A stretch of DNA of 64,000 bases from Marinilactibacillus piezotolerans (GTDB taxonomy: Bacteria > Bacillota > Bacilli > Lactobacillales > Carnobacteriaceae_A), in assembly GCF_900169305.1 (NCBI RefSeq), contig NZ_FWDP01000004.1, forward strand, positions 1,054,001-1,118,000, in the 5' to 3' direction. The notes below the pieces were generated by a model. That model worked only from the letters and a program-made list of their open reading frames with translations. It was not told where the DNA came from and did not search any database. Below, piece after piece: positions 1 to 64,000 of the stretch. Position 1 is the stretch's first letter. Each line of letters opens with the position of its first letter. Made by a program: the position numbers and the translations under genes.

Positions 1-256
1 TAAATTGTGATGTGATAGACAGTCGATCTTGTCCTCGATTCCTATACTACAAGTCGAATGTTGATTCATTACTAGATTTATGTTGAGAAAATGTAAATTT
101 GTGTAAATTTTATGTAAATTCACACGCTGAATCCAGCTTTATAGCCATTCATTTAGACAAAAAACACTGACTTTACTACTTCACTTAATAATATCATTAC
201 AAACAAAAACTATTTTTGAAAGCTATTATAAATGTCCAGCTGCCGTAGAAGTTGCT

Positions 257-1678
257 TTAAAAATTGAGCAGTACAGGCTGCAGGAAGTAAACAGCTAAGA
301 CGATGACAACGATACTGACCATATTCATCCAGAATCCGGCTTTTACCATATCTTCGATTATCAATTCATTTGTACTGAAGACGGCTGCATTGGGCGGTGT
401 GGAGATCGGCAGCATAAACGCACAAGAAGATGCTAAGGCAACAACTGCCATGATCCCATAAGGCTCTACTCCAATCCCCGCTGCCAGCCCGACACTGATC
501 GGCATCAGCATGTTGGAAACTGCGGTGTTGGACATGATTTCTGTCATGAAAAGAATCGTCGCTGTCAGAATGATTAGTATCCATAAATAATTGAATTGAT
601 TCAAGTTAGCTAAAACATCTCCGAACCAGAGGGTTAATCCTGAAGATTCGAAAGCTGCAGCAAGTGATAGTCCCCCGCCGAATAATAGAAGCAGCCCCCA
701 AGACAAGCGCTTCATATCGATCCAGTCCAACAGTCTTCCGCCCTTTGAGCTGGGGATTAAGAACAATAAGACGGCGCCGGTAATAGAGATCGTCGTATCA
801 GACAATTCGAACGGCAGAAACCCGCCAAAAATCCATAATAGTCCGATAAAGGCAAACACAATGGCGACCATTTTTTCTTCGATAGACATCGGTCCTAATT
901 CTCTTAGTTGTGTTTTAGCAAAATCTGCTGAAATTCTTCCTTCTTGTTTCACTTTGAATTTGATTTTTGTAATGTAGAAATAAAGTACGATCATTAAAAT
1001 AATCGTTACAACGATACCAAACAAGAACCAGTCTGAAAACGTCACGTTCTGGTTCAGCATACTAGAAGCAATGGCGACAAATGCAGCATTAGGAACGGAT
1101 CCTACAATCGTTGCCAATCCGCCGATCGAAGCAGAATACGCAACCATCAGCAGCAGTCCTTTAGAAAAATTATCCATTGATTGCTGATCAAAGAAGTTTT
1201 TATCTTTGATCTCAGTGATCAGCGCAATGGCGATCGGCAACATCATTAAGGCAGTAGCTGCATTAGAGATCCACATCGATAGAAAAGCCGTAGCCAAGCC
1301 GACACCTAAAATAATTCGGTTACTGCTGGTCCCTAAGACGGAAATAATCGACATCGCAATTCGTCTGTGTAAATTCCACTTTTCAATGGCAATTGCAATG
1401 GTAAATCCACCCATGTACATAAAGACGATTGGGTTTCCGTAAGCCATTGTCGCAGTGGCTTGATCTGTTCCACCCGTCAAAGGCAGCAGAACGATCGGCA
1501 GCAGCGAAGTCGCCGGGATCGGCATTGCTTCGGTGATCCACCACGTTGCAACCCATAGCGTTACGCCAAGCACCGCTCTAGGCGATGGATCCAGTCCCGT
1601 CAGCTGGGGCAGAAAATAAACTAAGGCAAAAAACAACGGACCTAGCAGGAACCCGATTCTTTTGATTCCAAATCTCAC
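257..1678 (-). CDS. SLC13/DASS-family anion (dicarboxylate) transporter
   Basis: A 473-residue polytopic membrane protein, the usual length for the divalent anion:sodium symporter (DASS/SLC13) family, which imports succinate, malate, citrate or sulfate with sodium. Two family signature regions are visible: SNAATALMMLPIA in the first half and SNTAVSNMLMPIS in the second, matching the paired Ser-Asn-Thr substrate and sodium sites of the two inverted repeats. An ITEAMPIPATSLLP segment near the N-terminus is also typical. Translation appears to start at GTG with AAGGA about 10 nt upstream. It is transcribed away from metQ and stands alone. The substrate cannot be read from sequence; dicarboxylate is the default guess. 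Confidence 0.85.
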   Translation of the reverse strand: MRFGIKRIGFLLGPLFFALVYFLPQLTGLDPSPRAVLGVTLWVATWWITEAMPIPATSLLPIVLLPLTGGTDQATATMAYGNPIVFMYMGGFTIAIAIEKWNLHRRIAMSIISVLGTSSNRIILGVGLATAFLSMWISNAATALMMLPIAIALITEIKDKNFFDQQSMDNFSKGLLLMVAYSASIGGLATIVGSVPNAAFVAIASSMLNQNVTFSDWFLFGIVVTIILMIVLYFYITKIKFKVKQEGRISADFAKTQLRELGPMSIEEKMVAIVFAFIGLLWIFGGFLPFELSDTTISITGAVLLFLIPSSKGGRLLDWIDMKRLSWGLLLLFGGGLSLAAAFESSGLTLWFGDVLANLNQFNYLWILIILTATILFMTEIMSNTAVSNMLMPISVGLAAGIGVEPYGIMAVVALASSCAFMLPISTPPNAAVFSTNELIIEDMVKAGFWMNMVSIVVIVLAVYFLQPVLLNF

Positions 1679-1723
1679 AATTCATCATTCCTTTATTTTT
1701 TTCATTTACAGCAATAGACATAA

Positions 1724-1768
1724 TAAAATAGCGCATGTGCAGAGGCTGCTCTGAGATGCACTATTTTA
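1724..1768 (-). terminator. Hairpin terminator after the tautomerase gene
   Basis: Long imperfect inverted repeat: AAAATAG-GCAT-CAGAG arm, GCTG loop, CTCTG-ATGC-CTATTTT arm. On the minus strand it is followed by a T-rich tail, so it fits termination of the tautomerase transcript before the transporter gene. Confidence 0.55.
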
Positions 1769-1847
1769 GCGTTGAATTTGATGCTGATGTAAACAATCAG
1801 TCATTTGATGAAAGTACAGCATTCAAACGATCTGGATAAATAGTCAA

Positions 1848-2027
1848 TTATCCTTGATATTCACCTTTTGTGGCAATATTTGACTTTTCAATATCGTTAA
1901 TGATAACGGTAATCGCATCCTTGCTGGCACCTGTATGAGTTTCAACAGCTTTAACGATATCTTCTACCAAACCTTTTTTCTGTTCATTTGTACGACCTTT
2001 GATCATATCGACATGTACAATCGGCAT
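1848..2027 (-). CDS. 4-oxalocrotonate tautomerase family protein
   Basis: A 59-residue protein beginning MPIVHVDMIKGRTNEQKK, the hallmark of the tautomerase superfamily, where the proline exposed after removal of the initiator Met is the catalytic base. The longer in-frame reading adds 12 residues before this Met, but AAGGAGTGA lies just upstream of the MPIV start and Pro1 must be N-terminal for activity, so the short start is chosen. Length is close to the roughly 60-62 residues of 4-OT/YwhB/DmpI-type proteins, which assemble as hexamers in the cytoplasm. The physiological substrate in Firmicutes is usually unknown. Monocistronic between two terminators. Confidence 0.85.
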   Translation of the reverse strand: MPIVHVDMIKGRTNEQKKGLVEDIVKAVETHTGASKDAITVIINDIEKSNIATKGEYQG

Positions 2028-2094
2028 TATAGTCACTCCTTCACACGTAGTACATTCCATCATAGCATATTTTGCCTTTTAAAATGTTCCTACC

Positions 2095-2129
2095 AAAAAA
2101 AAGAAAGTATTTCAGCGAAATACTTTCTT
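2095..2129 (-). terminator. Rho-independent terminator after metQ
   Basis: Perfect 13-bp stem (AAGAAAGTATTTC / GAAATACTTTCTT) with a 3-nt loop. On the minus strand it is followed by a run of T residues, 30 nt downstream of the metQ stop. Confidence 0.85.
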
Positions 2130-2162
2130 AAAGAAGCGATTCATTCTTTTTTAATTTATTTT

Positions 2163-3020
2163 TTATTCAGTGACGGAAACGACTGCTCCGCCCCACTCTT
2201 CAAGAATAAAGTCTTGAGTTTCCTGGCTGCGCAGTTCTTCAACTAATTTCAAGATTGCTTCGTTTTCTGCATCTTCAGCATTTACAGCAATAATGTTTGC
2301 GTATGGAGAATCCGCACTTTGGATTGCGATAGAGTCTTCTACAGGGCTGATTCCGTTATCTACTGCAAAGTTTGAGTTGATAAATACAACGTCGCCTTCA
2401 TCATTATTGTACAGTTGAACCATCAATGCCGGGTCATAGTCATACTGGAATTCCAAGTTGCGAGGATTCTCAGCGATATCATCAAATGTCGCATCTGTAA
2501 TGTCCACGCCTTCTTCTAATGTAATCAAGTCAGCATCACGAAGGATTTCAAGGATACGACCATAATCCGGTGCATTGCTGCTGACCAGAATCTGTGCACC
2601 ATCCGGTAAATCTTCTAAGCTTTCATGACGCTGCGAGTAAGCTGCAATCGGTTCGATATGGATTCCGCCGACATTAGCAAAGTCATATCCGTTTTCCTCA
2701 ATCGCTGCTTCATAGTAAGGAACATGTTGGAAGTAGTTTGCATCCAAGTCGCCGTTTGCCAACGCTTCATTGATCAATGGGTAGTCTGTATACGTAACAA
2801 TCTCTAAATCTACCCCTTCTTCTGCCAGTGTCGGTTTTACAAATTCAAGGATTTCTCCGTGTGGTGTATTCGTTGCCCCGACTGTAATCGTTGTGGGTTC
2901 TTCTGTGCTGCCGCTGTCGTTTGCAGCATCTGACGCAGTGTCTTCCCCGTTACCGCATGCAGCTAAAAGTAAAAGTGCTCCTGTTGAAAATAATGCTTTC
3001 TTGAAAATTGATTTAGTCAT
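2163..3020 (-). CDS. metQ: Methionine ABC transporter substrate-binding lipoprotein MetQ
   Basis: A 285-residue NlpA/MetQ-family binding protein. The N-terminus has a lysine-rich start, a hydrophobic stretch and the lipobox LLAAC with the lipidated cysteine at residue 22, so it is anchored to the outer face of the membrane. Typical family segments follow: TPHGEILEFVKP, EIVTYTDYPLINEALANGDLDANYFQH and VFINSNFAVDNGI. An acidic Ser/Thr-rich linker after the cysteine tethers the domain. It is the last gene of metN-metI-metQ, 56 nt after metI, and ends at a strong terminator. Regulation is through the T-box upstream of metN. Ligand is L- or D-methionine by family; the T-box supports methionine. 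Confidence 0.93.
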   Translation of the reverse strand: MTKSIFKKALFSTGALLLLAACGNGEDTASDAANDSGSTEEPTTITVGATNTPHGEILEFVKPTLAEEGVDLEIVTYTDYPLINEALANGDLDANYFQHVPYYEAAIEENGYDFANVGGIHIEPIAAYSQRHESLEDLPDGAQILVSSNAPDYGRILEILRDADLITLEEGVDITDATFDDIAENPRNLEFQYDYDPALMVQLYNNDEGDVVFINSNFAVDNGISPVEDSIAIQSADSPYANIIAVNAEDAENEAILKLVEELRSQETQDFILEEWGGAVVSVTE

Positions 3021-3076
3021 TTTAATTCCTCCATTTTAATATATCGTTTTTTTAAATGTCTTCTAAATAAGTTGGA

Positions 3077-3778
3077 CTAGCGCTTGTCGATTCGTTTCAC
3101 AATAAAGTCGCCGATCGCCTGAAAAGTAAAGACGATCAAGAGAATGGTGATGGTAGCAACCAGTATGACGGTGTTTCGACTTCTCTGGAATCCATCCAGA
3201 TAAGCCATGTTTCCTAGTCCGCCTGCACCAATGATTCCGGCAATTGCAGAGAACCCAATGAGTGAAATAGCAGTAACCGTAATGCCCGCTACCAAAGATG
3301 GCAGACTTTCTGGGATCAGCACTTTAGTAATGATCTCCCACTTATTTGCTCCCATCGCTTCCGCGGCTTCAATCACGCCTTTGTCTACATCTCTGAACCC
3401 CGTTTCAACCAGCCTTGCATAAAACGGTGCAGCTGATAAAATCAATGCCGGAAGTCCCGCTGTCGGTCCAGTGATGGTTCCAAGCAAAGTACGAGTAAAC
3501 GGAATGAGCAAAACGATCAGAATGATAAAAGGGATCGACCTGAACACATTTACAATCATTGTAGTCACTAGGTAGGTGATACGGGCAGCTGTTCCGCTTC
3601 TTCTGCTTGTTTCATATAATAGCAATCCTAGAATCAATCCAATAACGAAAACAGCGATCAAAGAAGTAAAAGTCATATACAGAGTATCTACTGTATTGTC
3701 CCAAAGCTTCGGCAGTTCTACTTCTTCCCAGTTAGTATAAGACCTGAGAACGTCTAAAAAACTTTGTTCATTACGCAT
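3077..3778 (-). CDS. metI: Methionine ABC transporter permease MetI
   Basis: A 233-residue inner-membrane permease with about five transmembrane segments and a binding-protein-dependent transport signature around EAAEAMGANKWEIITKVLIPESLPSLVAGI, where the EAA loop docks on the ATPase. MetI permeases are about 220-230 residues and work as homodimers with MetN. The start ATG lies inside the end of metN (8-nt overlap), indicating translational coupling. The order metN-metI-metQ is the standard MUT-family arrangement. Confidence 0.93.
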   Translation of the reverse strand: MRNEQSFLDVLRSYTNWEEVELPKLWDNTVDTLYMTFTSLIAVFVIGLILGLLLYETSRRSGTAARITYLVTTMIVNVFRSIPFIILIVLLIPFTRTLLGTITGPTAGLPALILSAAPFYARLVETGFRDVDKGVIEAAEAMGANKWEIITKVLIPESLPSLVAGITVTAISLIGFSAIAGIIGAGGLGNMAYLDGFQRSRNTVILVATITILLIVFTFQAIGDFIVKRIDKR

Positions 3779-4802
3779 AATCGATCACCTCAATTTCTAT
3801 ATCGAACGCTTTGATCTGAGCCAGTGCTTGTTCGACTGCTTCTGTGTCTCCTGTTACCTGTACATACAGCGAACCGACAGTTGAGTCTTGCGATTCTTGC
3901 ACGTTACCTTGAATAATATTTATATCAACATTGCACGTCCTGGAAATCTTGGAGATAAATGGATTTCTGACTTGCTCTCCTTGGAAAGCTAGTCGAGCAA
4001 TCTTGCCTTCCGGATACTTTTGCGCCAATTCATGCAGAATCGCAATAGTATCCTCTGAATCTGCTGATGTATCTTGTCTGATAAATTGTTTCGTGATCTC
4101 TTCTTGCGGATTGCGGAAGACTTTTGTGACTTTGCCTTCTTCAACCACTTGGCCGGCACTCATGACGGCTACTCTATCGCAGATTCTTCTGATGACTTGC
4201 ATTTCGTGCGTGATCAGTACAATCGTCAGGTTCAACTTGCGATTGATATCCAGCAGCAGTTCTAAAACGTCTTCTGTCGTTTTCGGATCCAGAGCGCTGG
4301 TCGCTTCATCACATAAGAGTACTTTCGGGTCATTGGCTAATGCTCGAGCAATGCCGACTCTCTGTTTTTGTCCCCCGGAAAGTTCTGAAGGATACGCATC
4401 TTCTCTACCTTCCAGTCCAACGAGCTTGATCAGTTCTAACGCTCGTTTTTTTCGTTTCGATTTAGGAACTTTCGCAATTTCTAATGGAAATAAGATGTTT
4501 TCCAATACGGTACGGCTCCAAAGCAGATTGAAATGCTGGAAGATCACCCCGATTTTCTGACGTTCTTTTCTCAAGGTCGCTTTCTTCAATGTATTGAGTG
4601 CTTTGCCTGCGAGTGAGACTTCACCATCTGTCGGCTTCTCCAGTCCATTCAATAGTCTGAGCAATGTACTCTTACCGGCTCCTGAGTAGCCGACTATGCC
4701 GTAAATTTCACCATCATCGATTGATAGATTGACATCATTCAAGGCAGTGACATTATCGTTTTTTGTTTGATAGATTTTATGAATATTTTTTAACTCGATC
4801 AA
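3771..4802 (-). CDS. metN: Methionine ABC transporter ATP-binding protein MetN
   Basis: A 343-residue ABC ATPase that powers methionine import at the inner face of the membrane. Walker A GYSGAGKST is at residues 38-46; the LSGGQKQR signature and Walker B VLLCDEATSALDP follow. The C-terminal ~90 residues form the NIL/ACT-like domain that in E. coli MetN binds methionine and gives trans-inhibition, so full-length MetN is distinguished from a generic ATPase. First gene of the operon, preceded by GGAGG and by the T-box leader. Confidence 0.95.
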   Translation of the reverse strand: MIELKNIHKIYQTKNDNVTALNDVNLSIDDGEIYGIVGYSGAGKSTLLRLLNGLEKPTDGEVSLAGKALNTLKKATLRKERQKIGVIFQHFNLLWSRTVLENILFPLEIAKVPKSKRKKRALELIKLVGLEGREDAYPSELSGGQKQRVGIARALANDPKVLLCDEATSALDPKTTEDVLELLLDINRKLNLTIVLITHEMQVIRRICDRVAVMSAGQVVEEGKVTKVFRNPQEEITKQFIRQDTSADSEDTIAILHELAQKYPEGKIARLAFQGEQVRNPFISKISRTCNVDINIIQGNVQESQDSTVGSLYVQVTGDTEAVEQALAQIKAFDIEIEVIDYA

Positions 4803-4880
4803 CTGTGTTCCTCCTTCAGTTATTGCTTCAGTTCTTGCTGGTTCTCTGCTATTTTAAAAGCAGATTTTTATTCTGGACAC

Positions 4881-5215
4881 AAAAAAAGCTTCTGTCCTAT
4901 AAAATCTATGTGTAGATTTCAAAGGACAAAAGCTTCAGCTTTCGTGTTACCACCTTTATTCGCCGCATGCTCACGCATGAGACCTCATCCAGTACTTAGA
5001 TTAGAGCAAGGCTGTCATCTGTATACTGCGGCACGATATCGGGTGCATCCGGATCAGGCTTGTGAAGATTCATTCACCTGTTCTGCTCAAAGATCATTTT
5101 CCACCCCGCCTGCATTGCTGCTTTTCACCAAATCGCAGCTCTCTTTGAATGTTTCTTGGATGTACTCTTCTTATCATCGCTTTATTCTATCGCTTATAAC
5201 GGTTCATGTTTAAGT
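4881..5215 (-). promoter_or_regulatory. T-box riboswitch upstream of metNIQ (likely tRNA-Met)
   Basis: Read on the minus strand, the leader contains the T-box core AAAGGTGGTAACACG (4943-4957), which pairs with the uncharged tRNA acceptor end. It is followed by a terminator: AAGCTTTTGTCC pairs with GGACAGAAGCTT and ends in T7 (4881-4887). Stem I landmarks are visible further upstream, including AGAGAGCTG and GGTGAAAAGCAGC. A candidate specifier codon ATG lies at 5095-5097, consistent with methionine; this codon is inferred from placement and was not modelled. Uncharged tRNA should favour antitermination and expression of metNIQ. A plus-strand reading frame crossing this leader is spurious. Confidence 0.88.
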
Positions 5216-5222
5216 GACTTTT

Positions 5223-5251
5223 ATAATATCAGCCCAACTCTTTGAAGTCAA
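5223..5251 (-). promoter_or_regulatory. Sigma-A-type promoter of the metNIQ T-box leader
   Basis: Minus strand: -35 TTGACT (5246-5251), a 17-nt spacer and -10 TATTAT (5223-5228), placed just before the T-box leader. The -35 partly overlaps the stem of the gcvH downstream hairpin. Confidence 0.75.
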
Positions 5252-5282
5252 GCAGAAGCTGAAAAAATTTAAGCTTCTGCTT
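5250..5282 (-). terminator. Hairpin after gcvH
   Basis: Inverted repeat AAGCAGAAGCT / AGCTTCTGCTT (11 bp) directly after the gcvH stop. The downstream T-run is weak (TTGACTT), so it may act only as an intrinsic pause or a 3'-end stabiliser. Confidence 0.45.
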
Positions 5283-5300
5283 GGTTTCCAATTTGCTGGT

Positions 5301-5660
5301 TTATTCTACTTCAACCCAGGGCTGATCAGAGAAATCCTCAAACTCAGCTTGATCTACGTCTACTAATTCAATGATCCAATTATCTTCTTTATCTTGTGCA
5401 TTCAAAAGATCCGGCTCATCTTCTACTTCTGTATGAATCGCATTCACTTTTCCAGACAGCGGAATCGTCAACTCTGTGACTGCTTTAGCGCCCTCTACGC
5501 CTAGTAAAACATCTCCCGCTTTCAATTCTGTTCCGTACTCAGGCAGTTCAACGAACATCACTTCGCCAATGTCGTCCTGTCCTTTTTCAGATAAACCTAG
5601 TCTATAAGTTTCCCCTTTTTTCTCGATCCATACTCCAGATTTGTGGTATTTAACTGTCAT
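5301..5660 (-). CDS. gcvH: Glycine cleavage system H-like lipoyl protein
   Basis: A 119-residue protein of the biotinyl/lipoyl H-protein fold. The lipoyl-lysine hairpin is seen as EGAKAVTELTIPLSGKVNAIH, where the Lys takes the place of the lipoylated residue of GcvH. Length is slightly under the usual ~127. No gcvT or gcvP lies nearby. In B. subtilis gcvH is also isolated and serves as the lipoyl relay for other lipoylated enzymes, so a role in lipoate transfer is plausible. Its neighbour upstream is the ArsC-fold gene (20-nt gap), the same pairing as yusI-gcvH in Bacillus; they are probably one operon. Confidence 0.85.
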   Translation of the reverse strand: MTVKYHKSGVWIEKKGETYRLGLSEKGQDDIGEVMFVELPEYGTELKAGDVLLGVEGAKAVTELTIPLSGKVNAIHTEVEDEPDLLNAQDKEDNWIIELVDVDQAEFEDFSDQPWVEVE

Positions 5661-5680
5661 TGCGGTTTCTTCCTTTCACA

Positions 5681-6031
5681 TTATGCCCATGTCTCTTCAT
5701 ATTCCGGTTCTTTGAATCCAATCGTGACATGTCCTTGATCAATTGCCAACGGACGCTTGATGAGCATACCGTTTTCTGATAAAAGCTGTGCCGCTTCTTC
5801 AGTCGTCATCTCGTCTAACTTATCCTTCAGCTGCAGCTGTCGATAAACTTGCCCGCTGGTGTTAAAGAATTGTTTGATCGGACGATCTGACTGCTCCATC
5901 AGTTCAATCAGCTGCTGCTTATTTGGAGTCGTTTCTTTCAGATTGATCCATTCATAAGAAACCGAGTGGTCATCCAGCCACTTCTGTGCTTTTTTGCATG
6001 TCGTACAAGTCGGGTGACAATAGAACTGCAT
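5681..6031 (-). CDS. ArsC/Spx-fold thioredoxin-like reductase (YusI-like)
   Basis: A 116-residue member of the arsenate reductase-like (ArsC/YffB/Spx) family. The redox motif is CTTCKKAQKWL with cysteines at residues 9 and 12, near the end of the first strand as expected. LLSENGMLIKRPLAIDQGHVTIGF is the conserved C-terminal segment. It resembles Bacillus YusI more than Spx because it lies directly upstream of gcvH; true arsenate reduction is not supported by any ars gene nearby. Function is probably a thiol-dependent redox or adaptor role in the cytoplasm. Confidence 0.8.
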   Translation of the reverse strand: MQFYCHPTCTTCKKAQKWLDDHSVSYEWINLKETTPNKQQLIELMEQSDRPIKQFFNTSGQVYRQLQLKDKLDEMTTEEAAQLLSENGMLIKRPLAIDQGHVTIGFKEPEYEETWA

Positions 6032-6090
6032 ACCTGATCAATCCCTCCTGTTTCAATCGTCTTGTTCTATTATAAGCCATTTTCAGACAA

Positions 6091-6141
6091 AGAAAAAGAG
6101 TGAAAAAGCCTTGCGTTGATCCGCATGCTTTTTTCACTCTT
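6091..6141 (-). terminator. Rho-independent terminator after yihY-like gene
   Basis: Long stem AAGAGTGAAAAAGC / GCTTTTTTCACTCTT enclosing a GCG/CGC helper hairpin, with a T-rich tail on the minus strand. Confidence 0.8.
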
Positions 6142-6154
6142 AACGAACTGTTAA

Positions 6155-7186
6155 TTAATTGTTTTGCTGTTCTTCTTTCCGTTCTTTTATTTCGTCTTCT
6201 TTCAAGCGATTGACTTTATACAATCTGCGTTTTAAAACCGTGACATCGGCTTCATCCGGATAACCGGTCCAAGAAGAGTCATTGATCTGATTCTGTCTTC
6301 TCAACTCAGATTCATATTCAGGGACAGATTCATGCGTATTCCATTCAAAGATAATGGTATTCAGCAACGCTCCCAGCAAAATAATGATACTGGATAAATA
6401 TAGGAACAGCATGAGGGCGATAAAGGCACCGAATGTGGCATTGGCTACAGCATCTCCTCCTGCAAGATTCAGATAAAGCGAGAATCCTTGGACTAAGATC
6501 AGCCAGCCAACCGTTGTAAAGATCGCCCCAGGATAAGAATACTTCATTGTCAGACTATGGTTCGGCACAAATCGGTAAACAATTAAAAAGACAACAAATA
6601 AAATCCCGATCAGTACAACATATCTCAAAACAAGGAATTCTTCTATATAAGGAATGCTGAACCCAACGAATTGCTGAACGATATTGAGAATCTGTTCACC
6701 GAATACGAAGATAAAGACGGCCAGCCCAATTACGAGCAGAATCCCCATCATGACCAGCACTGAAAGAATCCTCGCGACGATAAAGTTATTCTGCTGCACA
6801 GCACCATATACGTCATTCAACACTGTCCGCAAAATATTGATGACTCGACTGGATGACCAGATTGCGGCCAGCAAACCAAAGGAAATCGCTCCGCCGCTCC
6901 CGCTCTGCAAGTAGCTTTCAATTGTAGGTCTTAAAACGTCATAAATATCATTAGGAATAATATCAGAGATGAAATTCAGCACATCCGCTGTAGCCATCGG
7001 CAGCAGCGGAATAATATTTGCAATAACCAGCAGCACCGGCAGTAAGGATAAAAGCAGGAAATAAGCCATTTCTGCAGCACTCTGACTGACCTCAGCTCGT
7101 TCCCAGTTTGACTGCAGTATTCTGATCAAACGGGCCAGCTTATTTTTTTGCGGTATCTTATCTTCATATTTCTCCAACTTTTCCAT
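6155..7186 (-). CDS. YihY/BrkB-family inner membrane protein
   Basis: A 343-residue membrane protein with six predicted hydrophobic segments, of the YihY (formerly "ribonuclease BN") family, Bacillus YfkH-like. Family features seen are AEMAYFLLLSLLPVLLVIANIIPLL near the start and the long cytoplasmic charged tail (ERKEEQQNN). The start ATG has AAGGAAGTGAAGAA upstream. The RNase BN label is historical and not supported for this family; function is unknown, with envelope permeability or flippase-like roles proposed. It is flanked by its own terminator and is not obviously in an operon. Confidence 0.85.
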   Translation of the reverse strand: MEKLEKYEDKIPQKNKLARLIRILQSNWERAEVSQSAAEMAYFLLLSLLPVLLVIANIIPLLPMATADVLNFISDIIPNDIYDVLRPTIESYLQSGSGGAISFGLLAAIWSSSRVINILRTVLNDVYGAVQQNNFIVARILSVLVMMGILLVIGLAVFIFVFGEQILNIVQQFVGFSIPYIEEFLVLRYVVLIGILFVVFLIVYRFVPNHSLTMKYSYPGAIFTTVGWLILVQGFSLYLNLAGGDAVANATFGAFIALMLFLYLSSIIILLGALLNTIIFEWNTHESVPEYESELRRQNQINDSSWTGYPDEADVTVLKRRLYKVNRLKEDEIKERKEEQQNN

Positions 7187-7296
7187 TTCTTCACTTCCTT
7201 TAATCGTTCAATCTTTGTCCGCTCAACATTGAACTGTCTTTGAAATTATCATATCACACTCCAAATCTGAATCGTATTGAAAGGCTTTGAAGCGAG

Positions 7297-7344
7297 GATA
7301 AAAGCAAAGATAGAAGCAAAGATAGAAGTAAAAATAGAAGCTAG
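7297..7344. repeat. Four 12-bp tandem repeats
   Basis: Four imperfect copies of GATAGAAGCAAA (starting 7297, 7309, 7321, 7333) in the spacer between the yihY-like gene and the DUF2969 gene terminator. No gene is affected; probably replication slippage. Confidence 0.7.
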
Positions 7345-7358
7345 ATCGGGAAGACAAT

Positions 7359-7424
7359 AAAAAAGCTTTCTTGTCTCGTTATGCTGCAAAGGTTGTCTGC
7401 AGTAACCAGCAAGAAAGCTTTTAT
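7359..7424 (-). terminator. Branched terminator after DUF2969 gene
   Basis: Outer stem AAAAAGCTTTCTTG / CAAGAAAGCTTTTA with an inner CTGCA hairpin, and a T-rich tail on the minus strand. Confidence 0.75.
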
Positions 7425-7438
7425 AGTTTATTTTAATA

Positions 7439-7669
7439 TTACTGATCGTGCAGGTTGTACTCCGCAATAATCATTTGGATTCCTTCGTCGACCGTTTTAG
7501 CCGTCATTTCTTTTTCTGACTTGTAATGAACGGCTGCTTGTCCTTCTGGTTCTTGATGAACCGTTCCGATCACTTTGTTTTTCACTAACACTTCTAAGTC
7601 TGTGACTGTATCTGTATTTTTGCTTGTCTCTCTGATTTCAACTTCTATATTTTTGTTTCGTTTTGCCAT
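7439..7669 (-). CDS. DUF2969-like small protein
   Basis: A 76-residue protein starting MAKRNKNIEVEIRET. It resembles the DUF2969 family of Lactobacillales: an N-terminal basic stretch, a beta-rich middle (LEVLVKNKVIGTVHQE) and a helical end (VDEGIQMIIAEYNLHDQ). An earlier in-frame ATG exists three codons upstream, but AAGGTGG lies directly against it and sits 9 nt from the chosen ATG. Function is unknown. No membrane segment or signal. The family assignment is by pattern memory and only moderately certain. Confidence 0.65.
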   Translation of the reverse strand: MAKRNKNIEVEIRETSKNTDTVTDLEVLVKNKVIGTVHQEPEGQAAVHYKSEKEMTAKTVDEGIQMIIAEYNLHDQ

Positions 7670-7852
7670 TGTGTTCATCCACCTTCGCTATAACACTTCA
7701 GATATTCTGTCTCTTTAGCATACTTCAAACCACAGCGTTGGGCAAGAAAAAACGGTGAAATAAATCGTTATAATTTTAAATTCGAGCTATTTTCAATATA
7801 CTATTTTTAGTAGAATCAGGAGTTTATTCTGATTTTTATAGGAGGATAAAAA

Positions 7853-8755
7853 ATGAGACTCGTTCAATACTATACGAATTCAAACTCAACAGCTCAGCTC
7901 GGTATTGAAACTGATAAAGGTATCCTCAATGCCAACCTGCTGAGTGAACACTTTAACAGCGACAAACAGTTTACGATGGAATCCATACTGGAAGAGCAGA
8001 CAGAACAGTTGTCACAGTTATCAGAATGGATAGAGACTCTTAATAGTAACAATAACAATGAATTAAACTCTGAATTATATGAACAAAAAGACCAGATGCA
8101 TTATCTGCCGGTCATTCAAAACCCTGAAAAAATTATCTGTGTGGGTATGAATTACATGGACCATGTTAAACAGGTAGACGGTGAAGTTCCGCTTAGCCCT
8201 ATCCTTTATAATAAGTTTAAAAATGCCTTAGCAGCCCACGAGCAGGAGATTCCGCTTCCGCCTGTGGCTAATCATGTTGATTTTTCTGCAGAACTCGTTG
8301 TTGTCATTGGAAAAGAGGCGAGTAATGTCTGGGAAGAAGATGTAGATCAATACATTTTTGGATACACGGTAGGAAATAATCTGTCTGACCGCTACCTTCA
8401 ATACAGAACATCGCAGTGGATGCTAGGGGAAACCTTAGACTATTTCGCTCCAATCGGTCCTGCCTTGGTCACAAAAGATGAAATCAGTGATTTGAGAAAT
8501 CTAGACGTTGTATTGAAATTAAATAACGAAATTGTTCAAAACGGCAATACCAAAGATATGATTTTTGATATCCCGATGATCGTCAGCTATTTATCTAAGC
8601 ACATCACCTTAAAACCTGGAGATCTGATTTTTACCGGTACGCCTAAAGGGGTTATTCTAGGAAGAGATTCTGATGACCGCAGCTGGCTGACACAAAATGA
8701 TTTGATTGAGATCACCATCAGCGATGTCGGCACATTAAAAAATCAAATCAAATAA
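7853..8755 (+). CDS. Fumarylacetoacetate hydrolase-family protein
   Basis: A 300-residue FAH-fold enzyme. The N-terminal domain is variable and the catalytic domain starts near KIICVGMNYMDHVKQ. Metal-binding residues are visible in FSAELVVVIGKEA, and FTGTPKGVILG is the conserved C-terminal loop. Members include acylpyruvate hydrolases, oxaloacetate decarboxylases/tautomerases and HpcE-type enzymes; the exact reaction cannot be told. The start is fixed by AGGAGGATAAAAA upstream. It is monocistronic on the plus strand, divergent from the DUF2969 gene. Confidence 0.87.
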   Translation: MRLVQYYTNSNSTAQLGIETDKGILNANLLSEHFNSDKQFTMESILEEQTEQLSQLSEWIETLNSNNNNELNSELYEQKDQMHYLPVIQNPEKIICVGMNYMDHVKQVDGEVPLSPILYNKFKNALAAHEQEIPLPPVANHVDFSAELVVVIGKEASNVWEEDVDQYIFGYTVGNNLSDRYLQYRTSQWMLGETLDYFAPIGPALVTKDEISDLRNLDVVLKLNNEIVQNGNTKDMIFDIPMIVSYLSKHITLKPGDLIFTGTPKGVILGRDSDDRSWLTQNDLIEITISDVGTLKNQIK

Positions 8756-8784
8756 AATAAAGAAATGTATAAAACTTCTCTCTT

Positions 8785-8838
8785 ATTCCTTTTCTGCTTG
8801 GCCACATCAGTCGACAGCAGAAAGGGATTTTCTTTACC
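8785..8838 (+). terminator. Terminator after FAH-family gene
   Basis: Stem TTCCTTTTCTGCT / AGCAGAAAGGGA with a T-rich tail on the plus strand, 30 nt after the stop codon. Confidence 0.7.
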
Positions 8839-8962
8839 TGGATTTTTCAATTCACCTGCTTATGTAAAGTTTAGGCAAATTATCAGCGGTTTCTCTCTCT
8901 TCATGGTCGTTTTCTGCTAAAATTGATTAATCGAAAACGAATATAAAGGAGAGTATCTAACG

Positions 8963-10246
8963 ATGAAACTGTCTTATACTAAGTCTGAACACAGCTGGAT
9001 GTTTTATGACTGGGCCGCATCCGCCTTTTCTATTATTATTACAACGGCTATTTTCCCTATTTTTCTAAGCAGCTCTACAGAAGCAGCAGGAGTCTCGAAT
9101 TCAACTTCCTACTTGGGGTACACGATTTCGGCATATACCTTGATCAGTGCGCTTTTGTTCCCGGTCTTAGGAACGATGGCTGATGTAAAAGGATTTAAAA
9201 AGAAATTCTTCCTGTTTTTCTTACTGTTAGGATTGGGCGGCACAGTCAGCTTGGCGTTTATTCCACACACTAATTGGATCGGCTTGCTGATCGGCTATGC
9301 CCTCGCTTCCATCGGGATGGCCGGTGCAAACGTTTTCTATGACGGATTTTTAGTGGATATTACCGAACCTGAACGCATGAACCGTGTTTCCGCGCGCGGG
9401 TTTAGTTTAGGCTATATCGGAAGCTGTATTCCCTTTATTATCAGCATGGGGATTGTCATGCTTTCTCAAGGCGGCGTTATTCCGCTTTCGACCATTCTCG
9501 CTACCAGAATCGCCTTTATCATTACAGCATTATGGTGGGCTGTTTTCAGCATCCCGATGATCAAAAATGTTCACCAGCATCATGGTGTGGAACGCAGACC
9601 ACACTTGGTCAAACACAGCTTCAAACGGTTATTCAGCACCTTTAGAGAATTAAGCAAGTATAAATCAGCTTTTATGTTTCTGATTGCCTATATGTTATAT
9701 ATTGACGGCGTGGGCACGATCATTTCAATGTCGACTTCATATGGGACTGACCTTGGATTAGAGTCAACGGACTTGCTGGTTGTTTTGTTTGCCGTACAAG
9801 TTGTTGCTGCGCCGTTCGCTATTTTATATGGACGACTGGCCGACCGCTTCCCTGGAAAGACTATGATTTACGTGGCGATTGTTATTTATATCTTTATTTG
9901 TTTCTATGCCTTTTTCATGTCTTCTCTTGTAGATTTCTGGATTCTTGCCATGCTGGTTGCGACTTCACAAGGCGGTATTCAATCCTTGAGCCGTTCTTAT
10001 TTCGGTAGAATCATTCCTAAAGACAGAGCCAATGAATTTTTCGGTTTATATGATATCTTCGGACGTTTCGCTTCTATCATCGGACCTTTCCTGGTTGCAC
10101 GAATCACTCAATTGACAGGACAGTCAAACTACGGTGTATTCAGCCTGATTTTCTTGTTCATCCTAGGATTCATTGTATTGACAAGAGTCCCCGAGACAAA
10201 GGCTGGTCGTGAAAACGAGCGGCTGAACGAAGGCGTTTCTTCTTAA
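8963..10246 (+). CDS. MFS transporter, UMF1/Atg22-like (YxiO type)
   Basis: A 427-residue, 12-segment major facilitator. The start WMFYDWAASAFSIIITTAIFPIFL is the signature of the UMF1/Atg22-like family, as is the GGIQSLSRSYFGRIIPKDRANEFFGLYDIFGRFASIIGP segment near the end. Eukaryotic Atg22 effluxes amino acids from vacuoles; bacterial members such as B. subtilis YxiO have no settled substrate. RBS AAAGGAGAG lies 10 nt before the ATG. It ends at a strong bidirectional terminator shared with the convergent M20 peptidase gene. Confidence 0.85.
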   Translation: MKLSYTKSEHSWMFYDWAASAFSIIITTAIFPIFLSSSTEAAGVSNSTSYLGYTISAYTLISALLFPVLGTMADVKGFKKKFFLFFLLLGLGGTVSLAFIPHTNWIGLLIGYALASIGMAGANVFYDGFLVDITEPERMNRVSARGFSLGYIGSCIPFIISMGIVMLSQGGVIPLSTILATRIAFIITALWWAVFSIPMIKNVHQHHGVERRPHLVKHSFKRLFSTFRELSKYKSAFMFLIAYMLYIDGVGTIISMSTSYGTDLGLESTDLLVVLFAVQVVAAPFAILYGRLADRFPGKTMIYVAIVIYIFICFYAFFMSSLVDFWILAMLVATSQGGIQSLSRSYFGRIIPKDRANEFFGLYDIFGRFASIIGPFLVARITQLTGQSNYGVFSLIFLFILGFIVLTRVPETKAGRENERLNEGVSS

Positions 10247-10267
10247 TCTGCTCAATCAACTCAGAAT

Positions 10268-10322
10268 AAAAAACAGTCTCACGTTTCAGGAAGCGTTCAT
10301 TCCTGCGTGAGACTGTTTTTTT
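10268..10322. terminator. Bidirectional terminator
   Basis: Near-perfect stem AAACAGTCTCACG / CGTGAGACTGTTT with an inner CAGGAA/TTCCTG arm; A-run on the left and T-run on the right. It serves the convergent MFS gene (+) and M20 peptidase (-). Confidence 0.88.
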
Positions 10323-10343
10323 GCATGCTTTTATTTTATGAGT

Positions 10344-11714
10344 CTATTCTTTTTCTCCAAAGTCTTTGAGCAGTATGATCATATGCTCAATGCCCTGATA
10401 AAAGTCCTGCAGTCTGACATTTTCATTCGGTGCATGCGCACCGGACTTCGCCCAGCCTGTTCCGCTGCCTAGAATCGGTACACTTAAGTATTCTCCGAAA
10501 CCATGCATGGGACCTGTTCCAGGAGAGTTCGGGTTCAATACGATGTCTTCTCCATAGACTTTTCTAGCAGATTCCAAGACCGTTTGGACAAAGGGATCCG
10601 TCAGATCTGTCCGAAACGCTTTTTCTCCTGTGATCAGCTTTAATTCTATATCACTGAATCCTTGAGCATCCCAGTGACGACGTATCACGTCATAAACATC
10701 CTCCGGATCCATTCCCGGGACTAAACGAACGTCGATCTTAGCTTGCGCTCGTCTTGGCAGCACGGTCTTGCTGCCGGGACCGGTATACCCAGACAGCATT
10801 CCTGAGATGGTCATCGTTGGATATAAAATAAGGGCTGCCTGCGGAGACCAGGTTGTCTTTTCAGTAATCAATGGTTGTTTCAAACCGTAGTTTTCTTTCA
10901 GCTTTTCTCCATTGAATGGAATTTTTTCGACAAATGATTGTTCCAGTTCTGTTGGCGGCGTCATCAGCTCATAAAATCCATCGATCGTTACTTGATGATC
11001 TGCATTTCTGAGTGAGCTTAATGCATGCGTTAATCGCCAAGCAGCATTATTCACTACAGCCCCTTTAGAAGAATGGATATCCACCTCTGCACTGTCTACC
11101 CAGGCATCAAAATAAGCGATCCCTTTGATGCCCGCATCGATTGTAAACCGTTCTTCATTATCTTTGCTGCCGGCTTCCCAGATACATGCATCAGCTGCAA
11201 ACAAGTCCGCATATTTCTCTAAGTAAAGGTCGATCGTCGGACTCCCGATTTCTTCCTCTCCTTCAACTAAGAACTTAATGTTGCAAGGCAAACCATCTTC
11301 AGACTCACTGAGGATCTGTATGGCATTCAGTCTGGACATAAAGTTGGCTTTATTATCAGAAACTCCGCGGCAATATAAAATATCATCCTTGATGGTCGGT
11401 TCAAAGGGTTCCGTTTTCCATTCATTCAACGGATCTTCCGGCTGCACATCATAGTGGTTATAGAATAGTAATGTTTTTTCAGCATTTCCATTCTGTCCGG
11501 CTTTGAAGAACCCGTAGACGATCGGATGACCGCCCAGGTCTTCTAACAGCTTCGCTTCACCGCCGAAAGACTCTATCAACTGCTTTACATAATTCGCCGT
11601 TTCAGGAATCATTCTTTTCTGAGTTGAGACCGATTGTAACCTTAAATAATCGAAAAACGGTCCCTGATTTTTTTCAGCAGTCTCTACTATCTTTGTTGTC
11701 CATTCAGTCTCCAT
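10344..11714 (-). CDS. M20 family metallo-dipeptidase (copy 2)
   Basis: A 456-residue M20/ArgE-DapE-type zinc peptidase of the CNDP-like dipeptidase branch. Zinc and catalytic motifs seen: LLFYNHYDVQPEDP, CRGVSDNKAN, EGEEEIGSPTIDLYL and the C-terminal TGPMHGFGEYL. No signal peptide, so it acts in the cytoplasm. It is a close paralog of the gene immediately upstream (37-nt gap), so the two arose by tandem duplication and are likely co-transcribed. Both follow the Dpp peptide transporter operon, suggesting hydrolysis of imported dipeptides. Confidence 0.87.
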   Translation of the reverse strand: METEWTTKIVETAEKNQGPFFDYLRLQSVSTQKRMIPETANYVKQLIESFGGEAKLLEDLGGHPIVYGFFKAGQNGNAEKTLLFYNHYDVQPEDPLNEWKTEPFEPTIKDDILYCRGVSDNKANFMSRLNAIQILSESEDGLPCNIKFLVEGEEEIGSPTIDLYLEKYADLFAADACIWEAGSKDNEERFTIDAGIKGIAYFDAWVDSAEVDIHSSKGAVVNNAAWRLTHALSSLRNADHQVTIDGFYELMTPPTELEQSFVEKIPFNGEKLKENYGLKQPLITEKTTWSPQAALILYPTMTISGMLSGYTGPGSKTVLPRRAQAKIDVRLVPGMDPEDVYDVIRRHWDAQGFSDIELKLITGEKAFRTDLTDPFVQTVLESARKVYGEDIVLNPNSPGTGPMHGFGEYLSVPILGSGTGWAKSGAHAPNENVRLQDFYQGIEHMIILLKDFGEKE

Positions 11715-11751
11715 TCAAACGCTCCCTTTACTTTCCAATTTAACATTCGAT

Positions 11752-13119
11752 TTAATTACCAAAATCCTGAAGCAAGTATGCCATATGTGCTGTGCCTTCG
11801 TGGAAGTCTTTCAGACGGACCGATTCATTCGGTGCGTGAGCTTTAGAGTTCGCCCAGCCGCATCCGCTGCTCAAAACAGGCAAGCTCAAGTATTTATCAA
11901 AATTATACATTGGGCCTGTTCCTGCATTGTTGGGAGAAAGGACAATATCCGTTCCTTCTCCGTAGGCCTTTTGAGCAGATTCTACTACTGTCGTTACGAA
12001 ATCATTCGTCAAGTCAGAACGGAACGCTTTCTGTGCTTTGATCAACTCTAATTTAACATCTTCAAATCCATGTTTATCCAGATGTGTTCTGATCAAATCA
12101 TGGATTTTTTCGGGATCCTGCCCCGGCACGATGCGGCAGTCCAGTTTTGCAGATGCTGCTCTTGGCAGAACCGTTTTACTCCCGGGACCCGTATAGCCAG
12201 AAATAAATCCGCAGATGGTCATCGTCGGATAGAAGGCTAATGCTTCATTCGGTGTCCAGTCCAGATCTTTTGTGATCAATGGGTGTTTCAGTCCATATAA
12301 AGCTTGAGTTTTATCTTCATCAAACGGCTTTTTACCAACGACTTCTTTTTCCAGGTCTGTTGGCGGCGTTATGTCATCATAAAATCCTTCTACGAGTATT
12401 TGGTTATCAGCTGAACGTAAACTGGCTAAAGCATGTGTCAGTCTCCAGGCTGCATTATCGACAACAGCTCCGATAGAAGAATGAATATCCACGTCTGCAC
12501 TTTCGACAGCCAGATCAAAGTAAGCCATTCCCTTGATCCCTGCTTCGATCACATAATTCTCATCTTCGTCTTTACCGCCGAATTCCCAAATACATGCGTC
12601 TGCTTTAAATAGATCAGCATATTTTTCTAAGTACGCGCCTAATGAAGGACTCCCGTTTTCTTCTTCTCCTTCAATCAGGAATTTCACATTACACGGCAGC
12701 CCTTCTTCGGTATCCAATAAAGCTTCGATTGCATTCAATCGAACCATCAGATTTGCTTTATTGTCCGCCACACCGCGGCAGTATAAAATGCCGTCTTTCA
12801 CAGTCGGTTCAAAAGGTGCACTTTCCCACTCATCAATCGGATCTTCCGGTTGAACATCATAATGATTGTAGAATAAGATCGTTTTCTCTGCATTTCCTTT
12901 TTTTCCTGCTGGGAAATAAGCATAAACGACCGGGTTGCCGCCCAGGTCATCCAGAATCTGTACTTCTCCGCCGGTTCTTTCCAGCATTCCTTTTACATAT
13001 TCCACAGTCTCTGGAATCATGCGGTCTTGGGTCGACACGGATTCAAGTCTTAAATAATCAAAAAATTCATCCATGCGGTCGTCAATGACTGTCTGCAGCT
13101 TTTCTTCTAACGTACTCAT
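11752..13119 (-). CDS. M20 family metallo-dipeptidase (copy 1)
   Basis: A 455-residue paralog of the downstream gene with the same motif series: LFYNHYDVQPEDP, CRGVADNKAN, IEGEEENGSPSLGAYL and TGPMYNFDKYLSLP. In this copy the HGFG of the sister gene reads YNFD, so the loop that carries a conserved His in the sister differs here; specificity may have changed. RBS GAAGGAACC precedes the ATG. A -10-like TATAAT sits at 13159-13164 after the dpp terminator, so this pair may have its own promoter. Confidence 0.87.
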   Translation of the reverse strand: MSTLEEKLQTVIDDRMDEFFDYLRLESVSTQDRMIPETVEYVKGMLERTGGEVQILDDLGGNPVVYAYFPAGKKGNAEKTILFYNHYDVQPEDPIDEWESAPFEPTVKDGILYCRGVADNKANLMVRLNAIEALLDTEEGLPCNVKFLIEGEEENGSPSLGAYLEKYADLFKADACIWEFGGKDEDENYVIEAGIKGMAYFDLAVESADVDIHSSIGAVVDNAAWRLTHALASLRSADNQILVEGFYDDITPPTDLEKEVVGKKPFDEDKTQALYGLKHPLITKDLDWTPNEALAFYPTMTICGFISGYTGPGSKTVLPRAASAKLDCRIVPGQDPEKIHDLIRTHLDKHGFEDVKLELIKAQKAFRSDLTNDFVTTVVESAQKAYGEGTDIVLSPNNAGTGPMYNFDKYLSLPVLSSGCGWANSKAHAPNESVRLKDFHEGTAHMAYLLQDFGN

Positions 13120-13173
13120 CTGTTGGGTTCCTTCTTTCGTTATAATTGGTTTCTCTCATTATACCTTAAGGTG

Positions 13174-13244
13174 AAAAACAAAGAGACTGAATCTGAGATT
13201 TCTAAAACCTGTTGCCTTTAGAATATTCTCGATGATTCAGCCTC
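13174..13244 (-). terminator. Terminator at the end of the dpp operon
   Basis: Stem GAGGCTGAATC / GATTCAGTCTC (11 bp with one G-U) around a second inner helix, followed on the minus strand by TTTGTTTTT. Confidence 0.7.
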
Positions 13245-13305
13245 CCCTTTATACTATCCATTTATTTAAGCTATAGAACTGGGACCATCCCGATTCGTTG
13301 TTCAT

Positions 13306-14286
13306 TTAAGCGTATTTTTGACCTTCTCGCATCAATCTTTCGCGTTTTTTCTGATACAACTCGATTTCATCTTCGTGACAATAGATAAAATGCTCTGGTG
13401 CGATCTCATGCAACCCGACTTTTGTCAGATCCTTATAATTGTGGTACTCAGGATCATACTCTGTTCTGACGCGTGTTCGTTCATTTTCAGGATCAGGCGT
13501 CGGAATTGCTGAAAGTAATGACTCCGTGTACGGATGCAGCGGCGCTTGATACAGTTCATCTGCTTCCGCAACTTCCAGCATCCGTCCGCTGTTCATTACA
13601 CCAATTCGGTCGCTGATATATTTGACCATCGATAAATCATGGGCAATAAACAAGTACGTCAGATTATTTTCTTTTTTCAAGTCTTTCAGCAAGTTGACCA
13701 CTTGTGCCTGAATCGATACATCCAAAGCGGAGATCGCTTCATCAGCAATGATAAAGTCCGGCTCGACTGCCAGCGCACGAGCAATTCCTACCCGCTGGCA
13801 CTGTCCACCTGAAAACTCTTTGGGATAACGATTGGCAAACTCCTTGCTGAGTCCAACGGCTTCCAGCAATTCATACACTCTCTCAGTCCGCTTTTTGCTG
13901 TCTTTGTAAAGCCCGTGAACCTTTAGTGCGCCTCCGACAATATCTTTGACGGTAATTCTCGGGTTCAATGATGCATAGGGATCTTGAAAGATCATCTGCA
14001 TCGATTTCCGGAAGTCCAGCAGCTGTTTGCGACCACTGATTTTTGAGATATCTTTGCCTTTATATAAAATCTGTCCGCCGGTAATGTCGCCGAGTTTGAT
14101 CAGTGACCGTCCAGTCGTTGATTTACCACTGCCGGATTCTCCAACCAAGCCGAATGTCTCACCTTCATAGATATTGAAGCTGACATCCTTGACTGCTTGG
14201 ACTTCATTTTTCTTTCCTTCGTTAAAATACTTTTTATATCCATGGATCTCAACAATCGTATTTTTTTCTTTAACCTCTGCTGCCAA
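13306..14286 (-). CDS. dppF: Peptide ABC transporter ATP-binding protein (DppF/OppF)
   Basis: An ABC ATPase of the oligopeptide/dipeptide family, about 326 residues. Walker A GESGSGKSTTGRSL, signature FSGGQCQRVGIARAL and Walker B FIIADEAISALDVS are visible, plus the family C-terminal region with HPYTESLLSAIP. The frame is open for five more codons, but the perfect GGAGGTG (14293-14299) ends 6 nt before the TTG at 14284-14286, so the start is placed there. That leaves a 17-nt overlap with dppD, indicating coupling. It pairs with DppD as a heterodimer. Confidence 0.92.
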   Translation of the reverse strand: MAAEVKEKNTIVEIHGYKKYFNEGKKNEVQAVKDVSFNIYEGETFGLVGESGSGKSTTGRSLIKLGDITGGQILYKGKDISKISGRKQLLDFRKSMQMIFQDPYASLNPRITVKDIVGGALKVHGLYKDSKKRTERVYELLEAVGLSKEFANRYPKEFSGGQCQRVGIARALAVEPDFIIADEAISALDVSIQAQVVNLLKDLKKENNLTYLFIAHDLSMVKYISDRIGVMNSGRMLEVAEADELYQAPLHPYTESLLSAIPTPDPENERTRVRTEYDPEYHNYKDLTKVGLHEIAPEHFIYCHEDEIELYQKKRERLMREGQKYA

Positions 14287-15364
14287 TGGCTTCACCTCCA
14301 ACTTGACTACTGATCTTTTTTGATGTGAATAGTGCTTCGTATTTCGCTTTTCGTCGAATAACTTCTGCTGGCGGTGTCACATCCGGCGCATCTGGATGCA
14401 ATAACCAGGTTTTTGCATAGTGCGTATCTGTTACCTTGAACATTTCAGGTTCTTGTTCAAAATCAATTGCCAATGCATAATCATTTCTAGGCGCAAAAGC
14501 ATCTCCTTTTGGCGGATGCAGCAGATTCGGTGGTGAGCCTGGAATATTGTACAGATCCGTCTGGTGGATATCCAGCGTCGGCATAGATGCCAGCAGTCCC
14601 CATGTATAAGGGTGCATTGGATTATAGAAAATTTCATCAGCTGTTCCAATCTCTACAATTTGTCCAGCATACATAACAGCCACTCGATCCGCCATCTGTG
14701 CTACCACTCCTAAATCATGGGTAATGAAGATAATGGATGTTTCCATTTTGTGTTTCAAGTCATTCATCAAATTTAAGATTTGTGCTTGAATGGTCACGTC
14801 TAAAGCCGTTGTCGGCTCGTCAGCAATCAAGATCTTCGGTTCGCAAGCTAACGAAATAGCAATCATAACCCGTTGTCTCATCCCGCCGGAAAATTGATGC
14901 GGATAATGCTTATGCGTCTGTTCCGGATTTTTAATGCCGACAAGTTTCATCAACTCGATTGCTTTGTCTTTTGCCTTTTCTGCCGGTACATTCTGATGAG
15001 CGATGATCGGTTCTGCAATCTGTCTCCACACTTGCATGGTCGGATTCAAAGAGGTCATTGGATCTTGGAAGATCATGGCAATATCGTTTCCGCGGATCGA
15101 TTGCATTTCTTTATCTGAGATCGTCAGTAAGTCTTTGTCTTCATATAAGATCTGACCGCTTTCTATAATCGAATTTTTCTTCGGCAATAAACGGTTGACG
15201 GCTTTTGTTGAGACCGATTTCCCTGAACCGGATTCTCCTACTATGGCTAATGTCTCGCCTTTTTTTAGTTCAAAATTGACGCCTCGAACAGCCTGGACTT
15301 TCCCTTCGAATGTCTTAAAAGAAATGGCCAAATCCTTTACTTCCAGCACATTTGTATTATCCAT
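14270..15364 (-). CDS. dppD: Peptide ABC transporter ATP-binding protein (DppD/OppD)
   Basis: A 364-residue ABC ATPase with Walker A GESGSGKSVSTKAV, signature FSGGMRQRVMIAISLA and Walker B ILIADEPTTALDVT. The C-terminal extension has the conserved PLLHPP-like stretch (GSPPNLLHPPKGDAFAPRN) but the second and third cysteines of the usual Fe-S-like cluster motif are not obvious: the region reads FAPRN rather than CPFAPRC. Lies between dppA and dppF. Confidence 0.92.
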   Translation of the reverse strand: MDNTNVLEVKDLAISFKTFEGKVQAVRGVNFELKKGETLAIVGESGSGKSVSTKAVNRLLPKKNSIIESGQILYEDKDLLTISDKEMQSIRGNDIAMIFQDPMTSLNPTMQVWRQIAEPIIAHQNVPAEKAKDKAIELMKLVGIKNPEQTHKHYPHQFSGGMRQRVMIAISLACEPKILIADEPTTALDVTIQAQILNLMNDLKHKMETSIIFITHDLGVVAQMADRVAVMYAGQIVEIGTADEIFYNPMHPYTWGLLASMPTLDIHQTDLYNIPGSPPNLLHPPKGDAFAPRNDYALAIDFEQEPEMFKVTDTHYAKTWLLHPDAPDVTPPAEVIRRKAKYEALFTSKKISSQVGGEAIGSRG

Positions 15365-15406
15365 ATGTTCCCCACCTCTATCTTTCCTTATTCTCTTACC
15401 ACAACA

Positions 15407-15428
15407 GGACGCATCAGTTGATACGTCC
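15407..15428 (-). other. Intercistronic hairpin between dppA and dppD
   Basis: Inverted repeat GGACG-ATC / GAT-CGTCC with no T-run, in the 102-nt gap between the binding-protein gene and the ATPase genes. Such hairpins often stabilise the binding-protein mRNA segment so that it is made in excess; that role is inference. Confidence 0.4.
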
Positions 15429-15466
15429 TCTCGGGCAACCCTGCAGTTTTCAGTATTTCCTATCTT

Positions 15467-17137
15467 TTATTCTTGAGGCTCAAGCGTCCATTCATGAACG
15501 TCATGTAGTGAACCTGCCCAGTATTCATTGGTTCCGCCATTCAAGTAATCCACTTGTACGGAGAACTGTGAATCTGAGTAAAGCGGAGCGAGAACTCCTT
15601 GATCTTGCATGTATTGTGATAGTTCTTCGTAAATTGGGAAGCGTTCTTCAAAACTTGTTCCTGCAATCCCTTGTTCTAGTAAATCATCGATGACTGGGTC
15701 TGCTGTACCTGTATTATTTGAAGAAGCTCCGGTTTGGATATAACTTGACACGTTCGGGTCAACAGTGTGTCCGAAGCCCATCAGACCGATATCGTAATCC
15801 ATATCTTGAGCTGTCTGCAGCCAAGTCGGGAAGTCGTAGTTTTGCTGATCGACTTGAACACCGATCTCTGTCAAAGCTTGTTGGATCAAGTTACCATTTT
15901 GTTCTCTGACAGCATTTCCTGTAGGCACACCGAATTTAAGCGGTTGGCTGAAGTCGAATCCAGCATCTTCCAGCATTTGTTTAGCCAGTTCCGGATCGTA
16001 TTCAAGCGGTTCTACGGCATCTGATTGGTATGGACTTGCTGAAGAATACATACTTGCCAGTACTTCTCCACGTCCTTCCAGCAGATTGTCCACAGGCAAC
16101 TGACGATCAATTGCATGGATCAATGCTTTACGAACTTCCGGATCAGGGAAACGCTCATTGTTGATGATCATATATTGACCATTAAAACTCGGGTTTTCCT
16201 GAACAACGATGCCTTCTGTTTCTTCAAGAATAGAAACATCTTGAGTCGGGATCATTCCAATTCCGCCTCCAGCAGTCATATGCAGATTACCAGCTTGAAG
16301 TTCTGTGACCAGTGTCGTTCCATTCATCACTTTTCCGTAAATCGTGTTGATTTTCGGAGCACCTCTGTAATAGTCAGGGTTTGCTTCTAAATGAATATAG
16401 TTCCCATTATCATATTCTGCAAAGGTATAAGGTCCGCTGAATACGCTTGGTTGAGTTGCTGCTTCTGAATTTGAAATCTCAGACGGTTCGATTTCTCCGA
16501 AAACATGTTCCGGTGCAATCAATACGTTAAACCCGATAAATTCTTTCATCAACGCCGGATCGACTGGCTGCTTCGTTGTAATCGTCAGTGATTTATCTCC
16601 AGTGACTTCAACACCTGAAAGTGAATCTGCACCTTCTGCTAATTTTCCTGCATCATCTGTCCCTTCAATCAACGTTGAACTCGTCCCTAACGTTGTTTCA
16701 ACTTCTGGATCCGCAATAGCATTTAATGTAAAGGCTACGTCATCTGCCGTGACAGGTTCCCCATCTGTCCAGTTGGCTTCCGGATCAATTTCGATCGTGA
16801 AGGTCTGATTGTCTTCCGTCTCAAAACTGGAAGCTAACGCACTATCCCATTGATCCGCTTCCGGCATAACCAGCAAGCTGTCATACATAAACCGCTGAAC
16901 CCATTTCCCCGCTACACCTGGTGCATAAAATGGATTGAAACTGTCTGGTGCATTGGTCATTCCGACCATCAATGTGCTGGTATCTCCTTCTTCAACTTGC
17001 GGCCCGCTGCTTTCTCCTTCTGTACCGCTCGCTGTATCCTCAGGACCTGGTACCGCTGAATCTCCACAAGCTGCTAATACAAGTGTTGAGGCAAAGATTG
17101 TTGCTCCGAATTTAACGTTCTTTTTCCAATTTGACAT
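15467..17137 (-). CDS. dppA: Peptide ABC transporter substrate-binding lipoprotein (DppA/OppA)
   Basis: A 556-residue family 5 solute-binding protein. Lipobox LVLAAC with Cys at residue 24, then an acidic Gly/Ser/Glu linker. The typical family segment DNQTFTIEIDPEANWTDGEPVTADDVAFTLNAI is present, with VRKALIHAIDRQ later. It captures peptides outside the membrane for the DppBC channel. In the operon it sits between dppC and dppD (order B-C-A-D-F). Substrate range (di- or oligopeptide, or another family ligand such as nickel or haem) is not readable; the neighbouring M20 peptidases favour peptides. Confidence 0.9.
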   Translation of the reverse strand: MSNWKKNVKFGATIFASTLVLAACGDSAVPGPEDTASGTEGESSGPQVEEGDTSTLMVGMTNAPDSFNPFYAPGVAGKWVQRFMYDSLLVMPEADQWDSALASSFETEDNQTFTIEIDPEANWTDGEPVTADDVAFTLNAIADPEVETTLGTSSTLIEGTDDAGKLAEGADSLSGVEVTGDKSLTITTKQPVDPALMKEFIGFNVLIAPEHVFGEIEPSEISNSEAATQPSVFSGPYTFAEYDNGNYIHLEANPDYYRGAPKINTIYGKVMNGTTLVTELQAGNLHMTAGGGIGMIPTQDVSILEETEGIVVQENPSFNGQYMIINNERFPDPEVRKALIHAIDRQLPVDNLLEGRGEVLASMYSSASPYQSDAVEPLEYDPELAKQMLEDAGFDFSQPLKFGVPTGNAVREQNGNLIQQALTEIGVQVDQQNYDFPTWLQTAQDMDYDIGLMGFGHTVDPNVSSYIQTGASSNNTGTADPVIDDLLEQGIAGTSFEERFPIYEELSQYMQDQGVLAPLYSDSQFSVQVDYLNGGTNEYWAGSLHDVHEWTLEPQE

Positions 17138-17231
17138 GTAAATTCTCCCCTTTTATCAGTCGTTCAATTTAGCGATCTGATGATTCCCCAACCCTCAGAT
17201 GCTTGATTATTCGTCTAATGGCTTGCTTCGT

Positions 17232-18194
17232 TTATCCTTTATTCTCCCCTTCAACGGCTTCTCTTAATCCTTCACCGATAAAGTTGATGGCTAATACTGC
17301 AACAAAGATCAAAATTCCGGCTGGTACCCATCTCCATGGTTCAGCTGTCAATACACGAATCGACTGGGCGCCTGATAAGATGTTCCCCCAGCTTGGTCTT
17401 GGCGGTTGTACTCCAACACCTAAGAAACTCAAGGAAGCTTCTGTAAGGATCGCTGTTGCGATTCCGAAAGTTGCATTAACCAAGATCGGTGAAATGACAT
17501 TCGGCAAGATATGAACAAACAGAATACCGAATGTGGAATACCCTGTCGCCTCAGCTGCTAAGACAAAATCCTGTCCTTTCAGTGTCATGACTTGTCCTCT
17601 AACCAGCCTGCAAAGCGGCGGCCAGCTTAAAACTCCCAGCACAATCGTTACGACCCAGATTCCTGATCCTAGTAAAGAAACCAATGTCAAAATGACGAGA
17701 AAGAATGGAAAAGACATGAACGCTTCAGTCACTCTCATGACAATCGCATCAATCACTCCGCCAAAGTAGCCAGAAACCAACCCCAAAGTGGTTCCAATCA
17801 CAACGTAGATCGCGACTGAGAATAACCCGACGGTCATAGAGACTTGCGTACCATGAATCAGACGTGTCAGTACATCTCTTCCAATATCATCCGTTCCCAA
17901 GAAAAAGTTGTCATACGGTGCTGCCTGGAACTGACCTACCGAAGCATCTCTAGGATGCGGCGAAATCTGTTCAGCAAATATCGCAACCAATATCATCGCA
18001 ATAAAGATTACTAAACTGACAACGGCCACTTTATTTTTAAAGAAACGCTTGGCAATTGTTTTGAAATAACTATCGCCTGCTGTGACGACTTGTTCTGCCG
18101 CGCTTCCAGGGAAATTGACACGTTCTGTCGAATTGACCAGATGAAATAGTGCATTTGCGTTTTTATTGTGCCCTGCATTTTGAGCCATTTTCAT
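17232..18194 (-). CDS. dppC: Peptide ABC transporter permease (DppC/OppC)
   Basis: A 320-residue permease with an N-terminal extended cytoplasmic segment, one segment (VAVVSLVIFIAMILVAIFAE) followed by the OppC signature HPRDASVGQFQAAPYDNFFLGTDDIGRDVLTRLIHG (quoted only as landmarks: GTDDIGRDVL), and the EAA loop near LAAEATGYSTFGILFVHILPN. Six membrane segments in all. Located 11 nt after dppB, so co-transcribed. Confidence 0.92.
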   Translation of the reverse strand: MKMAQNAGHNKNANALFHLVNSTERVNFPGSAAEQVVTAGDSYFKTIAKRFFKNKVAVVSLVIFIAMILVAIFAEQISPHPRDASVGQFQAAPYDNFFLGTDDIGRDVLTRLIHGTQVSMTVGLFSVAIYVVIGTTLGLVSGYFGGVIDAIVMRVTEAFMSFPFFLVILTLVSLLGSGIWVVTIVLGVLSWPPLCRLVRGQVMTLKGQDFVLAAEATGYSTFGILFVHILPNVISPILVNATFGIATAILTEASLSFLGVGVQPPRPSWGNILSGAQSIRVLTAEPWRWVPAGILIFVAVLAINFIGEGLREAVEGENKG

Positions 18195-18205
18195 CTCCCC
18201 TTCTC

Positions 18206-19156
18206 TTAATTGTATTTAATCCGCGGATCAACTACTGCGTACATAATATCGACCAATAGGTTCGCAGCCAGTACAACAACAGCTGACAAGATGGTTACGG
18301 CCATCAGAATCGGATAGTCCCTTTGCTGAATTGCAGTAATCGTCAAGCGTCCAAGTCCCGGCCACTGGAAAATCTGTTCTGTTACAATAGCTCCGCCGAC
18401 TAGTCTGGGTAAGTCTGTCCCAATGACGGTAATAACCGGGATCAAAGCATTTCGCAATCCATGCTTCGATAAAATCGTTTTCTCCGCCAAACCTTTAGCA
18501 GTAGCTGTTCGCATATAATTTTCTCCATATACCTGAATCATTGTCGAGCGCATGTACCGGGCCATATTAGCAATGTAAAAAGCAGATAAGACAAATACCG
18601 GTAAAACTAAATGATGAACCACTTCAAAAAATCCGCCGCTGCTGCCCAATTCGATCATCCCGCCAGTCGGGAACCAGCCGAGTTGTACAGCAAAAATATA
18701 AATCAGTCCTAATCCTAAGAAAAAGTTTGGAATCGACACACCGACGAATGAGCCGCCTGTCAACAGATTATCAATCCATGTTCCCTGCTTTCTGGCACTG
18801 ATGATTCCAAGTGGAATCGCAACGATATAAGAAAACAGCAACGTAGATCCCATCAGAATAACCGTCGGAACCAGTCTAGATACTACAATCGGCAATACAG
18901 CATATCTAGTAGAAAATGAATTCCCGAAGTCTAGTGTCAAAGCTCTGCCCAACCAGCTGATATACTGGATCGGCAATGGCTGGTCCAATCCCAGCGCTCT
19001 TTCAGTTGCAGCAATCTGTTCAGCTGTCGCATCTGGTGTTACATATAATTCGGCTGGATTACCTGGAGTCAAGTTCACCATCAAGAATGCTCCAATTGAA
19101 ATCATAAATAATACCGGTATCGCTGTAATCAGCCGTTTAGCAATATATTTTTGCAT
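18206..19156 (-). CDS. dppB: Peptide ABC transporter permease (DppB/OppB)
   Basis: A 316-residue permease starting MQKYIAKRLITAIPVLFMIS, the standard DppB/OppB N-terminus, with LTPGNPAELY in the first periplasmic-side loop and the EAA loop around TATAKGLAEKTILSKHGLRN. Forms the channel with DppC. First transporter gene after the two M20 amidohydrolases (57-nt gap). Confidence 0.92.
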   Translation of the reverse strand: MQKYIAKRLITAIPVLFMISIGAFLMVNLTPGNPAELYVTPDATAEQIAATERALGLDQPLPIQYISWLGRALTLDFGNSFSTRYAVLPIVVSRLVPTVILMGSTLLFSYIVAIPLGIISARKQGTWIDNLLTGGSFVGVSIPNFFLGLGLIYIFAVQLGWFPTGGMIELGSSGGFFEVVHHLVLPVFVLSAFYIANMARYMRSTMIQVYGENYMRTATAKGLAEKTILSKHGLRNALIPVITVIGTDLPRLVGGAIVTEQIFQWPGLGRLTITAIQQRDYPILMAVTILSAVVVLAANLLVDIMYAVVDPRIKYN

Positions 19157-19212
19157 AGTTTCCTCCCCTTTTCTTGCACTTTACGTTGATCGTGTACTCT
19201 AGCAGCTGCCGT

Positions 19213-20397
19213 CTAGTTTAAATATTCATCGACAATCGCTAAAAACACTTCCCCTGATCTTAGTAAAGATTGTTCATGAATGACGAACCGCGGATGATGA
19301 TGAGGATAAGGTGCATCGTCTTCTGGAAATTTCGCTCCAACTCTCAAGAAAGCACCCGGCTTTTCCTTTAAGTAGTACGCAAAATCCTCTCCCCCCATAG
19401 CGCCTTCTACTTCCTCAATCTCATCTTCTCCAAAGACGGTTAAGAATTTTTCTTTCAATTTGTTCACTTCTGCGGCATCATTTTGGATTGATGGATAACC
19501 TCTTACATAATCAATATCCAGCGTGGCGTCAAATGCTTCTGCAATACCGCTGCTGACGGACTTCAGTTTACTTTCGATCATATCCTGAATATCTCCATGC
19601 ATCGTTCGAACGGTTCCATTGATTTCTGCTGAATCGGCAATAATATTATAGGCTTCTCCGCCGGCATTGAAGCCTGCGAAAGTCAATACGGCCGGCTTGA
19701 CAGGATCTGTCAATCGACTGACCACCTGCTGCAAGCCCGCTATGATCTGTGCTCCAATTGTCAAAGCATCATGAGTGTCATGCGGTGCCGCACCATGTCC
19801 GCCTTTCCCTTGGACCTTCATCGTAAATGTATCCGAATTTGCCGAGCCAAAACTATAGTTGTATAATACTTTTCCTAGTTCCTGTTCTGCTCCTAAGTGA
19901 ATCCCAAAGACATAATCAACACCATCCAGCGCACCCTCTTCTACCATTGACTTGGCTCCGCCAGGCAATAATTCTTCAGCATGCTGATGCAGCAATACAA
20001 CATTCCCTTTCAGCTCATCTTTATGCTGTGCGAGAATCTTAGCGGCACTCAACAGCGATGCGGTATGTCCATCATGTCCGCAAGCGTGCATAATCCCTTC
20101 GTTTTTAGATTTAAACGGAACATCCGCTGCTTCTTTGACTCTTAACGCATCAAAGTCTGCTCTTAAGGCGACTGTCGGTCCAGGTTGCCCACCTTTGATC
20201 GTTCCAACAATTCCGTAACCATTTCCGACATTCGTTCGAATCTCATCGACTCCAAAAGATTTTAATTTTTCTTCAATGAATTTTGCCGTTTCTTTTTCTT
20301 CAAAGGAAGGTTCTGGATGCTCATGTAAATATCTTCTCCAGCTGACGGTTTCATCAAAATTCTGTTTTAGTTCTTCTGCCCATGATTGGTATGCCAT
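19213..20397 (-). CDS. M20 amidohydrolase (AmhX/hippurate hydrolase type), copy 2
   Basis: A 394-residue M20D amidohydrolase. Landmarks: RRYLHEHPEPSFEEKETAKFI, ADFDALRVKE, MHACGHDGHTASLL (metal-binding Cys and His), HQHAEELLPGGAKSM and the C-terminal AMGGEDFAYYLKEKPG. These enzymes cleave N-acyl or aminoacyl amide bonds; well-studied members process N-acetyl amino acids, hippurate or indole-acetyl conjugates. Cytoplasmic, no signal. It is a close paralog of the next gene and shares the operon with the Dpp transporter, suggesting that imported acyl- or aminoacyl compounds are the substrates. Confidence 0.88.
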   Translation of the reverse strand: MAYQSWAEELKQNFDETVSWRRYLHEHPEPSFEEKETAKFIEEKLKSFGVDEIRTNVGNGYGIVGTIKGGQPGPTVALRADFDALRVKEAADVPFKSKNEGIMHACGHDGHTASLLSAAKILAQHKDELKGNVVLLHQHAEELLPGGAKSMVEEGALDGVDYVFGIHLGAEQELGKVLYNYSFGSANSDTFTMKVQGKGGHGAAPHDTHDALTIGAQIIAGLQQVVSRLTDPVKPAVLTFAGFNAGGEAYNIIADSAEINGTVRTMHGDIQDMIESKLKSVSSGIAEAFDATLDIDYVRGYPSIQNDAAEVNKLKEKFLTVFGEDEIEEVEGAMGGEDFAYYLKEKPGAFLRVGAKFPEDDAPYPHHHPRFVIHEQSLLRSGEVFLAIVDEYLN

Positions 20398-20460
20398 GAT
20401 CCTTCTCCTTCTTTCTCCCTTATTTTGTTTATCGCTGTGAAGTCTGTGTCCGTTAGCTGT

Positions 20461-21684
20461 CTATCCGACGGTCACGGAAGCTTCTGCTTTGCTGGTTTCT
20501 TTTTCCGTTAAATAATGATCAATAATCGATAAGAAACATTTTCCTCCAAGCAGCAAAGCTCGTTCATCGAAATCAAATTTAGGATGATGATGAGGATATA
20601 CGATCCCTTTTTCTGCGTTTCCGGAATTTACAAAGAAGAAAGATCCCGGTTTTTCTTGCAGGAAGTATGCGAAATCTTCTCCACCCATACGAAGGGGTGT
20701 TTCTTCTACCGTCTCTTCACCAAACGTCTCAGTAAACAAGTCAGCAATCAAAGCTGTTTCAGCTTCATGATTATAGAGAGCAGGATATCCTCTCGTGTAT
20801 TGAACTTCGCAAGTTGCATCGTGCGCTTCACAGATTTGCTTAGTCATCGTAGAAATTTTTTCTTCTATTAAATCTCTCACTTCAGGCGCAAATGTTCGAA
20901 CCGTCCCTTTTAGTAAAGCTGTGTCCGCAATAACGTTGTTTGCACCATCGCCCGCTTTGAATGTTGAAAAAGTCAACACTCCTGACTTCTTAGGATCTTT
21001 CTGCCGGCTGATGATCGACTGCAGTTGGTTCACGACATAGGAAGCCACTACGACAGAGTCAACAGTTGCATGCGGATAAGCAGCATGTCCGCCTTTTCCC
21101 TGAATCTTGATTTCAAAAAAGTCTGGTGCTGCCATTGCATACCCTGAACAGTAAGTAACTTTCCCATATTCCAAAGGGGATCTTAAATGCAGTCCGTAAA
21201 TATAATCTACATCCTCTAATACGCCTGCATCGACCATTGACTTTCCGCCGCCTGGAAGCACTTCTTCTGCGTGCTGGAAAATAAATTTCACTGTTCCTGA
21301 CAGTTCAGCTTCATACTGTTTCATTACTTTTGCAACACTTAGTAATCCAGCTGTATGTCCGTCATGTCCGCAAGCATGCATGACACCGGGATTTTTAGAA
21401 GCAAAAGGCAATCCTGTTTCTTCATGAATCCTTAAGGCATCAAAGTCAGCACGAAATCCAATCACTGGACCCGGCTTTGATCCTCTTAAGTAAGCAACGA
21501 TTCCTCCGCCGCCTACACCTTCTTCGATTTCTTCATAACCAAATGATTTTAATTTCTCTGCAATAAAAGCTCTTGTATTCCATTCTTCAAATGAAGGTTC
21601 TGGATGCTCATGTAAATGTCTTCTCCATGAAATAGTGGTTTCAACATTCTCTACTAGCGCTTTTTCCCAATTTTCGTATCCCAT
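20461..21684 (-). CDS. M20 amidohydrolase (AmhX/hippurate hydrolase type), copy 1
   Basis: A 407-residue paralog of the following gene, with the same landmarks: RRHLHEHPEPSFEEWNTRAFI, ADFDALRIHEE, MHACGHDGHTAGLL, FQHAEEVLPGGGKSM and LRMGGEDFAYFLQEKPG. First gene of the amidohydrolase-dpp operon. RBS AAGGAGCGAGTGAAGA. It lies directly downstream of a promoter with a CodY-like box, so expression is probably held down when branched-chain amino acids and GTP are plentiful (inference). Confidence 0.88.
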   Translation of the reverse strand: MGYENWEKALVENVETTISWRRHLHEHPEPSFEEWNTRAFIAEKLKSFGYEEIEEGVGGGGIVAYLRGSKPGPVIGFRADFDALRIHEETGLPFASKNPGVMHACGHDGHTAGLLSVAKVMKQYEAELSGTVKFIFQHAEEVLPGGGKSMVDAGVLEDVDYIYGLHLRSPLEYGKVTYCSGYAMAAPDFFEIKIQGKGGHAAYPHATVDSVVVASYVVNQLQSIISRQKDPKKSGVLTFSTFKAGDGANNVIADTALLKGTVRTFAPEVRDLIEEKISTMTKQICEAHDATCEVQYTRGYPALYNHEAETALIADLFTETFGEETVEETPLRMGGEDFAYFLQEKPGSFFFVNSGNAEKGIVYPHHHPKFDFDERALLLGGKCFLSIIDHYLTEKETSKAEASVTVG

Positions 21685-21710
21685 TCTTCACTCGCTCCTT
21701 CATTTTGTTG

Positions 21711-21725
21711 AATGTTCTGAATATT
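21711..21725 (-). promoter_or_regulatory. Candidate CodY box in the leader of the peptide operon
   Basis: Minus strand AATATTCAGAACATT matches the CodY consensus AATTTTCWGAAAATT at 13 of 15 positions. It lies between the predicted transcription start (about 21755) and the first gene, where binding would act as a roadblock. CodY classically controls peptide and amino acid uptake in Firmicutes. Confidence 0.6.
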
Positions 21726-21761
21726 TTCAGCAATTAACCATCTTTTTCTAATGTTTTTCAA

Positions 21762-21790
21762 ATTTTATATGTATTAAATGAAAAAGTCAA
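21762..21790 (-). promoter_or_regulatory. Promoter of the amidohydrolase-dpp operon
   Basis: Minus strand -35 TTGACT (21785-21790), spacer of exactly 17 nt, -10 TAAAAT (21762-21767), about 80 nt upstream of the first start codon. The 566-nt space between this operon and the plus-strand gene at 22251 is otherwise AT-rich; it also holds a possible 44-codon ORF and an 18-bp palindrome. Confidence 0.65.
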
Positions 21791-22002
21791 TGTAAATTGT
21801 CAGTAAATATAATATTTATTTCTCATACTTCGTCCTTTATAATATTCGTTTTTAATTCTAAGCGATTTGGAATCGATTGCACTATTTTGTGTCTATTTTG
21901 TGAACGATAAATTACTTTACCTGGTATGGTTAGCTAATAAAAATGAATGTTATAAAAAAATAATATCAAACATGATGATTATGACTTTTCAGGTGGTAAT
22001 TT

Positions 22003-22137
22003 ATGCAATTTGTTGAGAATATTCTCTTAAATATACAATTAGAGATTTATAATTTTTTAATATCACTCTTCTGTTTGGGAACTCTTGTCCAAATTATGAA
22101 TGTTATTTCTTATAGTTCTTTCATTTATTCTACTTGA
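22003..22137 (+). CDS. Possible small hydrophobic protein (44 aa)
   Basis: A 44-codon frame beginning MQFVENILLNIQLEIYNFL with AGGTGG 6 nt before the ATG. The middle (FLISLFCLGTLVQIMNVIS) could form one membrane segment. It ends at a TGA embedded in the TTGACA hexamer upstream of the next gene. No family is recognised. The AT-rich context makes a chance frame quite possible; the well-placed ribosome site is the main reason to list it. Confidence 0.3.
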   Translation: MQFVENILLNIQLEIYNFLISLFCLGTLVQIMNVISYSSFIYST

Positions 22138-22162
22138 CATTTACAAGTGAGTAAACTCACTT
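22134..22162 (+). promoter_or_regulatory. TTGACA with 18-bp palindromic operator
   Basis: TTGACA (22134-22139) is followed at 22145-22162 by AAGTGAGTAAACTCACTT, an inverted repeat of 8-bp arms around a 2-nt centre. Palindromes of this kind resemble TetR-family operators. No TetR gene lies in the window. The -10 element is not clear: TATTAT at 22163-22168 is 23 nt from TTGACA, too far for a normal spacer. Confidence 0.45.
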
Positions 22163-22250
22163 TATTATTATAGTATCTTATGTTCTGAAAAGGGAAATAC
22201 GTTAAATATATTCAACAGGAATTCAGTGTAATTCTTTTAGGAGTGAGTAA

Positions 22251-22601
22251 ATGAAAGAAAGTCCACAATATCAAGAAGCAATTGCATTCGCAAAGACGTT
22301 GGGAATGACTGAAAGAGAATATCTTACTTATCTGCATGAAAAGAGTCAATCTGTTAAGTCCGTCATGTTGAACGATAGCGAAGGGTTCAAAATCTTTTTA
22401 AAAGAATTCCATACAGTGCTGGATGATTTAACAGTCTGTACTAAAGCAGATGAGACAAAAGCGGCAAAAAAAGAACGATCTATGGAAGCGGCAGCTGATT
22501 TGTTGCAGAAAGTCAGTTCAGATCCAATGCTATTGGTTCAAATGTATGAACACTATCAGTATGATGCAGACGACGGCTCAAATCCTTTAGTTAAACCATA
22601 A
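22251..22601 (+). CDS. Small helical protein of unknown function
   Basis: A 116-residue soluble, mostly helical protein with RBS TTAGGAGTGAGTAA directly before the ATG. No family is recognised with confidence. The sequence has two helical halves, AIAFAKTLGMTEREYLTYLHE and MEAAADLLQKVSSDPMLLVQMYEHY, separated by a Lys-rich segment (KADETKAAKKER). No signal peptide or membrane segment. It follows a candidate palindromic operator and ends at a terminator shared with the convergent sirtuin gene, so it is an independent unit. Confidence 0.75.
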   Translation: MKESPQYQEAIAFAKTLGMTEREYLTYLHEKSQSVKSVMLNDSEGFKIFLKEFHTVLDDLTVCTKADETKAAKKERSMEAAADLLQKVSSDPMLLVQMYEHYQYDADDGSNPLVKP

Positions 22602-22663
22602 AAAAACCACACTTTGATGATTCAGACAATGTTCTGAGCCAGCAAAATGTGGTTTTCTTTTTT
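22601..22663. terminator. Bidirectional terminator
   Basis: Stem AAAACCACA..TTTG / CAAAATGTGGTTTT with A-run left and T-run right, between the convergent 22251 gene and the sirtuin gene; it touches both stop codons. Confidence 0.8.
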
Positions 22664-23387
22664 AAAGCTTGCTTAAGGTCTCTCCTACTTTCCCTTTAAT
22701 GAAGAGGTCTACTTCTAATGCTTTCGTATCGATCGCCTCTTGGTTGATCACAACAACCCTTTTGCCATTAAAATGATAAATAAGGTTTTTTGCCGGATTA
22801 ACGGTTAGAGACGTGCCGGCAATAATCAGCAGATCTGCTGCTTGAATCGCTTTTTTACTTCTGTCCATTACTTTTCTATCTGGATTTTCCCGGAAATAGA
22901 CAACAGACGGACGGACGATACCATTGTCGATCGGGCATCTTGGAACATTCTGCTCATCTCTTTGAACTTCTTCTGGCAGGTATTCACGAAGACACTTCAT
23001 ACAGTACCAAGTACGATTATGCCCGTGCAGCTCCTGAACAGAGCGATGTCCAGCTTTCTGATGCAGCCCATCGACATTCTGAGTAATTACGCGAATATCT
23101 TTTCCGTTCTGTTCCATTGCAGCCAGTACTTGATGTGCTGCATTGGGCTCAGGAGGTTTTTGCTCCGGTTTAGGTCGATTAAAAAAGGCTTCAGGATGTT
23201 CCATAATATACTTTATGTTCATCACTTTTTTAGGATCAAGCTGTTGTTTCTCTAATTTTGTATATCGTCCTTCTCTAGAACGGTAATCAGGCAGTCCGCT
23301 TTCAGTTGACACACCTGCACCGCCAAAAAACACGATAATTTTCGCTTCATCTATATATGCTTTTAATTGCTTGATCTGAGGATCCAT
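22662..23387 (-). CDS. Sir2-family NAD-dependent protein deacylase
   Basis: A 241-residue sirtuin starting MDPQIKQLKAYIDEAK; a 19-codon upstream extension is open, but AAAGGGG lies 5 nt before the chosen ATG. NAD-binding motifs GGAGVSTESGLPDYRS and TQNVDGLHQKAGH (catalytic His) are present. The zinc module has CMKC, then RCPID where a second CxxC pair is normal: the fourth cysteine is replaced by Asp. The later GTSLTVNPA motif is intact. Acts in the cytoplasm removing acetyl or other acyl groups from lysines. Stands alone next to ssrA. Confidence 0.88.
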   Translation of the reverse strand: MDPQIKQLKAYIDEAKIIVFFGGAGVSTESGLPDYRSREGRYTKLEKQQLDPKKVMNIKYIMEHPEAFFNRPKPEQKPPEPNAAHQVLAAMEQNGKDIRVITQNVDGLHQKAGHRSVQELHGHNRTWYCMKCLREYLPEEVQRDEQNVPRCPIDNGIVRPSVVYFRENPDRKVMDRSKKAIQAADLLIIAGTSLTVNPAKNLIYHFNGKRVVVINQEAIDTKALEVDLFIKGKVGETLSKL

Positions 23388-23492
23388 CTTTTTCCCCTTT
23401 CTGTCGTTCGCTTCTATTATAACAACCTTAATAGATTCCTGCATTATTCTCAGCTTAAATAAGCGAACAGACTTTCATTTTTTGATAAAGTG

Positions 23493-23501
23493 TGCTATAC
23501 T
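23493..23501 (+). promoter_or_regulatory. Extended -10 promoter of ssrA
   Basis: TGCTATACT: an extended -10 (TG at 23493-23494, TATACT at 23496-23501). The -35 region 17 nt upstream (TTTCAT) is weak, as expected for an extended -10 promoter. A leader of about 50 nt precedes the mature tmRNA. Confidence 0.55.
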
Positions 23502-23557
23502 ATTTAATAGAAATGATAGAGTTATTCTATGATTTCCAACTTAGTTTTATCTATATC

Positions 23558-23924
23558 GGGGTTGTTACGGATTCGACAGGCATAGATTGAGCTTGAGTTG
23601 CGTTCCGCAGGCGGCGGCTGCGTACCAACGTCACAGTTAAATATAACTGCTAAAAACAATAATAACACTTACGCTTTAGCTGCGTAATAACAGCTAATTA
23701 GCGTGATCCGAACTGGCATCGCCCACGTGTCACGTTTGGGTCCTATAATTAAGTGGGATACGCCAAAGCTTTCCGTCTGTAAGCTTTGGAAGAGATTACC
23801 AGACTAGCGACGCATGATGCCTGTTATACGGCTAGTGCAGAGCGAACTCTTAATCGTATAACTATGAACGTAGAGGCTTAAGTGCCAATGTGTCTGGACA
23901 GGGGTTCGACTCCCCTCAACTCCA
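23558..23924 (+). ncRNA. ssrA: Transfer-messenger RNA (tmRNA)
   Basis: About 367 nt. The tRNA-like ends are clear: 5' GGGGTTGTTACGGATTCGAC and 3' GGGGTTCGACTCCCCTCAACTCCA, with acceptor stem GGGGTTG/CAACTCC and encoded CCA. The tag frame begins with the resume codon GCT at 23649 and reads AKNNNNTYALAA before TAA (23685-23687), ending in the ALAA degron recognised by ClpXP. It rescues stalled ribosomes together with SmpB, whose gene lies 20 kb away on the other strand. Its 3' end is next to an integrase gene and is the likely integration site of the element that follows. Confidence 0.97.
23901..23924 (+). other. Probable attachment site (attL) in the ssrA 3' end
   Basis: The T-arm and acceptor end of ssrA (GGGGTTCGACTCCCCTCA..., ending with CCA) is a common target of tyrosine integrases. 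The frameshifted integrase gene lies 125 nt downstream, reading toward this site. No second copy of this sequence was found by eye in the rest of the window, so the other end is unplaced. Confidence 0.55.
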
Positions 23925-23949
23925 TAAAGAAAAAGTTATAAGAAGAAAC

Positions 23950-23996
23950 AAGCCTGTAAACGCCGAAAATATAGCATTTACAGGCTTTTCTTTTTT
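23950..23996 (+). terminator. Rho-independent terminator after ssrA
   Basis: Stem AAGCCTGTAAA / TTTACAGGCTT with a long T-run (23987-23996) on the plus strand. It lies beyond the presumed attL, so the element or a rearranged flank supplies it. Confidence 0.85.
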
Positions 23997-24049
23997 GTGG
24001 TGAGACGTTATTTAAATATATGAGGGGGAGTAAAAAGGGGAGCAAGAAA

Positions 24050-25175
24050 TTAAAAATCAATATGATTGGAAAAACGTTCAGCAAAATCGTCTCTCTGAGC
24101 TTTTGTAAGGTGGGTATAGGTGTTTTGTGTAGTAGAGATATCGAAGTGTCCTAAGCGTCGTTGAATCTCTTCCATTGAAGCACCAGCTTCATAAAGAAGA
24201 GTGGCATGTGTATGCCTTAATTTATGAACGGGTATAGGATCAAGACCAGCTTTTTCAGCTGTACTTCTTAACCATTTGCGAGGTTTGGAAGGTGAGAGCC
24301 ATTTTCCGTACTCACTGACGAATACCCACTTATAAGGATTGTGTTCTCTCCATTCTAGTAATAGTTCGAGTGTCCTTATTATCTATAGTAGTCATTCGCT
24401 TACTCGTATAGTTTTTAGGTTCTTTCAAATAGAGCTCTGTTTTATTATTTGATCCAGCAACTGTACGTCTGCTGATAGCTTTATCTACTCTAATCATGTA
24501 ATTAACAGGGTCAACGTCTTCCCAAGTTAACGCTAAAGCTTCTCCTTTTCTTAATCCAGTAAAAGCAAGCAATCTAAGCAAAGCTTTAGCTTGTAAGTTA
24601 TCAGAATCGTCGAGGACATCCATAAATTGCTTTAATTCTTCTGTTTCATAAAAAGTTTTAGTTGCTGCTTTTTTAGGTTTTCTAGGTTTAGAAACAAGTT
24701 CACAGGGATTAGAGAGAATAATTTGTTGTTTCCTAGCATGATGGAAGACCCGACTCATTTCATCCAGCCATTTGCTGGCATTGGAAAAGGCGCTCCATTC
24801 GTTCACCTGCTTCTGGATCATGTTAGCGTCTATTTTGCTAATTAGATAAGACCCGAATTCTGGAAGAATTCTATTGTTAAACATACCATCATTCTTTAAT
24901 AGCGTCGACTCAGCAACAGTATTTTTGTATGAATCTCTCCATGACTCATATACATCTTCGAAAGTCATTTCTTTTTTATCTTTCACTTCATAGTATGTTT
25001 TATTAGCGACTTGTGCTTGAATTCGTTTTAAGACTATATTGGCTTCCCGTTTCGTTTTAAAGCCTTGTCTAGTAGTCTTGGATTTCTTTCCAGTCAAAGG
25101 GTGTACACCAGTATAGACTGTAAACTTAAAAGCTGTTTCACCATTTTTCTTTTTGTATTTCTGTATTTCAGCCAT
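24050..25175 (-). pseudogene. int: Tyrosine recombinase/phage integrase, one-base frameshift
   Basis: The first part reads MAEIQKYKKKNGETAFKFTVYTGV (AP2-like arm-binding domain), then an SAM-like core-binding domain and the catalytic domain start with TGLRKGEALALTWEDVD (first catalytic Arg). After KRMTTIDNK the frame shifts and ends early. Removing one G of AAGGACAC near 24373 restores TLELLLEWREHNPYKWVF and, later, HKLRHTHATLLYEAGAS, LGHFDISTTQNTYTHL with the His, Arg and Tyr residues. The total span is one base more than 375 codons, confirming a single insertion. GAGGTG is placed for the MAEIQ start. Either a recent mutation or a sequencing error. Confidence 0.88.
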
Positions 25176-25210
25176 TTTCATTCACCTCACATATGTTATA
25201 ATAGGTACAC

Positions 25211-25281
25211 AAAAGAGACCTACGCTGTAGGCTTCTTTTCACTAACACACCTAATCTTCTTGGCGGGAGGGTAGGTGTGTT
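25211..25281. terminator. Two hairpins between int and res
   Basis: First: AAAAGAGACCTAC-GCT-GTAGGCTTCTTTT (25211-25239), symmetric with A- and T-runs and able to stop the res transcript. Second: AACACACCTA...TAGGTGTGTTTTTT (about 25244-25282), with a T-run on the plus strand. Confidence 0.6.
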
Positions 25282-25287
25282 TTTTAT

Positions 25288-27864
25288 TTATTTTACAATA
25301 TAATTCTCAAAGTCTTCTCTGAACTCATTTTTGTACTGTGAAGTATCAGAGTAAAATTTAAGTCCTAACAGACGGACATCATCATTTTCCGATAGGATCT
25401 CAATATCATCCCGTTCTAATAGAGAAGTCAGGAAGTCTTCTTTCCATTTATCAGTCAATCTTAAATGATCACCTTTAGGTTCCAGGAAGACCTGGTAGGT
25501 GTAGTTTTCGTCTTGTAAGTAGAGCAGGAAGTCGGGCATGAATCCTCGTACACCGTCAATTTCTACTATTTTTATCTTACGTTCGTTTCTAATCAGATAG
25601 ACTTCTTTATATTTCTTTTTCAATTCCTCGATATAATCATTGATAAAATCGATAAAGGAATCTTCAAGGTTATTCACTATAGCTTTATCATATATAAACC
25701 AATCAAAGTGTCTCATGGATCGAGGCTGTTTGACTTCTGTCATGTCTGATACGTTTGCATTCACTTTGTTCATCTCTACATAATAGTTATTGATAAGCTC
25801 AGAGAATGCTACTCCCTCAAAGACAGGCGTACCACGTTCTTTAGAATAATTCAGACGTATTTTTTTCTCGAGATACTCAAAGAACTGATCAACCATCTTG
25901 AGTTTTTCTTTTGGGTTTAGATCTTCAAGATTCATTGAAACTGGTGCAGATATGTTTAATGTTGCGTTACCTAAAAAATCAGGACTATTTAAAAAGTCTT
26001 GCATGCTGGATAAAGCAGGAATATAATTCTTGAAGTTCTCAAACCTAAAGAACGTATTACGTTGAATTGCTTTTTGTTTATATACTGAATCTATTTTCCA
26101 GGACAGAAGATGTGTATCGAAATTAACTTTAGATTTTACATTTTTTCCAAATTGTTGTTCAATAGCAGGTTGAAAACTTATGTCATACAAATCATAAGCG
26201 TTATATTTCTCCAACGTATCAAAGTCATCCGGAGTTGTTTCAACAAGTTTATTAATATAAATCTTGCCGTTCTTAAAGATTGGATGCTTTCTGAAGCTAG
26301 GCTTTATTTTAGCTTCTAGTCGTTCATAACTATCTTCTTTAACTTGAATGTTAGCAGCTTCAAGTGACTTATTGAGATTCTTGATATAAGAGTTCTTATT
26401 AATTGTATGGTAGTGCAGGGACTCTATAGCCTTCAGATCGGATCCAATGGCATCGAAACGTCGTTTATACGATTGTTCACCTTGATGTTCAAAAGGGAAG
26501 TAACGGGCTCCACGGCCAATAAGCTGAGCTTCACTATCTGTAGTTGTTTTTGTAGTAGATGCACCTTCACTCACTCGAACAATATCAAAAAGGTTCAATA
26601 CATCCCAGCCTTCATTCAACTTGGCTACAGCAAAAATTGTTCTAATTGGATTATTTGGTTCTTCCAGACTATTAAGCATGAGTGCATTGTCTTCAGACAG
26701 AAATTCTTTACTATTTGCATTGATAGTCGTTGCATCAGTAAAGTCCCATTTGAGATCTTGGAGAACGTGACTCAAATCTTTTGTCTTATAATAATGGAAC
26801 ATTTTCCCCCAGATACCTTGGTTATATTGGTAAAGTGCATATCCATGTTCGATTGTATCTGTTAGTTTATCAAGGGTTAGTGATTGTATCATATTCAGCA
26901 ATGTTTCGTTAGCTTTTACAGATGTAGCAATTTTATTTGATTTAAATAAAATAACGGGCTTTATCGATACATTGTTATCATGAGCTATATATTTACGGTA
27001 TTGGCTGAGTAAGATAGCGTGAAACATTTTATTATCGTCATCTTCATCAGCTCGAAGGAGCATTACGTTTTTAGAATAGCCATCATTCATAAAATGTTTT
27101 AAGTCATATTGGTATACGATCTTATCACGGTATTTATCGAAAAGAGCATCTTTGTTTAAATCGATAGTAGCAGTGAATTCCAGGAGTCTATTTTCTGGAT
27201 TCAACGCTAATAGTTTACTTACAGTATTTTCCCAAGTTTTTTCTTCTGCTTCTTTAGTGTTTAGTTTCCGTTCATCACGTTTAGTTAAAGCGTTGATATG
27301 ATGAGCCTCATCAGCAAGCAAAACAACTTTATCCTCTTCTAATGAATCAAATGTTAATGAATTTTCTCTAGGTTCAGTTAGATCCATGTGTAATTTCTGT
27401 ATAGTCGTAAGCTTAAGATATATCGTATTTTTGTCTGGCAGTGACGGGAAGACCTCAACAATTTGAATATTAATCTTTTCTCCATCTATAGTGATCCCAT
27501 CTTTTGTAAATAGATATTTAGATGAGGACAAGTTTGTTAAATTATCAAATGTTTTTCTGATAATAGCATCTGTATTAACAAAGAAGATAAAGTTTTGGTG
27601 ATTGTGCTGCTTGAATAAATAAAGCATAGTTGCAGCAAGCACCAAAGTCTTGCCTGATCCAGTAGCCATATGGAATAATAAATGATTAAAACTCATATCG
27701 GCATTATCCGATTCTTGAGCAAAAACAAAATGTTCCAAGGCTTCTTGCTGATAAGGTCTTAAGTCATGACTCAAGTTATCCGTAATATAGCTTGGTATTT
27801 CCGGTGGATTCTGAAAGAGGTTGAATGAATCAGCTATTTTTTTGTGTAATAGTTCCTCAGCCAA
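25288..27864 (-). CDS. res: Type III restriction enzyme, Res subunit
   Basis: An 858-residue Type III restriction subunit, which translocates along DNA with ATP and cuts in complex with Mod. The SF2 helicase part has the Walker A MATGSGKTLVLAA, DEAHH (motif II) and EFTATI (motif III). The C-terminal endonuclease has a PD-(D/E)xK pattern: FMPDFLLYL followed by VFLEPKG. The frame extends 26 codons upstream, but AAGGAGG (inside the last mod codons) precedes a TTG at 27862-27864, one base after the mod TAA; that start is chosen and implies translational coupling. All key motifs are intact, so it is probably functional. Confidence 0.92.
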   Translation of the reverse strand: MAEELLHKKIADSFNLFQNPPEIPSYITDNLSHDLRPYQQEALEHFVFAQESDNADMSFNHLLFHMATGSGKTLVLAATMLYLFKQHNHQNFIFFVNTDAIIRKTFDNLTNLSSSKYLFTKDGITIDGEKINIQIVEVFPSLPDKNTIYLKLTTIQKLHMDLTEPRENSLTFDSLEEDKVVLLADEAHHINALTKRDERKLNTKEAEEKTWENTVSKLLALNPENRLLEFTATIDLNKDALFDKYRDKIVYQYDLKHFMNDGYSKNVMLLRADEDDDNKMFHAILLSQYRKYIAHDNNVSIKPVILFKSNKIATSVKANETLLNMIQSLTLDKLTDTIEHGYALYQYNQGIWGKMFHYYKTKDLSHVLQDLKWDFTDATTINANSKEFLSEDNALMLNSLEEPNNPIRTIFAVAKLNEGWDVLNLFDIVRVSEGASTTKTTTDSEAQLIGRGARYFPFEHQGEQSYKRRFDAIGSDLKAIESLHYHTINKNSYIKNLNKSLEAANIQVKEDSYERLEAKIKPSFRKHPIFKNGKIYINKLVETTPDDFDTLEKYNAYDLYDISFQPAIEQQFGKNVKSKVNFDTHLLSWKIDSVYKQKAIQRNTFFRFENFKNYIPALSSMQDFLNSPDFLGNATLNISAPVSMNLEDLNPKEKLKMVDQFFEYLEKKIRLNYSKERGTPVFEGVAFSELINNYYVEMNKVNANVSDMTEVKQPRSMRHFDWFIYDKAIVNNLEDSFIDFINDYIEELKKKYKEVYLIRNERKIKIVEIDGVRGFMPDFLLYLQDENYTYQVFLEPKGDHLRLTDKWKEDFLTSLLERDDIEILSENDDVRLLGLKFYSDTSQYKNEFREDFENYIVK

Positions 27865-27865
27865 T

Positions 27866-29734
27866 TTATTCGCCTCCTTGACCATAGAAAGAGTGATTAA
27901 ACTGTTTAACTTCTTCAGAAATATCATATTGAGTATCATCAATTTCAGAATAATTTAGATACAATTGGTTCATATCTAAGACATCAATCAATACTTTTTT
28001 CTTTTCGTCTATGGATAGGGTAGAGAAATGATCATCTTCAACAGTTACTTTGTTAAGTTCAACTTTGAAGTTTAAGTAGGCAGATGACATCATTTCTTCC
28101 AATATGGTTTCTAACTGTTCTTCTGATGCAATTTCATTCAATTTATCGATATAATGTTGATTTAGACTATCCAATTCAGCATAGACGAAACTACCACCGC
28201 CTCGCCAGTCTACCTCTTTAGATATACCGCCTTGTTCACCCTCGATTACTTTTTGAAGACGATGGACTGAAACAGTATTTATATAATCCATTTGTTCAAT
28301 TCCTATGAATTTGCGATTCATCTTCATTGCGACTGCCTGAGTGGTTGCGGAACCCATAAAGAAATCTAATAATAGGTCGTTTTCATTGGTAGCTAATTCT
28401 ATAACAGTTTTTAAGAGACCTTCTGGCTTTGGAGTAGAAAATACTGCTTTACCAAATAAACCCTTTAACTCTTTATTAGCCTCTCTAGTAGTTCCAGAAT
28501 TCAACCAAATGTTCTCAGGAGTTCTTCCGGATTGATCTGATAGATAAATTTTTCTAATAATGCCAGAATTATCAGCTTTAAAAATTATTTCCCCAGTAGA
28601 TATTTTTTCTTTTACTGTTTTTTCAGACCATCTCCAACCATTATCAGGCGGGCTGATAATGGAGTTGTCGGGAGCGATAATGTTATACTTCAAAGTTTCA
28701 CGTAAATTAGGGCTTCTAACGTCACCAGATCTCCACAAGCCTTTTGGGTCATTATCTGGATTCTTATAATTTATGTTATCTTTTTTTGTTCGCGGCGCTT
28801 CAAAATTATCTAATAAATCTTTGTTTTTTGAATATACAATTAGGTGATTATAATGTCTTGAAAAGAAACGTTCATCATTTTTACTTTGTTTAGTATGATT
28901 CCAAACTATATCAGCAATAAAATTATTTCTATTAAAAATTGAATCTAATATTACATTTAAATAGTGACTTTCATTACTGTCAATATTAATCCAAATACTC
29001 CCACTCTCTGCCAGTAATTCTTTTGCTATTTCCAAACGGTTCTTCATAAATGTCAGCCATGTGGAGTGGTTAAAACTGTCGTTGTAATTGAAACCATCAT
29101 TATTGGTGTTATAAGGCGGATCAATATAAATCAATTTTACTTTACCAGCATAACGTTCTTTCAGGGTATGTAGAGCTAAGAGATTATTACCTTTAATGAT
29201 CAAATTATCATTATCATTAAATTCTGTAACCTCACGTTCACCATCTTTATCATACTTATTCATGTTTGTTAAAACTTTAGGGGAGAATAGGGTATCAATT
29301 TCTTCTTTTGCAATCACATTATGATAATAGACTTCTTTTTTATCCTCATCTTCATTAGACATACCGCCTTCTAACACACAATCTTTAAAAGGGAAGTCTA
29401 GGACCACATCTGTATTGTAATTTAGGTATTTACCATCGCTGGTTAATCCAATTTCATTTCGGTATTTTGTATAACTATTTTCCCAATAGGTTTTATATCG
29501 CAGCATTTCGATAAACTCTTCTACTTTAAAAATGGTCATGTCACCAACTGAAAGGGCATAGGCCTCTTTAATTTTATCGTTAGATAGTAAAGCAGTAATA
29601 ACTTTTTCATCGTAGTTTCTAAGATCTTCGATAACTCTATTTTTTAACAATGTTTCTTCATCCCAATATTCAGGGAAATCAGAAAGCACAGTTTTTATGT
29701 TATTCAATAGTGTTGTTTCTATTGTTGAGTTCAC
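27866..29734 (-). CDS. mod: Type III DNA methyltransferase, Mod subunit
   Basis: A 622-residue beta-class N6-adenine methyltransferase that gives sequence recognition to the Type III complex. Motif IV DPPYNTNNDGFNYNDSF comes before motif I FFMGSATTQAVAMKMNRKFIGIEQ, the order of the beta class. The region between them is the variable target-recognition domain. The start is GTG with AAGGAGA 7 nt upstream, only 22 nt after the CI-like repressor stop, so mod is probably co-transcribed with it. No simple-repeat tract that would make it phase-variable was seen. Base composition is visibly AT-richer than the glycolytic genes. Confidence 0.92.
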   Translation of the reverse strand: MNSTIETTLLNNIKTVLSDFPEYWDEETLLKNRVIEDLRNYDEKVITALLSNDKIKEAYALSVGDMTIFKVEEFIEMLRYKTYWENSYTKYRNEIGLTSDGKYLNYNTDVVLDFPFKDCVLEGGMSNEDEDKKEVYYHNVIAKEEIDTLFSPKVLTNMNKYDKDGEREVTEFNDNDNLIIKGNNLLALHTLKERYAGKVKLIYIDPPYNTNNDGFNYNDSFNHSTWLTFMKNRLEIAKELLAESGSIWINIDSNESHYLNVILDSIFNRNNFIADIVWNHTKQSKNDERFFSRHYNHLIVYSKNKDLLDNFEAPRTKKDNINYKNPDNDPKGLWRSGDVRSPNLRETLKYNIIAPDNSIISPPDNGWRWSEKTVKEKISTGEIIFKADNSGIIRKIYLSDQSGRTPENIWLNSGTTREANKELKGLFGKAVFSTPKPEGLLKTVIELATNENDLLLDFFMGSATTQAVAMKMNRKFIGIEQMDYINTVSVHRLQKVIEGEQGGISKEVDWRGGGSFVYAELDSLNQHYIDKLNEIASEEQLETILEEMMSSAYLNFKVELNKVTVEDDHFSTLSIDEKKKVLIDVLDMNQLYLNYSEIDDTQYDISEEVKQFNHSFYGQGGE

Positions 29735-29756
29735 TGAACATTCTCCTTCATGTAAA

Positions 29757-30383
29757 TTATAATTCTACATCTACTCTTAAAGCTTTCCCTACAATCTTGG
29801 CGGGATTCTCTTCCGTCACTATGTAAGGGGCGTAATCTTCGTTTAGCGGTTGTAATAGAATAGTTTTTCCTTGCTTAATTACTTTCTTTAATGTTGTTTC
29901 TTCATCACCATTAACCAACACCGCAGCAATTTCTCCACTTTCTACATCTTCTTGTTTACGGCATAGTACATAGGATCCATTAGGAATCTTAGGCTCCATA
30001 CTATCACCAGTTGCTTCTAAGAAGAATAATTCACCATGATAATCTAAATAGTCTTTAGGGACTTCACGATACTCAGATATATTTTCTATTGCAGTGATGG
30101 GATCACCACATGCGATTTTACCTAAGACAGGGATGCGCTCGAAGCCAGTTACGGGTATCATGTTTTTCGCTTCAGTTGGTGGAAATAGATCGTTAATACT
30201 TACGTCTAGAGCTTCTGCCAAATCGAATAAGACATCTTGATTCGGGGAACGATATCCGGTCTCATAATTAGAAATAGTTGCTTTTTTTGTTCCGATTAAG
30301 TTACCTAATTCTTCTTGAGTCATTTTCTTCATTTTTCGATAATGTCTTATTTTATTTCCGATAAAGTTATTTAATTTATCCAT
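29757..30383 (-). CDS. CI/LexA-like repressor (XRE HTH plus S24 peptidase)
   Basis: A 208-residue phage-type repressor. The N-terminal HTH is MTQEELGNLIGTKKATISNYETGYRSP. The C-terminal S24 domain has the cleavage region GKIACGDPI, catalytic Ser in ATGDSMEPKIPNGS and catalytic Lys in EETTLKKVI. Such repressors hold lysogeny and self-cleave when RecA is activated. RBS GAAGGAGG. It is divergent from a Cro-like gene and upstream of mod-res in the same direction, so its promoter probably drives the R-M genes as well. Confidence 0.92.
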   Translation of the reverse strand: MDKLNNFIGNKIRHYRKMKKMTQEELGNLIGTKKATISNYETGYRSPNQDVLFDLAEALDVSINDLFPPTEAKNMIPVTGFERIPVLGKIACGDPITAIENISEYREVPKDYLDYHGELFFLEATGDSMEPKIPNGSYVLCRKQEDVESGEIAAVLVNGDEETTLKKVIKQGKTILLQPLNEDYAPYIVTEENPAKIVGKALRVDVEL

Positions 30384-30416
30384 AAAATTTTTACCTCCTT
30401 CCTGTTTATACTATTC

Positions 30417-30504
30417 ATTGTACACACTAAAAAAATGGAAATCAACAAATAATACACATAATGCAAACTTTTGTGTTGACGATTATATGCGTATCGTGTA
30501 CTAT
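30417..30504. promoter_or_regulatory. Divergent lysogeny-switch promoters and candidate operators
   Basis: Leftward (cI) promoter: TTGATT (30440-30445), 17-nt spacer, TACAAT (30417-30422). Rightward (cro) promoter: TTGACG (30476-30481), 17-nt spacer, TACTAT (30499-30504). Related GTGTA half-sites recur: TTAGTGTGTACAA (minus, over the cI -10), CATTATGTGTATT (minus, about 30450-30462) and TATCGTGTACTAT (plus, over the cro -10). The promoters are well supported; the operator set is inference. Confidence 0.65.
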
Positions 30505-30529
30505 GTGAATGTAGACAGGATGTAAATGG

Positions 30530-30757
30530 ATGCAATGGCATTTAATTCGAGAAAGAAAAGAACATGGAGAAACACAGAAAGACTTATCTAAGTTACTAGA
30601 TATTAGTGAAAATGCCTATAGACTAAAAGAGAAAGGAGATAATCAATTTAAAAGTGAAGAAATGTTTTTGATAGCCGATCATTATAATAAAAGTATTAGA
30701 GATATTTTTTTACCTAACAAGTACACGTTACGCAAGCACAAGCGGAATGAGGAATAA
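30530..30757 (+). CDS. Cro-like small HTH regulator
   Basis: A 75-residue HTH protein with ETQKDLSKLLDISENAYRLKEKGDNQFKSEEMFLIADHYNKSIRDIFL, the XRE fold of small Cro/CI-family regulators. It is divergent from the S24 repressor, the expected position for the early lytic regulator. The ribosome site is weak (AGGATG). It overlaps the following BRO-N gene by 11 nt. Confidence 0.8.
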   Translation: MQWHLIRERKEHGETQKDLSKLLDISENAYRLKEKGDNQFKSEEMFLIADHYNKSIRDIFLPNKYTLRKHKRNEE

Positions 30758-31034
30758 AATGAATTTAAAAACATACTTATTTGAAAGTCGAATGGTAAGA
30801 ATGATAGAAAAAGAAAATGAGCCGTGGTTTGTAGGAAAGGATGTAGCGGAAATACTAGGCTACTCCAATTCAAGTAAGGCAGTATCTAATCATGTTGATT
30901 TAGAAGATAAAAGGTTTGAAATGATAGCACATTCCCGAAATGGGAATCTGTCAGAAACTAAAACGGCTATCATCAATGAATCAGGATTTGGTATTACGTC
31001 AATATCTTGGACACGCTTTAAGAGAATTTCTTAA
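30747..31034 (+). pseudogene. Truncated phage antirepressor (BRO-N domain)
   Basis: The first ~75 residues match the BRO/Ant N-terminal domain: YLFESRMVRMIEKENEPWFVGKDVAEILGYSNSSKAV, then TAIINESG. After INESGF the sequence no longer follows the family and stops after 95 residues; antirepressors usually continue for 150 or more residues with a second DNA-binding or KilA-C domain. A different frame downstream (QDLVLRQYLGHALREFL...) is open to about 31073, so the 3' part appears replaced by foreign DNA. Likely inactive. Confidence 0.7.
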
Positions 31035-31063
31035 TGAAACATGGACCCGTTTTGAGGCCTCAA

Positions 31064-31116
31064 GGTTTCGGTAAACGTTCTAACCGCTGACGCTTTTTAG
31101 AACATTTACCGAAACC
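31064..31116. repeat. Long inverted repeat (20-bp arms)
   Basis: GGTTTCGGTAAACGTTCTAA pairs with TTAGAACATTTACCGAAACC with a single mismatch and a 13-nt loop. There is no T-run, so it does not look like a terminator. It sits between the truncated antirepressor and the IS and could be a MITE-like remnant or the edge of another mobile element. Confidence 0.6.
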
Positions 31117-31167
31117 ATGAGGATAGCTAAAGTCTTTCTATTTAACCGTCCTGTGGTTCCGTCTAAC

Positions 31168-32056
31168 TTAAATGACTGCTTGATCTAAGTATGCTTGCTC
31201 AATGGCCAGGGGCGTTCGGTTCCCAAGTGCCGAGTGGATTCTCTTCCGATTGTAGAAGGCTTCAATGTATTGAAATAATTCTCTATAAGCCGTATCGAAA
31301 TCAGGATAATTTTTTTTGATAAACTTCTTCCTTTTTTACGATAGAATGAAAGGATTCGATTACGGCATTATCGTGAGGACTCCCTTTCCGACTGAAACTA
31401 TGACGAATCCCTTGTTTTTCCAACGCAGATTCATACGCTTCGCTTGTGTACTGTGAACCAAGATCAGAATGGAGAATGAGGCCTTCGGCCGCACCGTATC
31501 GTTGGGTTGCCTTGGTTAAAGTATCTAAGACCAGATCCACAGTCATCTGTCGGCTAAATGACCAAATGGCTTTCCGTGAATATAAATCAAGGATCGTGGA
31601 GAGGTAACTCCATTCATCTTTCCCTGTCCAAATGTAGGTTATATCCGTTACCCATATTTGGTTCAATCCAGTGGTAGAAAAATCTTGATGTAATAAGTTT
31701 ACCCGATCGTCTGACACAGGATCAGCGGACCTATGTGGCCGCCATTTCTTTTGTGTAATGGAACGAATGCCCTGTTTATGCATCAGTTTTTGAACACGTT
31801 TGAGACTGCAGTCTTCGTTTTCTTGAGTAACCAAGATTGCATAAATTTTCGGGGCACCATACACACGCCCACTTGATTCCCATATGCGTTCAATTTTTTT
31901 TGAGGATACGCCGATTTTCACGATCTCTATGCGATTCCTCGCGATTAATACGTTCATAAAAACTTGAGCGTGGAATCGCAAACAATTCCAGTGTTCGCTT
32001 TAAATTGATGTCGTCTTTAATTGCGTTGAGTTCGAAAATAAAGTCATCGCGGTCTA
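31168..32056 (-). pseudogene. IS3-family transposase OrfB, two frameshifts
   Basis: The DDE integrase core is readable: TDITYIW, HSDLGSQYTS and NAVIESFHS. The reading is broken twice, each time at an A8 run on the minus strand (31894-31901 and 31310-31317 on the plus strand as T8). Dropping one A from each restores NRRILKKIERIWESSGRVYG and VYQKNYPDFDTAYRELFQY and carries the frame to TAA at 31168. The orfB frame is open from the orfA end (CAAAAATAG, a plausible -1 slip site). Probably inactive unless slippage at A8 is used. Confidence 0.8.
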
Positions 32057-32314
32057 TTTTTGAGTGAACATGGCTAAGACCTTTTTTAGGATATCATTGT
32101 CTGTCTTAAGACGGGCATTCTCTGCTTTGATTTTTTCGATATCTGCTTCAGAATACCCGGTTTTTTCATCCGTGGAATATTTTTTGATCCACCGATAAAT
32201 GGTTTGTTCTGCTATGCCATGTTCCTCACTTAAATTCTTTACTGAATGACCATTTTCGTACAAACTGACTAGTGTTTTCTTATAGTCGACATCATAGGTT
32301 CTTCGATTTGACAT
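32054..32314 (-). CDS. IS3-family transposase OrfA
   Basis: An 86-residue helix-turn-helix protein (YDVDYKKTLVSLYENGHSVKNLSEEHGIAEQTIYRWIKK) with a leucine-zipper-like C-terminal helix (IEKIKAENARLKTDNDILKKVL), the standard OrfA layout. It binds the IS ends and in IS3 elements is fused to OrfB by -1 frameshifting. RBS AAAGGAGTG. Confidence 0.85.
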   Translation of the reverse strand: MSNRRTYDVDYKKTLVSLYENGHSVKNLSEEHGIAEQTIYRWIKKYSTDEKTGYSEADIEKIKAENARLKTDNDILKKVLAMFTQK

Positions 32315-32405
32315 CGATAGACACTCCTTTTCGATAGTTTATATTCTATCAAAACGTGTCCAGGATTTCATACTAACATCAGCATGTTTACTCATCTTAG
32401 ATGGG

Positions 32406-33098
32406 GTGTCAGTTCAAGCGGAAGAACTTAGTGATGATGCATTAGATGAATTAAGTTATAATGACTTCGCCGAAGCTCAAGAGATTTTCGATGAAAGATA
32501 CGGAGATGAAATCTTGAGTGAGCATGAGAAAGATGACTTAGCTGTCTTGATATTGAATGAGATTGCAAATAAAGCTAAACCGTTCAATAACTCAGAGATA
32601 AATTACTCTCTTATGGCCAGCTCTTCAAGTATATTGCCCGAAGCATATAAAAAACTCAACTCTAAAGAAAAGGCATTGGTTAAAACAAGTCCATCTCAAG
32701 CTTTGCACGTATACGCTGCATCTAAATCTGCAAATCAATTATCTATAACGTACTTCAAAAATGGAGGTAACGATAAAAATAATGGTAATGCTTTTAAACA
32801 TGCTTATTGGAACGTTTTAATGTATGTGCAAATTGGCTATAATGGTGCAAAAAAATGGGCAGACGCCCACGAATATGGACATAGTGGTGTAGCTACCACA
32901 ATGGACTATAGAAATAATGAAGTGGGCCGGCAAACTGGGAAAACTCTAGTTTCTCAAGTTAAGAAGAAACACAAACGAAAACCTACTTATTTAGAAGCTA
33001 GAAATGCTGTCTTTACAAAAATCAATCAGGGAAAACTATATAGAGTTGTGAACTCTAAACTAGTTAAGACAAATAGCTCAGATAATATTAGACGGTAG
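32406..33098 (+). CDS. Secreted DUF6973-like protein, 5' end cut by IS
   Basis: 230 residues from an internal GTG. The frame is open further upstream to the IS edge and reads DFILTSACLLILDG-VSVQA-EELSDD: the hydrophobic core and AXA cleavage site of a signal peptide without its start. So the true N-terminus was removed or separated by the insertion. The mature part has KHAYWNVLM...AKKWADAHEYGHSG, a His-rich pattern like the DUF6973 family (HAxW...AHE), possibly a metal-dependent hydrolase; this link is moderate. It is 22 nt before a membrane-anchored protein gene and probably forms a unit with it. Confidence 0.6.
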   Translation: MSVQAEELSDDALDELSYNDFAEAQEIFDERYGDEILSEHEKDDLAVLILNEIANKAKPFNNSEINYSLMASSSSILPEAYKKLNSKEKALVKTSPSQALHVYAASKSANQLSITYFKNGGNDKNNGNAFKHAYWNVLMYVQIGYNGAKKWADAHEYGHSGVATTMDYRNNEVGRQTGKTLVSQVKKKHKRKPTYLEARNAVFTKINQGKLYRVVNSKLVKTNSSDNIRR

Positions 33099-33120
33099 TA
33101 TAATGAGTTGGAGTGGTCGT

Positions 33121-33543
33121 ATGAATTTAAAAAGAGTTTTTATTCCTATATCTATTATAGTTATTCTTTTATTGGGTTTATGGATTTATTTAGAAACTAA
33201 TAAACCAGAAAATATACTTACAATAGATAACACTTCAAGCAGTACAGTGAAAAATATTAATGTTTACCTAACCAAGAGTACTGATGCTGATGATCAAATC
33301 ATTTACGAAAAAGAGTTTGGTTCTGTTAGTGAGATTCCACCAGACAGCTCAAAAGATATAGTATTTTCAGAATCTACTGAAAATGAACCCTTTAACATCG
33401 TCCTTGAATATAAAGATATGAAGGGAAATATTCATCAAGATTTTGTCAATAATTATATTCCAGAAAATTCTAAACATTTTAACCATACTCAAGTTATAGA
33501 AAACGTCGATGAAAACGGAGTAATAACATTTAGAAGCTATTAA
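33121..33543 (+). CDS. Membrane-anchored protein of unknown function
   Basis: About 140 residues starting MNLKRVFIPISIIVILLLGLWIYLE (basic start and one membrane segment), then an extracellular beta-rich domain (ILTIDNTSSSTVKNINVYL, FNIVLEYKDMKGN). An earlier in-frame start exists six codons upstream, but GGAGTGG is spaced 4-6 nt from this ATG. No family is recognised. It follows the secreted DUF6973-like gene closely, so the two probably act together at the cell surface, for example as effector and partner or immunity; that is inference. Confidence 0.7.
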   Translation: MNLKRVFIPISIIVILLLGLWIYLETNKPENILTIDNTSSSTVKNINVYLTKSTDADDQIIYEKEFGSVSEIPPDSSKDIVFSESTENEPFNIVLEYKDMKGNIHQDFVNNYIPENSKHFNHTQVIENVDENGVITFRSY

Positions 33544-33551
33544 CAAAGAAG

Positions 33552-33583
33552 AAAGCCCTCATCCAATTAGGACGAGGGCTTTT
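33552..33583 (+). terminator. Rho-independent terminator
   Basis: Stem AAAGCCCTC / GAGGGCTTT around an inner TCC/GGA pair, followed by TTTT on the plus strand. The 400-nt gap up to 33945 also contains a palindrome (AACTGGTCGATTTCGACTAGTT, about 33586-33607), a second hairpin and a promoter; no gene was seen in it. Confidence 0.85.
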
Positions 33584-33651
33584 AAACTGGTCGATTTCGA
33601 CTAGTTTGAGATTAAAAAGTACCATATAAATGAAAGTACCTTTTAAAGCTT

Positions 33652-33690
33652 AAAAAAAGCAAACTTCCCTTTGCTTTTTAGTTTTTTTTA
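33652..33690 (+). terminator. Second terminator-like hairpin
   Basis: AAAAAGCAAA / TTTGCTTTTT hairpin followed by T8. It could stop a transcript that reads through the first terminator, or one from the minus strand, since both flanks are A/T homopolymers. Confidence 0.6.
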
Positions 33691-33843
33691 ACAATCCGAG
33701 TAAGACAAATTTTAGTGAAATTTTCCATTTGCTGAAGAGAGAGTATGTGATTCATCGAATTACTGTATACAAATTCTGAATCGTGGACTTATATTTTGCC
33801 ATTCTAATAGATTAGATTCATTTACGCTTACTTGTGAGTTAAT

Positions 33844-33872
33844 TTTACGGTAATTTTGAAGGGACATATGAT
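33844..33872 (+). promoter_or_regulatory. Candidate promoter of the ASCH gene
   Basis: TTTACG, 17-nt spacer, TATGAT (33867-33872), about 70 nt upstream of the start codon. Confidence 0.4.
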
Positions 33873-33944
33873 TATGTTAAACTTTAACTACTGCCTATAT
33901 ACGGTTATAACAAAAAATGATACATAAAAAAGGATGCGCTACTT

Positions 33945-34418
33945 ATGAATTCAATCGAAAAATACTGGAAAGACTTTGCACAGATAAATAATTTACCAAG
34001 TACTCTTCCGGAGGCTTGGATGTTTGGCGATGGTTCTGAGTCTATGGGAGACGAACTTGGAGCTTTAGTAGTAAATGGAATAAAGACTGGAACTTGTTCT
34101 GCTGAATGTGTTTATGAGTTGGAGGGTGAAGAACTGCAGAAAGTTGGACAGTATGACATCGTACTGGACGGCAGAGAAAATCCTTTAGCCATCATTCAAT
34201 ACACTGACATTGAAGTGTTACCCATGAATGAAGTTTCGGAAGCCTTTGCTTTTTCCGAAGGAGAAGGCGATAGGAGCTATGAGTATTGGTACCGTGAGCA
34301 TGAAAAGTTCTTTACATGGGAACTTGGTCTATACGATTTGCCATTCACTCCTGATATGCTGGTCGTTTGCCAAACCTTTAAAGTCGTAGATATTTATGGA
34401 AACAAACAGAATAGCTAA
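33945..34418 (+). CDS. ASCH domain-containing protein
   Basis: A 157-residue ASCH-domain protein, a PUA-related RNA-binding fold. Typical landmarks: WMFGDGSESMGDELGALVVNGIKTGTCS near the start, DIVLDGRENPLAIIQYTDIEVLPM in the middle and EYWYREHEKFF toward the end. Some members are RNA-binding regulators and some are small-molecule amidohydrolases (the YqfB branch); no specific function can be given. RBS is weak. Its stop lies 15 nt before the next gene. Confidence 0.82.
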   Translation: MNSIEKYWKDFAQINNLPSTLPEAWMFGDGSESMGDELGALVVNGIKTGTCSAECVYELEGEELQKVGQYDIVLDGRENPLAIIQYTDIEVLPMNEVSEAFAFSEGEGDRSYEYWYREHEKFFTWELGLYDLPFTPDMLVVCQTFKVVDIYGNKQNS

Positions 34419-34433
34419 GAAAGGAGAATTGCA

Positions 34434-34733
34434 TTGGTCAAATTTGGACCGAGGAAACCGAGTTTTAAAAAGTCTTTTTCTGCAAGAACAACAGGAAGAG
34501 CTAAAAGAGCTGTCAAACGGTCGATTGATCCTACTTATGGTAAAAAAGGAGCTGGATGGATCAAGAATCCGAAGAAAGCTGCCTATAATAAAGTGTATAA
34601 TAAAACGACTTTTTCCGTTACTGACGGTACTAAAACTCCTTCAAAAAATAATGACTCCAGCTCAGGATGTGCCTGTGGTTGTATCATAGCAGTGTTGCTT
34701 ATTTTACTGGTTATTATTCTTGCCATATTTTGA
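34434..34733 (+). CDS. Small basic protein with C-terminal membrane anchor
   Basis: A 99-residue protein starting at TTG with AAAGGAG 7 nt upstream. The first part is strongly basic (KFGPRKPSFKKSFSARTTGRAKRAVKR, then YGKKGAGWIKNPKKAAYNKVYNKTTF). A Ser/Asn linker leads to CACGC and one membrane segment (IIAVLLILLVIILAIF), so it is tail-anchored with the basic part probably in the cytoplasm. Similar hypothetical proteins occur in Firmicutes, often near phage genes, but no function is known. Probably co-transcribed with the ASCH gene. Confidence 0.7.
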   Translation: MVKFGPRKPSFKKSFSARTTGRAKRAVKRSIDPTYGKKGAGWIKNPKKAAYNKVYNKTTFSVTDGTKTPSKNNDSSSGCACGCIIAVLLILLVIILAIF

Positions 34734-34821
34734 CGAATCTTCGCAGTGTACTGAGTTGATGGAAGATTATGTTATAGCCTTAATAAACGACTGTCATAGC
34801 TACTTGAAATCAACAGAATCT

Positions 34822-34855
34822 AAAAAAAGAGCAACCATTATTGGCTGCTCTTTTT
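34822..34855. terminator. Bidirectional terminator
   Basis: Stem AAAAAGAGCA / TGCTCTTTTT with A-run left and T-run right, between the convergent 34434 and 34838 genes. Confidence 0.8.
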
Positions 34856-35140
34856 GAATATACTCTTCAATTCATCTATGCGGATCAATATTTCTTTTTG
34901 TGCTTCTATGTGAAAGGCTCTTATACAGTATCCAGAAGGAATCTTTTTAAATCCTTCTACAGTAATCATCCTATTTCTCAATCCCTTAAAGCGATCATCT
35001 GGAGAATCCAGCATAAAATGGTCTCCTCTTTTTATCTCGTAACTCTTACTAATTGTTTGGCTTCTAACCGCTACTTTAATCTTCAAAACTTTCCCAGCGC
35101 CGTCTTTTATAACCGTCGCCCTCGTTATCCTTTTATTCAT
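34838..35140 (-). CDS. Small protein of unknown function
   Basis: About 100 residues, basic and mostly beta-strand in pattern (RATVIKDGAGKVLKIKVAVRS, RNRMITVEGFKKIPSGYCIRAFHIEAQKEILIRIDEL), without membrane segments. Starts at the ATG of MNKRITRA; a start four codons earlier is also possible, and neither has a strong ribosome site. It may be an SH3-like or OB-like small domain, but no family is recognised. Standing alone between two terminators. Confidence 0.55.
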   Translation of the reverse strand: MNKRITRATVIKDGAGKVLKIKVAVRSQTISKSYEIKRGDHFMLDSPDDRFKGLRNRMITVEGFKKIPSGYCIRAFHIEAQKEILIRIDELKSIFKKSSQ

Positions 35141-35255
35141 ATCCATCCCCATCTAAATAACGTTTATTATTTTATTGAATTCATTATACTATAAATGGTT
35201 ATTATTACTGAATCAGGATGCTTACAACTGGTTTAGCAGGATTGGCTTTCTTTCT

Positions 35256-35282
35256 AAAAAGTCTTTTAAAATAGACTTTTTT
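35256..35282 (+). terminator. Terminator-like hairpin
   Basis: AAAAAGTC / GACTTTTTT around an A/T loop. No plus-strand gene ends just before it; possibly a remnant or an attenuator before the YjzC-like pseudogene. Confidence 0.4.
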
Positions 35283-35354
35283 CTGAGCTTCAATCGTTAT
35301 TCTTTGTAACTCTCTTTTGCTTTGGTGTCAATCCCAGTAAAGGAGGTGTTCATA

Positions 35355-35519
35355 TTGGCTGATTTGTATAAATAAGGTACGGATGATGTAGCACCAGGTG
35401 AATATGTTGAATGTGATGAAAACGGAGAAGAAGTCTCTGATCCTCGAATAGTTACAATAGAAAAAGGGGACCGCTTGCCGCCTACTCAAGAAAGCGGACA
35501 TATGTGGAAGAAAAAATAA
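35355..35519 (+). pseudogene. YjzC-like small protein with an early stop
   Basis: AGGAGGTG (35341-35348) precedes a TTG start and the frame LADLYK, then TAA at 35373-35375, then GTDDVAPGEYVECDENGEE and IEKGDRLPPTQESGHMWKKK. The order KxGTxAPxxGxY...KGxxxPPT..SG..W is that of the YjzC-like family, in which a proline normally follows the lysine; the TAA sits at that codon. There is no start codon directly after the stop, so the 54-codon gene is probably dead. A good terminator follows. Confidence 0.65.
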
Positions 35520-35528
35520 TGAATTTGC

Positions 35529-35556
35529 GAGAGCTGTTGATGCAGCTCTCTTTTTT
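35529..35556 (+). terminator. Terminator after the YjzC-like pseudogene
   Basis: Perfect GAGAGCTG / CAGCTCTC stem with a 6-nt loop and T6. Confidence 0.88.
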
Positions 35557-35558
35557 GG

Positions 35559-35594
35559 TTAAAAAAACATCCTGACGATAATGCCAGAATGTTT
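35559..35594 (-). terminator. Terminator of the 35604 gene
   Basis: AACAT-CTG / CAG-ATGTT hairpin with T7 on the minus strand. Confidence 0.7.
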
Positions 35595-35603
35595 TCTCAC
35601 TGT

Positions 35604-36035
35604 TTATTCTGCTGTGTCCGGCATTTCCACTTCATTGACAATCACTGTCGCTGAGTCGCCAAGATAAACCAGTTGCACCATTCCATTTTCATCGATCCAG
35701 CGCAGACGATTTTCAGTATACTCTATATCATAACTGCCTTCTGTTTCATAGATGACATCTCCATCTCGTCCGACAACTTTCATTTCTCTGTAGACAGAGT
35801 CTGTATCATATTCTGTTACAGCTTGTCTTTTCGCTCTCTGGAAACTAGCTGAATTGATGTGCATCATTGTGAAGAATCCGGCAATCGCAATGATCAGAAT
35901 GCCTGCAACCGCTATACCTGCTTTTAAAGGTTTTGTTTTTACGCCCATAATCAGACCGCCGCCGACTACTATGACAACTCCCAGTAAAATAATCCAAAAT
36001 ATAATGACGCCTGTGTATGCTGCTAAGCTTGCCAT
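35604..36035 (-). CDS. Two-segment membrane protein of unknown function
   Basis: A 143-residue protein with two membrane segments (VIIFWIILLGVVIVVGGGLIM and AGIAVAGILIIAIAGFFTMM) followed by a soluble C-terminal domain of about 80 residues rich in beta strands (VYREMKVVGRDGDVIYETEG, RLRWIDENGMVQLVYLG), which should face outward if the N-terminus is outside. No family recognised. RBS GGAGAGGGTAAC precedes the ATG. Confidence 0.75.
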   Translation of the reverse strand: MASLAAYTGVIIFWIILLGVVIVVGGGLIMGVKTKPLKAGIAVAGILIIAIAGFFTMMHINSASFQRAKRQAVTEYDTDSVYREMKVVGRDGDVIYETEGSYDIEYTENRLRWIDENGMVQLVYLGDSATVIVNEVEMPDTAE

Positions 36036-36203
36036 GTTACCCTCTCCTAATCGGTCCTTATTATGTACTGCAATATCTTGCTATTGATTGGTCAAACAGC
36101 TGTTTGCTCTTGTTCAACCTTTATCATTCTATCATTTATAGAATGGTCTTACCATGAGATTTTGTATCTTTTACCGCTCTTCCTCATATGTTCATGCTCA
36201 TAG

Positions 36204-36230
36204 AAAAGCCGCAAACAGTCTGCGGCTTTG
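36204..36230 (-). terminator. Terminator after the VOC gene
   Basis: AAAGCCGCA / TGCGGCTTT hairpin with TTTTC on the minus strand. Confidence 0.75.
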
Positions 36231-36271
36231 ACTTACTTCATTTCAGCTCGGTATTCACTTAACCGCATCGT

Positions 36272-36709
36272 TTATGGCTCAATGATCAGCATATCTTGCT
36301 CATCAAATTTCCAGGTATCTGCATACGCCACTTCCCAGTAATAACCATCGGGATCTTGAAAGTATCCACTGTATCCGCCCCAAGAAACGATTTCAGGCTT
36401 TTTCACCATGACTCCGCCACTGCTTTCGGCCAATGTCATCAAGTCATCGACTTCTGCTTTTGTTTTTGTATTGATGGCAAAGGTAATGCCGCTGAATCCT
36501 TGATTAGAGATTGCCGGCGGATCAGCTTCGTTGATATCATTCGCTAACTTTTCCAGCGGAAACAGCTCCAATTTTGTTCCCTGGTTATCAAAAAATACGA
36601 TCGGCGGATTCTCTGCATCCTCATAGCATTTAAAGCCGATCTGTTTGTAAAAGGTCATAGACCGATTCATGTCTTTGACTCCTAGCGCAATCAGATTGAT
36701 TCTATTCAT
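36272..36709 (-). CDS. VOC (glyoxalase/bleomycin-resistance fold) protein
   Basis: A 145-residue vicinal-oxygen-chelate protein with the two beta-alpha-beta modules: MNRINLIALGVKDMNRSMTFYKQIGF and the C-terminal WGGYSGYFQDPDGYYWEVAY, where FQDPDGYYWE carries the conserved metal-site Glu. GGAGG lies before the MNRIN start; an earlier ATG five codons upstream has none. Substrate unknown; could be a glyoxalase-like or resistance enzyme. Confidence 0.85.
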   Translation of the reverse strand: MNRINLIALGVKDMNRSMTFYKQIGFKCYEDAENPPIVFFDNQGTKLELFPLEKLANDINEADPPAISNQGFSGITFAINTKTKAEVDDLMTLAESSGGVMVKKPEIVSWGGYSGYFQDPDGYYWEVAYADTWKFDEQDMLIIEP

Positions 36710-36776
36710 GTTTGCTTCCTCCATTTCTTTTAGTAAAATGTAACGGGTCTTATTTTACTCACTTTTTTTACTCACT

Positions 36777-37199
36777 TTACTTCATCCGTTTATAGAAATG
36801 TATTTTTGTCACGCCGGCTATAGGCATATCTTTTAGGGAACCATATTCTGTATATCCGCATTTCTTATAAAATCCAGCAGCCTGATAGCTTCTGGTAGTC
36901 AACGTCACATTGATGATATTTTTTTCAACAGCTGTTCTTTCCATCTCTTTCAATAGTTGTGTCCCAAGCGACTTGCCTCTAAATGCTTTTTTAATAGCCA
37001 GCAGCGAAATATGCAGACTCTGATACTGTTTTCGACCAACGATTCCTCCGGCCAGCTGGTTATCTATATAGAGACCGATAGCAATTTCTTCTTTTTCTGC
37101 TTCTGGTACTTTTCCGAAATGCTCTTCATCCTGCTCTTCAAAAATTTCATTAAGCATCGTCTCCAGTGTATCTTTATCAATGCGCTTAAATTCAGTCAA
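36777..37199 (-). CDS. GNAT family N-acetyltransferase
   Basis: A 140-residue GNAT acetyltransferase. The acetyl-CoA pyrophosphate loop is AFRGKSLGTQLLKEME (Q/RxxGxG/A type), preceded by LHISLLAIKKA and followed by TLTTRSYQAAGFYKKCGYTEYG. Acceptor unknown. Its upstream flank is now the left end of an IS (37272), so its promoter may have been affected. Confidence 0.85.
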   Translation of the reverse strand: MTEFKRIDKDTLETMLNEIFEEQDEEHFGKVPEAEKEEIAIGLYIDNQLAGGIVGRKQYQSLHISLLAIKKAFRGKSLGTQLLKEMERTAVEKNIINVTLTTRSYQAAGFYKKCGYTEYGSLKDMPIAGVTKIHFYKRMK

Positions 37200-37279
37200 C
37201 AGATTCGTCTCCTTTTCATATTTGAATTTCTTCTTTTTATATTATTGACTATATCAAAAAAGAGCAGATTTGGTGCCGA

Positions 37280-37317
37280 CCCCCAGAAGTTAGAGTAAAC
37301 AATCTAACTTCTGGGGG
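37280..37317 (+). terminator. IS-end hairpin that blocks read-through
   Basis: The left end repeats itself as a perfect 15-bp hairpin (CCCCCAGAAGTTAGA / TCTAACTTCTGGGGG) followed by ATTTTTG, right before orfA. This should terminate outside transcription entering the transposase genes or sequester the orfA start. Confidence 0.7.
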
Positions 37318-37325
37318 ATTTTTGT

Positions 37326-37889
37326 ATGGTAAAATACAGCTTTGAATTCAAATTAAAAATTGTAAATGAATATCGGGAGGGACCTTTAGGGTATACGTTA
37401 CTAGCGAAAAAATACGGATTACCTAGTAACACCCCTGTTGAAAAGTGGGTTCAGCTGTATCAACGTTTTGGAGAAGATGGATTAAAGCGTAAAAAATCTA
37501 AAGAAGTCTACTCTGTTCATTTTAAATTAGATGTATTACACTTTATGAAACGAACAGGTGCTTCTTATCAAGAAACAGCTCATTCCTTCGGAATCAGAGA
37601 ATCTTCTATAATTGCGAACTGGAATCGAACGTTTCATCAAGAAGGAATAGAAGGCCTGAAACCTAAAGCCAAGGGGCGACCTTCTATGTCTAAGCAACCA
37701 AAGAAAAAAACAGGTAAAGATCAAAATAAATTATCTAGAGAACAAGAACTGGAACGGGAAAATGAGCTTCTCCGATTGGAGAATGCTTACTTAAAAAAAT
37801 TAGAAGCTTACGAGAAGAATCCGAATGCCTTTCTCGAAAAGCACAAGCAACGGTGGCGTTCGAGCTCAAAGAAGAAGGATACAGACTAA
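37326..37889 (+). CDS. IS3-family transposase OrfA
   Basis: A 187-residue protein with two helix-turn-helix units (EFKLKIVNEYREGPLGYTLLAKKYGLPS and YQETAHSFGIRESSIIANWNR), as in the IS150 group, then a leucine-zipper region (ELERENELLRLENAYLKKLEAY). The start is ATG 9 nt after the IS-end hairpin. A run of A7 at 37793-37799 is a candidate slip site: the orfB frame is open from there, giving an OrfAB fusion by -1 frameshift. Confidence 0.88.
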   Translation: MVKYSFEFKLKIVNEYREGPLGYTLLAKKYGLPSNTPVEKWVQLYQRFGEDGLKRKKSKEVYSVHFKLDVLHFMKRTGASYQETAHSFGIRESSIIANWNRTFHQEGIEGLKPKAKGRPSMSKQPKKKTGKDQNKLSREQELERENELLRLENAYLKKLEAYEKNPNAFLEKHKQRWRSSSKKKDTD

Positions 37890-38719
37890 AGGATGTACTT
37901 GTAGTAGTAGGCATTCCTGAAGCTACGTATCATTATCATGTAAAGCGATGGAACAAAGCAGATCAGAATCTATTCTTAAAAGAAACTATTTCCGAGCTAT
38001 TTTATCACTTCAAAGAGCGATATGGATACAAGCGCATCACGAAAGAGTTGAATAAGACTGGAATCAAAATCAATCATAAAAAAGTTTATCGATTGATGAA
38101 AGAACTCCACTTAAAGTGTACTAAGTTCACCCGTAAAACACGTAAATATAACTCTTACAAAGGAACAGTAGGAAAAGTTGCGAAAAACCTTCTAAACCGA
38201 CGGTTTACTACTCCTTATCCTTTACAAAAATTAGTGACAGATATTACGGAATTCAAATGTCTTGGAGACTATAAACTCTATCTCAATCCTATTATGGATT
38301 TATATAATGGAGAAGTCATTTCTTATGGCCTCAGTCATCGTCCAACTTTGGATTTAGTAATACATCCACTAAAGGAAGCTGTTCAGGTAGTTAAAAACAA
38401 CGCTACAGTGCGTACGACGATTCATTCCGATCAAGGCTGGCATTATCAACACAAACAATGGAGAACTTACTTGAAGAAAAACAAGGTTTTTCAAAGTATG
38501 TCTCGTAAAGCAACGTGTTCTGATAACGCGGCGATGGAGAACTTTTTTGGCATTATGAAACAAGAAATGTATCACGGAGAGCCTTTGAAGGCGTATGAGG
38601 AACTCAAAAAAGAAATCGAAGAGTATATTGAGTGGTACAACACTATTCGTGGAAAACAAAAATTGGCTGGCCTAAGTCCAGTGGAATACCGAACTCAAAC
38701 CAGCCAAGAGGCTGCATAA
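37853..38719 (+). CDS. IS3-family transposase OrfB (DDE integrase core)
   Basis: A 288-residue rve-domain transposase with the DDE residues in TDITEFKCLGDYKLYL, TIHSDQGWHYQH and NAAMENFFGIMKQE. The HTH_21 region (FYHFKERYGYKRITKELNKTGIKINHKKVYRLMKE) precedes the core. No frameshift or stop is seen, so this copy may be active. It overlaps orfA by 37 nt in the -1 frame. Confidence 0.9.
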   Translation: MAFELKEEGYRLKDVLVVVGIPEATYHYHVKRWNKADQNLFLKETISELFYHFKERYGYKRITKELNKTGIKINHKKVYRLMKELHLKCTKFTRKTRKYNSYKGTVGKVAKNLLNRRFTTPYPLQKLVTDITEFKCLGDYKLYLNPIMDLYNGEVISYGLSHRPTLDLVIHPLKEAVQVVKNNATVRTTIHSDQGWHYQHKQWRTYLKKNKVFQSMSRKATCSDNAAMENFFGIMKQEMYHGEPLKAYEELKKEIEEYIEWYNTIRGKQKLAGLSPVEYRTQTSQEAA

Positions 38720-38773
38720 TATTAAACTCTAACTTTAAGGGGTAAGCACCTTTACTCTACTCTTTTCGTTTAT

Positions 38774-39886
38774 TTATTGTTTGCTTTTTCGGTAACCGGC
38801 TGCTTGAGCAGCTTCTTCAGTATCAAAGTACTGCTCGCCTCTTTCTGGATCGATTTTAGTCTGATCGTAATATCTGCCGCCAGGAATATGATAGATTTTT
38901 TCGCCTGATGAACTGATATTGCCTTTGATTTTTCCGCCTGTTGACTGCGCCGGTGCTTCTGCCTGTTCTTCTGCTTCTGATGTTTCAGAATCAGATGGCT
39001 GTGAGTCATTCTCCGCTGTTTCTGCTTCAGTAACAAATCCACTATCCGTTACATAGTTTTCAATCGACCAGATTCCGACTGCTTTTTCTTGTGCTTCTCT
39101 TTGGATAGCTTGATAGCGATCTACGTATTTTACATTCGGATTATAAATGTACGCGACTCTTGCAAGCCCTCGTTTTAATAATGCTTCTTGGATACTATTC
39201 CCTTCTTCATCATATACATACATCAATAGCCGTCCGTATTTATCTCTTTCGCTGATATCCAGTTCCAGCTGCACTTGTTTACCAGATAATCTTTCTTTTA
39301 CAAATTGACTGGCTTCTTTTCCAAATGGCTGGACGGGTTTATCTGGATGAACAGTTTCTGGCGTATCCACCAGCAAGAAACGAACACTTTCTTCTTTACC
39401 GTTTATATTGACTTTGATCGTATCTCCGTCAACTACTCTGATGACGTCATATGTTTTAGCACCTTCAATAGTGCTGCTTTCTTGTTCTTGTATTTCGGTT
39501 TCAGTTTCAGTCTCGGTTTGGTTCCGTTTGTTTTCTTGTTGTGCCTTTTGCTGTTCTTTTTTAAGTTTTTCTTTTTTAAGCCGTTCTTTCTCTAATTGTT
39601 CCTTATCTTCGTCAGCCTGTGCCTGTTCGATTTCTTGCTCTGCTTGTTCCTTGTCTACTTCTGCGATTTCTGATTCCGACTCTATATGTACGGCATCATC
39701 ACTGTTCTCAGGTGGGGCAAGTTCTGTTCCGATGACCATCAGAGCAAAGCTTCCAACTAAAAGCCCAACCAAGGTTCTCTTGTTCATCGATCGATTTCTT
39801 CTCAGCTTCGGCGTTGCCAGCAGCAGGATACTGTATATCAATCCGATAATACCCACAAAAAAAAGTATATTTCCTATTACTGTCAT
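38774..39886 (-). CDS. Membrane-anchored thermonuclease (SNase) with C-terminal sunset-like domain
   Basis: A 370-residue protein. Two N-terminal membrane segments (ILFFVGIIGLIYSILLLA and LVGLLVGSFALMVIG) are followed by a Glu/Lys/Gln-rich coiled-coil stretch, the staphylococcal-nuclease domain (YDVIRVVDGDTIKV, VRFLLVDTPETVHP, PFGKEASQFVKERL, DKYGRLLMYVY) with the catalytic Arg, Glu and Arg positions conserved, and a C-terminal module (GEKIYHIPGGRYYDQTKIDPERGEQYFDTEEAAQAAGYRKS) typical of secreted or surface nucleases. The nuclease domain is expected outside the cell. Related nucleases degrade DNA for nutrients or biofilm turnover. Confidence 0.88.
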   Translation of the reverse strand: MTVIGNILFFVGIIGLIYSILLLATPKLRRNRSMNKRTLVGLLVGSFALMVIGTELAPPENSDDAVHIESESEIAEVDKEQAEQEIEQAQADEDKEQLEKERLKKEKLKKEQQKAQQENKRNQTETETETEIQEQESSTIEGAKTYDVIRVVDGDTIKVNINGKEESVRFLLVDTPETVHPDKPVQPFGKEASQFVKERLSGKQVQLELDISERDKYGRLLMYVYDEEGNSIQEALLKRGLARVAYIYNPNVKYVDRYQAIQREAQEKAVGIWSIENYVTDSGFVTEAETAENDSQPSDSETSEAEEQAEAPAQSTGGKIKGNISSSGEKIYHIPGGRYYDQTKIDPERGEQYFDTEEAAQAAGYRKSKQ

Positions 39887-40016
39887 TCTTCTCTCTCCTT
39901 TCTTTCAGTATAACAGCTGCCATCAGAATTTCTTCCTGTTTTTATGACAGTCTCCCTACATTTATCCTCTTTACGTCCTATCATTAGCTGCATCTTTCCA
40001 TATGCATTACCCAAAT

Positions 40017-40040
40017 AAAAAAGAGCGAATTATTCCGCTC
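40017..40040 (-). terminator. Terminator overlapping the end of the 40030 gene
   Basis: GAGCG / CGCTC hairpin with T6 on the minus strand; the stop codon lies inside the hairpin. Confidence 0.65.
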
Positions 40041-40227
40041 CTACTTGTTTTGCGTATTCAATTAATTTTTCCGCATACTTTGGATTTAATTGTTTGATGT
40101 CTGCTTCTTCTTGTTTCAAGGCTATCAGCGTATTCTGATCTACCTGTGTTTTTGAAGCAATCTCAGAAAGTGTCTCTCCACTCTCTGTCACCAGCCATCT
40201 GATTAATATTTCATCAGATTTTCTCAT
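40030..40227 (-). CDS. Small LysM- or HTH-like protein of unknown function
   Basis: A 65-residue protein starting MRKSDEILIRWLVTESGE; the longer reading has no ribosome site, whereas GAAGGAGA is 7 nt before this ATG. The segment VTESGETLSEIASKTQVDQNTLIALKQEE recalls a LysM or a short HTH fold, followed by LNPKYAEKLIEYAKQVGAE. No signal peptide. Function unknown. Confidence 0.6.
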   Translation of the reverse strand: MRKSDEILIRWLVTESGETLSEIASKTQVDQNTLIALKQEEADIKQLNPKYAEKLIEYAKQVGAE

Positions 40228-40507
40228 TCTGGCAGTCTCCTTCACTCTATGATCTTTCGTAAAACTATATCTCACTATTTACATAAATACAATCCCTTTA
40301 TAACCGTATAATTGAACTGTAATATCTCTTTGACTTTCCATTTGGAGGTTTATTATCTCAGCTGATTTTAAAATCCTGATTTAAAAGGCTGCTTATGAAA
40401 ATGTTCTCTTTCATTTTCACTCGTTAAATGGATTTCGTTTAAAGCTTCAGGATTTAGTAATAGACAAAAAAACAATGATGTTTCTTTACGCTATGAATGA
40501 TTTTCAC

Positions 40508-40536
40508 TTGACCTTTCGAACAAATGTTCTTAATAT
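40508..40536 (+). promoter_or_regulatory. SOS promoter: LexA box inside the -35/-10 spacer
   Basis: -35 TTGACC (40508-40513), 17-nt spacer, -10 TAATAT (40531-40536). The spacer contains CGAACAAATGTTCT (40517-40530), a match to the Gram-positive LexA/DinR box CGAAC-N4-GTTCG except the last base. LexA bound here would block polymerase. The remaining part of the 303-nt gap (40276-40578) shows nothing else. Confidence 0.85.
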
Positions 40537-40578
40537 AGAATTATACCAAACGTATATTCTTATAAAGGAGCGATCAAA

Positions 40579-40983
40579 ATGGCAGAAGAAGTCATATTAT
40601 TAAATCCAGATAAGTTAGGCTATAAGGACCGCGGAAAAATGAAGTGGCAAGGGATGATGCTGTCAGACCATACAGAGGCTTTAAAGAAAATGAAGGCAGA
40701 AGAACAAGCCATCGATATACCCGCTAAAGAGGAAATGACGGTGGAAGAGATTTCTAAAATGCTTTATGAAGCCTATGTAACAAAGTCTCCGGTGGCGATC
40801 CAAGCGAACGTTTTAAGAAATGGACAGTATTATCCTGACGTGCACTGTCTGGTACTGGGCTATTTAGGTGAAAAAATAATTTTGCAGCTGAAAAATGGGA
40901 GTATCAAACGAGTAAATATAGACCTGATCCGTAATGTAGAAGTCTTCAATGTTTTGAAATGGCATAATAAACGGACAGAATAA
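40579..40983 (+). CDS. YolD-like protein, SOS-controlled
   Basis: A 134-residue YolD-like family protein: KDRGKMKWQGMMLSDHTEALKKM is the family's diagnostic N-terminal segment, followed by a beta-rich half (VLGYLGEKIILQLKNGSIKRVNIDLIRNVEVF). In Bacilli yolD genes sit beside Y-family polymerase genes (uvrX, yqjW) under LexA, and are thought to aid translesion synthesis. Here no polymerase gene is adjacent. The promoter carries a LexA box. RBS AAAGGAGCG. Confidence 0.8.
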   Translation: MAEEVILLNPDKLGYKDRGKMKWQGMMLSDHTEALKKMKAEEQAIDIPAKEEMTVEEISKMLYEAYVTKSPVAIQANVLRNGQYYPDVHCLVLGYLGEKIILQLKNGSIKRVNIDLIRNVEVFNVLKWHNKRTE

Positions 40984-40987
40984 CAAC

Positions 40988-41039
40988 TTGCAAAAGACCC
41001 TGAAACTAAAAGGCTCAGGGTCTTTGCAATACGTTTTTT
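40988..41039. terminator. Bidirectional terminator
   Basis: TTGCAAAGACCCTGA-type stem (TTGCAAAAGACCCTGA / TCAGGGTCTTTGCAA) ending in T6; shared by the convergent yolD-like and 41038 genes. Confidence 0.85.
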
Positions 41040-41436
41040 ATTGATCTTCTTTCTTGCTGTATTTATCCAGCGTGAACAGCAAGTCTTCTGTCAGGTTCTC
41101 TGCTTTTTCCAAGGAACGTTCCTTTTTCTCAGAATTATTAGAAAAGCTTTCAATCACTTGTGTTAAAGAAAGATAATATGCATATCCCAGGTCTCTCAGC
41201 GGCTGCATATAAGGATTCTGGTTATTCAGCGCCATGAAAAACTTTGAATAGTTGTCACTGACTTCGATATACGCATCGCCAGATTTGATTGAAGATGCTT
41301 CAGCCAGTCTATTTCTTGCATCAACCAGCTGCTGTACCTGTTCTTTTACTATATGATGGTTGTGTACCTTACGCTGTGCTTGTTCCGGGCGGTTCAGCCA
41401 CCGCTCACTCAGTCGCTTAAACACATTTGAACTCAT
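41038..41436 (-). CDS. Small helical protein of unknown function
   Basis: A 132-residue mostly helical cytoplasmic protein starting MSSNVFKRLSERWLNR. The open frame continues 29 codons upstream, but AAAGGAGTGA is 7 nt before this ATG. It contains two long helices (VKEQVQQLVDARNRLAEASSI and SEKKERSLEKAENLTEDLLFTLDKY) around YAYYLSLTQVIESFSNN. No family recognised. Divergent from the 41595 gene. Confidence 0.65.
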   Translation of the reverse strand: MSSNVFKRLSERWLNRPEQAQRKVHNHHIVKEQVQQLVDARNRLAEASSIKSGDAYIEVSDNYSKFFMALNNQNPYMQPLRDLGYAYYLSLTQVIESFSNNSEKKERSLEKAENLTEDLLFTLDKYSKKEDQ

Positions 41437-41594
41437 GATTGATTCACTCCTTTGCTGAAATACGAGTTCACTTAAATGAGAACCGTGATGCCCTTCTCTT
41501 GCTGCGATTTGTTTCCGTCTCATTTCAGGTGGGTTCTGGTGTGCGTTCGTAAAATGTAAGTGCTATAATAATGATGAAAAAGGAGGTAAGCTAA

Positions 41595-42095
41595 ATGAAT
41601 TTTGACCAAATGAGAATATTAGACAGTCTGCTCAAAGAGTTTAATACCATGATTGATAATGACACTGAGCTGCAGGAAAGTGATATCAAAAAGTACAAAC
41701 TGCTTTTTGAAATGGACAATGAACTGTACTCTGCAGATTTCATTATTTACGATCGAGAAAGTGATTCATTCAAGCTGCGGTATATGACACCGACTAGTCT
41801 GCGGTTTGTGTCTGCCTTGAGACCGGACAATGACTTTACCGAAGAATTCTTCAAAAGTTACCGACTCAATCGAGAGGATTTCAAAAATTTATTGAAGTCT
41901 CCTGACATGCTGCTGCTGGCATTGATCGATGTAGTCAAAAAGCTGCATCCTTCCTTATTCCGAAAGGATCGTCTTCAAAATGGTGAAAACATTGTATACA
42001 ATCTTCAAGGATTCCACAATGATTTCGCACTGGATTTCTTACTGTGCTCCAATAAAGAGTTCCATCCTGTTTCACTTGTAGAAGACGACTCTTAA
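41595..42095 (+). CDS. Conserved-looking protein of unknown function
   Basis: A 166-residue soluble, acidic protein with RBS AAAGGAGGTAAG. Pattern is alpha/beta: ILDSLLKEFNTMIDNDTEL, YSADFIIYDRESDSFKLRYMTPTSLRF, PDMLLLALIDVVKKLHPSLF. No recognised motif, signal or membrane segment. Transcribed alone and ended by a strong shared terminator. Confidence 0.7.
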   Translation: MNFDQMRILDSLLKEFNTMIDNDTELQESDIKKYKLLFEMDNELYSADFIIYDRESDSFKLRYMTPTSLRFVSALRPDNDFTEEFFKSYRLNREDFKNLLKSPDMLLLALIDVVKKLHPSLFRKDRLQNGENIVYNLQGFHNDFALDFLLCSNKEFHPVSLVEDDS

Positions 42096-42122
42096 AGCGC
42101 TTACTTATACTGTTTATAAAAC

Positions 42123-42179
42123 CGCATACTCCTGGTTTGTCTGATTTATCATTGAGACAGGAGTATGCGTCTATTTTTG
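42123..42179. terminator. Bidirectional terminator
   Basis: CGCATACTCCTG / CAGGAGTATGCG stem with an inner GTCT/AGAC arm and a T-rich tail; between the convergent 41595 gene and the HAD gene. Confidence 0.85.
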
Positions 42180-42181
42180 TT

Positions 42182-42958
42182 TTAAATTAGTCCAAAATGC
42201 TTCAGTCCATCTACGATTCCACCATTGATATTGCTTTTTGCAACATAGTCAGCCAATTTTTTGACTTCTTCAGAACCATTTGCCATTGCAACACTATGAT
42301 CAACTTCATTCAGCATCTCGATATCATTCGGTCCATCCCCGAATGCATAAGTCGGAACATCTGCTAAATCCAGCAGTTCCACTAATCGTTTAATACCGAC
42401 TGCTTTTGAATTTTCGTTTAAGATCGTATCAATGGAATACGGTGAGTTGCGGTAGAACGATAATTCCGGAAATTCCTGCACGAATTCATAATCCAGATCC
42501 GTGTTCTGCGTAAACAGAAGCACCATTAGAATATCATTATTCCAAGCGTAGTCAGGATCTACCTCTGGTGTTTCTGTATGAATAAAGCTGTAGGCTTGGT
42601 CGGCACTCTCGTCTTCTTTGGTCAGTTTAAATCCATCTTTGCTGTAGTAAGCAACAGACATATCAAAAGCTTCGACTTTCGACTGAATGCGTTTCAGCAG
42701 TGTTTTGTCAAACACCCCTTCATACACGTCCCTGCCCTCGTACTGGATGTAGTGACCGTTCAAAGAAATAAAAGAATCGATAACAGAGTCATTCAGTACA
42801 TGCTGGACTTGCAGATGACTGCGTCCAGTAGAAATAAATGGGACTCCGCCGTTTTCTTTCAGTTTGGCTAATGCATCAATGACGTCTTGATCCAATTCAG
42901 AACGCTCATTCAGCAATGTACCATCTAAATCAAAAAATACTAATGCGGTTGGTTTCAA
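42182..42958 (-). CDS. Cof-type HAD-IIB family hydrolase
   Basis: A 258-residue HAD phosphatase. Motif I FFDLDGTLLN, motif II FISTGR, a type IIB cap, and motif IV GDGPNDIEML are all present. Substrates of this branch are sugar phosphates or FMN; the specific one is unknown. Starts at TTG, 27 nt after the histidine phosphatase gene, with which it is probably co-transcribed. Confidence 0.88.
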   Translation of the reverse strand: MKPTALVFFDLDGTLLNERSELDQDVIDALAKLKENGGVPFISTGRSHLQVQHVLNDSVIDSFISLNGHYIQYEGRDVYEGVFDKTLLKRIQSKVEAFDMSVAYYSKDGFKLTKEDESADQAYSFIHTETPEVDPDYAWNNDILMVLLFTQNTDLDYEFVQEFPELSFYRNSPYSIDTILNENSKAVGIKRLVELLDLADVPTYAFGDGPNDIEMLNEVDHSVAMANGSEEVKKLADYVAKSNINGGIVDGLKHFGLI

Positions 42959-42985
42959 TCTTAAACCCTCAAATCTGCTTTAGTT

Positions 42986-43666
42986 TTATTCTGCGTCTTT
43001 AAAGTGAGAAACATCGTTGTAGCGATCTAGGTGATATTTTCCGCCATGATAGCTGGCAACAGAGACACTTGCATTCAATAATGCTTGAGTATCTGTTAAA
43101 TCAGGGATTAAATTCTGAAGGATATAGCGGATCGTTCCACCATGCGCCACTAACAGAATCGTCTCTCCTGAATCGCGATGTTTGTCGATCAGTTTGATCA
43201 AGCCTTTTTCCACGCGATCCCAGAACATCATAAAGTTTTCTGCATCGTGATAAGGGTCTGCTTCTCTGAAAGCATTCATGCGCGCTGGTATATCTGTATT
43301 CAAGAACATATCTTGAGTTGTTTCATACCCCATGTGTTTTGCTACACTTCCCCAAGCTTCTGATCCAAACATACCTTCATAAGAGCCGAAGAAAACTTCT
43401 CTGAATTCCGGCATTTGTACCATTGTCAGATTATCCGCTTGTCCATTTTCTTCTAAAATGATCCCCGCAGTATCTTGAGTACGTGTTAAGTCGCTTGTGT
43501 ACACAGCGTCGAATTTGACATCTGCTAGTCCGCGTCCACAGCGATGAACATCTTCGATTCCATTATCGGTCAGCGGAGCATTGCTCCATCCCTGCATACG
43601 TCCATAATGGTTTAAATAGGTTTCTCCGTGACGAACAAAATAGATCGTGACACCTTCATTAGCCAT
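42986..43666 (-). CDS. Histidine phosphatase family protein (PGM-like)
   Basis: A 226-residue member of the histidine acid phosphatase/phosphoglycerate mutase superfamily. VRHGETYLNHYGRMQGWSNAPL has the catalytic RHG, and LLVAHGGTIRYIL the second catalytic His. The length and the middle region suggest a phosphatase rather than a dPGM; glycolysis here already uses gpmI. First gene of a two-gene unit with the HAD phosphatase. Confidence 0.85.
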   Translation of the reverse strand: MANEGVTIYFVRHGETYLNHYGRMQGWSNAPLTDNGIEDVHRCGRGLADVKFDAVYTSDLTRTQDTAGIILEENGQADNLTMVQMPEFREVFFGSYEGMFGSEAWGSVAKHMGYETTQDMFLNTDIPARMNAFREADPYHDAENFMMFWDRVEKGLIKLIDKHRDSGETILLVAHGGTIRYILQNLIPDLTDTQALLNASVSVASYHGGKYHLDRYNDVSHFKDAE

Positions 43667-43791
43667 AGTATTCTGTTGCTCCTTCCAAATTTGTCTTCTT
43701 CTTTATTGTAACAGAGTTCCTAGACTGATGCGAAGAGAATGAGGGAAATCACACAGTAGATTTTACGACTATTAGCAGAATGAGCCTAACC

Positions 43792-43830
43792 AAAAAAGCA
43801 CCAGAGAGCAGATATACTCCAGTGCTTTTC
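43792..43830 (-). terminator. Terminator at the end of the secG-est-rnr-smpB cluster
   Basis: AAAAGCAC / GTGCTTTT stem with T6 on the minus strand. Confidence 0.75.
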
Positions 43831-43847
43831 TCATCGACTTCTATAGA

Positions 43848-44309
43848 CTAACGATGTTCCTTTAATGCACGTTCGACTTGGCGTTTCTGGTCTTTACGCT
43901 TAAGGGATTCTCTCTTGTCATATTGTTTCTTCCCTTTGGCCAGTCCAATCAGAACTTTGGCAAATCCATTCTTGATGTACACTTTAAGCGGCACCAGTGT
44001 CACACCGCTTTGTTTGGATTCCCCAATCAATCGATCGATCTGCTTTTTCTTCATCAGCAGTTTTCTGGTTCTAAGCGGATCATGGTTGAATTGATTCCCT
44101 TTATCAAATGGTGCGATGTGGACATTGTACAACCAGATTTCTCCGCCTCTGAATCCGGCATATCCATCTTTTAAATTGATTCGTCCTGCACGGATCGATT
44201 TGATTTCAGTTCCCTGCAGTACAATACCGGCTTCAACAGTATCGAGAATACTATATTCATATCTTGCTTTTCTGTTCTGAGCAATCAGGTTGCCTTCACC
44301 TTTAGGCAT
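43848..44309 (-). CDS. smpB: SsrA-binding protein SmpB
   Basis: A 153-residue SmpB starting [21 protein letters not shown]. Family landmarks: [49 protein letters not shown] and the basic C-terminal tail [18 protein letters not shown], which enters the decoding channel. It binds tmRNA and mediates ribosome rescue. Two in-frame start codons lie 1-3 codons earlier; the chosen ATG is best spaced from GGGAGGG. It follows rnr by 26 nt in the standard Firmicute order, but ssrA is not next to it; it is at 23558-23924. Confidence 0.95.
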
Positions 44310-44335
44310 CTGCATCACCCTCCCTCTATCTACAA

Positions 44336-46642
44336 CTAGCGCTTACGCTTGCCAGACCGTTTTTTCTTTGTTTTTCTGCGTTGTGTGTGTTGATTTTTGC
44401 GTTCGGCTTTTTTGTTAGTGCGTTTTGTTTTTTTGTTTTTCTCTGTTTCTGGATTTTCAGCCAACTCAAAGTCGATTTGGTACCCTTCTTTGTTAGCTGC
44501 AGTCACTTTAACCTTAACTGGCTGTCCGATACGGAAAATACGGCCAGTGTGACGGCCGATCAGCAATAATCCGCGTTCGCTGAATTCATAGTAGTCATCA
44601 TCCATTTTAGAAATGTGAATCAGACCTTCTACAGAATTCGGCAATTGCACAAACATTCCAAAGTTGGTTACAGAAGTGACTAAGCCTTCAAATTCTTCTC
44701 CGACTTTTCCTTCCATATATTCCGTTTTCTTCAGTTCATCTGTTTCTCTCTCCGCATCAACTGCTCGACGTTCGGTCTTCGAACTGTGCTCCGCGATTTC
44801 CGGTAATTTTTTATTCCAGCGTTTCTGAGCTTTTTCATCTTTTCCAACTTCATCATAATAATGGATCAAGCGATGTAATATCAGATCCGGGTATCTTCTG
44901 ATTGGAGATGTGAAATGAGAATAGTATTCAGCAGCTAATCCATAGTGCCCAATCGGGTCTATATCATATTTCGCCTGCTGCATAGATCTCAGCATCAGCA
45001 TACTGACAACCGTTTCTTCCGGCTTGCCTTTCACTTCATTGATGACAGCCTGCAAGTCTTTTGGCGATACACTGTCTTTTGTTCCTTTGACATTGATACC
45101 AAAACTAGTCACGAATTCTAGGAATCGCTGCATTTTCGCTTCATCAGGACGCGCATGGATACGATATAAGATCGGCAGGTTTTGAGTCGCATAATGTTCT
45201 GATACTGTCTCATTTGCTGCAAGCATGAAAGATTCGATCAGTCGCTCGCCGACGCCACGTTCACGCAGCAGGATATCGATCGGTTTACCATCTTCATCCA
45301 TCTTGATCTGAGCTTCGTTCGTATCGAAATCAATGGAGCCGCGACGAACGCGTTTTGCTTCCAGAATATGATGCAGTTCTTCCATCGTCTCAAACATGTC
45401 TACAAGATCTGCATGTTCTTCTCTGACTTCCGGATTTTTCTCCATCAAAATTTCATTCACTGCTGAATACGTCATTCGACGGTACGAGCGAATCACACTA
45501 GGGAAAATATCATAACGAACGACATCTCCAGCTGAATCGATCTCCATTTCACAACTCAATGTCAAACGGTCTACATTTGGATGAAGCGAGCAGATTCCAT
45601 TTGATAATCTCTGCGGCAGCATCGGAATCACACGGTCTGTCAGATAGACACTAGTCCCGCGTTCGAATGCTTCCTGATCCATCGGGCTGTCTTCTTTAAC
45701 ATAGTGAGAGACATCCGCAATGTGTACTCCTAATTGATAGTTGCCATTATCCAATTTTTTAACGACAACAGCATCATCTAAATCTTTTGCATCTGCGCCG
45801 TCAATGGTAATGATAACGTCATCCCGCAAGTCTTTACGCCCTTCTAGATCAGCTGCTTGAATCGTGTCAGGTACGGCTTCTGCTTCTTCAATGACCTCAT
45901 CCGGGAATTCAGAAGGAATACCGTATTTATTGACGATCGTTAAGATTTCAATCCCTGGTTCATCTTTATGTCCAATGGTACGCGTAACGAGTCCATACAT
46001 ATCTTCGTCTTGTGTTCTAGGATAATGGGTCACTTCTACTTGGACGATGCTTCCTTCTACCGGACGAATACCTTTGGCTGTTATTTTCAGCGTGATATCA
46101 GGCAGTTTTTTACTCTGCGGCAATACGTATCCATAAAGCCCCAATTCATCCACTTCGTCATCGGAGTAAGCATGGAACTCTCCAACTAGTAACTTTGTTG
46201 CCCGTTCCACAACTTCCAGTACTTTCCCGACAGGTGCTTTTCCTTTCCAAGGAACAGCCTCTTTAGTCACTTCAATTGTAACTAAGTCGCCATTCAATGC
46301 TGAATTGGTATCATGGGGCGGAATGAAAATATCCTGTTCGAATTCATCAAGCGGTACAAATCCGAATCCTTTGTCTGTCCCGCTGAATACCCCTTGTAAA
46401 ACTGGTTCTGCCTCTCTTAATTTAAATCGCCCTTGCTGTGTGAGTATAATTCTCCCTTCTCGTTCTAATTCTGCAATGGCATTGACCAGTTTTTTAAAAG
46501 CTTTCGACCCAGTAGACTCAAGGCCCTCACTGATATCGTTGACTTCAACGCTGTTCAGTTCACTTTCTTCGATAAACTTCAAAATACGTTCTTTGATTTG
46601 TTCGTTTTCTTCGTTATGCTCTTCGTTCACTTCTTTGCTCAT
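44336..46642 (-). CDS. rnr: Ribonuclease R
   Basis: A 768-residue 3'-5' exoribonuclease. Order: N-terminal winged-helix (about residues 20-75), cold-shock domains ([26 protein letters not shown]), RNB catalytic domain with [15 protein letters not shown] (the Asp cluster), the S1 domain ([33 protein letters not shown]) and a Lys/Arg-rich tail. It removes structured RNA and works with SmpB-tmRNA on faulty mRNA. The start MSKEVNEE is chosen because GGAGG is 6 nt away; it overlaps the esterase stop as ATGA. Confidence 0.95.
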
Positions 46643-47397
46643 GAGTTGCCTCCATCCCATTCCAGAGTAGACAGGAATGATAATAAGTCAATCTGTAACT
46701 GCTTGCCGATTTGCCCTGTAGTGATTACATGCGGCGCATCGTCGTACCAGTGAAAATCAACATTTGCCTGAACTAATGCATCTCTGTATTTACCTGCTTG
46801 ATGCGGATCTATCATTTCATCTTGTCCGCCTTGAGCGATAAACACATTTTTTGATACGTCTTTATAGTTCGGAACCATTGTTTGAATGAACTCATTCAAA
46901 TGTTTCAAAATCGTATCCAGCTGCGGCTCAGCTGAAGTTTTCTGTCCAGCAATCTCTTCTTTTGAGTAGCCTTCGTTTTTCTTCATATATTCATACCACA
47001 TCATGAAGTTTCTTGGAACGTGGCTGTGTTCATTACTGATCACCGGTGAAGAGAATGTTCCGGCTGCTTTAACATCTTTTGTCAGCATAAGGTGTGTGGC
47101 AACAACGCCGCCTAGCGACAATCCAAATACTGCAATTTCATCATAGCCTTTGTCTTTCAGATACTGGTAAGCTTTTTCTCCATCTTTTTTCCAATCCTCG
47201 ATCCCGTACTTGAAAATATCGTCGGGATTTTCTGTACCATGTCCAGATAGAGTCGGTGCATAAACCGTATAGTCAGCTCGTTCCAGTGCTCTTGCCAATC
47301 CTCTCATATCGTTAGGATTACTTGTAAAGGCATGGAACAGCAAAACTGCTCTAGGTCCTTTTTCAAAAAATATCGTTCTGTCTCTCATCTGTTTCAC
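46639..47397 (-). CDS. est: Carboxylesterase (Est30-like alpha/beta hydrolase)
   Basis: A 252-residue alpha/beta hydrolase of the Est30/YvaK type. Nucleophile elbow GLSLGG (Ser), oxyanion-side HAFTSNP, and the catalytic His in DAPHVIT are visible. Members hydrolyse short-chain acyl esters. The conserved position between secG and rnr is found across Firmicutes. RBS AAGGAGTGAAACAG. Confidence 0.9.
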   Translation of the reverse strand: MKQMRDRTIFFEKGPRAVLLFHAFTSNPNDMRGLARALERADYTVYAPTLSGHGTENPDDIFKYGIEDWKKDGEKAYQYLKDKGYDEIAVFGLSLGGVVATHLMLTKDVKAAGTFSSPVISNEHSHVPRNFMMWYEYMKKNEGYSKEEIAGQKTSAEPQLDTILKHLNEFIQTMVPNYKDVSKNVFIAQGGQDEMIDPHQAGKYRDALVQANVDFHWYDDAPHVITTGQIGKQLQIDLLSFLSTLEWDGGNS

Positions 47398-47500
47398 TCC
47401 TTAACGCTATACCTATAGTTTACCTTACTTGGTGAAATTTTAATACCAAAAGACTACTCTCTATGAGTTGTCTCCTAAGACTTTATTTCTTCTATCTATC

Positions 47501-47570
47501 AAAAAAGAGCAATCCAACATTCAGACAGGACTATTATTCCTGCACTTGCAAATGTTTGGAGTTGCTCTTA
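47501..47570 (-). terminator. Terminator after secG
   Basis: Long stem (AAGAGCAA..CCAA.ACATT / AATGTTTGGAGTTGCTCTT) with an inner CAGGA/TCCTG hairpin and T6 on the minus strand. Confidence 0.75.
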
Positions 47571-47592
47571 AATCAGTTTGTATTTAGATAGA

Positions 47593-47823
47593 TTATAATA
47601 TTCGTGTCAATGCAATCGCCAGACCGAAGAAAAGAACGATACAGACAACCGTTGTTTTGATCAATACAGCTTCAAAGCCTCTTGCTTTCTGCTTTCCGAA
47701 TAACTGACTGGCCCCACCTAAAAAAGCGTTAGACGCACTTTGAGTTTTAGTCGGCTGCATAGCCACTACGATAATAATAAATACTGATAAAACGAGCATA
47801 ACTCCTAATAAAAAATCGTACAT
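47593..47823 (-). CDS. secG: Preprotein translocase subunit SecG
   Basis: A 76-residue protein with two membrane segments (LLGVMLVLSVFIIIVVAMQPTKTQS and KTTVVCIVLFFGLAIALTRIL) separated by the conserved loop GGASQLFGKQKARGFE. It is part of SecYEG. RBS GAAAGGGAGGG. It begins the secG-est-rnr-smpB cluster; a terminator after secG may reduce read-through into est. Confidence 0.95.
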   Translation of the reverse strand: MYDFLLGVMLVLSVFIIIVVAMQPTKTQSASNAFLGGASQLFGKQKARGFEAVLIKTTVVCIVLFFGLAIALTRIL

Positions 47824-48121
47824 CTCGAAATTGCCCTCCCTTTCATAAGTCTCTCATTGTTTAATATAGCATAAATGGTCGTTAAATACTAGGGTGGATC
47901 TGAAGATCGAGCAGGAGGAGCTGATTAATCTCTGGCCTATCATAACGCTGTACTTACAGTTTTCGTACACAACGGTAACAATCCCCTGATATTCAAAGAG
48001 GTAGTCTTTATCACCCTAATTATACTCCTAGGCACTTTTCTCCGCTTTTTTCGTATCTACACTCTAGTTCCACTTGGCGTATCCTAAAAAATTCCTTTGG
48101 TAAGAATGATACCTTGTATTT

Positions 48122-48589
48122 TTGTTACTCGGTCTCTTCTGCTCTTCCAGTTGATAGAATGCGCTGCTTATTTTTGCTACTCGACCTCTTCTGCTCCTCC
48201 AGTTGTTAGAATGTGCTGCTCATTCTTGCTACTCAATCTCTTTTGATCCTCCAGTTGTTAGAATGTGCCGCTTATTTTTGCTACTCGATCTCTTTTGATC
48301 CTTCAGTTGTTAGAATGTGCCGCTTATTCTTGCTACTCAATCTCTTTTGATCCTCCAATTGTTAGAATGTGCCGCTTATTCTTGTTACTCGACGTTTTTT
48401 GCTCTTCCAGTTGCTAAAATGTGCCGCTTATTCTTGCTACTCGACCTCTTTTGATCCTCCAGTTGTTAGAACGCGCCGCTTATTCTTGCTACTCGACCTC
48501 TTTTGATCCTCCAGTTTATTGAATTCACCGCTTATTCTTGCTACTCAACCTCTTCTACCGCTACAGTTAATAGAATAAGAGGTTCATGT
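48122..48589. repeat. Array of 52-bp tandem repeats (about 9 units)
   Basis: Eight full units start at 48122, 48174, 48226, 48278, 48330, 48382, 48434 and 48486, and a ninth, degenerate one at 48538. The repeated core is TTGCTACTCGACCTCTTTTG, then ATCCTCCAGTTGTTAGAATG and TGCCGCTTATTC. Units differ from each other by scattered substitutions and have no length change. The array fills much of the 888-nt gap between secG and the ZIP gene. Neither strand has a long open frame through it. The flanks 47824-48121 and 48590-48648 show nothing recognisable. Confidence 0.92.
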
Positions 48590-48648
48590 CAGTGTATTTT
48601 AATACTCTACGGGTTTGGGGGAGTCTAGGACTTTACCCGGAGCGCATC

Positions 48649-48687
48649 AAAAAAAGAGAATCTCCTTAATAGCCAAGAGATTCTCTA
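48649..48687 (-). terminator. Terminator after the ZIP transporter gene
   Basis: AGAGAATCTC / GAGATTCTCT stem with T7 on the minus strand. Confidence 0.85.
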
Positions 48688-48711
48688 ATAGATTGATTTT
48701 ATTATTCTAAA

Positions 48712-49533
48712 TTATCCAAGTGCTACATCTAAGATCATCATGATGACAAATCCACCCATCAGAGCAAGTGTGGCACTATCTTTATTTCCGTTCGTTTGAG
48801 ATTCAGGAATCAGTTCTTCAACGACTACGAAAATCATTGCTCCAGCCGCGAATGCTAAAGCATATGGCAGAATCGCTGCCATCATAATGACTGCTGCAGC
48901 ACCAATTACTGCGGCAATTGGCTCAACGATAGCTGACAGCTGTCCGTAGTTAAAAGCTCTCCATCTACTGCTGCCGGCTGCTCGGATAGGCATAGATAAA
49001 GCCGATCCTTCAGGAATATTTTGAATACCGATCCCTAAAGCCAGTCCTACAGCACTTAAAAAGGCGTCTCCATTTGCGATTCCAGCAGTTACTGCACCAA
49101 AGGCAACCCCAACGGACAATCCTTCTGGAATATTATGAATTGTAATAGCTAAAAACAGCAGCATATTTTTAGATGCCTTCGTCTTAGGACCTTCTCTATT
49201 TTCTTCTGGTTCATTGAGATGCAGATGGGGAATGACCACATCGATCAGTCTCAAGAAGAAACCTCCTACTAAGAATCCGATTGCTGCCGGTACCCAAGAC
49301 CAGACACCATATCCACTGCTCTCTGCATTTGAAATCGCAGGCGCCAATAATGACCAGAATGAAGCAGCAATCATAACACCTGCAGCAAAGCCGTTCATTA
49401 TGTCTAAGAATTTACGATTGATCGTTTTAAAGAGGAACACAAAAGCTGATCCGAAAATTGTACAGCTCCAGGTAAAAAGTCCGGCAAGTAACGCTTGTAA
49501 AACAGGATGAAATGAACTGAATGTTTCTAAAAT
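48712..49533 (-). CDS. ZIP-family metal (zinc/iron) importer, apparent ATT start
   Basis: About 273 residues, with HNIPEGLSVGVAFG and QNIPEGSALSMP, the paired metal-binding motifs of ZIP helices 4 and 5. A start at the GTG of FLFKTINRK would lose the first membrane segment. Upstream in the same frame lies LETFSSFHPVLQALLAGLFTWSCTIFGSAFVFLFK, the normal ZIP N-terminus, headed by ATT (49531-49533) with AGGGG 8 nt before it. No ATG, GTG or TTG sits there. So translation probably starts at ATT, or an ATG was mutated. Divergent from the CDF exporter gene. Confidence 0.8.
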   Translation of the reverse strand: MLETFSSFHPVLQALLAGLFTWSCTIFGSAFVFLFKTINRKFLDIMNGFAAGVMIAASFWSLLAPAISNAESSGYGVWSWVPAAIGFLVGGFFLRLIDVVIPHLHLNEPEENREGPKTKASKNMLLFLAITIHNIPEGLSVGVAFGAVTAGIANGDAFLSAVGLALGIGIQNIPEGSALSMPIRAAGSSRWRAFNYGQLSAIVEPIAAVIGAAAVIMMAAILPYALAFAAGAMIFVVVEELIPESQTNGNKDSATLALMGGFVIMMILDVALG

Positions 49534-49791
49534 GGAAATCGCCCCTAACTCTTCTAAGTATTTTTTACTACTACTTGTTTATTATAGTCAGAATAAAGTA
49601 TATCAATTCTAAATGTAAAGTCAATAAAAGCGAACGGTACTCAGTGAGGCCTTGCAATTTGTTCATAGCAGAACATCATGCTACAATACACATATGAATG
49701 ATTTTTCATATATTTAAACTGGAATATCAAATAAAACATATCTTTAAAATTTCGTTTTACTTTATTTAAATAATCTGGGAGGAAATAACAA

Positions 49792-50673
49792 ATGACTCAT
49801 AAACATGAACACCAAAATCAAAGCATCAAGAATATTCGGCTGGTCTTTTTTTTAAATCTTATCTTTTCACTTTTAGAATTTGTTTTTGGTACTTTCCTCA
49901 ATAGTGCAGCCATTATATCTGATGCCGTTCATGATTTAGGTGATTCCATTTCAGTAGGGTTGTCCTGGTTCTTTCAGAAATTTTCTACTAAAGAAAGCAA
50001 CGATAAATTCAGCTTTGGTTATCAGCGATTCTCCTTGATTGGAGCACTCATTACTGCTGTTGTTTTACTTATCGGTTCTGCTGCAGTCATTTATAGGAGT
50101 ATACCGATTCTGTTCAACCCACAACCTGTCAACACTACTGGGATGTTCTGGTTTTCTTTTATTGCAATTGGTGTTAATGGCTATGCCGCGTGGCTGATGC
50201 ATAAAGGAAGCTCTAAAAATGAAAATTTTCTGAATCTGCACATGCTGGAAGATGTTCTAGGTTGGGTCGGCATCTTAATCGTCAGTATAGTTATTAGATT
50301 TACAGATTTTTATATTTTAGATCCGATCTTTTCTTTGCTCATAGCAGTATATATTCTGATTCAAGCTTTGCCAAAATTTTATAATACATTAATGGTTTTT
50401 CTAGAGCGTGTTCCAGAAGGCGTCGATATCAACTCGCTGGAACAAAATATCCTTGCCATAAACGGCGTTAAGGACTTCTCTCATTTTCATATCTGGTCTC
50501 TGGATGGAGAAACCAATGCTTTTTCTGTTACCTTGCTTGTTCCAGAAGAAACAATTTCGGAAGGCAGCCGCATCAAAAAAGATGTAAGGCACTTACTAGA
50601 TGACCTTAACGTAACCCACTCTACAATCGAATTGGTCACTGATGAGAAAGACTTGCAGAAACATGCACATTGA
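49792..50673 (+). CDS. Cation diffusion facilitator (CzcD-like zinc exporter)
   Basis: A 293-residue CDF transporter. His-rich start (MTHKHEHQNQ), six membrane segments, the zinc-site segment ISDAVHDLGDSISVGLSWF (His and Asp residues) in TM2, a matching ENFLNLHMLEDVLGWVGILI in TM5, and a cytoplasmic ferredoxin-like dimer domain ending in KHAH. RBS GGAGGAAATAAC. Placed divergently next to a ZIP importer, the two may balance zinc. Confidence 0.88.
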   Translation: MTHKHEHQNQSIKNIRLVFFLNLIFSLLEFVFGTFLNSAAIISDAVHDLGDSISVGLSWFFQKFSTKESNDKFSFGYQRFSLIGALITAVVLLIGSAAVIYRSIPILFNPQPVNTTGMFWFSFIAIGVNGYAAWLMHKGSSKNENFLNLHMLEDVLGWVGILIVSIVIRFTDFYILDPIFSLLIAVYILIQALPKFYNTLMVFLERVPEGVDINSLEQNILAINGVKDFSHFHIWSLDGETNAFSVTLLVPEETISEGSRIKKDVRHLLDDLNVTHSTIELVTDEKDLQKHAH

Positions 50674-50701
50674 TTTTTTTATTAGTCTGAGAACCTTAAC
50701 A

Positions 50702-50736
50702 TAAACACCTTTCTTTTTAAAAGAAAGGTGTTTATT
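50702..50736 (+). terminator. Terminator after the CDF gene
   Basis: AAACACCTTTCTTTT / AAAAGAAAGGTGTTT near-perfect hairpin, T-rich tail. Between here and 50920 the 346-nt gap shows nothing else. Confidence 0.88.
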
Positions 50737-50924
50737 ATCACTTTTGTTTAAGTAATCAATATATTTGAAAGGTTCATTTAACAGAAGCCTCTGCTAAAAA
50801 TATCATCATTAATACAGTGGTATATTTTTCAAAGTCTATTTCACCTGATGCACTGATGTACGTTACTCGTCTAAAGACTTTTTATTTTAACGAACCAATT
50901 TGAATAATAGAGCTAATTTCAAAA

Positions 50925-50962
50925 CAAAACCCTCCCGCTGAGATTCAGCAGGAGGGTTTTTA
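50925..50962 (-). terminator. Terminator of the glycolytic operon (after eno)
   Basis: AAAACCCTCC-GCTG / CAGC-GGAGGGTTTT stem; on the minus strand it is followed by TTTTG. Located 58 nt after the eno stop. Confidence 0.88.
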
Positions 50963-51019
50963 ACAGATCATCATTTATTCTATTCGGAATAAACTTTATC
51001 TGACTTATTTAGAATCTAA

Positions 51020-52336
<1,317 letters not shown>

Positions 52337-52416
52337 TTAATATTGTTTTTTTATTTTATTTACACACTTTTTAAGTGGTTAAATACATATTGAGTGATGA
52401 AATGATTCTGACATAC

Positions 52417-53949
52417 TTAGTCTTTGATGATTAAGCTTTCTCCAGTCATTTCTTCTGGTTTGTCGACTCCTAATAGATCTAGCATTGTAGGAGAAACATC
52501 TGCAAGTTTACCGTCTGTACGCAGGTTCAATCCTTTTTTCGTTACGATGACAGGTACAGGGACTGTTGTGTGTGCAGTGTGCGGGTTACCTTCTGGTGTC
52601 AGCTCAGTATCTGCGTTTCCGTGGTCAGCAAAGATAATGGCAGATCCGCCTTTTTCAATGATCAAGTCAACTACACGGCCAAGATTTTCATCTACCGCTT
52701 CAATTGCTTTAATCGTTGGTTCCAGCATACCAGAGTGTCCAACCATATCAGGGTTCGCAAAGTTCAAGATGATGGCGTCATGTTTGTCGTTTTGGATGTC
52801 TTCCACTAAAGCATCCGTAACTTCATAAGCGCTCATCTCAGGCTTAAGATCATATGTTTCTACTTTCGGAGATGGAATCAGAATACGATTTTCACCTGGG
52901 AATTCATCATTTGTTCCACCATTCATGAAGAATGTAACGTGCGGATACTTCTCAGTTTCTGCAATACGCAGCTGAGATAAACCATTGTTTGCTAGGACTT
53001 CACCAATCACATTTTTCATGTGAACCGGTGGGAACATAACATCTGCTTTCATATCAGCAGTATATTGTGTCATCGTTACAAATTTCAAGTTAGCTGGTAC
53101 ATTCTTGCGGTCGAATTCATCAAAGTTTGGCTCAGTCACTGCACGAGATAATTGGCTCGCACGGTCAGGACGGAAGTTAAAGAATACAATTGCGTCGTTA
53201 TCCTGAACGGTCGCAACAGGTTTGCCATCTTTTTCGATGACAACAGGTACGATAAATTCATCCATAACGTCTTCAGCGTAGCTGTCTTTAACAGCTTGTA
53301 CTGGATCCGTTGCTTTTGCGCCTTCACCATTGAAGATCGCATCGTATGCTTTTTGTACACGCGGCCAGCGGTTATCGCGGTCCATTGCGTAGAAACGTCC
53401 TGAAACTGTCGCGATTTCTCCGATACCTTCTTCAGCAATCACGTTCTGAAGATCTTCAAGGAAACCAGCTCCTGAATCTGGTGCAACATCTCGTCCATCT
53501 GTAAATGCATGTACATAAACTTTGCTGACGCCTTTTTCTTTAGCATCTTTTAATAATGCTGTTAAATGGCGTGAGTGACTGTGTACACCACCGTCAGAAA
53601 TCAATCCGAAGAAGTGCAGTGCTGAATCGTTTTCTTTAACATGATTGATCGCACCATTTAAAGCTTCATTCGTTTTAAAATCGCCGTCTTCAATTGCCTT
53701 ATCAATACGAGTAATGCTTTGATACACAATACGTCCAGCACCAATGTTTGTGTGTCCAACTTCTGAATTCCCCATTTGGCCTTCAGGAAGTCCAACAGCT
53801 AGTCCAGAAGCTTTCATCGTTGCGTGGGGATATGTCTCCCAGTAACGGTCAAAGTTTGGCTTTTTAGCTTGTGCCACAGCATTCCCGTATTCTTCTTCAC
53901 GCCATCCGAATCCGTCTAGGATAATGATCGCTACAGGTGCTTTACTCAT
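52417..53949 (-). CDS. gpmI: 2,3-bisphosphoglycerate-independent phosphoglycerate mutase
   Basis: A 510-residue manganese-dependent iPGM interconverting 3- and 2-phosphoglycerate. Catalytic Ser in [17 protein letters not shown]; metal residues in [15 protein letters not shown] and [20 protein letters not shown] is also conserved. Directly after tpiA (1-nt gap) in the standard Firmicute order. Confidence 0.97.
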
Positions 53950-53950
53950 A

Positions 53951-54721
<771 letters not shown>

Positions 54722-54839
54722 TCAGATAGTTTAATTGATGGCGGATCGCGGAAGACTGAGCTTCCGCGTCTGCCCTAAGTTCATTTTACAACCTTCAATA
54801 AATGGTTCAACCAAAACCCTTTAAAAGAGTTATCTTGAA

Positions 54840-56027
54840 TTATTTATCTGAGATAGCAGCGATTCCAGGTAATTCTTTTCCTTCAAGATATTCTAGAGAA
54901 GCTCCGCCACCAGTTGAGATATGGCTGAAGTCATCTTCGAATCCTAATTGTTGAGCTGCAGTTGCTGAGTCGCCGCCTCCGATGATTGTTGTTGCATCAT
55001 CAAGGTTCGCAAGGACTTCACAAACATCACTAGTTCCTTTAGCAAAGTTAGACATTTCAAATACACCCATTGGGCCATTCCATACAACTGTTTTTGCGCC
55101 TTCAAGTTCTTTAGAGAACAATTCAACCGTCTTAGGTCCAATATCTAATCCCATTTTACCTTCTGGTACGTCGCCTTCTACAGTTTCAGTTTCAACGTCA
55201 TTTGAGAATTCAGAAGCTACAACAGAATCAACTGGCAATACCAATTTGTCTCCTGCTTTGTCTAATAATTCTTTCGCTAATGAAACTTTGTCTTCTTCAA
55301 GAAGAGAGCTTCCGATGCCTTTACCTAGTGCTTTATAGAAAGTATAAGTCATTCCGCCGCCGATCAGGACTTTGTCTGCTTTAGACAATAAGTTCTCGAT
55401 AACTCCGATTTTGTCAGATACTTTTGCTCCACCTAAGATCGCCACGAAAGGACGTTTAGGCTCATCTACTGCTCCGCCGATAAAGTTGATTTCTTTTTCT
55501 ACTAAGAAACCAGCTGCTGATTCTACGTTTGAAGCAATCCCAACGTTAGAAGCGTGAGCACGGTGAGCTGTACCGAATGCATCATTTACGAATACATCGC
55601 CTAAGGAAGCCCAGTATTTACCTAATTCAGGATCGTTTTTGCTTTCTTTTTTACCATCAACATCTTCGAAACGAGTGTTTTCAAACATTAACACATCGCC
55701 TTCAGAAAGACTGTCCACTGCAGATTCTAATTCTTCTCCGCGTGTTTCTGGAATGAATTTTACGTCTTTGTTTAGTAATTCGCCTAGACGCTCAGCAACT
55801 GGTGCTAGTGACAATCCAGCTTTGTCTTCTTCCGTTTTAACACGGCCAAGGTGAGAAAATACGATCGCTTTTCCGCCTTGTTCAAGTACATATTGGATTG
55901 TAGGCAATGCTGCTTGAATACGATTGTCGTTTGAAATCTTGCCATCTTTCATTGGTACGTTAAAGTCAGCACGGACTAAGACTTTTTTACCTTTAAGATC
56001 TAGATCTTTTACAGTTTTTTTAGGCAT
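54840..56027 (-). CDS. pgk: Phosphoglycerate kinase
   Basis: A 395-residue two-domain kinase making ATP from 1,3-bisphosphoglycerate. Landmarks: [56 protein letters not shown] and [15 protein letters not shown] with [13 protein letters not shown] near the end. It is separated from gap by a 302-nt spacer that contains a structured, T-terminated element. Confidence 0.97.
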
Positions 56028-56146
56028 AGTTACTCTACCTTTCCTTTTTATAATAATGATGCTGTTATTGACTCGCTCAGAACATCATTTACGCAATAGT
56101 ATTCTGTCAATAAAAGAGATTTATTCTGAACGCTATGTTCACAAAT

Positions 56147-56271
56147 AAAAAAGCAGGGAAGCGCGATACTCCATACGGCAAACTACCGCAAAGAGTTCGT
56201 GCTAAAACGATTCTGATCGTTAAACGCGTTCTTTACTTTAGTTCACAGCATAGAGTGAGAGCTCCCCCGCT
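56147..56271 (-). other. Structured RNA element between gap and pgk (possible attenuator)
   Basis: Minus strand: AGCGGGGGAGC (56261-56271) can pair with GCTTCCCTGCT (56152-56162, 9 of 11 bp plus G-U), closing a roughly 100-nt branched region with inner hairpins AACGAT/ATCGTT and CGG/CCG, and ends in T6. It could terminate part of the transcripts after gap or form a leader for pgk. It does not match any riboswitch or T-box core I recognise. The rest of the 302-nt spacer shows nothing else. Confidence 0.5.
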
Positions 56272-56329
56272 TATTCATTCTTGTTCTGTTCGGTTATTGA
56301 TCAATTAAGATACTTTGAATTTTTTCTTC

Positions 56330-57331
56330 TTATAAAGAAGCGAAGTATTCAAGAGTACGAACTAATTGAGCAGTGTATGACATTTCGTTATCATACCAAG
56401 AAACAGTTTTAACTAATTGTTTGTCTCCAGCATCAATAACTTTTGTTTGAGTTGCATCGAATAATGAACCGTAAGTCATACCTACGATATCAGAAGATAC
56501 GATTGGGTCTTCAGTGTAACCGTAAGACTCATTTGCAACTTCTTTCATTGCTGCATTAACTTCTTCAGCCGTTACTTCTTTAGAAAGAATAACTTGTAAT
56601 TCAGTTAATGATCCAGCAGGAACTGGTACACGTTGAGCAGCTCCATCTAATTTACCTTTAAGTTCAGGTAATACTTCACCAATCGCTTTAGCAGCACCTG
56701 TTGAGTTAGGAACGATGTTTACTGCTGCAGCACGAGCACGACGGAAGTCACCTTTAGGGTGTGGTCCATCAAGAGTCATTTGGTCTCCAGTATACGCGTG
56801 AATTGTAGTCATTAGACCACCTTCGATACCGAATTTATCGTTTAATGCTTTAGCCATTGGAGCCAAGCAGTTTGTAGTACAAGAAGCACCAGAGATTACA
56901 GTTTCAGAACCATCTAAAACTTCGTGGTTTGTGTTGTAAACTACAGTTTTGATGTCGCCAGTTGCAGGTGCAGAAACTACTACACGTTTAGCTCCAGCTT
57001 TCAAGTGTAATTCAGCTTTTTCTTGAGTAGTGAAGAATCCAGTACATTCAAGAACGATATCTACTCCTAGTTCTCCCCATGGAAGATCTTCTGGGTTACG
57101 TTCGCTCAATACTTTAACATCGCGTCCGTCTACAGTGAATTTGCCGTCTCCGACAGATACTTCACCATTGAAGCGTCCTTGAGTTGTATCGTACTTAAGC
57201 AAGTGAACCAACATATTTGGATCTGTCAAGTCGTTTACTGCAACAACTTCTAATCCTTCAACATCGTTAATACGACGGAATGCAAGACGTCCAATACGTC
57301 CAAATCCGTTAATAGCTACTTTTACTGACAT
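56330..57331 (-). CDS. gap: Glyceraldehyde-3-phosphate dehydrogenase (canonical copy)
   Basis: A 333-residue NAD-type GAPDH. Nucleotide-binding start [16 protein letters not shown], catalytic Cys in [12 protein letters not shown], and [31 protein letters not shown] typical of glycolytic GapA in Lactobacillales. RBS AAGGAGGAAATTG. It is the second of two gap genes in the operon; the first, nearer cggR, is more divergent. Confidence 0.95.
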
Positions 57332-57432
57332 AATACAATTTCCTCCTTAGAAAATTGAAAAATTTTTTTATTTTAAATCTTAACTGAAGCGAGTCAATTA
57401 AGTCTTAAATACATTAAGTTAGGTGTTGATTT

Positions 57433-58425
57433 TTATAGGTTAGCCATAAAGTCTAACGTTCTTACCATGTTTCCTGTGAAGCCATATTCATTATCGTACC
57501 AAGCTACAGTTTTAACTAACTGGCCTGATTCGCCTTCGATGATTTTTGTTTGAGTTGCATCGAAGATTGATCCAGCAGGAATTCCGATGATATCAGAAGA
57601 AACAATTTCATCTTCATTGTACAAGTATGCATCTGAAGAGTACTCTTTCATTGCTGAGTTGATGTCATCAACAGAAACTTTTTTATTTAATACAGAGTAT
57701 AATTCAACCATTGATCCTGTAACTGTTGGGATGCGGACAGCTGTTCCGTCGACTTTTCCGTCAACTTCTGGGATAACTTTCCCTACTGCTTTAGCCGCTC
57801 CAGTTGAAGCAGGAATTGCATTTTGTGCTCCGGCACGACTTTTACGTCCGCCTGGTGAGTCTTGTAATGACTGAGTTGAAGTATAAGCATGTACTGTACT
57901 CATCAATCCGTGATCTAGTCCGAATTCTTTATTCAAAACGTTGATCATTGGAGACAAGCAGTTTGTTGTACATGAAGCAGCTGAAACAATTTGGTCTTCA
58001 GGCTGAACTGATTCGTGGTTAACGCCGAATACGATTGTTTTAAGATCGCCTTTAGCAGGTGCTGAGATCAATACTCTTTTTGCACCAGCATCGAGATGTG
58101 CTTGAGATTTATCGCGTGAAGTATAGAAACCAGTACATTCTAAGACAATATCAATTCCCAAGTCACCCCATGGTAATTGACTAGCATCTTTTTCTGCGAA
58201 AGCTTTGATTTCATTTCCTGCAACATAGATTGCATTTTCTTTAACTTCTACTTCGTGCGGGAAACGTCCTTGAGCAGTATCATACTTTAGCAGATAAGCT
58301 AAATCATTGTTATCTGTTAAATCGTTGATTGCTACGACCTCTAAATTTGTATCTGATTCTAAGATTCGACGAAGAGCCAAACGTCCAATACGTCCAAACC
58401 CGTTAATTGCTACTTTCTTTGACAT
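57433..58425 (-). CDS. gap2: Glyceraldehyde-3-phosphate dehydrogenase (divergent paralog)
   Basis: A 330-residue GAPDH with all catalytic parts ([62 protein letters not shown]) but with a loop unlike the canonical copy: [19 protein letters not shown] replaces [23 protein letters not shown]. It lies directly after cggR and 101 nt before the canonical gap. Cofactor preference cannot be settled by eye (both have NDLT after the Rossmann start). It could serve a different flux direction, cofactor or oxygen condition. Confidence 0.93.
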
Positions 58426-58471
58426 TCTTGTTTCCTCCTTAGATTTTCGTTTCTATTTTAAAAGGTTTCCT

Positions 58472-59500
58472 TTAAAGGGTTCCCCCATTTAAAATCTCAT
58501 TAGCAGCTGCCTCATCCGTCACTAACCATGTGTGCGGAGGGACAGTTTTTACATATGCTTCGATTGCTTTTGCTTTGTGTTTACCACCGGCTACCGCTAG
58601 TACATTTGGAATCCGACCCATCTGTCCTGATTGCAGACCGATGCGAGAGAGCTTGTAGACGATCTCTCCTTCAGGGTTGACAAATTCGCCAAATGCTTCA
58701 GCAACAGCGTTTTTTTCTTTTAACAACTGTAGTGTCTCAGTGTTCATACCGCGTCTTTCAGCCATTTCGAAAGCACTGCCTATACTGTACAAAATCAGCG
58801 AAGCATTTTCAACTAATTGCAATGTTTCTTTGATTTCCGGCTCTTCTGATAGTAATGAATACGTATCAGATCTGACATATTCAGGTGCGTAGAGTGCCCG
58901 GCTTTTTCCGCCAGATTTTCGAGCCATTTTTTCTGCGATCATGTTGGCTTGGATATCAACTGATTCTCCTAAACCTCCACGAGCAGGTACAAATAACAGT
59001 TTTCTGTGCGCACCGAATCCTTCATCCATTGCATCTGCAACTTCACCCATAGTCGTTCCGCCCATGACGGCAACTACGCTTTTACCTGCCGGCAAAAGAA
59101 AATCCAATGCTTTAACAGCAGCAAGTCCCATGTCCTGTGCGATTTGTTCATCTTCATCCGCGTCTCCGGGGACAATAATACAATGACTGATCTTCAGTGC
59201 ATTGGCCAGACGAGTTTCTAACTCTTTCGATCTGACGTGCTGCCCCATGATTCGTTCGAGCTGACGATAAATTTCTACACCAGAAGACGTACATTCCATC
59301 CCTATAGAAGAAGTTTTGACTAATCCTTGTTGTTTCAGGATGTCCACTTCACTCCTCAAGACTCGTTCTGTGTATCCCAGTCTGGCAGCAAGTGTCCTTC
59401 TTCCGATCGGCCCCATTTTCTGAATCTGTTTCAGTATATGATAGCGTCTCTTCAGTGTTTGAAATGTATCGGGTGCTACTTTTTCGATAACTGACAGCAT
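58472..59500 (-). CDS. cggR: Central glycolytic genes repressor CggR (SorC family)
   Basis: A 342-residue SorC/DeoR-type regulator. An N-terminal winged HTH (MGPIGRRTLAARLGYTERVLRSEVDILKQQGLV) leads to a sugar-binding domain (VVAVMGGTTMGEVADAMDEG, LFVPARGGLGESVDIQANMIAEKM). In B. subtilis CggR blocks gapA-pgk-tpiA-pgm-eno until fructose-1,6-bisphosphate accumulates. Its place at the head of the same operon gives the assignment. RBS GAGGAGAGGTTAAAGT. Confidence 0.93.
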   Translation of the reverse strand: MLSVIEKVAPDTFQTLKRRYHILKQIQKMGPIGRRTLAARLGYTERVLRSEVDILKQQGLVKTSSIGMECTSSGVEIYRQLERIMGQHVRSKELETRLANALKISHCIIVPGDADEDEQIAQDMGLAAVKALDFLLPAGKSVVAVMGGTTMGEVADAMDEGFGAHRKLLFVPARGGLGESVDIQANMIAEKMARKSGGKSRALYAPEYVRSDTYSLLSEEPEIKETLQLVENASLILYSIGSAFEMAERRGMNTETLQLLKEKNAVAEAFGEFVNPEGEIVYKLSRIGLQSGQMGRIPNVLAVAGGKHKAKAIEAYVKTVPPHTWLVTDEAAANEILNGGTL

Positions 59501-59693
59501 ACTTTAACCTCTCCTCGACTACTCATGCACAGATTCTATTGAGAAATCCTTCTCGACCGAAAGTGCAAAAGTTTGCAGCGAAAAAAGTGCTAACGTCTGT
59601 GCTGCAGGCGTAACCTTCGCTTTCTTTACTACTTATATAAAAGAAAGTGAGTTGAACTCGCGATCTTGTTGATGTTTCTTGAATGCATACATA

Positions 59694-59722
59694 GTGTACC
59701 AACAAGCTGGGCAAATTTCAAC
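59694..59722 (-). promoter_or_regulatory. Promoter of the cggR-gap operon
   Basis: Minus strand: TTGAAA (59717-59722), 17-nt spacer, TACACT (59694-59699), about 195 nt before cggR. A GCGGGAC heptamer lies close by (59739-59745, plus strand), reminiscent of one CggR half-site (CGGGAC), but the TGTC partner arrangement is not matched. The leader also has a repeated GCACTTT(T)..CG element (about 59555-59595). Confidence 0.55.
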
Positions 59723-59769
59723 CCATACAGACAAATTAGCGGGACGAAAATCGCCCCTATTCAATTTTA

Positions 59770-60306
59770 TTAATTGCCTCTTACTAATTTTGTTTCAATC
59801 ATTTCTGTCAACTCTTCATTTGTAATGTGCTCATCGAAAATAAACTCTCCAATGAATACAGACGGCACAAGCGTGACATTTGCTTCGCTTGCTTCTGTGA
59901 TAATTCTTCCAGCTTCTGTTTTGTTATTTTGATCAGTGAGAGAGCGTTTCGTCATGGCGTATTCAGCGACCGCTGATTCATCTAATTTTCCCCACTCCTG
60001 TTGCTGAGCCAGGAAATATTCAATATCTTCCTTCGTTTTTACTGGATCATTATAGTCTAACAAATGATGAATGACGTTCCCTTTTCTCAAGCCGGGTTTT
60101 TCCTTGTCGAACAGCTTGACGATTCTTTCTACTTTTCCATCTGCTACATAAGGGTCAAGTACAGCTGCAGATTCTTCCCACCACTGTTTGCAGAATGGAC
60201 AGTTTAGATTAATGAACTCAATGACTTTAACGGGTGCACTTTTCTCACCAAGATGTATTCCGCCATTGGTTGTTACTTTGGATGCGTTGATATTTGAAGT
60301 GTCCAT
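59770..60306 (-). CDS. DsbA-like thioredoxin-fold protein (cytoplasmic)
   Basis: A 178-residue DsbA-family protein with the active site CPFC in FINLNCPFCKQWWEES and the cis-Pro region in ANVTLVPSVFIGEF. No signal peptide or lipobox, so it acts inside the cell, unlike secreted DsbA. Similar Firmicute proteins are annotated only as thioredoxin-domain or FrnE-like. RBS AAGGATGAAATA. Lies between clpP and cggR, with its own terminator region. Confidence 0.85.
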   Translation of the reverse strand: MDTSNINASKVTTNGGIHLGEKSAPVKVIEFINLNCPFCKQWWEESAAVLDPYVADGKVERIVKLFDKEKPGLRKGNVIHHLLDYNDPVKTKEDIEYFLAQQQEWGKLDESAVAEYAMTKRSLTDQNNKTEAGRIITEASEANVTLVPSVFIGEFIFDEHITNEELTEMIETKLVRGN

Positions 60307-60465
60307 TATTTCATCCTTTCTTTAATCTATTCGCTTCTTTTATTATAACCCTATCAAATTCTCTTGACCAGTCAGACGGTTGGCGTCGGATGTTTAAATT
60401 GTCTATAAGAATAATAACAAATTTCATCAACATTAGTCATAGTATAGAAATTGCGTTTATTATGT

Positions 60466-60507
60466 AAAAAAGACAGGGTACCGTTTTACAGCACACCCTG
60501 TCTTTTA
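60466..60507 (-). terminator. Terminator after clpP
   Basis: AAAAGACAGGGT / ACCCTGTCTTTT hairpin with T6 on the minus strand. Confidence 0.88.
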
Positions 60508-60527
60508 GAACAAAATTATTTTCTTGG

Positions 60528-61124
60528 TTATTTATTCAAGTCAGCTGAACTATCCATGATTTCGTCAACTAAACCGTATTCTTTTGCTTCTTCTGCCATC
60601 ATGAAGTTATCACGATCAGTATCACGTTCAATGACTTCAAGTGGTTGTCCAGTACGTTCAACTAAAATATTGTTTAATCTTTCGCGAGTTCTCAAGATAT
60701 GACGAGCAGCGATTTCGATCTCAGTCGCTTGTCCTTGAGCGCCGCCAAGTGGTTGGTGAATCATGACTTCTGCATTCGGCAATGCAAAACGTTTGCCTTT
60801 TTCTCCTGCAGCCAGTAAGAAGCTTCCCATTGAAGCCGCAAGTCCGATTGCAATTGTTTGAACGTCAGATTTGATAAAGTTCATTGTGTCGTAGATTGCC
60901 AGACCGGCAGTTACAGATCCACCTGGAGAGTTGATGTAAAGATAGATATCTTTTTCAGGGTCTTGGGCATCCAAGAACAATAACTGCGCAATAACAGAGT
61001 TGGCAACTTGATCATCGATCGGTCCGCCAAGCATAATGATGCGGTCCTTGAGTAAGCGAGAATAAATATCATACGCGCGTTCACCGCGTGGTGATTGTTC
61101 AATAACTGTAGGTACTAAATTCAT
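60528..61124 (-). CDS. clpP: ATP-dependent Clp protease proteolytic subunit
   Basis: A 198-residue ClpP starting [28 protein letters not shown]; the eight extra codons upstream lack a ribosome site, while AAGGAGG is 9 nt before this ATG. Catalytic Ser in [16 protein letters not shown], catalytic His in [14 protein letters not shown], and Asp in the RDTDRDNFM region. Forms the tetradecameric barrel used by ClpX/ClpC, which also destroys ssrA-tagged proteins. A CtsR box overlaps the promoter. Confidence 0.97.
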
Positions 61125-61190
61125 AAATAATGTCCTCCTTGATTTCACTTTTATTCAGTGTAACATAGTTGAAATTGTGAAGCTAAGGAT

Positions 61191-61220
61191 ATTGTACTCC
61201 AAAGGTCAAAAAAGGTCAAA
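61191..61220 (-). promoter_or_regulatory. clpP promoter with CtsR box
   Basis: Plus-strand GGTCAAA-AAA-GGTCAAA (61204-61220) is a perfect CtsR heptanucleotide direct repeat. On the minus strand the -35 TTGACC (61214-61219) lies inside it, with 17 nt to the -10 TACAAT (61191-61196). CtsR would block transcription until heat or protein stress. Confidence 0.9.
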
Positions 61221-61367
61221 TGGTAAGTTTGATGTTCGTACTGTTTCCAAGTAACTTTTATCTCTTACATTTCTTTAATAAATTTTGCCAACAAATTGAA
61301 ATTTGTAAAAGGATAAATAGGTAAAAGCCGATTCTGCTTTTAAGCAGCTCTCCCTATTCCCCATAAT

Positions 61368-61844
61368 TTATCCTAACACTTCTTTTAAAGTCTGAATCAA
61401 AGCCTCTTCAGTTCTCACAATCTTTCCGCGCTTTTTGATCAATCCGACAATATACAAATTGACATAAGAAAACTGTGACTCAGCTATTTCGTCAATCGCA
61501 TTCAACTTTTGCTGATTCCCATAACTACCTTGTCTGGAATCTGTGTACAGGCCGATAATCGGCTTATCCATGGAATAGAAATAGCCGATTTCTGCCGCTA
61601 ATCCCGGATCAACAATCGGTCCATCCAGCAAGGCAACCAATACATCCGACTCTTCCAGATGAGCATTATCTCCTTCAGCAATCATGATACTGTCCGCGTA
61701 GCCAGACTTATCATTTATCGCTTCATTTTCTACCGGATTGTACACTTCTACATCGAAGTTTGCTCTAATTTCTTTTGCCAGCATTTTGTTGTACGCCGCT
61801 TCCATTTCGCTGAATAGCGGTGCCCCTAAGTAGATTTTTTTCAT
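61368..61844 (-). CDS. Nucleoside 2-deoxyribosyltransferase
   Basis: A 158-residue NDT-family enzyme starting MKKIYLGAPLFSEMEAAYNK; GGGTGG is 7-8 nt before this ATG. The active-site motif region is DVLVALLDGPIVDPGLAAEIGYFYSM, with the catalytic Glu in AAEIG. It moves deoxyribose between bases in nucleoside salvage, as in many lactobacilli. Monocistronic; the 554-nt gap that follows to the sensor kinase holds an orphan plus-strand terminator and a short repeat. Confidence 0.87.
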   Translation of the reverse strand: MKKIYLGAPLFSEMEAAYNKMLAKEIRANFDVEVYNPVENEAINDKSGYADSIMIAEGDNAHLEESDVLVALLDGPIVDPGLAAEIGYFYSMDKPIIGLYTDSRQGSYGNQQKLNAIDEIAESQFSYVNLYIVGLIKKRGKIVRTEEALIQTLKEVLG

Positions 61845-62099
61845 GATTGTTCCACCCTTTCGATTGTAACGCATTCCTTAATATTTTGGCATTTGATTTA
61901 TTGCATTCATTTAGGAGTATGCTATTGTGTTTTTCAATTAGTATTATAACGAACTGCAACTCCTATAAACAATAAAATAAATAACGCAAGAATCATATTC
62001 AACAGCAGTATCAACTTTATGTAAAATATTTAGGTTACTAGACTTTAGTATTCTATCATGCTGTTGAGTATAAAAAATTATGCTTAACTGTCTATCTTT

Positions 62100-62260
62100 T
62101 TCTAAAAAGTGCACGCCAAATTTCTATTGTGATAAATTTTCTTAGAAAGCGGGGATATGCTCGATACATGTCTCTTCATGCAGAACCGTTTAAGACGATA
62201 GCAGTATTTTGTTAAGAAATAACCGTTAATTGGCTAAGTTTGCGACGGTTATTTCTTTTT
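62100..62260 (+). ncRNA. Possible small RNA ending at an orphan terminator
   Basis: A perfect 13-bp hairpin (AAGAAATAACCGT / ACGGTTATTTCTT, 62214-62257) with T5 faces the plus strand, but no plus-strand gene precedes it. The only frame is a 14-codon one (MLDTCLFMQNRLRR, from 62156) after GGGG. The terminator is solid; the 5' end of the RNA is a guess and no promoter is clear. Candidates are a regulatory RNA or a type I toxin-antitoxin remnant. Confidence 0.35.
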
Positions 62261-62273
62261 GTCGTTATTCAGC

Positions 62274-62312
62274 GTTATCAAAACAACTAAAGGGTTATCA
62301 AAACAACTAAAA
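62274..62312. repeat. Two direct copies of an 18-bp sequence
   Basis: GTTATCAAAACAACTAAA occurs twice with a period of 21 bp (62274 and 62295) between the orphan terminator and the kinase terminator. Confidence 0.8.
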
Positions 62313-62334
62313 GTTCTAAAATCAATTTATTCGT

Positions 62335-62386
62335 CAAAAAAAAGACTCCAAGATATGAACTCTGTTCAAACTTCTTGGAGTTTTTC
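62335..62386 (-). terminator. Terminator of the two-component system operon
   Basis: AAAAACTCCAAG / CTTGGAGTCTTTTT hairpin with T8 on the minus strand. Confidence 0.88.
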
Positions 62387-62398
62387 GTTTCTTTATTC

Positions 62399-63445
62399 CT
62401 AAAAAACTTTATCCGCAGGCAGCACAATCCCAATTACTGTTCCTTTTCCTGAAGTACTTTCTACTTGGATCTCTCCTTCATGCAAGTCAATGATTTCCTT
62501 GACGAGTGCCAGACCCAGTCCATTTCCTTGGGTTTTTCTGGTGGTGTCTTCCTGATAAAAGCGTTCAAATAATTTCTCCGTGGTTTCTTTTTTCATTCCA
62601 ATGCCTGTATCGGATAATGAAATTGTTACTCGATCATTCTGATGTCTCAAGGTGACCGAGATCTTTCCGTAAGGCTTGTTATATTTGATGGCATTGTCAA
62701 TCAAATTAAGCCAGACTTGATATAGCAGTTCTTCATCCCCATTGAAAGTAGAGGGCTCTAAATCTATGTTCCAGTCTAGCTGTTCTTTTTCCCATTTCGG
62801 CTGCAGGAACAGGATGACTTCTCGAATCTGCTCGTCCAGGCTGAACATGTTTCTGCTTAGAGAAAATTGTTCGTTGCTGATTTTTGTCAGATTTAAAATA
62901 TTATCGGACAGCGTTGCAAGCTGCTGCGTACCGTTTAAAATTCGGTGATAGTAAGCTTGCCTTTCTTCAGGGGTCAAATCTGTTTGCTGCAGCAGCTGGA
63001 CGTAGCCTTGAATTGTTGCGACCGGTGTTTTGAATTCATGAGAAACGGTCGACGTGAATTCGCTCCGCAATAATTCTACACTGTTCAGCTCCCTTACCAT
63101 TGCATTAAAAGATGTGTATAACTCTTGTACTTCTTTAATCGATTGCTGCTGATCCATCTGGATAGAAAAATCTCTTTCCGCTACTTTTTCCATGTTTTCT
63201 CTTAACTGTACAATCGGTCTTAAAACTCTGCGGACGACAAAAGCTGTAACGGCCGTACTCATGGTAATACTATATACTCCGAAAATCAATAAAACAGGAG
63301 CTGTTCCAGTCTCTTCAGGATGAATAATATTCCACCTTGTCAGAAAGTAGACGATCGCGATGAAAGATAAGGTTGTGACAACGAGCAAGATGAAAATCAG
63401 AATTGTCAAATAGACCCACAACTGAGATGTTACCTTATTTTTCAT
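62399..63445 (-). CDS. Sensor histidine kinase (two-component system)
   Basis: A 348-residue kinase. The open frame extends 47 codons upstream into the regulator gene, but MKNKVTSQLW at 63445 overlaps the regulator stop by 11 nt and is the likely start. Two membrane segments (TILIFILLVVTTLSFIAIVYFL and VLLIFGVYSITMSTAVTAFVV) enclose a short outer loop, so it probably senses the membrane or a ligand within it. Then a HAMP region, HisKA with SHEFKTPVATIQGY (phospho-His), and HATPase (LYQVWLNLIDNAIKYN, DTGIGM, GNGLGLALVKEI). Signal unknown; the short sensor recalls BceS-type kinases only loosely. Confidence 0.9.
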   Translation of the reverse strand: MKNKVTSQLWVYLTILIFILLVVTTLSFIAIVYFLTRWNIIHPEETGTAPVLLIFGVYSITMSTAVTAFVVRRVLRPIVQLRENMEKVAERDFSIQMDQQQSIKEVQELYTSFNAMVRELNSVELLRSEFTSTVSHEFKTPVATIQGYVQLLQQTDLTPEERQAYYHRILNGTQQLATLSDNILNLTKISNEQFSLSRNMFSLDEQIREVILFLQPKWEKEQLDWNIDLEPSTFNGDEELLYQVWLNLIDNAIKYNKPYGKISVTLRHQNDRVTISLSDTGIGMKKETTEKLFERFYQEDTTRKTQGNGLGLALVKEIIDLHEGEIQVESTSGKGTVIGIVLPADKVF

Positions 63446-64000
63446 TCGCTGCCACCGCTTTGTATCCGAGTCCTCTGACTGTGATGATTTCAAAATCCCG
63501 ATTTCTTGAGAATCGGCTGCGCAATCGTTTGATATGTACATCGACTGTGCGTTCATCCGTATCTGACTCAAATCCCCAGATATCATTCATCAACTGGTGA
63601 CGTGTAAATATTTTGTCTATATTGGACAGCAGTTTGTACAACAGCTGAAATTCTTTGTTCGGCAATTCTACCATTTCCGTCTCTGAGGAAACGAACAGCT
63701 GATCCTGATTCAATACAGTCTGCCCGATCGTTACAGCTCTGTCTCGGTTCACGCGAGATCTTCTCAACAGTGCTTCTACTCGCAAGACCATTTCCTGAAC
63801 ATCGATTGGCTTAACCATATAGTCGTCGATCCCGCTGCGAAATCCGATTTTCTTATCTTCCAATGTCCCTTTTGCCGTAATCATTAGAATCGGCAGATCG
63901 TTTTCAAACTTTCTCAAAAAAGAGACAAATTCGTTTCCGTCCATTTCCGGCATCATGACATCTGTGATAATCAAATCCAGCTGAGTCTGCTTCATCTGTT
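63435..64000 (-). CDS. OmpR-family response regulator, 5' end outside window
   Basis: Partial: the receiver domain begins beyond the window edge. Visible are the phospho-acceptor segment IITDVMMPEMDGNEF, the conserved KPIDVQEMVLRVEALLRR with the Lys, and a complete winged-helix DNA-binding domain (VELPNKEFQLLYKLLSNIDKIFTRHQLMNDIWG, DERTVDVHIKRLRSRF, VRGLGYKA). An internal ATG at 63995 is not the true start because the sequence upstream is still receiver domain. Precedes and overlaps the kinase gene. Confidence 0.88.
   Translation of the reverse strand, partial: QMKQTQLDLIITDVMMPEMDGNEFVSFLRKFENDLPILMITAKGTLEDKKIGFRSGIDDYMVKPIDVQEMVLRVEALLRRSRVNRDRAVTIGQTVLNQDQLFVSSETEMVELPNKEFQLLYKLLSNIDKIFTRHQLMNDIWGFESDTDERTVDVHIKRLRSRFSRNRDFEIITVRGLGYKAVAANEK

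What the first reader, a model, noticed from the sequence alone, without database searches (positions are those of the whole stretch)
23558..31034. Compact int / res-mod / cI element inserted at ssrA
Sequence shows a frameshifted tyrosine integrase against the ssrA 3' end, then Type III res and mod, an S24 repressor, a divergent Cro-like gene and a truncated antirepressor, with no structural phage genes. The R-M pair occupies the place of lysogenic cargo. It may be a small defence satellite or a decayed prophage kept for its R-M cargo.
Basis: partly seen in the sequence, partly recalled or inferred. Interest (0 to 1): 0.62.

Follow-up and report, generated by a model that had tools for sequence, protein, structure and literature searches.

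The report
Stranded prophage carrying a restriction system
A dead virus stuck in a bacterial chromosome seems to have lost its particle genes but still carries an intact-looking pair of DNA-cutting and DNA-marking genes next to its master switch, so it may now defend its host against other viruses; this is a good example of a known kind of thing.

Summary
The R-M pair is absent from the four congeners held. The best reading is a decayed temperate prophage, not a satellite. Its CI C-terminal half and the int-upstream border match a full-size prophage of a congener (G001, not at ssrA) and another viral contig, both with different cargo in that slot. The res-mod pair lies exactly between the cI stop codon and a conserved RNA-like element upstream of int. 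mod starts 22 nt after cI on the same strand with no predicted promoter between, so CI and R-M are probably one lysogenic operon. An IS3-like element (30988-32381) cuts the antirepressor and abuts a gene lacking its 5' end: a deletion or rearrangement probably removed the rest and attR. Defence cargo between cI and integrase is already described (PMC9122126). In passing, the border element proved to be a covarying RNA-like family (31 of 80 viral integrase loci, a biased sample), not in Rfam; among the papers I found, ncRNAs at that position are reported only in S. pyogenes prophages.

The parts
23558..23927 (+). ssrA (tmRNA), presumed attachment gene; left att core in its 3' end (about 23896-23925)
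   Evidence: second ssrA 3' copies at elements of other genomes
23950..23987 (.). terminator-like hairpin between ssrA and int; by eye it resembles that of G026 and of the far att end in G015, unlike G002
24050..25181 (-). tyrosine integrase, frameshifted (N-terminal ORF 24330-25181)
25197..25286 (+). conserved RNA-gene-like element divergent from int: extended -10, hairpin 1, intrinsic terminator hairpin 2; int-side border of the cargo slot
25288..27864 (-). res, type III restriction subunit (longest ORF to 27942; TTG 27864 has an AGGAGG site)
27866..29734 (-). mod, type III DNA methyltransferase subunit
29757..30383 (-). CI repressor: HTH plus S24 peptidase, GDSM serine, putative Cys-Gly cleavage site; stop codon = cI-side border of cargo
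30384..30529 (.). divergent promoter/operator region (TTCACA-16-TATAAT on -, TTGACG-17-TACTAT on +; inverted repeat arms 30452-30465 and 30497-30510)
   Evidence: consensus matches only
30530..30757 (+). Cro-like HTH protein
30747..30987 (+). Bro-N antirepressor, cut off by the IS
30988..32381 (-). IS3-like insertion sequence (orfA 32054-32314, orfB 31301-31981); right limit of the prophage remnant
   Evidence: second copy 97% identical elsewhere in the genome
32382..33098 (+). DUF6973 gene that lacks its 5' end at the IS

Best explanation
This is the left end (lysogeny module) of a temperate phage that integrated at ssrA and was stranded when the rest was lost at an IS3-like element. Shown: gene content, broken integrase, IS boundary with two truncated genes, no attR found, and homologous borders with other cargo in other prophages. 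Inferred: CI made from the divergent promoter region represses the early promoter and its own transcript continues into mod and res, so that the cell carries phage immunity plus type III restriction. Mod methylates one strand of an unknown site and Mod-Res cuts unmethylated incoming DNA. CI may be inactivated by RecA-stimulated self-cleavage, but with int broken and the rest of the phage gone no excision by its own means can follow.
For: Lysogeny order int-cargo-cI-cro-ant as in Dubowvirus record vB_SauS_832, with 66.6% DNA identity over about 680 bp from the start of cI through cro into ant. The last 381 bp of cI are 71% identical in DNA to a G001 prophage, up to the stop codon; that prophage has terminase, portal, capsid, tape measure and endolysin. 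The int-upstream element is shared with G001 (75% over about 113 bp; pattern match) and viral contig L070 (84% over 51 bp). Slot contents differ: mod-res; two proteins with lipoprotein-like starts; three proteins including DUF6978 and DUF1828/1829. mod starts 22 nt after cI with its own ribosome site; no minus-strand promoter match between. IS ends set by a second copy. No KilAC, no PF04860 portal, no second att. Int 83-86% DNA to an ssrA-linked int fragment in another genus. mod absent in 4 of 4 congeners.
Against: No attR, so integration at ssrA rests on position, on G026 and on other elements there. The G001 prophage is not at ssrA, its integrase differs, and its cI homology stops inside the gene, so relatives are mosaics; the blastn did not find its border element, which searches did. 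Neither IS copy shows an evident target duplication, so insertion and deletion cannot be ordered. Co-transcription, methylation and restriction are untested. The frameshift could be an assembly error. In 31 other type III stretches (two contigs counted twice) phmmer found no homologue of this CI at E<=1e-5, so cI-mod-res-int has no second example here; the nearest is a 74-aa HTH protein overlapping the start of mod in MAG contig L026 (38% over 37 aa, E 7e-5). G026, with the nearest int, has no mod match in its 89%-complete assembly.
Confidence: 0.8

Rival explanations
1. A compact phage satellite (PICI-like) that carried only int, R-M, cI, cro and ant plus a few genes now lost.
For: Small block, no structural genes; integrase plus divergent regulators is also a satellite layout (recalled).
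Against: No primase/rep or packaging-interference gene seen; far end missing; the nearest relatives of the module are a structural prophage and tailed-phage records.
Confidence: 0.1
2. The R-M pair is an independent chromosomal or plasmid-derived acquisition that landed by chance between phage remnants.
For: The closest mod (83% aa over residues 1-252, truncated) lies on a RepA/relaxase contig of G022, and other relatives are plasmid-borne.
Against: The pair fits exactly between the cI stop codon and the conserved int-upstream element, the slot that holds other cargo in other prophages. A plasmid origin of the genes before phage capture is compatible with the best explanation.
Confidence: 0.07
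3. Ordinary fixed chromosomal R-M locus beside ssrA.
For: R-M genes are open.
Against: Absent in 4 of 4 congeners; low G+C; flanked by phage genes.
Confidence: 0.03

Closest known systems
Prophage antiviral hotspots between cI and integrase (Rousset 2022, PMC9122126, passages read)
   Same: Variable defence genes, R-M among them, between cI repressor and integrase (P2-related phages of Vibrionaceae; a Bacillus prophage has a similar locus beside its integrase)
   Different: Here a Lactobacillales prophage, a type III pair directly behind cI, and the phage is stranded; in the passages I read, type III R-M is mentioned for P4-like satellites
Phage P1 / EcoP1I type III R-M (recalled, no call)
   Same: Type III mod-res carried by a temperate phage
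   Different: P1 is a plasmid prophage and its R-M is not in the repressor operon (recalled)
Lactobacillus phage JNU_P5 (MN830253)
   Same: Type III mod-res (42% and 44% aa; res interrupted by IS genes) in the integrase region; RNA-like element near int
   Different: R-M lies between endolysin and int, not between int and cI
ncRNA family upstream of integrase genes in S. pyogenes prophages (PMC6431027, passages read)
   Same: Position upstream of the prophage integrase; described as antisense
   Different: Sequence homology not established: prophage 315.1 gave no hit, two other Streptococcus phages only weak hits

Membership tests
Type III restriction-modification system | Mod with N6/N4 methylase domain, DPPY and type III N-terminal domain | tested here: met
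   PF01555 and PF12564 over cut-off; PADLOC 685 bits; motifs
Type III restriction-modification system | Res with SF2 helicase motifs and C-terminal PD-ExK nuclease motif, next to mod | tested here: met
   PF04851 over cut-off; PADLOC 810 bits; GSGKT, DEAH, PD...EPK
Type III restriction-modification system | Methylation and restriction activity | not testable with these tools
   needs bench or long-read data
Temperate tailed-phage prophage | Integrase beside an attachment gene plus divergent cI/cro/ant | tested here: met
Temperate tailed-phage prophage | Structural and packaging genes | tested here: not met
   none in the block; no PF04860 portal in the genome (other structural families not sought); hence 'remnant'
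Temperate tailed-phage prophage | Second attachment site | tested here: not met
PICI-type satellite | Replication module and helper-interference genes between att sites | tested here: inconclusive
   not present, but the far part is missing
cI-integrase defence hotspot | Same slot, different cargo in related prophages | tested here: met
   window, G001 prophage, L070 and L166
ncRNA upstream of integrase (S. pyogenes type) | RNA element in the intergenic region upstream of int | tested here: met
   position and covarying structure; transcription not tested
ncRNA upstream of integrase (S. pyogenes type) | Sequence and structure homology to the SP119 RNAs | tested here: inconclusive
   315.1 (L176) no hit; L175 E=0.029, L174 E=0.32, both at the right place; the SP119 sequences themselves were not read

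The most novel reading that the evidence does not exclude
Temperate phages of Lactobacillales share a plug-in cargo slot bounded by the cI stop codon and a conserved, covarying small RNA transcribed away from int. The RNA keeps int silent while the cI-cargo operon is on, and its extra copies between cargo genes give the homology by which cargo, here a whole type III R-M pair, is swapped in under CI control.
Probability: 0.35. Interest if true: 0.7.

Novelty: new member of a known kind. Interest (0 to 1): 0.42.

Why it matters
It suggests, step by step, how a defence system becomes host property: captured as lysogenic cargo, put behind the repressor, then stranded when an IS boundary and a broken integrase stop the phage leaving. 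If cI and mod-res really share one promoter, restriction is tied to the lysogenic state, a clean case in which immunity and restriction can be tested together. The border element could serve as a marker for finding such cargo in other prophages, and is a definite RNA to test for integrase silencing.

Tried and rejected
Searched for a second ssrA 3' end in the genome with a 133-bp and a 19-nt query and in the window with 29-nt, 21-nt and 16-nt queries: nothing beyond ssrA, apart from a 2-mismatch 16-mer inside mod. Homologues of mod and of int were sought in viral contigs by single sequence: none confirmed. Rfam at E<=1 gave only tmRNA in the block. A rearrangement that parks the rest of the phage elsewhere was tested by seeking KilAC (PF03374) and one portal family (PF04860) in the genome: none; other structural families were not sought. 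Recombination between the two IS copies as the cause: the flanks of the other copy show no phage gene by eye. Phase variation of mod by repeats: only a hexamer (2.7 copies) and an 11-mer (2.5 copies), nothing convincing. A sequence alignment of the RNA gave weak pairing support (1 of 11 pairs with changes on both sides; 5 of 7 on 17 sequences); the model-fitted alignment of 47 matches gave strong support, but it leans towards its own structure and the sequences are related. I did not resolve why a decayed prophage in G004 and an int fragment in G003 lie in the same interval in the opposite orientation.

Full report
Observation. All named genes are present. ARAGORN and Rfam place tmRNA at 23558-23924/27. 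The integrase has arm, SAM-like and partial catalytic domains, but its first frame ends at 24330; the remainder with the HxxRH and Tyr motifs is open in another frame down to 24050. A relative at ssrA in G026, a different genus of the same family, is 83% identical in DNA over 1045 bp from ssrA into int and is open in one frame to its contig edge. res and mod carry all tested type III motifs. CI has an HTH and an S24 domain with GDSM; the motif IACGDP suggests a Cys-Gly cleavage site (comparison with UmuD recalled). Cro-like and Bro-N genes follow on the other strand.

Right boundary. A second copy of the insertion sequence elsewhere in the genome (97%) sets its ends at 30988 and 32381. The left flank is Bro-N cut within its domain; the right flank is a DUF6973 gene without its start. 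Two unrelated truncated genes at the two ends indicate a deletion or rearrangement at the IS. Neither copy has an evident target duplication. No KilAC domain, no PF04860 portal and no second ssrA 3' end were found in the 2.29-Mb assembly. The element therefore probably cannot excise by its own means.

Left boundary. ssrA is a used site in this family: G015 has a second 79-bp ssrA 3' end 14 kb downstream of ssrA, G017 a 20-nt one, and G009 and G023 have phage-type integrases beside ssrA. In the four congeners the interval from ssrA to the YolD-like gene differs each time: short and nearly empty in G002, a plus-strand gene cluster in G001 that I did not annotate, IS debris plus an inverted integrase fragment in G003, a decayed prophage in G004. 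mod is absent in 4 of 4 congeners and present at E<=1e-20 in 6 of 27 family genomes, the window's own included.

Cargo slot. G001 holds a prophage whose proteins are, by eye, those of the 41.6-kb viral contig L069, with terminase, portal, capsid, protease, tape measure and endolysin. It is not at ssrA and its integrase is a different one. Its cI is 71% identical in DNA to ours over the last 381 bp, exactly up to the stop codon. Upstream of its integrase lies the element found in the window (75% over about 113 bp; exact pattern; not found by the blastn); viral contig L070 has it too (84% over 51 bp). Between these borders the window has mod-res, G001 two proteins with lipoprotein-like starts and no Pfam match, and L070 one such protein plus DUF6978 and DUF1828/1829. 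L166 (G014) likewise has two genes between a cI relative and an integrase at a contig edge. So the R-M pair fills a cargo slot with homologous borders.

Expression. cI, mod and res run on one strand; mod starts 22 nt after cI, with its own ribosome site, and res follows mod directly. Promoter-like matches occur in the cI-cro gap (30509-30482, 11 of 12) but none on the minus strand in the cI-mod gap (the scan as a whole finds no more than shuffled sequence, 32 against 33.5). Co-transcription is therefore an inference from spacing.

Origin of the R-M. The nearest mod (83% over residues 1-252, truncated) is on a contig of G022 with RepA, relaxase, MobC, ParA-like and Fic genes. A Jeotgalibaca plasmid has ParA, Fic and res genes in one neighbourhood. 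207 plasmid records match some of the pair's DNA, 2 of them over at least 80% of it. dN/dS between our mod and the G022 copy is 0.11/1.26, which shows constraint over the whole lineage, not after stranding. The nearest int (G026) and the nearest mod (G022) both come from genus g3, so a donor there is likely, though G026 itself has no mod match. Among 395 genomes of the order, 41 have mod at E<=1e-60, the window's own included. I looked at the neighbourhood in 23 of the other 40, and with the eight genome-contig loci checked 31 stretches, two contigs counted twice: 11 also have an integrase-model match, at least one of them (L142) apparently a housekeeping recombinase, and none has a homologue of this CI by phmmer at E<=1e-5. 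A looser blastp shows a 74-aa HTH protein overlapping the start of mod in L026 and a weak match in L062. The exact order cI-mod-res-int is thus unmatched in what I examined.

Border element. The window stretch 25197-25286 (+) has an extended -10, a hairpin, and a terminator hairpin with a conserved apex. Eight seeds, two of them beside serine integrases (L168; L172), gave model R1. Over 60 sources R1 found nine further matches at E<=0.04: six of the 29 integrase loci L072-L100 (L073, L074, L078, L081, L086, L093), each directly upstream of int and divergent (in L086 it overlaps the called int start), plus JNU_P5, plus second copies in L170 and L070 between cargo genes. Model R2 added none of the other 23 integrase loci. 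R2 then matched 31 of 80 viral integrase loci at E<0.001, all 31 on the strand opposite to int and 39-185 nt before the aligned integrase start; ten weaker rows up to E=1 include three inside or past int. The 80 are the best of 588 confirmed loci of a capped list and were drawn with an alignment in which nine of ten integrases already had the element, and many are near-duplicates, so 31 of 80 is not a prevalence. On 44 distinct sequences 9 of 11 pairs show changes on both sides, and 0 of 500 shuffles reach the observed scores, with the caution that the alignment was fitted to the model and the sequences are related. Rfam has no match. A transcript study reports ncRNAs upstream of the integrases of four S. 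pyogenes prophages and suggests silencing of int (PMC6431027, passages read). Whether they are the same family is open. My paper searches found no other report (passages of PMC3430984 and PMC6755750 seen).

Comparison with what is known. Rousset and colleagues describe defence hotspots between cI and integrase in P2-related phages of Vibrionaceae, and beside the integrase of a Bacillus prophage, R-M included (PMC9122126, passages read). The window locus works like those and is a new member, in a stranded state. I searched for type III R-M in such a slot and saw no such report in the listings, which is all I saw of those papers except where stated.

Noticed in passing
window 25197-25286 (+); also L163:13537-13627, L070:12981-13073, L168:1324-1417, L170:2956-3047, L172:1391-1471, and 31 of 80 viral loci L177-L256: Conserved, covarying RNA-gene-like element divergent from phage integrases of both tyrosine and serine type, not in Rfam; extra copies lie between cargo genes (L170:4846-4927, L070:11659-11744).
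   Followed up: yes
L034 (G015), ssrA to 14.3 kb downstream: Island at ssrA with a 79-bp ssrA 3' repeat carrying a type IIG R-M protein, a PDC-S28 candidate and a resolvase-like ORF (by eye), with a different tyrosine recombinase: a second defence island at the same site in the family.
   Followed up: partly
L033 and L155 (G004), ssrA to YolD-like gene: Decayed prophage with two amidases, tail genes and a CI 61% identical to the window's, oriented opposite to the window's remnant; G003 has an inverted integrase C-terminal fragment in the same interval.
   Followed up: partly
L030 (G001), 0.3-6 kb downstream of ssrA: Short ORF with a GG-type leader ending (read by eye) followed by plus-strand ORFs of 429, 246 and 717 aa, perhaps a bacteriocin and exporter cluster, at the same hotspot; not searched.
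   Followed up: no
window 32382-35200: Truncated DUF6973 gene, an ASCH protein, a PHROG-10934 protein and a 104-aa gene also found by DNA near ssrA in G003 and G004: further hotspot or prophage-end debris.
   Followed up: partly
window 4919-5186 (-): T-box leader.
   Followed up: no
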